Part shown: piece after piece, positions 1 to 21,404 of the stretch
Position numbering within the stretch: the first letter of the stretch is position 1
Layout: each line of letters starts with the position of its first letter
Virus record (IMG/VR): IMGVR_UViG_3300029319_000606
Location: 1 to 21,404 of that record
Length of the DNA stretch: 21,404 nt
Direction: 5' to 3' (one strand)
Origin: a virus
Notes under the pieces: generated by a model
What the model saw: only the letters and a program-made list of their open reading frames with translations
Databases searched by the model: none
What the model was told of the DNA's origin: nothing
Made by a program: the position numbers and the translations under genes

Positions 1-1
1 A

Positions 2-499
2 GATCATCTTTGCCTTCGTGCATTAGATTGGGTTTTTTCTGGATATTGGAAAAAAGAAGGTAAGGTTAAAGTTAACGAAACTAAAAACTCTATCGAATTT
101 GATGGATTCTCTGATCCATATATGCCAGGTGCTAACTTCTTGCGTTGTCTAAGAAACGCTGCTACCAAATGGAAGTTAGGTAAAGACGTTCTTCGTTCTG
201 TTGTTGTTACTAATGATCCATTAATCGAATATGAAGGATCAAAAGATGCTTTGGAAATGTACACAAAAGACCAAAGTTATTTCTCTAATACAGCATTTAC
301 ATCAAGAGGTGTTTGGGTTCAAAGATTATTATTTCCAGATTGGAAATGTACTTTTGAACTAATGGTTGATGATGAGATATTAAGTGTATCTCAGTTAAAT
401 AGAATCATTACTATGGCAGGAAAAGCTGAAGGATTAGGTACTTGGCGACCTAGATTTGGTAGATTCTCTGCATCTGAACTAGTGGAGATGGCTGACTAA
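2..499 (+). CDS. Conserved phage protein of unknown function, 5' end outside window
   Basis: The frame is open from base 2, so the gene starts upstream of the window; the ATG at 122 is internal. About 165 residues are visible. The C-terminal half reads FSNTAFTSRGVWVQRLLFP, a hydrophobic strand (FELMVDDEILS), then GLGTWRPRFGRF near the end. The pattern of an R-x-W near a strand followed by GLGxxRPRFGRF is one I recall from conserved phage proteins of unknown function. I do not assign a role. Its TAA stop shares a base with the next ATG (TAATG), so the two genes are very probably translated together. It lies on the plus strand, opposite to the late genes, and probably belongs to the early or replication half of the genome. 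Confidence 0.8.
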   Translation, partial: DHLCLRALDWVFSGYWKKEGKVKVNETKNSIEFDGFSDPYMPGANFLRCLRNAATKWKLGKDVLRSVVVTNDPLIEYEGSKDALEMYTKDQSYFSNTAFTSRGVWVQRLLFPDWKCTFELMVDDEILSVSQLNRIITMAGKAEGLGTWRPRFGRFSASELVEMAD

Positions 500-987
500 T
501 GTCAAATCCAAGAATAGATGGCATTGATTGGAGATCACTTCAAAAAGGAGATGTCATCCCAGAGGAACATATCCTTGATTATTGGAATACTTGTTTTCCA
601 GATAGCGAATGGGATAAGTTCAGCATGGTTACTGTTAAAACTAACATCGAAAAACTTCGTGAAGGTATTAACAGACCTATTATTCTCAAAGAGGTAAAAG
701 GAACTCTGGTTGTGCTTACTGATAAAGAGGCTGTTGATTATTCAGCAGCCCAAGCCAATGCTGGTATAAAAAAACATCGTAGGCATACTCGTAGACTATT
801 TACTCACATAGATGCCACTAAATTGGATCAAGCTAAGAAACGTGATTTAGAAACCAAACAAATTCATCATGCGTTCATAGCTTCTGCTGCTGATGGTGCT
901 AGAAAAGAATCATTGCAGCTACAAAGAAAAGGAGAAAGACTACCTAAGTCTTTGATTGAAAAGTCAGACTTTAAAAAATCTTCTTAG
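499..987 (+). CDS. Hypothetical basic phage protein, last gene before the RNA array
   Basis: A 162-residue protein starting at the ATG that overlaps the previous stop (TAATG). No domain recognised. The N-terminal half (IDWRSLQKGDVIPEEHILDY) looks globular, with a short beta segment near residues 60-75 (RPIILKEVKGTLVVLTDKEA). The C-terminal half is alpha-helical and very basic (KKHRRHTRRLF near residue 90, KSLIEKSDFKKSS at the end), so nucleic-acid binding is possible but not shown. It ends with TAG at 985-987. No terminator follows directly; the next convincing plus-strand terminator is at 2163-2200, so the mRNA probably carries the whole structured array as a 3' untranslated tail of about 1.2 kb. 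A link between this basic protein and the array RNA is an attractive guess without direct evidence. Confidence 0.8.
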   Translation: MSNPRIDGIDWRSLQKGDVIPEEHILDYWNTCFPDSEWDKFSMVTVKTNIEKLREGINRPIILKEVKGTLVVLTDKEAVDYSAAQANAGIKKHRRHTRRLFTHIDATKLDQAKKRDLETKQIHHAFIASAADGARKESLQLQRKGERLPKSLIEKSDFKKSS

Positions 988-1084
988 CGACTCTTCTTGA
1001 CTCTTAACTCTTCTTACCGCTTTAATTTGACTTCATCCCAAGCATCTCTCTGTGATTTTTGATAGTTTAACGTAATTTACTGCA

Positions 1085-1150
1085 ATCGTTATGGGTATTA
1101 CGATAAACCCTTCTCAACATCTCTTGTAGGTGCAAGAACCAAAGAGATGA
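1085..1150 (+). repeat. Array module 1
   Basis: ATCGTT box at 1085-1090. Hairpin A: GGGT 1093-1096 pairs ACCC 1107-1110 around a loop with TTACGATAA. Hairpin B: CATCTCTT 1118-1125 pairs AAGAGATG 1142-1149 (8 bp), with inner stem GGT 1129-1131 / ACC 1138-1140. This copy has a different inner loop (GCAAGA) and is the most diverged. Confidence 0.65.
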
Positions 1151-1215
1151 CATTGACGCTCCGCTCGGTTCTTTCCCGCTACATCATTCAGTTCGCATCA
1201 ACGTCCATCAACTCC

Positions 1216-1280
1216 ATCGTTATCAGTTTACGAATAAAACTGTTTTTAACACCTCTATGATTTAATCGTTTGCGAGGTGA
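1216..1280 (+). repeat. Array module 2
   Basis: ATCGTT box at 1216-1221. Hairpin A: CAGTTT 1224-1229 / AAACTG 1237-1242, loop ACGAATA, followed by TTTTT. Hairpin B: CACCTC 1250-1255 / GAGGTG 1274-1279, inner GAT 1259-1261 / GTT 1268-1270 with two G-U pairs. The inner loop contains TTAATC. Confidence 0.7.
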
Positions 1281-1396
1281 CCACGTTTCTTTTCGATTAG
1301 CCGTAACTCACTGTGGCTCGCTGTCGATCAACTTTTCTCTTTTACCATTTTGCTCATTGTCACTCGTACTGGCGCATTTCTATTCGGCTCAAATCA

Positions 1397-1461
1397 AACG
1401 TTGTAAGTCTTACGATAAACTTTCCTCAACATCCTTCTGGGTTAATAGCCTTGAAAGATGA
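1397..1461 (+). repeat. Array module 3
   Basis: ACGTT box at 1398-1402. Hairpin A: AAGT 1405-1408 / ACTT 1419-1422, loop with TTACGATAA. Hairpin B: CATCCTTC 1430-1437 / GAAAGATG 1453-1460, seven of eight positions paired with one C-A mismatch. Inner stem GGG 1439-1441 / CCT 1449-1451 includes one G-U pair. The inner loop is TTAATAG. Confidence 0.65.
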
Positions 1462-1573
1462 TAATTCGCCTCACATCTTTTCGGATCAAGTTGATTAACC
1501 GCAACTCTTCACGCTTTGATGTGGCTCACGGCAAATTGGCTCGATTTTTTTCATTACTTTTAGACTCGACTCT

Positions 1574-1638
1574 TACGTTATGAGTGCTACGACAAACTCT
1601 TTTTAACATCTTTACGACTTAATAGGTCTGCAAGATGA
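1574..1638 (+). repeat. Array module 4
   Basis: ACGTT box at 1575-1579. Hairpin A: GAGT 1582-1585 / ACTC 1596-1599, loop with CTACGACAA, followed by TTTTT. Hairpin B: CATCTT 1607-1612 / AAGATG 1632-1637, inner GAC 1616-1618 / GTC 1626-1628, loop TTAATAG. Confidence 0.7.
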
Positions 1639-1764
1639 ATATCATCTCACTTTGATTCGAGTTGACTTAACGTGCTGTGACTTTTTGCTACTCCGAACAG
1701 ATTGACTTTATGCCGTTTGGCTCGCTTTCCCTCATTGTACCTCGACTTCATGTATCGTTTAGCT

Positions 1765-1830
1765 ATCGTTGTCAGTTTACGATTAAAACTGTCCTTAACA
1801 CTTCTATAACTTAATAGGTTTGCGAAGTGA
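1765..1830 (+). repeat. Array module 5
   Basis: ATCGTT box at 1765-1770, with an extra ATCGTT just upstream at 1754-1759. Hairpin A: CAGTTT 1773-1778 / AAACTG 1786-1791, loop ACGATTA. Hairpin B: CACTTC 1799-1804 / GAAGTG 1824-1829, inner AAC 1808-1810 / GTT 1818-1820, loop TTAATAG. Confidence 0.7.
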
Positions 1831-1832
1831 CT

Positions 1833-1849
1833 ACGTTACGATTAAACGT
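1833..1849 (+). repeat. Extra hairpin A-like element after module 5
   Basis: ACGTT 1833-1837 pairs AACGT 1845-1849 around the loop ACGATTA, the same seven bases as the hairpin A loop of module 5. It starts four bases after hairpin B ends. It may be a partial duplication. The stem is short, so confidence is modest. Confidence 0.4.
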
Positions 1850-1945
1850 TTCTCGTTTCAACGCACCTTCGCTCGTAACTATTCTTAGACTTTCACTTCC
1901 ATTCCCTTCGAAACCATCTACCTCAACTTGACTCATCTCTAATCA

Positions 1946-2008
1946 ATCGTTTAAGGTATTACGTTAAACCTTTTTAACACCTCTATGATTTAATCGTCTG
2001 CGAGGTGA
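1946..2008 (+). repeat. Array module 6
   Basis: ATCGTT box at 1946-1951. Hairpin A: AAGGT 1953-1957 / ACCTT 1968-1972, loop with TTACGTTAA, running into TTTTT. Hairpin B: CACCTC 1978-1983 / GAGGTG 2002-2007, inner GAT 1987-1989 / GTC 1996-1998 with one U-G pair, loop with TTAATC. Confidence 0.7.
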
Positions 2009-2011
2009 AAA

Positions 2012-2031
2012 TCGACTTGATTCGACTTGAT
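2012..2031 (+). repeat. Tandem 10-bp direct repeat in the last spacer
   Basis: TCGACTTGAT occurs twice head to tail (2012-2021 and 2022-2031), followed by the similar TCGGATTC. Related GATTCGAGTTGACTT-like text follows module 4, so this is probably local slippage within the diverged spacer rather than a separate element. Confidence 0.6.
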
Positions 2032-2154
2032 TCGGATTCTTGCAGCTTCAGTTTATTCGGTTCTATGTGACTCCAATTCAATCGCCTCAAAACAAATTAT
2101 TACCGCTTGACTCGCTTTAACGTATTTTCGCTCTTTTCGACTTCACTCAAATCA

Positions 2155-2200
2155 ATCGCTTGCCAGTTCCACGATTAAGAACTGGTTTTCTTTTTCTTTG
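2155..2200 (+). terminator. Partial seventh module acting as plus-strand terminator
   Basis: ATCGCT (2155-2160) stands where the ATCGTT box would be. Then CCAGTTC 2163-2169 pairs GAACTGG 2179-2185 (7 bp) around CACGATTAA, which contains the array's conserved hairpin A loop. The run TTTTCTTTTTCTTT follows at once on the plus strand; there is no matching T-run for minus-strand transcripts. There is no hairpin B. The loop holds the TAA stop (2175-2177) of the convergent minus-strand gene, so the late and plus-strand transcripts meet here. Confidence 0.7.
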
Positions 2201-2816
2201 TAATTTTAGTAACTATCTGTTTAACTATTGGCCGTACAAGCTGAAGTACCAATGGTGCAGAAGCACCAACCAAAGCAAGGCTAAAAACCCCAACAAACTG
2301 TGGAGCAGAAGGAATATATTGTTCTTTCCACTCAACTGCTTCATAAAGAGTTATGCACTCACTTCCATTTTGTCCTCTCTCATGCCCAATAACACGTTCT
2401 AATTTTTTATCGTTACGAAAATCCCCAACTCGCTGGTCATTTTTTCCAGGACAAGGAGGAAAATCTGGTGGAGGGGGAGGTGGTGCATCAGGAACCTTTG
2501 GCTGCTCTGTTTCTGGTAAGGGTGGTGGTTCGTTTTCAACAGGAACTTCTTCCGTTATTACTAAATCTTCTGGAGAATAATCAAGAGGAACAAAGCTAGG
2601 AAATGGAAAGTCGCACGTTGTAAATACACCATTAGGATCATCTAATAACAAATTACGATTACCAGTATTTTTTATATCTCGATGCTGATAAGTACAACCA
2701 GGAACATCAATCTCAGGTGGTTTTGCTATCTCTATATAATGTGGACTATATATTTCTGGAACATCTGGAATATATATCTCTCGAATTTGAATATCAGGTA
2801 TTTCAATCGTAGGCAT
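2175..2816 (-). CDS. Proline-rich protein with C-terminal membrane segment, cyanophage-type
   Basis: A 213-residue protein. The N-terminus is a run of IPD/VPE-type repeats (IEIPDIQI, IYIPDVPEI, PPEIDVPGC, residues 3-41) that suggests an extended beta strand. Residues about 90-122 are proline-rich and acidic, with a run of prolines around 112-117. A hydrophobic stretch near residues 172-193 (FVGVFSLALVGASAPLVLQL) is followed by a lysine-rich tail, as in a membrane anchor with a positive inside end. Four cysteines occur at 41, 68, 122 and 154. I recall similar IPD-rich proteins with a PGCxxxHRD motif in cyanophages, without a known function. It overlaps the zinc-ribbon gene by 14 bases and is the last gene of the leftward cluster; its stop lies inside the convergent terminator. 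A role at the cell envelope, for example in lysis, is possible but unproven. Confidence 0.8.
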   Translation of the reverse strand: MPTIEIPDIQIREIYIPDVPEIYSPHYIEIAKPPEIDVPGCTYQHRDIKNTGNRNLLLDDPNGVFTTCDFPFPSFVPLDYSPEDLVITEEVPVENEPPPLPETEQPKVPDAPPPPPPDFPPCPGKNDQRVGDFRNDKKLERVIGHERGQNGSECITLYEAVEWKEQYIPSAPQFVGVFSLALVGASAPLVLQLVRPIVKQIVTKITKKKKTSS

Positions 2817-2970
2817 CTCTTCTTTTATAGACTTCTACATATGAGTCGCATTTGGGACAAGAAAAGTTACTAACCATTGAATATTCTTGATACAGAACAG
2901 GCTGAAAATCTTCTTCTATGTCAGCATCAGCACCCCAAATAAGTTCTGTATTACAATGCCAGCAGTTCAA
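2803..2970 (-). CDS. Small zinc-ribbon protein with TTG start
   Basis: This 55-residue gene has no early ATG. It begins at TTG 2970-2968, which overlaps the TGA stop of the upstream gene (TTGA), an arrangement like the common ATGA coupling, and ends at TGA 2805-2803. The protein begins MNCWHCNTELIWG and later has FSCPKCDSYVEVY, so four cysteines (3, 6, 38, 41) form two CxxC knuckles typical of a structural zinc ribbon. I recall near-identical CWHCxTELIWGG...CPKC proteins annotated as hypothetical in marine cyanophages. The partner is unknown; zinc ribbons of this size usually bind nucleic acid or protein. The alternative start at the internal ATG (residue 32) would lose the first CxxC and is less likely. 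Confidence 0.75.
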   Translation of the reverse strand: MNCWHCNTELIWGADADIEEDFQPVLYQEYSMVSNFSCPKCDSYVEVYKRRDAYD

Positions 2971-3200
2971 ATTCCTAATCCTTTTGGTGGTACTGGTAAA
3001 GATGGGCCAGTAAGATCAGGTAATCCTTTTTCTAATACTTTTGGCATCATTCCTTGAACATTTCCAAGAATCTCGTTCATAATTCTTGATTTAAACTGTT
3101 CTGAAGTTACATACTTGTAACCTAAATACGCTCCACCACTCATGGAAGCTACCATTATGAATGAGATGATACTCAAAACCTGACAGATCCGATTTAGCAT
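2967..3200 (-). CDS. Small membrane protein, cyanophage-type
   Basis: A 77-residue protein. Residues about 6-28 (CQVLSIISFIMVASMSGGAYLGY) form a clear transmembrane helix. The rest is a soluble amphipathic helix (SRIMNEILGNVQGMMPKVLEK) and a proline-rich tail (TGPSLPVPPKGLGI). The form recalls small one-helix proteins seen in cyanophages in the same setting, next to the CWHC zinc-ribbon gene. A single-helix protein near the end of the late cluster could be a holin or envelope protein, but there is no motif to decide. Its TGA stop overlaps the TTG start of the next gene, so coupled translation is likely. The start is the ATG at 3200, the only one upstream of the membrane helix. Confidence 0.75.
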   Translation of the reverse strand: MLNRICQVLSIISFIMVASMSGGAYLGYKYVTSEQFKSRIMNEILGNVQGMMPKVLEKGLPDLTGPSLPVPPKGLGI

Positions 3201-3206
3201 AGAAAA

Positions 3207-3338
3207 ATGATTAAATTTGCAATTTTAAAAGCACTATCTTTTTCAAGTGTGCTTGTATTACTGCTTATTGTAGCCCTATCCCCTCTCTACGTCACTATGG
3301 GGTTAATGACAAGGCAAATGCAAGAATCTACTCGTTAG
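3207..3338 (+). CDS. Possible 43-residue membrane protein on the opposite strand
   Basis: In the 127-base gap between two minus-strand genes the plus strand has an ATG-to-TAG frame. It encodes MIKFAILKALSFSSVLVLLL, then IVALSPLYVTMGLMTRQMQESTR. One strong transmembrane helix (residues about 9-30) is followed by a short basic/polar tail. It ends inside the 3' end of the convergent 3328-3879 gene. No good Shine-Dalgarno stands before the ATG, though several neighbours also lack one. It fits the gap closely and makes a sensible membrane protein, divergent from another small membrane protein (2967-3200). It would be the only plus-strand gene within the late cluster, so a chance frame cannot be excluded. 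Confidence 0.5.
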   Translation: MIKFAILKALSFSSVLVLLLIVALSPLYVTMGLMTRQMQESTR

Positions 3339-3879
3339 GATCTACTGGATATTGTGTCATGTTGAACTTTTCAAAGTTTCCATCTTTATCATAAGTTGCA
3401 CCATATAAAGTAACTAAAGCTGCGGTATCAGAACAAGCATCAATTTCTTTTTCTCTTGTATCACAAGCAGTCCTTACACCATCACGATATGTTGTGATTG
3501 CTGTTGGTATTGCAGTAGATTTTTCAGCTTTTCTTACAACATACCAATCATATTTTGCTAATAAACTACCAGCAGTAACTTTTTCCTGTGCTTTTAATAC
3601 TGATTTAACACCTAAAGTAACAAGTTGATCTCCATTTTCATCTAATACTGGATCGCCATTTTCATCAACTTCATTGACATCAATAAGTGATTTTGCAGTT
3701 CCATCACCCCAATAAAAACGTGAGTCATATACTGGATCGTCAGCAACTTCTGTTATACCAAGATCCTTTTTTTCTTGTGCTGATGATAGTCTTAACCAGT
3801 TAGCAGGGTACTGTGTTCCATCAGATGTTTTAAATGCAACATCAACTGCTAAAGGTTTTCCGTTTAGTAAAAAAGCCAT
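3328..3879 (-). CDS. Putative tail-fibre assembly or chaperone protein
   Basis: A 183-residue protein directly downstream of the large LamG fibre (9-base gap). The N-terminus MAFLLNGKPLAVDVAFKTSD carries a short beta hairpin, followed by PANWLRLSS and an acidic loop with an internal near-repeat (DENGDPVLDENGDQ, about residues 74-87). The C-terminal part has YDWYVVRKAEKSTAIPTAIT, then YRDGVRTACDTREKEIDAC. This W-x-V-V-R-x-A-E...IPxxITxYR...R...I pattern is shared by phage tail-fibre assembly proteins of the DUF4376-like type, where a helix bundle helps fold the fibre encoded just upstream. The family call is from recalled pattern, not a search. Position after the fibre supports it. Confidence 0.6.
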   Translation of the reverse strand: MAFLLNGKPLAVDVAFKTSDGTQYPANWLRLSSAQEKKDLGITEVADDPVYDSRFYWGDGTAKSLIDVNEVDENGDPVLDENGDQLVTLGVKSVLKAQEKVTAGSLLAKYDWYVVRKAEKSTAIPTAITTYRDGVRTACDTREKEIDACSDTAALVTLYGATYDKDGNFEKFNMTQYPVDPNE

Positions 3880-3888
3880 ATCTATATA

Positions 3889-6657
3889 CTACCTTGCCCT
3901 TGCATTTTTGAAAGGCGATTCGCTAAATGCTAAATAAATATATGTTCCTCCACTATAATTAGTCTGTGAGTTATTGGCTCTTAGTTTAAAACCATTTGAT
4001 AAATAATCTATTTTATCAAGACTTCCATTCCAACCTTCAGCTTGAGCATTGTTTGCGTAAAGAGCTTCATCTATTTCATTAAAATTACCACGTTTTGCAT
4101 CTGAAATATTCCAATGGTCACCAGAATCGGTTCTTTTAATCATTACCCAAGCTGGTCTAAAGCCTGTAAAAACAAACGTGCCATCGCTTGATCCGTTGCC
4201 TGTATATGACCCAAACTTGCTATACCCTGCTACTTCGCTGAAACAGTAAGAAATCATATTATCACCAGAACCATTTGATCCGTTGTAATCTCCTAAACTA
4301 AACTTGGTAGAATCAATAGTTACACTTGTGCCAAGAACATTTGTATCATCAGATTCAGCATCATCTTCATTTAAATAAAGTATATTTGGATCAGAAGCAC
4401 TATTAAAAGCTGCTGAGTGATAAACAGCCCAAAATGCACTACTTGAATCTGTCCTATTCTTAATAATAATTACATTAGGTGCAACTCCTAATCCATGACC
4501 TACTGTAGCCCCTGCTGAACCTGTGCCTGTGTATTTTGTTATGGAAAACCCTGCCGAGGCATTTACTTTGGCTACAGATTGGATTGTCCCATCAAAATTA
4601 CTAGATCCAAGAGTTGAGTTTGTATTGGCCTGTCCTCCCATTCCACTGTGGTATTGACAGTAATAATAAAGAGTTGGAGCAGAGGCAGGTACAGTTATAG
4701 TTGTTTTATAAGCACTGTCATCTTTTACAACACCAGTTGTATATTCAGAACCTCCTCCATGAGTACCATCAGATGTTGTAGAAAATCTCACTGGGTGTGA
4801 TTGTGCTGAACTATCTGACCAGTCAAAAACATAAGTACCACCTTCTGCAAGATCAAGAGTAACAGCAGACGTTCCAAAATCATCAAACCTATACTTATTA
4901 CCAGAATCAGGAACAACTTTTACTGTATAAGTCTTGCCATCTGTATCACCAGCGTTCCAGTTCCATGCAGCATAAGTTTGTGTATCTCTATTTACAAAGA
5001 AGTAACCTCGCCCATTAAAACTTAGTCCATTCGATAGGAACTCATTTAAGCCAGAAGATTCTGAATATTCTGCAATGTCAACTCTAGAACTGCTTAATGT
5101 CTTTAATACTCCCCTGACACTGTCTGTTAATGAATGATGATAAGCACCACTTCTCTCTTTTATCCAAGCCCAATCTGGCTGAAAATTCAAGCCTGTAATA
5201 GATTGCGAACCATCATTACCTGTATAAAGCAAAGTATCAAAATGTTTATTAGGTAGCTTTATTGTTGGGTCGGGTAAGTTTGCTGTGCTTAATTCCCATG
5301 TTGAATCTACTCCAGCAGCACTACCTTGAGTCCACGAATCAGAATTAAACCTTACAAACGCTGCTGCATTAGCATTATCGTTTGCTATGTAAGCAAAAAC
5401 TATATCATTTGTTGGGATGCCTGTATAAGTAGTTGAATGAAGTGTTCCATCTTTATAAATTTTTAAAGTTCCATTTTCATATTTTATTCCCATTAAATTA
5501 CTAGCATTCCAACTAGGTGAACCACCAGAAGAATAAGAACCTCCTTGATACCTGTCACCCGTACTCGCAAAAACCCAAACTGCACTATTGCTTAACGCAT
5601 TTGAGGGGTTATTAGGTTGACCAACAAATACACCTAGCCCTTGCCAACCACCCATAAGCGTAGGTTGTACCTCATAATAAAATTTACTTGTACCAGCAAA
5701 AGCAACAGTAGAAATTTCTTTAAAACCACCACTTCCAGACATTTTTAAATTTCCTTCAGATAATGTTGCATTATATGTAAAGCCAGTTAAAGGATTTAAG
5801 GTTGCTTTATTTAAACTTGGGGTATCAGTTACAGAGTCGTTACCATCACCAGCAGCTACAGAAAAATTATTTGGTGTGAAGTTGTTGCCGTTACCGCTTG
5901 AATCCTTACCAAGTGTTGTTGCACTTGTTCCAGAATTGTCTGAAAAATTTAAATAATAACCATTTGTTCCATAACTTCCAACATACTTTTTAGGATTCCA
6001 TTGACCAGTTATAACGTCTGTTGTTCCAAAATATGAAGGATCATATTGAAATCCATCAATAAAATTAATTTCTGTTAAGTAACCATCAAAATGATCTGCG
6101 GATGAATTACCAAAAGTAAAGGAACGACCCCAGGTATTACTTTTACCAGACAAATTTACACAAGTATCATAATTTTGATTTGGTGGATGATTATGTTCTG
6201 ATCCACTTCTCCAATCACTTACTTGTTCGTTATTAACATATATTTTAACTCTATTAGTAGCAGTAGCCTGTGTTGTATCGACTGCCAGAACTATGTGATA
6301 CCATGCACTGGGATCTCTAAAGCGTCTTTCACCTACAAATCTAATACCACTTCCAGCATGATTGTTATCAATAACTGATAGTCTTCTATTGGAATCAGAA
6401 CCACTATCGAATTCTATTTTTAAAATATCACCACTACCATTACCTGAGTCATTTGACCATATTCTTTGTGAGCTATCTCCTACCACTTCACAGAACTTCA
6501 TCCAAAATGAAACAGTCCAAGTTCTTCGGTTTCCAGTTGAACTTACCGATCTAGTAACATATGTACTATCTGCTCTATTAAACCTTAAACTGCGATCTAC
6601 TGCGTATGCCTTCTTTCCTGCTAGAAAGAAAGGTGATGGACTTCCTATACTGGTCAT
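3889..6657 (-). CDS. Large LamG/SPRY-like tail fibre with inserted cupredoxin-like domain
   Basis: A 922-residue protein, likely the main receptor-binding fibre. Residues about 22-200 look like a LamG / concanavalin-like jelly roll (SLRFNRADSTYVTRS, WTVSFWMKF, WYHIVLAVD, GYLTEINFIDG). Residues about 310-440 resemble a SPRY-type beta sandwich (KFYYEVQP...GWQGLGVFVG...MGIKYENGTLKIYKDG). From about 473 on there are three diverged copies of a module with a YTGNG/GTG start, a G...FQPDWAWIK or FRPAWVMIK core and a ...LSNGF... end (about 477-570, 706-812 and 813-917). Between the first and second copies sits a domain (about 575-678) with SHPVRFS and YYYCQYHSGMGG, matching a type 1 copper (cupredoxin) site. 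The start ATG overlaps the upstream stop (TAATG). LamG fibres of this kind are frequent in marine phages; the sugar or protein ligand is unknown. Confidence 0.8.
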   Translation of the reverse strand: MTSIGSPSPFFLAGKKAYAVDRSLRFNRADSTYVTRSVSSTGNRRTWTVSFWMKFCEVVGDSSQRIWSNDSGNGSGDILKIEFDSGSDSNRRLSVIDNNHAGSGIRFVGERRFRDPSAWYHIVLAVDTTQATATNRVKIYVNNEQVSDWRSGSEHNHPPNQNYDTCVNLSGKSNTWGRSFTFGNSSADHFDGYLTEINFIDGFQYDPSYFGTTDVITGQWNPKKYVGSYGTNGYYLNFSDNSGTSATTLGKDSSGNGNNFTPNNFSVAAGDGNDSVTDTPSLNKATLNPLTGFTYNATLSEGNLKMSGSGGFKEISTVAFAGTSKFYYEVQPTLMGGWQGLGVFVGQPNNPSNALSNSAVWVFASTGDRYQGGSYSSGGSPSWNASNLMGIKYENGTLKIYKDGTLHSTTYTGIPTNDIVFAYIANDNANAAAFVRFNSDSWTQGSAAGVDSTWELSTANLPDPTIKLPNKHFDTLLYTGNDGSQSITGLNFQPDWAWIKERSGAYHHSLTDSVRGVLKTLSSSRVDIAEYSESSGLNEFLSNGLSFNGRGYFFVNRDTQTYAAWNWNAGDTDGKTYTVKVVPDSGNKYRFDDFGTSAVTLDLAEGGTYVFDWSDSSAQSHPVRFSTTSDGTHGGGSEYTTGVVKDDSAYKTTITVPASAPTLYYYCQYHSGMGGQANTNSTLGSSNFDGTIQSVAKVNASAGFSITKYTGTGSAGATVGHGLGVAPNVIIIKNRTDSSSAFWAVYHSAAFNSASDPNILYLNEDDAESDDTNVLGTSVTIDSTKFSLGDYNGSNGSGDNMISYCFSEVAGYSKFGSYTGNGSSDGTFVFTGFRPAWVMIKRTDSGDHWNISDAKRGNFNEIDEALYANNAQAEGWNGSLDKIDYLSNGFKLRANNSQTNYSGGTYIYLAFSESPFKNARAR

Positions 6658-7085
6658 TAGCTAAAGTTTCCGACAAACTGTGCAGAAATTTTAGTAGATG
6701 ATCGAGCGATCCAGGCAATCATATCAACTGCATTTGCTCCTGTAGACAATGTAGGTGCTGTTCCATCGCTGAAGTCCCAATACGATTCAAAAGCTGCGGT
6801 GTGGCCTCCAGTGCCGTCTTGGATAATAAAAATAACACCTGATTGACCAGCAACTAAAGTAGTAGGATTAGCAAAAGTAGTGTTTCCAGTAAGAGTGGTT
6901 GTAAAATTATTTCCTGTTTTAAAATCTAGCGTTATTGTCGAAGCATAAGTGACAGTAATAACTTCTCCGATAGTTCCTTTTGTAGTAACCCTTCCGTTAC
7001 CACCAGACGTTCCACCATTATCAAATACAAGAGTATTTAGTCCACTTGTTTCGTGTTTTACGTTAGTGACTTTTAGTGTGCTCAT
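6657..7085 (-). CDS. Small beta-rich tail fibre protein
   Basis: A 142-residue protein starting MSTLKVTNVKHETSG. The C-terminal body (TITLDFKTGNNFTTTLTGNT, then TTFANPTT, QSGVIFIIQDGTGGHTAAF, DMIAWIARSSTKISAQFVGNF) follows a pattern seen in many marine phage fibre proteins: LDF...GNxTFxNPTT...GQSGxxxIxQD...xxDxIxxxxxS. It is probably a trimeric beta structure attached to the baseplate or fibre. The ATG overlaps the previous stop (ATGA), and its own stop overlaps the ATG of the large LamG fibre, so the two are likely made and assembled together. No catalytic motif. Confidence 0.7.
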   Translation of the reverse strand: MSTLKVTNVKHETSGLNTLVFDNGGTSGGNGRVTTKGTIGEVITVTYASTITLDFKTGNNFTTTLTGNTTFANPTTLVAGQSGVIFIIQDGTGGHTAAFESYWDFSDGTAPTLSTGANAVDMIAWIARSSTKISAQFVGNFS

Positions 7086-7429
7086 GACTTGGGATTAGCG
7101 TCTTTTACAGCTTTATTATGTGCAGCAAAACTGCCTGTTGCATCTAGTTTACCAGCAATAATATCATCGTAAATCATTGCCATTTGCTCCCCTGTTGGTG
7201 CGTAAGTTGTAGAGCCTGTTTCTGTTCTCTTAATTTTATATTCTTCTGCCGTTTTCCATGCTATATAGGCTGCATTTAATTCATCATCTGTTGGTTGTGA
7301 ATCTTTATTACCAGAATCCCACTCAATAATTTTATGAGGAGGAGGAGTTTGATCTAATCTATAACGATTAGCATTTTTACCAAGTTGCAGTAAAGCTAAA
7401 TTTATGTCTGTGTCTGAATTTATCGCCAT
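7082..7429 (-). CDS. Putative XkdW-like fibre chaperone
   Basis: A 115-residue mostly helical protein. It has DSQPTDDELNAAYIAWKTAEEYKIKRTE and then YAPTGEQMAMIYDDIIAGKL. The order of a PTxxEL...A...W helix, a basic hinge with R/K-R, YxPxxEQMxMIYxD and a terminal W/F...K...NP helix resembles small tail-fibre-associated chaperones (XkdW-like). It resembles the 8061-8375 protein in layout, although similarity is weak by eye. It follows a C1q-like fibre gene after 2 bases and has a good AAGGAG ribosome site. Likely role: aiding folding or attachment of the upstream fibre (inference). Confidence 0.55.
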   Translation of the reverse strand: MAINSDTDINLALLQLGKNANRYRLDQTPPPHKIIEWDSGNKDSQPTDDELNAAYIAWKTAEEYKIKRTETGSTTYAPTGEQMAMIYDDIIAGKLDATGSFAAHNKAVKDANPKS

Positions 7430-7431
7430 AA

Positions 7432-8064
7432 TTAAGACTCCTTGAATATTTTTACTACTGTATAAATTTCTGTAGAAAGATCAGTACCTATTCCAAATCC
7501 ATAAGTTGTTTCAGTACTTTCTCCATAGTGTCGTATTTCGTAAGTTGTCGCTCCAGATATAGTAACTCTGGCAAATAAATGAGCTACATTATAACCAGCA
7601 CCTCCAGCACTAGCATACATAGATGTTCCTTCTTGAATGTTAGTTGCCGATCCTGATGTTTGATAAAGCTGAATCATGTGACGATTAGACTTGTATGCTG
7701 GTGCAAGAACCTCAATTAAATAAGAACCAGCTTGTAAAGTAAATTGATTACTACTTATTGAGACTATTCCATCTGCATCCGTTATTTCAGTATTTAGATC
7801 TCTTGTTCTCCAAGCTCCAGCAGTAAATGTACCTCCATCAGTACCTAAAGATTTTTGATCGCAAATAATTGCATAACTAGCAAATTTACCTCCCCCTGCT
7901 GCATCGAAACTTAGATTTCCCGACCCATCAGTTTTCATAAACTGACCAGCCGATCCATCAGCATTTGGGAGTTTAAATGCTACATCTGCTGATCCTGGAG
8001 CGTTTGTTGGTGAGTTGAGTGAAACAACATTACCGCCTGAGTGTTTTAGTGATATTTTGCTCAT
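7432..8064 (-). CDS. C1q/TNF-like tail fibre protein
   Basis: A 210-residue protein. The N-terminus (MSKISLKHSGGNVVSLNSP, then AFKLPNADGSAGQFMKTDGSGNLSF) is the repetitive head seen in phage fibre proteins that links to the tail. Residues about 62-210 form a beta jelly roll: WRTRDLNTEITDADGIVSIS, QFTLQAGSYLIEVLAPAYKS, HMIQLYQTSG, then YEIRHYGEST. Q-F-x-L-x-A-G-x-Y-x-I is the classic C1q/TNF-like strand pattern. It probably binds the host surface as a trimer. Its start overlaps the end of the preceding XkdW-like gene (ATGA). Confidence 0.7.
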   Translation of the reverse strand: MSKISLKHSGGNVVSLNSPTNAPGSADVAFKLPNADGSAGQFMKTDGSGNLSFDAAGGGKFASYAIICDQKSLGTDGGTFTAGAWRTRDLNTEITDADGIVSISSNQFTLQAGSYLIEVLAPAYKSNRHMIQLYQTSGSATNIQEGTSMYASAGGAGYNVAHLFARVTISGATTYEIRHYGESTETTYGFGIGTDLSTEIYTVVKIFKES

Positions 8065-8375
8065 GGTTTAGGATATTTGTCTTTGATAGCTTTAATTGTA
8101 GTTTTCCAACCAGCTACACCATTATGATAAATCGTATCAAGCTGATCTTCAATAGGAGGATACTCTGCTCTTCTTTGAGATCTGTAACTATCATTTTCTA
8201 AATCCCATGCAGCCTGTAGTGCAGCAAGTCCATCTGTACATTCTTTTTCTGTAGGTTTTACACCGCCATCTAAAACCATTAAATTTGCGTAAATTTTATT
8301 TGAGGGGTCTGACCAACCAAACCATTGTCCAGTTCTTACAGTTACAAGATATTTTTCAATATTATCTGGTCGCAT
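8061..8375 (-). CDS. Putative XkdW-like fibre chaperone
   Basis: A 104-residue protein that ends with YPPIEDQLDTIYHNGVAGWK, then TTIKAIKDKYPKP. The order YPPxxDQLDxxY..G...W...I...K.KYPKP is strongly characteristic of the XkdW-type tail-fibre accessory family. Earlier residues give YANLMVLDGGVKPTEKECTD and a helix with LQAAWDLEND. The ATG is preceded by a good AGGAGA site. It sits between two C1q-like fibre genes, with an ATGA overlap onto the downstream one. Confidence 0.65.
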   Translation of the reverse strand: MRPDNIEKYLVTVRTGQWFGWSDPSNKIYANLMVLDGGVKPTEKECTDGLAALQAAWDLENDSYRSQRRAEYPPIEDQLDTIYHNGVAGWKTTIKAIKDKYPKP

Positions 8376-8376
8376 T

Positions 8377-9033
8377 TTAAGTATCTCCTAATCTTATAAA
8401 TGTAACATAAGTTCTATTTTGATTTGAATTACCATCTAAAGTTGCTGTGTTTTGATTATATGCTTCAAAGAAAACCTTATCATTAGCTGTATTTGTAACA
8501 TCAACAAAAGATTCAACAGTAACCATACAATAATCATAAGTACCATAATCACCATTACTACTAAGTCCAGCAGCAATGGCACTGTAATTACTTCCATCTG
8601 ATGTTTTTTGTATTCTTAAAACCCCAAATGGTGTGTTGCCTGTATCTTCAAAATATCCATTAAATCTTACTAAATAAATACCTGTTGATGGAAATGAAAA
8701 TATTCCACTTGAAGGGTTGCTAAATGAGCCAACACCAAAACCAACATTTGCCCAATTAGCACTTAAAGTTACGTATGAAGTGTTTCCAACACTTAAAGCA
8801 GTAGTAAGCCTAAATTGTGCTGCAACTGTAATTCCACCACCACTTATTCCAGTTCCAGAAATTCCAGCGTCAGTTATTGATATTCTTTCAACACCACCAG
8901 TTGAAAACTTGATGGTATTAGCAGAAGGAAAACTTATTCCTGTGTCAACATCATCACCAGTTATAGCTGGTGCGGACACAGATCCAGCTACTCCTTTAAT
9001 TGCTGGTGTTGTTCCTGATAGTTCTAAGCTCAT
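8377..9033 (-). CDS. C1q/TNF-like tail fibre protein
   Basis: A 218-residue protein. The N-terminus reads MSLELSGTTPAIKGVAGSVS and then DTGISFPSANTIKFSTGGVE, a fibre head repeat (FPSANTIKFSTGGVERISIT) common in phage fibres. Residues about 74-218 form a C1q-like jelly roll with FPSTGIYLVRFNGYFEDTGN and VFFEAYNQNT. Gly-Ile-Tyr-Leu-Val is the usual C1q strand. It probably forms a trimeric receptor-binding tip. Little sequence identity with the 7432-8064 protein is visible, but the architecture is the same, so the two may recognise different surface structures. Confidence 0.7.
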   Translation of the reverse strand: MSLELSGTTPAIKGVAGSVSAPAITGDDVDTGISFPSANTIKFSTGGVERISITDAGISGTGISGGGITVAAQFRLTTALSVGNTSYVTLSANWANVGFGVGSFSNPSSGIFSFPSTGIYLVRFNGYFEDTGNTPFGVLRIQKTSDGSNYSAIAAGLSSNGDYGTYDYCMVTVESFVDVTNTANDKVFFEAYNQNTATLDGNSNQNRTYVTFIRLGDT

Positions 9034-9035
9034 AA

Positions 9036-9677
9036 TTAAAGAATAACAAGAGTTGCACCATTTGGCACGACTACTTCTTTACCTGTATTTATTGTAGGCG
9101 ATACTGTAATCGCATTTTTACCAGACGTTAAAGTATAGTTTTCTGTAATAGTTTGACCTGTCTCTAAGAACACCTCATCCGTGCCACCTCCAGTAGCTCC
9201 AGCACCTCCTCCAATAGCACCCCAAGACGTTGTATAACCTTCAAATTGTCCTGTATCAGAATTATATCTAAATTGTCCTGCGGCTGCTGATGGTGCTCCA
9301 GATTGTCCAGGTTGCTGTGCGTTATTACCAACAGGAACTTTTAAAAATCCAGTAGATGACATCGTAACATCACCTGTCATCGTAGGACTTGCTGCTACAA
9401 CATGACCAAAGTTTGCTTCGTTTATTTTTCCTAAAACAACATAAGTCGCAGTATCACCCGAAACTGATGTTGCTATTTTCAACTCATTTGTAGAAGTATT
9501 TATATGAGGTTGATGTTGAGCTATATTTGCTGCTCCTGATGGATCGCTACTTCCAGAACTTATTGTTCTTAATGCTTGAAATATTTCATTAATTTTTGCA
9601 CGAACCGCAGCACCCGTTCCATTGGCGGTTTGATAATTATTACCCGTTTCACTGGTAGTAGAGCCTGGTCTAGCCAT
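9036..9677 (-). CDS. Tail fibre or tail-tip attachment protein
   Basis: A 213-residue protein directly after the J-like gene. N-terminus MARPGSTTSETGNNYQTANG has a helical part (AKINEIFQALRTISSGSSDP), followed by a beta region with the fibre phrase GQFRYNSDTGQFEGYTTSWG and a glycine-rich linker (GGGAGATGGG). The C-terminus TGQTITENYTLTSGKNAITV then GATLVIL is a motif I recall at the end of many marine phage fibre proteins; it may be a trimerisation or attachment cap. It likely links J-like tail-tip protein to the more distal fibres. Confidence 0.65.
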   Translation of the reverse strand: MARPGSTTSETGNNYQTANGTGAAVRAKINEIFQALRTISSGSSDPSGAANIAQHQPHINTSTNELKIATSVSGDTATYVVLGKINEANFGHVVAASPTMTGDVTMSSTGFLKVPVGNNAQQPGQSGAPSAAAGQFRYNSDTGQFEGYTTSWGAIGGGAGATGGGTDEVFLETGQTITENYTLTSGKNAITVSPTINTGKEVVVPNGATLVIL

Positions 9678-9702
9678 TTAAAAAAGTAACATTGAACCTA
9701 TT

Positions 9703-12700
9703 CTAACTTGCTTTACCAAATCCGACAGCTTGATAGGTAAAATTTCTATCAACTGAAGCATTTGAAGAGTTCTTAAAATGAACAGTAAATCCCGTTCCAG
9801 AAATATTAGTTAGTTCAAAAAAGTCTCCAGATTGCATATTCTGTGCGGTAATACCAATCGAGGGTAATATGCTATTTGCTCCACCTTCAGTATTGGCAGT
9901 ACCTACAAAGAAAGGATGTTGGAACGTAATAGCCTTTGCCCCTGCTCCACTTGCTTCTGTCTGATTACTTCGTTCAATTCTTTGTTCCATAGAAGCTGTA
10001 TATCCTAACTCAAATACTCGAATATCTTGGGCAGGATCATTACTTGTTAAATTCACTTTAAATTGAAAACCTCTTCCTTTATATGTTCCATTTGCAAATG
10101 TTTGAAAAGGCCCATAAGTAGGTGATCCAGTATTAGGATTATCTTGAGTTACACGAACTAACATTTCAGCATTGACATCAGTAGCAGTTAATCCTTCAAA
10201 GTCTCCTCGTGCATCTAAATCTGGTATTGAATCAAATAAATCTGATGGATAAAATGCTTCTGTTAAAAAATGACGTTTTAAATCTAAAGTAAATACATCT
10301 CCTAAATCTAAAGTTGTACCTCCTGCCGTTCCACCAAATTCATAAGTACCTAATGATGCTATGCCTCCTATATCATCTATGGAATTTTCGGCATCAAAGT
10401 CAGTAATACTATCAAATTGTCCTGTACCAGTTAAATTAAGAGAATTTGTTGTCGCATCAAAAGCAACATTAGTTTTTGTTCCTTGAAATTTAGGAACATC
10501 TAAATCTTCTCTTCTTGTCTGAATTAACTTATCATCAACTGTATCTGGTAAATCTATAACTACACTTGCTTCACCATTACTAAATCTACCGCCATCATCT
10601 TGAAATTTAAGAATATATTCCCCTTCAAGTAGTGGAACATCAGCGATCGTTGTATTACCAGCTAATGCTTCAACTAAATCTGTAGCATTTGAAAATGTTC
10701 CCGTTCCATCGGTTTTTGAAGAATGTCTTACATAAACACGGCCACCATGAGTAACATCTAAATCTGTTGCTAAATTCCAACGTAGTCTCATGGTTTTTTT
10801 GCTTATAGGCTCACCTGTAAGTCCAGTAACGTCAGCAGGAACAGCAGTTTTACCAACAGTATTAAAAATTCTAGAAGTATCCGTGGCACTAGGTTCTAAA
10901 CCAGAGTTTAAACTGCGAACAGACACTTCGTAAGATCCTACTTTTGTGTTAAATATTTCAAAATCAGGACTACTTGTTGTGGCAGAAACAATATTATTAT
11001 CATCAAATCTATAATTAACCATATAATTTGAAACACCCGTTACAGGCTGCCATCTGACAATTAATTTTGATACTGGCTGATTATTAATTAAAACAATAAC
11101 TTCTTCTGCACTTAATCCTTGAGGAGGTGGTTTGAGTAAATTTAAAGTTGATATTTGCTGCGGTGTTATTGTTTCTCCATCTTCAATAAACGCATATTTT
11201 TCATTTACATAAGCTAATGCTGTTATTCCATAACTAATTCCATCTCGCTCTTCAACAGACATTACTCTAAATGACTGAGCAGAAACAGTATCATTCTCAA
11301 GCATCCAAATACTGTTAACATTCGGTGTTTGACTTAATGCACTTTCTAAAGTAATTACTTTGCCAGAAATAGAGGTTACATTTTTAGTCTCAACAGTTCC
11401 GTTAGGTAATATGACACTTAATTTAGGATTATTCTGATCTGACAAATCAGTAGAACTAGAATCATCTACTGTTATTTGGGTCGTAGTAGCTGCATTAATT
11501 CTTCCTGCTCTTCTTATACCTGATCTTGCTGGATCGGAAATGCTGATAATCGCTCCAGGACGTACAACGCATCCTGACTCCATTGAAACAGAAAAGTTTA
11601 CGGCTTCAGTTTCTCTCTGTTCCGCAAATAATATTGCTTTTGCAAACCTTCTAGCTTGACCTCTACTTGTGCAACCTAACGCTTTTACTCTTTTAACGTG
11701 CAACCCATACTTACTTCTATACGCTGCTTCAGCTTCTACCTCTTCATAATCTAAGTCTCTAGTTTCCATATTAAAATATGAAACTGCAATAACGGTACTT
11801 CTAGTTTTTAAACTACTTCCTGTGTAACTAAAACCTTCCGATCCAACATTAGCTAGTGTAAATAAATAACTTGGATCTTTTGGACTATCTTGAGTAAGAA
11901 GTAAAGCTCCTTCAGACCAAATAGGCATACATCTCATTATTCCTGACAAAGTATTTATGACACTAAATGCTTCAACGCTTGTCTGAATATTTATATTGCA
12001 AGCAAATCTAGCTTCTTGTCCACCAAATCCATCTGATACAAGAGTATTAGAAAATTTACTGGCAGTTACAAATGAAAATAAATCTAAATTACTATCAATA
12101 ATATGATTACCTAGCCCATATCTAGTGTTAGTAAGTAGGTCAAGAAGTATCATGGCAGGGCAAGTTGTCCATTGAGCAGCACCCATGACACCATTAAAAA
12201 TGTAACCAGTAGGATATTCTATTCTTCCAGTTTGTAAATCTACAGTTGGAGTACCCGATCCACTAGCTCCTGTACCTGGGATTCTTACTTTTACTCCTCT
12301 TACTCTAAAAGTTCTTCTTGGAATCCTACTGAAAAACTCTGAATCTAAACGTAATCTTGTAAAAGCACTGTTTGGATATGTGCTTGAATCATCTTCTAAT
12401 TCTGAATAAGATTGCCAAATTAAATCTCTTTGTATCCTATCTGTACTATTTGCTGAAGTTTTTACTAAACGAACATCTACAGGATGAGCACCAGTAAGTT
12501 CAATTCTATATTCTCTGTTATAAGCATCTGCTGTCCTACCTCTTATAGTATCTGAATGAATTGTTGTAAAACCACCTCCATTGTATTGAAGTTGAATATC
12601 AAAACTAACTGAAGAACCTACAACATCTCCATCATCTTCAATAACTTGCAAGATAGGAACAGTAACAGTAATTTTTACAGCATCTAAATTAGAATTATTA

Positions 12701-13125
12701 GTAAGTTGTCTTGTTATTGGACTACCATTTTCAACTTTTACTCCCACGTTAAAAAGAGAAGCACTTCCCGAAACTTTAGACATTTTAGTTTGGGGATCTG
12801 TACCAAAACGAATATCAAGGTCTACATTCTGATGATTAAAATCAACATTTTGTGGATTAGTTGAGTCAGCCGTAGAAGATAAAATTGGTGTGTCATCTAA
12901 AAAAATATCTTTCTTTGCAGCATTTTTATATGCAGTAGTACCTTTAGTTCTTCCTTCTTTTGAAGGACTTGAAAAACCTTCTATCTCACCTTCAGAAATA
13001 AGATCAAGTAAAGTCGCAAACTGTTTACTATGTAAGTTATCAGGTGTAATGGTTGGTGGATCTTGGCCTCCACCTTTACCGCCACCACCACCAGATCCAG
13101 CAATATGTTTATTATCTTCAATCAT
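9703..13125 (-). CDS. Tail-tip / host-specificity protein, lambda J-like
   Basis: At 1140 residues this matches the length of lambda gpJ (about 1130). It opens with a glycine-rich stretch (SGGGGGKGGGQDPPTITPDN) and LHSKQFATLLDLISEGEIEG, a J-type hallmark. Residues about 30-640 look like the tail hub (VRIP..., AMILLDLLTNTRYGLGNHI, TRDLDYEEV). Two fibronectin type III-like domains follow (about 670-755 and 763-860, with SKLIVRWQPVTGVSNYMVNY and MRLRWNLATD). The rest is beta-rich and ends in FTYQAVGFGKAS. It closes the tail tip, fixes the central fibre and contacts the host. Its ATG overlaps the stop of the I-like gene (ATGA). Confidence 0.9.
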   Translation of the reverse strand: MIEDNKHIAGSGGGGGKGGGQDPPTITPDNLHSKQFATLLDLISEGEIEGFSSPSKEGRTKGTTAYKNAAKKDIFLDDTPILSSTADSTNPQNVDFNHQNVDLDIRFGTDPQTKMSKVSGSASLFNVGVKVENGSPITRQLTNNSNLDAVKITVTVPILQVIEDDGDVVGSSVSFDIQLQYNGGGFTTIHSDTIRGRTADAYNREYRIELTGAHPVDVRLVKTSANSTDRIQRDLIWQSYSELEDDSSTYPNSAFTRLRLDSEFFSRIPRRTFRVRGVKVRIPGTGASGSGTPTVDLQTGRIEYPTGYIFNGVMGAAQWTTCPAMILLDLLTNTRYGLGNHIIDSNLDLFSFVTASKFSNTLVSDGFGGQEARFACNINIQTSVEAFSVINTLSGIMRCMPIWSEGALLLTQDSPKDPSYLFTLANVGSEGFSYTGSSLKTRSTVIAVSYFNMETRDLDYEEVEAEAAYRSKYGLHVKRVKALGCTSRGQARRFAKAILFAEQRETEAVNFSVSMESGCVVRPGAIISISDPARSGIRRAGRINAATTTQITVDDSSSTDLSDQNNPKLSVILPNGTVETKNVTSISGKVITLESALSQTPNVNSIWMLENDTVSAQSFRVMSVEERDGISYGITALAYVNEKYAFIEDGETITPQQISTLNLLKPPPQGLSAEEVIVLINNQPVSKLIVRWQPVTGVSNYMVNYRFDDNNIVSATTSSPDFEIFNTKVGSYEVSVRSLNSGLEPSATDTSRIFNTVGKTAVPADVTGLTGEPISKKTMRLRWNLATDLDVTHGGRVYVRHSSKTDGTGTFSNATDLVEALAGNTTIADVPLLEGEYILKFQDDGGRFSNGEASVVIDLPDTVDDKLIQTRREDLDVPKFQGTKTNVAFDATTNSLNLTGTGQFDSITDFDAENSIDDIGGIASLGTYEFGGTAGGTTLDLGDVFTLDLKRHFLTEAFYPSDLFDSIPDLDARGDFEGLTATDVNAEMLVRVTQDNPNTGSPTYGPFQTFANGTYKGRGFQFKVNLTSNDPAQDIRVFELGYTASMEQRIERSNQTEASGAGAKAITFQHPFFVGTANTEGGANSILPSIGITAQNMQSGDFFELTNISGTGFTVHFKNSSNASVDRNFTYQAVGFGKAS

Positions 13126-13745
13126 GCTTGTACCGCTTCTGTATCTATATCACCACTAATAACAACTGAACCTGTAAATATTTCACCATAAACGATAGGA
13201 ACTGGAGTGCCAGCCCTTGCTGTATTTTGCGTTCCAGCAAAGTTAAATGATATTTGTGGGTTGTCCTCAAATGTGGGATCTTCAACTGGATAAAGAATAT
13301 TACCAATACCTTGAAGCACTAAACCAGCACCAATCGCACTAATACCTGTACCAATAAGAGTTCCTATCCCTGTTCCAGCCAGTCCTGCTGCTCCAGTTGC
13401 TCCTATAGCTTGTGTACCAAACAATCCTGCACCTGGGAAAAAGAATGATGCACCGATTAATGCTGCTCCTAGCAAAATAGTATTAAAAGTATCTCCACCA
13501 GCACCACTAATAACAGGAATTATATGAATATCCTGTTGACCTATTGGATCGTGTATTTCATTTTCAGTTATTTCATAATTACCTACTTTTACTAAATAAT
13601 GTTTTGGATTCATATACTTTTCAACTTCTGGAAAATTATTTACTAAAAAACTGATAGCTTGAGGTAAATTATGTACCTGTATTTCAAATTCTTTATGGCC
13701 TACAAATGCAGCCAACTCTCCATATAGTTTCAATTTACGCAACAT
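13122..13745 (-). CDS. Tail assembly protein, lambda I-like
   Basis: A 207-residue protein. Residues 1-80 have a ubiquitin-like layout ([46 protein letters not shown]) as in phage tail assembly protein I. Residues about 85-150 are Gly/Ala-rich and hydrophobic ([38 protein letters not shown]), also usual in this family. The C-terminus has [13 protein letters not shown]. It overlaps the K-like gene by 11 bases and the J-like gene by 4, giving the standard K-I-J order. Confidence 0.85.
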
Positions 13746-14439
13746 AACGCAACCTCTTGCCTGTGCATTTTAGTAACCAAGGTGAGTATGGTTCTTTACA
13801 ACTAAGTCTACTAGATAAATGATGTAAGACATCTCCATCTATGAAAATAGCTACATGATTTAAACCAGCATCCATTATTGACATAAATAATAAATCACCA
13901 TTCTCAAGTTTTTCATTTGGTTCTAACTCTCTAAATCCAGTAGCTTCAGCACATCTTTCAAACATAGGGTTTTTAATAAATTCTTCGGGTGTTGTAGGTC
14001 TTTGCCAATCTCTAAGTTCAATATTTTTCTCTTCTTTATACCAATCTCTTACTAATGACCAACAATCAGTTATACCCCAAACCCATTCTCTTCCAATAAT
14101 CGGAGCTTTATATCCTTTTGGTTCACAATATCCCCATTGTTCTGTTTTAGGATTAACAATATACCAAGGTAAATTTGATCTTTCACAACTAACTAAATCT
14201 GCCTGACTAGGAGTTGGAGGTGTAATCGGATGACTATGAACAATAGCTGTTATCTCTCCTGTATTATCTGCCTTTACATAATCTTCTGGATCAAGGATAA
14301 AACATTGATGATTTGTCATAGACAAGTTACGACAAGGATAATACCTTTCTTTACCTTTGATATTTAACAGTAAACCACAAGATTCTTTAGGATCTTCAAC
14401 CTTTGCATGACTAAGAGCAGCTTCTTTCCACTCATTCAT
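13735..14439 (-). CDS. Tail peptidase, JAMM plus NlpC/P60, lambda K-like
   Basis: A 234-residue two-domain enzyme. Residues 1-110 are a JAB1/MPN metalloprotease: E19 and the full HxHx7Sx2D motif (H68, H70, S78, D81) are present, so zinc binding should be intact. Residues about 118-234 are an NlpC/P60 cysteine peptidase: [10 protein letters not shown] supplies Cys126, NHVAIFIDG supplies His195, and H206 may be the third polar residue. Such fusions are typical of lambda K-like proteins, which help tail-tip assembly and may cut cell-wall peptides at infection. All expected catalytic residues seem kept. Start: ATG 14439, overlapping the upstream TGA (ATGA). Confidence 0.9.
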
Positions 14440-15026
14440 GGCATAAACGTACCAATAGAAGGAAATAATTCTTTAGTACATACTCTCAAAGGTATTCGTA
14501 TGTTTGCTAGGTCAAAAGCAGCAGCTAATTCAAATTGAACAACGGCTCTGTTTTCTGCTGATTTTCTATCAATTTTGTATATTTCTTTTGCATATTCTGC
14601 TGTTGGATCAGGAGTTCCATACGGATTTGTATTGCCTGTAAAATTAATGGCATCTAAAAATCTTGCTAATGTTCTAACTCTTGTTACTACAGCACCAGTT
14701 AAATCATTTCCAGGGGTTACAACATTTACATTTAATAAAATAGCTGTAATTAAATTTGTGACATTACTTATCGTCAATGTAGGTCTGGGTAATTGACCAT
14801 TTGCATATTTAAATCCATCAGCTTCCAAAGGTACAGAGATATAAGTATTTCCGTTCCAAACGATATTTCCATTGGAATTACTGTTTCCATAAGCTATTGG
14901 ATTACTACCATCGTGAAATCTATATGTAGTAGCTGATCCATGTAAAGCTGCGTCTGTTGTCAGTTCAAACATTTCAATAACTGAACCTGGATTTATTGAT
15001 TGGGTTTCAGATACAGGTTTTGCCAT
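14436..15026 (-). CDS. Minor tail protein, lambda L-like, without the Cys cluster
   Basis: A 196-residue protein located between M- and K-like genes. It has [48 protein letters not shown] and [20 protein letters not shown], with [20 protein letters not shown] after. All are typical of phage minor tail protein L. Lambda gpL carries a C-terminal domain with four cysteines for an iron-sulfur cluster. Here the protein stops at [16 protein letters not shown] with a single Cys, so that domain is missing. The reading overlaps the next gene by ATGA, leaving no room for a missing exon-like extension in this frame. Confidence 0.85.
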
Positions 15027-15367
15027 TATGGTTCAAATACTTGTATAAAAGTTACATTTATTCTGTTTCTATTAAAATCAAATATTTCTTTTGTAAAAGA
15101 AGGACAGACCCATTTATAGCTTGTTGTTTCATCAGGAGGTGACCAATCGAAAGATGCACCATCAACTTTTCTTGCTTCTAAAAAACTTTCTATTATGGCT
15201 GCGTCTGTATTATCTTCGTTAAAAACTAAACTCCATTGTTTTGCATTTTGATTCAAGCCAAAAGTAAACCTTTGCTGGTAACCATCACCAAACTGAACTG
15301 TTCTAGTATTTGTGATATCAGTTTTGTTTGCAGAAAAAACAGGGTTATAACTAGGAAAAGTAGCCAT
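15026..15367 (-). CDS. Minor tail protein, lambda M-like
   Basis: A 113-residue protein with the expected M pattern: TRTVQFGDGYQQRFTFGLNQ, WSLVFNEDN, IIESFLEAR, FDWSPPDETTSYKWVCPSFT and NRINVTFIQVFEP. Length and place between tape measure and L match lambda M, which forms a ring at the tail tip. It shares single-base overlaps with both neighbours (15026 and 15367). Confidence 0.9.
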   Translation of the reverse strand: MATFPSYNPVFSANKTDITNTRTVQFGDGYQQRFTFGLNQNAKQWSLVFNEDNTDAAIIESFLEARKVDGASFDWSPPDETTSYKWVCPSFTKEIFDFNRNRINVTFIQVFEP

Positions 15368-17586
15368 TATCTTAATAAACCTCCAGGCCGTCTTTGTTTA
15401 ATTAATTCTGATTGTATCGCTGCTGAAATAACTCTACCAAGTTCTTTTCCTTGCTGCTCATTACCTTGCACAGAAGATCCAGAAGCATCTATATTTACAC
15501 TAATATTTGTACTACCTCCTCCAGCTAGTTTATCGTTAGGAATTATTGTACCTGATCTTCTTGGTACGAATAGTTCTGGCCCTTTTTCTCCTACTACAAA
15601 ACTGCCTCCTGTTTTAACTGGCCCACCTTTTGATCTAGTTCCTAAAATAGGTAAACCACCGAAGCCAGGGATTTTAGAAAGTAGTGTATTAACACCAAGT
15701 CTTATAAGACTAGAACTTAAGTCATTTAATATTGATTTAGCTGCCTCTCCTAAAGTTTTTGTTCCTTGAATTGCAGCAACTAGATTATCACTAACACCAG
15801 AAGCAATAGATTCTCCAATCTTTTCAAAGTTAGTTCTCATATCTTTAGTAGATTCATTTAATTTATCTGTTGCAGTTGCAGCATCCGATAAACTGTCAAC
15901 TTGTTCATCTATTTTATTTCGTATAGCTTCTAAGGTTGTTAGTCTTGTCTGAGCTTTCTCCTCAAGTTGTCCTTCTTTAGCTTGCTTTTCAATTAACTTA
16001 TCAATTTCAACCTGTAAATTATCTTTGGCTAGTTGACCTTCTTTTTCAATTCCAGCAATACTCTTTGCGAGTGCTGGATTTAATCCTTGTTTTCTTAACT
16101 CAGCAATCCTTTTTGTCTCTTCTGCTTCCGCTTTTATAGAAACTCCTAAAGCATCAAATTTTTGAGTTAAATTATCAGCTTCTATTGATGTATTTCTTCT
16201 AATTGCAAATATTTTTTCTTCTGCACTTAACTGGTCTAAAAGAACTTTCTTTCTTCTACCTTCACCACCTCTACTTCCCATAGCTTCAATAGATCTTCTT
16301 CTATCAACTAGAGCTTGTGCTTCTGCATCTCCCTCTCCTGCTGCTGCTGCAACTGTTCTAGTAGCTGCTCCAGCTTCTAATGAACCTTCTAATCCAGTAA
16401 TTTTCGTAATAAAGTTTACTACTCTTGCTGTAAATGCTTGTAATTTTGTTATTGCTAAAGTAAATGAACTTGTTAATAATCTTGTATTTTCTCCAAATCG
16501 TTTTAAAGAATCTACACCTCTTTGCCCTATTTCAGTTGCCATCAATCTCATTGAAGCGTTAAAAGCTGCTGTCTTTCCTTGTGTTTCTTCTATTAGTTTT
16601 AAACGAGATTCTTCTGCTGATCCTTGCAAGCCTAATGCTGTAGTTACTGCTTGTGTATCTTGTGCAAATGGCCCTATAGCTCTACCTAATTCAGCCGTGC
16701 CAGCTACAAAAGTATCAATAATAGAACCTATCTGAGTACCTACAAGAGATAACGCAAAGCCAAATTGTCCACCTAGTAAACCACCAGCAGCACCACCTAA
16801 AGCACCACCAGCAGATGCACCAGCACCTTGACCGAATAACAGAGGAAAAGCTCCACCAATTAATGCATTTGATATCGCTTGATTTCTTATATCTAGATTT
16901 TCTCTACTTCCACCAGCTATAGCTCTTTGTGTTCTACCTCTAAAACTTCCTCTAAATTTTTCTCTTTTTTCTAAGATTTTAGTTATTCTCATTTCACGTT
17001 CTTGTATTCTTCCTGCTGTTTTAAATTCTTCAGCCCTTAATTTATTGTTATTAGCTAAAATTTTCTTTTTATTTGTAATTGCACTGACTTCAGATTTTAA
17101 TTCTTTACGATTTTTTTGTTGTAATTCAAGTCCTTTTGCTTTTTCATCTACAGTTTTATTTTCTAACTTTAGAAGAGCTTGATTAAGCCGTTCTTGATCT
17201 GATGCTTGTTGTTTTTGTGCTGCAACTGTCTGTCCTGCATCTGCTTGTTGTGGCCCAAATGCTCTTCCTCTTACAGTACCCATCAAAGCGTTTCTTGCTA
17301 TCAATTCTGCATTAACTAACTTTTCTGCTTTTGCTAAGTTTTCTGCTGCTTTTATTCCTTGTACAGTTGATATATTTGCTTTATCAAAGTTTGCTTGAGC
17401 TTTAGCTAATGCTGAACTTAAATTATTTAAAGTAGGAACAAAGTGACTTCGAGTCACACTGTTATACTTCATTATTTTTTCTATACTTCTATCTACCGCT
17501 TTTCCATTTCTATCTAAATGAATATTGAGACTTCTTAACTCTCTAAGACCTTTAACAGCTAATTGTATATCGGCCTTATATGCCAC
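15367..17586 (-). CDS. Tape measure protein
   Basis: A 739-residue protein. Long coiled-coil stretches occupy roughly residues 50-210 and 460-570. A glycine-rich hydrophobic region (about 240-298, NALIGGAFPLLFGQGAGASA onward) is a likely membrane-insertion segment. The C-terminus has GSFVVGEKGPELFVPRRSG, the signature end of many tape measure proteins. With about 0.15 nm per residue, the usual relation, it predicts a tail near 110 nm. The start is GTG (17586-17584) inside ATCGTGGCA. The strong AAGGAGATAA sequence lies about 35 bases upstream, overlapping the end of the frameshift protein, so its distance is too large for a normal site. No nearby ATG improves the call. Confidence 0.9.
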   Translation of the reverse strand: MAYKADIQLAVKGLRELRSLNIHLDRNGKAVDRSIEKIMKYNSVTRSHFVPTLNNLSSALAKAQANFDKANISTVQGIKAAENLAKAEKLVNAELIARNALMGTVRGRAFGPQQADAGQTVAAQKQQASDQERLNQALLKLENKTVDEKAKGLELQQKNRKELKSEVSAITNKKKILANNNKLRAEEFKTAGRIQEREMRITKILEKREKFRGSFRGRTQRAIAGGSRENLDIRNQAISNALIGGAFPLLFGQGAGASAGGALGGAAGGLLGGQFGFALSLVGTQIGSIIDTFVAGTAELGRAIGPFAQDTQAVTTALGLQGSAEESRLKLIEETQGKTAAFNASMRLMATEIGQRGVDSLKRFGENTRLLTSSFTLAITKLQAFTARVVNFITKITGLEGSLEAGAATRTVAAAAGEGDAEAQALVDRRRSIEAMGSRGGEGRRKKVLLDQLSAEEKIFAIRRNTSIEADNLTQKFDALGVSIKAEAEETKRIAELRKQGLNPALAKSIAGIEKEGQLAKDNLQVEIDKLIEKQAKEGQLEEKAQTRLTTLEAIRNKIDEQVDSLSDAATATDKLNESTKDMRTNFEKIGESIASGVSDNLVAAIQGTKTLGEAAKSILNDLSSSLIRLGVNTLLSKIPGFGGLPILGTRSKGGPVKTGGSFVVGEKGPELFVPRRSGTIIPNDKLAGGGSTNISVNIDASGSSVQGNEQQGKELGRVISAAIQSELIKQRRPGGLLR

Positions 17587-17618
17587 GATTTAAAAACAAA
17601 ATGTAACTTTATTCTAGC

Positions 17619-18139
17619 TTATCTCCTTCGTTTTGCTTTTTCAAATTCTTTTTCCTGCTCTTCATTAATTATTTGAAAATATGAACTCCAACCTATAATC
17701 TCTTCCATTGTCATGTTTTTTATTTCTACAAGACTTTTTCCTAACTCTTTTGCAATTCCAAACTGTAACATCATTAAATTATCTTTTTTTAATTCAGCAG
17801 TTAGTCTTTTGGGTCAATTTCTTCCTCGTCTTCATTAATAACAGCAAGCATTAATTTTTGTAGATCACTATCTTTCACTTCATTTTTTAAAACATCAACT
17901 TCTCCAGATCTAAACAATCTGTTACCATTTTCATCTAAGGCTTTGTTCATTAATAACTGAAGAGCAAAATTATTTGCATCATTATTAGTTTGTTTTTGTG
18001 CTCTTTCTCTTTCTGCCATTGTTAATGGTGTTACATACATTTCAAAAACAGAACCATCAGATAATGTAACTTCTTTTTTTACAGGCTCAAGATTTGCAGC
18101 TTTTCTTAGTCTGTCTAATGCAGATAAATTACTTGCCAT
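17619..18139 (-). CDS. Frameshifted tail assembly chaperone, lambda GT-like
   Basis: A -1 slip at CCCAAAA (17807-17813) replaces the final D of the G-like protein and continues with RLTAELKKDNLMMLQFGIAK, ELGKSLVEIKN and MTMEEIIGWSSYFQIINEEQ, then EKEFEKAKRRR and TAA at 17621-17619. The extension is about 62 residues. MTMEEIIGWSSYF is a common T-domain phrase (I/V-x-x-W-x-x-Y). The T part has no useful start of its own, and its position matches the lambda G/GT arrangement. The fusion should be a minor product that recruits tail tube subunits to the tape measure. Confidence 0.85.
17801..18139 (-). CDS. Tail assembly chaperone, lambda G-like (unshifted form)
   Basis: I take the ATG at 18139 (MASNLSALDRLRKAANLEPV) as start, not the ATG four codons earlier, because the former gives the common chaperone N-terminus; the choice is uncertain. 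The 112-residue product has EVTLSDGSVFEMYVTPLTMA, then ERERAQKQTNND and ends with EEEIDPKD. An acidic tail just before a slippery site is typical of lambda G. It should coat the tape measure before the tail tube forms. It lies between tail tube and tape measure, the standard position. Confidence 0.85.
   Translation of the reverse strand: MASNLSALDRLRKAANLEPVKKEVTLSDGSVFEMYVTPLTMAERERAQKQTNNDANNFALQLLMNKALDENGNRLFRSGEVDVLKNEVKDSDLQKLMLAVINEDEEEIDPKD
17807..17813 (-). other. -1 frameshift slippery heptamer CCCAAAA
   Basis: In the chaperone frame the codons are CCA AAA preceded by C, so the heptamer reads C CCA AAA, the standard X XXY YYZ form. After slipping back one base, tRNAs re-pair with CCC and AAA. 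The unshifted frame meets TAA two codons later. I did not identify a strong stimulatory hairpin just downstream. Confidence 0.85.
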
Positions 18140-18183
18140 GAATAAAAACAATATAATATTTATATTATTCTAATATAAAACAT
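18140..18183 (-). promoter_or_regulatory. AT-rich leader of the chaperone gene, possible promoter
   Basis: Between the tail tube terminator and the chaperone ATG the minus strand is nearly all A/T. It contains TATATT, the dyad AATATAAATATT and a second TATATT. Such sequence could hold a -10 element restarting transcription after the terminator, but no clear -35 is visible. Confidence 0.3.
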
Positions 18184-18207
18184 AAAAAAACCCCAGATAA
18201 TCTGAGG
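18184..18207 (-). terminator. Rho-independent terminator after the tail tube gene
   Basis: On the minus strand CCTCAGA (18207-18201) pairs TCTGGGG (18197-18191) with one U-G pair and loop TTA, followed by TTTTTTT (18190-18184). It lies 24 bases after the tail tube stop and should give a short, abundant tail tube mRNA with partial read-through to the chaperone and tape measure. Confidence 0.85.
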
Positions 18208-18230
18208 TTCGTTAAGTTATGCTAATTTAA

Positions 18231-18980
18231 TTAAGCTGTCTTAGATAAGTCGAATGTAGGAGCAGCACTAGGTCTGAAGGCTATCTCTACAACCTGTCCA
18301 TCATCTGGGTTAACGTTGAAACTTGCAGAAGTCAAAATAATATCTGCCAAAATTGATCTACTTGCGGTCTGATCTACGTTAGCACCACTCATCTGACGAT
18401 CAATATACAATCTAACTTTTGCACCAGCTTGTTGACGTTGAATAACATCTTCAACCATTCTGCTGGATAAAAGTGTGTCATCATCTGTTGAGTAAACACT
18501 AGCAGAACCACTACCATCTGCAAAACCTGAGATGAATGTTCTAAATGGTGCAGTTTGAGTAACAGTTTGACCAATACTTGTTACATCAATTTCTGCTCTA
18601 GTTATCTCAAAACTCCACTCTCTTACAGATCCAACAACTAATGGTGCTGTAAATGTAATACTTGCAAACGTTCCAGCAACGAAAGTAGGAGATGCTGATG
18701 CTGTTACTGCTGCTCCTCCTGCTGTTGAAGAAACTGTCATAACACCAGTTGAAGCATCATAAGTTTTTACAAAATAATCTGCTGCTGGAATACAGTTAGT
18801 TACTGTAGATCCTGCTGGATATGCAAGTGTTACTGTGTCATTTACTCTGTAACCCAACTGAGATCCAACAGTAATATTTCCTCCTGATGAAGGAAAAGCT
18901 GATGCTGTAAGGGTTGTTACGCTTGTACCAGCAGGAGAATAATATAACGCTCCCGAAGTACCCGATAGAACTGTAGCCAT
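18231..18980 (-). CDS. Major tail tube protein
   Basis: A 249-residue protein between tail terminator and chaperone. Residues about 120-249 form the tail tube core: VREWSFEITRAEIDVTSIGQ, FRTFISGFADGSGSASVYST, then VRLYIDRQMSG and VVEIAFRPSA. These match phage tail tube beta sandwiches that stack as hexamers. Residues about 20-110 (NITVGSQLGYRVNDTVTLAY, DYFVKTYDASTGVMTVSST) look like an added beta domain at the N-terminus. The Ala/Thr/Gly-rich C-terminus and the strong terminator fit a highly expressed structural gene. It has an untranslated leader of 76 bases. Confidence 0.85.
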   Translation of the reverse strand: MATVLSGTSGALYYSPAGTSVTTLTASAFPSSGGNITVGSQLGYRVNDTVTLAYPAGSTVTNCIPAADYFVKTYDASTGVMTVSSTAGGAAVTASASPTFVAGTFASITFTAPLVVGSVREWSFEITRAEIDVTSIGQTVTQTAPFRTFISGFADGSGSASVYSTDDDTLLSSRMVEDVIQRQQAGAKVRLYIDRQMSGANVDQTASRSILADIILTSASFNVNPDDGQVVEIAFRPSAAPTFDLSKTA

Positions 18981-19056
18981 GATTAATAATTCTAAGGTTT
19001 GAACATACGGGTACTACCCGATATGTCTATAGGATAGCCTAAATTTAAACAATAAT
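18981..19056 (-). promoter_or_regulatory. Leader of the tail tube gene with short hairpins
   Basis: This 76-base gap is one of the longest in the otherwise tight late cluster. CGGGT (19020-19016) pairs ACCCG (19012-19008) around AGT, and TAGG/CCTA (19041-19030) makes a smaller stem. A weak -35/-10-like pair may precede them. It may hold a promoter or an mRNA-stabilising 5' structure; evidence is thin. Confidence 0.35.
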
Positions 19057-19482
19057 TCAAGAAATTACTGTAGCTTGAAAATTTGTTTCGATTGTTGATA
19101 CAAAGAAGGGTCTATCTGTTTCAAAATTAGGCCCAGTTATCTCTCCAGTTCTTACATGAACACCACTTGTAGGCTGTCCTGTTGTATTTAAAGTACGAAT
19201 ACTGGTAAAAGCAGTATCAATCAAAGTTTGATTTCTTGCTGGCCCTTTATCCTTTTCACTAAACACTTTAATATTTAAAACTCCTCGTATTTGATCGAAA
19301 GAAGATGTCAAAGATGTTTCAGTAGTAAGTCCAAATTGAATATTTATATAAACAAATTCACTATCAGCATCGGAAATAACATCGCCAAAGTTATCAAAAA
19401 ATACTGGAATTGCAGGACTTAATGCACCATAAGCTGTAGCGATAGGTGCTTCCATTGCTGCTCTAACTCCTTGAAAATTCAT
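19057..19482 (-). CDS. Tail terminator protein, lambda U-like
   Basis: A 141-residue protein. MNFQGVRAAMEAPIATAYGA is followed by PVFFDNFGDV, SEFVYINIQFGLTTETSLTS, GVLNIKVFSEKDKGPARNQT and a late GVHVRTGEITGPNFET strand. The pattern of an N-terminal helix, a PVxFxN strand, Y-x-x-x-x, and G-x-L-x-V-x-V-x-x with a downstream helix is that of tail terminators (gpU / DUF4128 type). It should cap the tail tube and join it to the neck. It overlaps the gp10-like gene (ATGA). Confidence 0.8.
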   Translation of the reverse strand: MNFQGVRAAMEAPIATAYGALSPAIPVFFDNFGDVISDADSEFVYINIQFGLTTETSLTSSFDQIRGVLNIKVFSEKDKGPARNQTLIDTAFTSIRTLNTTGQPTSGVHVRTGEITGPNFETDRPFFVSTIETNFQATVIS

Positions 19483-20093
19483 CCAAAACCTCCAAATCTT
19501 TTTTGTGCTTTAGCAACTGCTCTATTCATTGATAGTTTAATAGTTTTTTGTAATTGTCCACCTTCTTTATAAGTACCAAACCAATTTTGAGGTGCAGTTC
19601 TACTTGAAACATATTTTGGATCTCCACCACCTATTTCGTATCGCAAAGTCTCGCCACCTCTACCAGCACCAACTTGTTCTAATTTTTCTCTACCAGTTCT
19701 TGAATATGGTGCATCTCCAATAATTTTTCCAGTTCTTTTTACTTTTCCTCTTCTAAATCTACCGATAAGTTCATCTTGAGCATATCCTTTATCAGGAGAG
19801 AAGTTTCTAATATTTACTGGAATATCTCGACCAATCTTTGCTAATTTTCTCATTTCACTTTGACTAAATCTAGGTGATTTAATTCTTCTGGGATTTCCTT
19901 TATTTCCATTACCTTTACTAATATTTCCATTAGCTTCGATTTCCCAAGAATTTGAATATCTACCTGACCAGGATGGGCCAGCATCTTGTAATTCTTCAAC
20001 AATCTTTTCTGCTGCGTCTAACGGGCCATCAAAAGCTATTATACTTGCTGCCATATTTACATCTCTTAAAATTTTTTTAAATGGATTTTTCAT
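19479..20093 (-). CDS. Neck or HK97 gp10-like protein
   Basis: A 204-residue, very basic protein. It begins MKNPFKKILRDVNMAASIIA, continues with a helix (DAAEKIVEELQDAGPSWSGR) and then loops with many Arg/Lys/Gly (GNKGNPRRIKSP, RFRRGKVKRTGK). The C-terminus APQNWFGTYKEGGQLQKTIK is followed by a helix (SMNRAVAKAQKRFGGFG). Position between head closure and tail terminator and the SGRYSNSW helix end are typical of gp10-like neck proteins. The exact family is uncertain, since the middle is unusually basic. Confidence 0.65.
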   Translation of the reverse strand: MKNPFKKILRDVNMAASIIAFDGPLDAAEKIVEELQDAGPSWSGRYSNSWEIEANGNISKGNGNKGNPRRIKSPRFSQSEMRKLAKIGRDIPVNIRNFSPDKGYAQDELIGRFRRGKVKRTGKIIGDAPYSRTGREKLEQVGAGRGGETLRYEIGGGDPKYVSSRTAPQNWFGTYKEGGQLQKTIKLSMNRAVAKAQKRFGGFG

Positions 20094-20470
20094 TATTGAG
20101 GTTTAGCAATAACAGTATGAAGTATAGGATTATCTCCTCTTGATGTATTAATACTAATAATTCTTGCAACTTTATTTACACCATTTTCTGCATATTGAAT
20201 CCTATCTTTAACTTTTGGATAATATGTTCCTAACTCTTTATTACCAAAAATAATTTTCAAATCATCTGATTGACTTGTACCTTCATAAACAGTTCCAGAA
20301 ACATTACTTATTAACGCTTTTATCGGAACATTAGTATCAGATCCACTAACTTGACCTGTTGTAGTGTTATAAGTTTGTGATGTAGCAGTTTTAATATAAG
20401 TCACATCAATACCAAAAGTTCCTAATAATTGTTCTGGTAAACTTTTAAAAGTATTGTCTATAAATGACAT
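20093..20470 (-). CDS. Head closure / head-tail joining protein
   Basis: A 125-residue protein. It has LLGTFGIDVTYIKTATSQTY, VPIKALISNVSGTVYEGTSQ, DDLKIIFGNKEL and RIQYAENGVNKVARIISINT. A small beta barrel with T-Y-I, I-K-A-L-I, and D-R-I-x-Y...Y/K-V-x-x-I strands is typical of head closure proteins. Overlaps the gp10-like gene by one base (TAATG). Confidence 0.7.
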   Translation of the reverse strand: MSFIDNTFKSLPEQLLGTFGIDVTYIKTATSQTYNTTTGQVSGSDTNVPIKALISNVSGTVYEGTSQSDDLKIIFGNKELGTYYPKVKDRIQYAENGVNKVARIISINTSRGDNPILHTVIAKPQ

Positions 20471-20471
20471 A

Positions 20472-21002
20472 TTATCCTCTAACTACCCTCATTTGGAAAG
20501 ATCCTGCTCCACCAAGCATATATGCTCCAAGATAACTTTGTAACCAAGGATAAACATCTAAAATATTATTAATAGAACCAGTGCCTTGACTAGAAGTACT
20601 AAATTTTACTGCTAGATCTCCTAACTTTGCTTCAGAAATATTGCCCTCCTTTCCAGTAGTACCAGTTATTGCATCGGTATCATTTGCTAAAGCTCTAGCA
20701 AGTTCATACTGTGCGTATTTAATATTATTAGGAATTTTAGAACAAGATAGTTCAACACCATCTACCTGATAATTATTTCTTGGAAACTTTAATGCCTGTC
20801 CATCATCACATCTATCACCATAATAAACAAAACTATCAATCCATCTGGTAGCTGCTATTAATGATCTATTTTTTTGGTCATCAGTTTTATTATCCCAAGT
20901 TGTTGAATCTGGAACTGTTTCAAAATAGCTGTTGGCTTCTGTCAATGTGACATAGCTATTAGCATTTTCTCCTTTAACAGTTGCATTTATGGTAGCTGCC
21001 AC
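20472..21002 (-). CDS. Head-tail connector (DnaT-like / gp6-like adaptor)
   Basis: A 176-residue protein with NSYVTLTEANSYFETVPDST, TDDQKNRSLIAATRWIDSFV, YYGDRCDDGQALKFPRNN and KYAQYELARALAND. NSYxTxxEANxYF...W.....KxxALxxATxxID matches the adaptor family often labelled DnaT-like in phages; here it is structural by place. The start is GTG (21002-21000) in ATCGTGGCA. It is the first gene after the capsid terminator. Confidence 0.8.
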   Translation of the reverse strand: MAATINATVKGENANSYVTLTEANSYFETVPDSTTWDNKTDDQKNRSLIAATRWIDSFVYYGDRCDDGQALKFPRNNYQVDGVELSCSKIPNNIKYAQYELARALANDTDAITGTTGKEGNISEAKLGDLAVKFSTSSQGTGSINNILDVYPWLQSYLGAYMLGGAGSFQMRVVRG

Positions 21003-21018
21003 GATTGATAAGGTAATT

Positions 21019-21054
21019 TAGTTTTATTGTAGCGTAAAGAAAAAACCCCACCAA
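21019..21054 (-). promoter_or_regulatory. Candidate promoter for connector and neck genes
   Basis: On the minus strand TTGGTG (21054-21049) and TACAAT (21031-21026) are separated by 17 bases. The -10 is good, the -35 matches only TTG. The -35 lies within the terminator stem, so transcription could stop and restart at the same spot. A start near 21019 would leave a leader of about 17 bases before GTG. Confidence 0.4.
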
Positions 21055-21068
21055 TAATTGATGAGGTT
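21040..21068 (-). terminator. Rho-independent terminator after the major capsid gene
   Basis: On the minus strand CCTCATCAA (21066-21058) pairs TTGGTGGGG (21054-21046), with two U-G pairs and loop TTA, followed by TTTTTT (21045-21040). It is 23 bases after the capsid stop and resembles the tail tube terminator in stem start, wobble pairs and loop. Confidence 0.85.
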
Positions 21069-21090
21069 TCTGACCACCAATTAAATAGTA

Positions 21091-21404
21091 CTAAGGATTA
21101 GTACCAGTATCAAGAGGTGAGTTGACGATAAGCTCGACTATAGGAATTAGATCAGCATCATATGTGATCGCCCAGTTATTATCGTTAGCTAATGCTGCGT
21201 TAGTTGGGTTGTCAGAAGCAGATGTCCACTTAGTTCCCATAACGTGATAAGCACTGTGGTAATCAACAGACATAACATCTTGCTTAGATAAAATGTTTCT
21301 ATCTGATTCAATACTTAGTGGAGATTGCTCGCCTTCAAGAATTGTTCCTGACTTAATTAAGTAGCAACGGAACTCTTTTTGATGACCTGTTGTACCAGGA
21401 TGAA
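21091..21404 (-). CDS. Major capsid protein, C-terminal part
   Basis: The frame is open to the window edge on the right, so the gene's start lies beyond 21404 and the ATG at 21273 is internal. About 104 residues are visible, from HPGTTGHQKEFRCYLIKSGT through ILSKQDVMSVDYHSAYHVMG to SPLDTGTNP and TAG (21093-21091). SVDYHxAYHVxGTKW...NPTNAALANxxNW closely matches the C-terminus of N4-gp56-type capsid proteins I recall from cyanophages. Its place upstream of the connectors and its strong terminator agree with the highest-expressed late gene. The rest of the capsid gene, and the protease and portal expected upstream, are outside the window. Confidence 0.85.
   Translation of the reverse strand, partial: HPGTTGHQKEFRCYLIKSGTILEGEQSPLSIESDRNILSKQDVMSVDYHSAYHVMGTKWTSASDNPTNAALANDNNWAITYDADLIPIVELIVNSPLDTGTNP

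Follow-up and report, generated by a model that had tools for sequence, protein, structure and literature searches.

The locus described here raises the question of what is encoded by a gene-free stretch of repeated hairpin modules at the meeting point of two convergent gene sets in a viral genome. It lies in a stretch of 21,404 nucleotides of DNA (IMG/VR record IMGVR_UViG_3300029319_000606), referred to below as the window. Taken as a whole, the evidence makes it very probable that a cyanophage VIPR system has its guide-RNA array here.

The array and its genomic setting

Six full two-hairpin modules were located by nhmmer on the plus strand, at positions 1083-1150, 1214-1280, 1395-1461, 1573-1638, 1763-1830 and 1944-2008, together with a seventh, partial copy (2153-2185, plus strand) that consisted of hairpin 1 alone, without hairpin 2. 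The modules spanned 1083-2185 (plus strand), between the two convergent gene sets, and no gene was present between 988 and 2174. The original prediction had described the six modules and the partial copy, the gene-free stretch, the ATCGTT or ACGTT box, the TACGA loop and the TTAATAG/TTAATC loop, and all of these features were found as described. The late genes of the window, on the minus strand, encoded a lambda-J-like tail protein, an NlpC/P60 protein and tape measure proteins. Among the relatives of the array-adjacent gene, found in Prochlorococcus and Synechococcus phages, the closest with a name came from an AG-345 single-cell virus and from Prochlorococcus phages such as MED4-184 and P-HS2; the window was therefore assigned to a cyanophage.

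A search of IMG/VR in which the flanking genes served as queries yielded about 45 loci that carried the array, with one to seven modules each; it was always located directly 3' of the homolog of the gene at 499-987, on the same strand. The modules were chimeric, with types of hairpin 1 and hairpin 2 combined differently between phages. The whole window gave no match to Rfam at gathering score, and neither a tRNA search nor a distant BLAST comparison of the array with phages gave anything useful. In the L085, L084 and L133 records the accessory gene and the array were closely similar to those of the window, but the late gene that faces the array (2175-2816 in the window) was strongly different (28-39% identity), which suggests exchange at the junction between the array and the late genes.

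Both hairpins showed covariation. The 56 distinct self-complementary stems of hairpin 1 had a mean length of 5.9 bp, compared with 4.0 bp when the 3' strands were exchanged, a difference that is partly built in, since only units with a stem of at least 4 were detected. For hairpin 2, 16 double-changed cells were observed compared with 5.8 in shuffled data (0/500), and pairing was 94%, compared with 83% after shuffling. The AUCGU:ACGAU pairs of the potential pseudoknot were conserved, with covariation no greater than in shuffles. The view that this was an undescribed structured RNA array accordingly holds in part: the array is conserved, covarying, on the plus strand and outside any Rfam family, but its kind is known, namely VIPR.

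The spacers are phased pentamer tracts

The spacers between modules were tandem pentamers with an exact 5-nt period that showed no drift up to lag 60. The match rate over 56 non-redundant spacers was 0.34-0.38 at multiples of 5, compared with 0.285 in shuffled sequences, and at all other lags it was at or below that of the shuffles. A phase model gave up to 22.8 bits in the array (plus strand) and a maximum of 2.9 elsewhere in the window, with the signal confined to the plus strand; this model had been trained on spacers that included the window's own, and the training-free lag test was taken as the primary evidence. Of 133 spacers, 112 had their pentamers in a fixed phase relative to the point where hairpin 1 begins; the end of hairpin 2 set no such phase.

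Across 284 tracts the pentamer consisted of any base (N), K (T or G, 87.5%) and Y (94%), followed by two free positions (NN), with the consensus [Y][T/G][C/T]-NN and a triplet that was mostly YTC. The tracts of the window contained 13-29 pentamers each, most of which fitted well. When look-alike tracts were compared, changes at the two NN positions (0.13/0.12) were below those at the three triplet positions (0.25/0.16/0.15), and substitutions of the third triplet base were almost exclusively between C and T.

These properties bear on a reading in which the hairpins form a stand-alone structured RNA array, acting as a decoy, a sponge or a 3' stabiliser, and the spacers are filler. Conserved and covarying hairpins in a region that has no gene and lies between convergent 3' ends are what such an array would look like. 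It is nevertheless very unlikely, given a spacer period that is exact and phase-locked to the tail, the class-restricted substitutions in the spacers and, as described below, a RAMP-family gene beside the array in the relatives examined and integrase motifs decoded from the guides. The roles that had been proposed earlier, a decoy, 3' protection of an mRNA or a packaging or replication signal, overlook the tracts, the RAMP-family gene and these motifs.

The purine-poor composition of the spacers (A 19, C 27, G 14 and T 40%), with C in excess of G, had prompted consideration of Rho-dependent termination. This candidate was dropped because cyanobacteria are generally considered to be without Rho and because a strict 5-nt phase is unexpected of rut sites. 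Integron attC sites, IS200-like ends and origin or packaging signals were likewise dropped, given the 5-nt period and the RAMP gene.

Boundaries of the RNA units

The array started with a tract and ended with a hairpin 1 that lacked hairpin 2 and was followed by a T-rich run. In phage SUSP1, as read from the sequence, a hairpin-like leader stood before the tracts and a tail of the pseudoknot type after them. From this layout and this order the unit is most naturally taken to be hairpin 2, tract and hairpin 1, that is, a 5' hairpin, 13-29 pentamers and a 3' tail. Mutual information was highest between hairpin 2 and the downstream tract (0.58, compared with 0.38 between hairpin 2 and the hairpin 1 of its own module), yet all parts were partly linked, and the boundary is therefore supported rather than proven. 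On this best reading, each module of 63-66 nt, which had been proposed as the unit, straddles two RNAs: its hairpin 1 is the 3' tail of one guide, and its hairpin 2 is the 5' hairpin of the guide that follows.

Seven putative guide RNAs, all on the plus strand, were delimited in this way. Guide RNA 1 comprised a tract at 988-1085 (19 pentamers, 15 of which fit N-K-Y-NN), beginning directly after the stop codon of the gene at 499-987, and a 3' tail at 1083-1110 made up of hairpin 1, the ATCGTT box and a possible pseudoknot; unlike guides 2-7, it had no 5' hairpin. Guide RNA 2 had its 5' hairpin (hairpin 2) at 1118-1149, its tract at 1151-1216 (13 pentamers, 12 fitting) and its 3' tail at 1214-1242. 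The corresponding parts of guide RNA 3 were at 1250-1279, 1281-1397 and 1395-1422, and 11 of its 23 pentamers fit in one register, with an internal one-base slip. Guide RNA 4 followed with a 5' hairpin at 1430-1460, a tract at 1462-1574 (18 of 22 pentamers fitting) and a tail at 1572-1599, and guide RNA 5 with a 5' hairpin at 1607-1637, a tract at 1638-1765 (24 of 25) and a tail at 1763-1791. For guide RNA 6 the hairpin was at 1799-1829, the tract at 1831-1946 (16 of 23) and the tail at 1944-1971. Guide RNA 7 had a 5' hairpin at 1978-2007 and the longest tract, at 2010-2155 (27 of 29), and its 3' tail at 2153-2185 was the former partial copy. The T-rich run, at 2186-2202, directly followed this tail and could be the terminator of the array transcript.

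Several variants were observed among related loci. An ortholog of guide 3 in L112 kept a single register, and the shifted form was present in L120; register slips may be tolerated or may be a sign of a decayed guide. In another cyanophage subclade (L176, L180, L168) the sequence AATTTTTTGTCTTAGC stood between units in place of hairpin 2, and the CTTAGC in these separators repeated the stop-codon context of the accessory gene. In the GC-rich L131 and L132 loci, a tract-plus-tail unit was present on each side of the accessory gene, on the Vipr side and after it.

A RAMP-family gene beside the array

The gene fragment at 2-499 (plus strand) encodes the 3' part of a RAMP-family protein, Vipr, that is predicted to bind guide RNA (phrog_4652, E=1.4e-21); about 46 N-terminal residues lie beyond the contig end, and the protein encoded by L086 was used as its full-length relative. 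The AlphaFold model of this relative (pLDDT 79.6) matched Csm3/Cas7 RAMP proteins in the PDB by Foldseek (best E=1.9e-5), with 38 matches at an E-value of 0.001 or better. By BLASTP it was 30% identical to the SUSP1 protein (E=1e-23); both belonged to phrog_4652, and the motif GLGTWRPRFGRF was common to the two. The SUSP1 phrog_4652 gene is presumably the Vipr gene of the published work, judging from the layout of the locus.

The gene at 499-987 (plus strand) overlaps that of Vipr in an apparent operon, and its basic, 162-aa product is, from its position, a candidate Vipr-accessory protein (Vap). Its similarity to the SUSP1 neighbour gene was weak (hhalign probability 2.6%, E=0.018), and comparison with the neighbour genes of Gordonia and Mycobacterium phages revealed no homology. 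The suggestion that this basic protein binds the RNA was a close guess; the likelier RNA binder is the RAMP protein encoded at 2-499, with the basic protein at most accessory. Names can thereby be suggested for two PHROG families without an assigned function: phrog_4652 (Vipr) and phrog_5926, the family of the SUSP1 neighbour gene.

A RAMP-family gene was found alongside the array in the relatives that were examined. The locus itself is accessory: phrog_4652 was present in 8 of 14 related records searched and absent from the marker-bearing records G007-G010, G017 and P-HS2, although IMG/VR records may be incomplete. In the L094 record a TAG stop codon interrupts the Vipr gene (G006:7496-8030), and decay of VIPR therefore seems to occur.

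Two other systems were considered for this gene neighbourhood and rejected. Class 1 CRISPR-Cas was set aside on three observations: the modules diverge, the spacers are gapped pentamers, and there was no cas match among the window proteins scanned. Type III toxin-antitoxin was set aside because the neighbours of the array encode a RAMP protein and an unassigned protein, with no ToxN, CptN or TenpN toxin gene.

A changed triplet in the cyanophage loci

VIPR was reported in a preprint in 2026 and was proposed as a forerunner of CRISPR (PMC13142463). Its parts are Vipr, a RAMP protein with an RRM core and a G-rich loop that phages encode, the accessory gene vap, and RNAs termed vrRNAs (PMC13142463). 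As described there, a vrRNA consists of 9-16 pentamers, in which a GGY scaffold alternates with a variable NN, and ends in a structured tail that forms a pseudoknot in the SUSP1 clade; base pairing between the NNs and DNA passes over one base each time, usually the codon wobble base, and VIPR is directed at rival phages and satellites. The main text of that paper makes no mention of cyanobacteria.

In the SUSP1 locus, GGYNN tracts flanked a pair of genes on either side, and the tails had the form GUAG-GUCUCA-CUAC-AUUAAAA-UGAGAC. In 14 other Vipr loci of phages and bacteria, from Felixounavirus, Gordonia and Mycobacterium phages, Pseudomonas, Thiocystis and others, GGY tracts were present in 11 and no clear tract was seen in L205, L206 and L209. 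The loci of the cyanophage clade used NKY, including the GC-rich L131 and L132, in which K-C was nearly fixed. In a tree of Vipr proteins in which the three tract-unclear loci were labelled GGY, the cyanophage proteins formed one group with 100/100 support. Since the triplet of the cyanophage tracts is NKY rather than the GGY of type II VIPR, the locus was not filed as type II. The NKY triplet is new with respect to the GGY loci compared here, but the wording of the published work, which gives all types GGY/NN "or a related consensus", may already cover it (PMC13142463).

In a further reading, the region is a degenerate pentanucleotide satellite or recombination-site array, in which slippage generated the period, the hairpins are recombination or integron-like sites, and the shuffling of modules is their footprint. 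The free recombination of hairpin 1 and hairpin 2 types between phages fits this reading. We regard it as scarcely credible, since the tails and leaders covary as folded strands, the Vipr gene predicts the presence of guide tracts, and the NNs follow the dinucleotide frequencies of codon positions 1 and 2 rather than one repeated word.

What the guides read

The NN frequencies matched those of codon positions 1 and 2 in the genes of the window: the misfit, in nats per NN, was 0.04, compared with 0.13-0.72 at other pentamer offsets, and the match was 69% sense and 21% antisense. Coherence of codon phase within single guides was weak, with 19 of 500 shuffles as good. When the NNs were decoded as codon positions 1 and 2, the box II motif of tyrosine recombinases, [FL][TV]PYxLRH[GSR]Y[AS], was obtained from several independent guides in related phages, on both strands.

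The arrays of L114, L116 and L184 directly adjoin a gene for a 405-aa divergent, recombinase-like protein with a weak match to PF00589 (L114:5860-7077, L116:2972-4189 and L184:2036-3253; minus strand). Against this recombinase, 13 of 115 independent guides scored above the 99.5% permutation level (0.6 expected), and ten scored above every order permutation (top score 49.5 compared with 28.5); for 12 control proteins, zero to two guides exceeded the 99.5% level. The matching guides came from about 15 related contigs, in both orientations, and fell on three boxes of the one recombinase: box I (GLRPxE), box II (LRHxYS) and box III (MGHxLxxHxRxY). When 2,221 ORFs were scored, the 405-aa recombinase took the first two places and three of the first four. 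By permutation, the box I motif occurred 3 times (0.014 expected) and the box II motif 6 times (0.06 expected); these motifs were noticed in the same data before testing, yet are canonical for the tyrosine recombinase family. On the DNA of the three recombinase genes a skip of one base scored 20, compared with a maximum of 14 for skips of 0, 2 or 3, and the skip-1 register was the one that skips the wobble base. The presence of the recombinase beside an array, with sister guides decoding to the same family, is possibly an immunity-versus-attack arrangement.

The integrase match is at the level of the family, the best whole guide matching at 30 of 46 bases. Three gapped-pattern scans of IMG/VR revealed no near-exact DNA target, the single match, L225, failing to extend, and none was present in a local set of 3.4 Mb; fixed-length target searches of 1.5-3.4 Mb of related contigs showed no overall excess of skip 1. 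The decoded peptides fell below the length that hmmscan or tblastn can use. The true targets may reside in satellites or in prophages of host genomes. Guide 5 of the window (1638-1765) and guides at L118:6444 and L119:1149 decoded to a common peptide, EEKAE[FL]YR[RK]EYRGAP[IV]TEQI[FL], a putative second target protein.

None of the window's own guides that were tested decoded to the 405-aa recombinase. This result, and the lack of an intact target in the IMG/VR scans, would fit a VIPR-derived array that has been put to another use, such as self-regulation of the phage or control of host genes, and does not act on rival integrases. We consider such a use unlikely, as guides from about 15 related contigs hit three boxes of a recombinase and the published VIPR targets are rival phages and satellites (PMC13142463).

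In the favoured reading, a guide-RNA array directed against rivals, Vipr would bind seven RNAs made from the array, each with a 5' hairpin (except the first), 13-29 pentamers and a structured 3' tail. The pyrimidine-rich triplet (N-K-Y, mostly YTC) would be the scaffold held by the protein, and the NNs would be the part that reads DNA, each passing over one base, the codon wobble base, before the next. Since the guides of sister phages appear to be aimed at the catalytic boxes of a tyrosine recombinase, the array probably serves to keep the integrase of competing phages or satellites repressed when these co-infect the cell. Processing of the RNA, RNP formation, DNA binding and repression are proposed by analogy with the published VIPR work (PMC13142463).

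We lean towards the view that in the cyanophage lineage the triplet has changed from GG-pyrimidine to pyrimidine-K-pyrimidine, so that one half of the code, the part held by the protein, can be rewritten with no change to the one-base-skip frame, and that the arrays are multi-guide arsenals against all three boxes of rival phage or satellite integrases, on either strand. The clade with the rewritten scaffold would then offer a natural experiment that bears on the reading of gapped guides by RAMP proteins, as well as an orthogonal system for engineering. It would also place RNA-guided virus-virus warfare in apparent phages of marine picocyanobacteria. The integrase boxes decoded here provide a testable hypothesis on what cyanophages fight over.

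Comparison with known systems

The RNAs of type III toxin-antitoxin systems (ToxI/CptI) are tandem units with compact, pseudoknot-like folds; the array shares the tandem layout and possibly the fold. The cyanophage units differ in that they hold pentamer tracts of about 100 nt and have a RAMP protein, not a ToxN-type nuclease, as their neighbour. With class 1 CRISPR-Cas (Cas7/Csm3) the system shares the RAMP fold and an RNA built from a variable guide and a conserved handle; class 1 systems have near-identical repeats, contiguous spacers and a cas operon, whereas the cyanophage array has gapped pentamers instead.

The closest likeness is to type II VIPR, described for the SUSP1 and Pseudomonas fulva prophage clades (PMC13142463). 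Shared features are a phage-encoded two-gene locus with a Vipr of phrog_4652, pentamer tracts that alternate a conserved triplet with a variable NN, and, judging indirectly from the decoding of the guides, the one-base skip on the codon wobble base (PMC13142463); the structured 3' tail resembles that of SUSP1, its pairing segments apparently following one another in the same order. In contrast to the GGY triplet of type II, the cyanophage triplet is N-K-Y, mostly YTC, and the tracts, with 13-29 pentamers in the window, are often longer than the published 9-16 (PMC13142463). The cyanophage loci also carry up to seven or more guides in one 3' array, their clade has a 5' hairpin with a TTAATAG loop between tail and tract, their accessory gene is not clearly homologous to that of type II, and their decoded targets are tyrosine recombinases.
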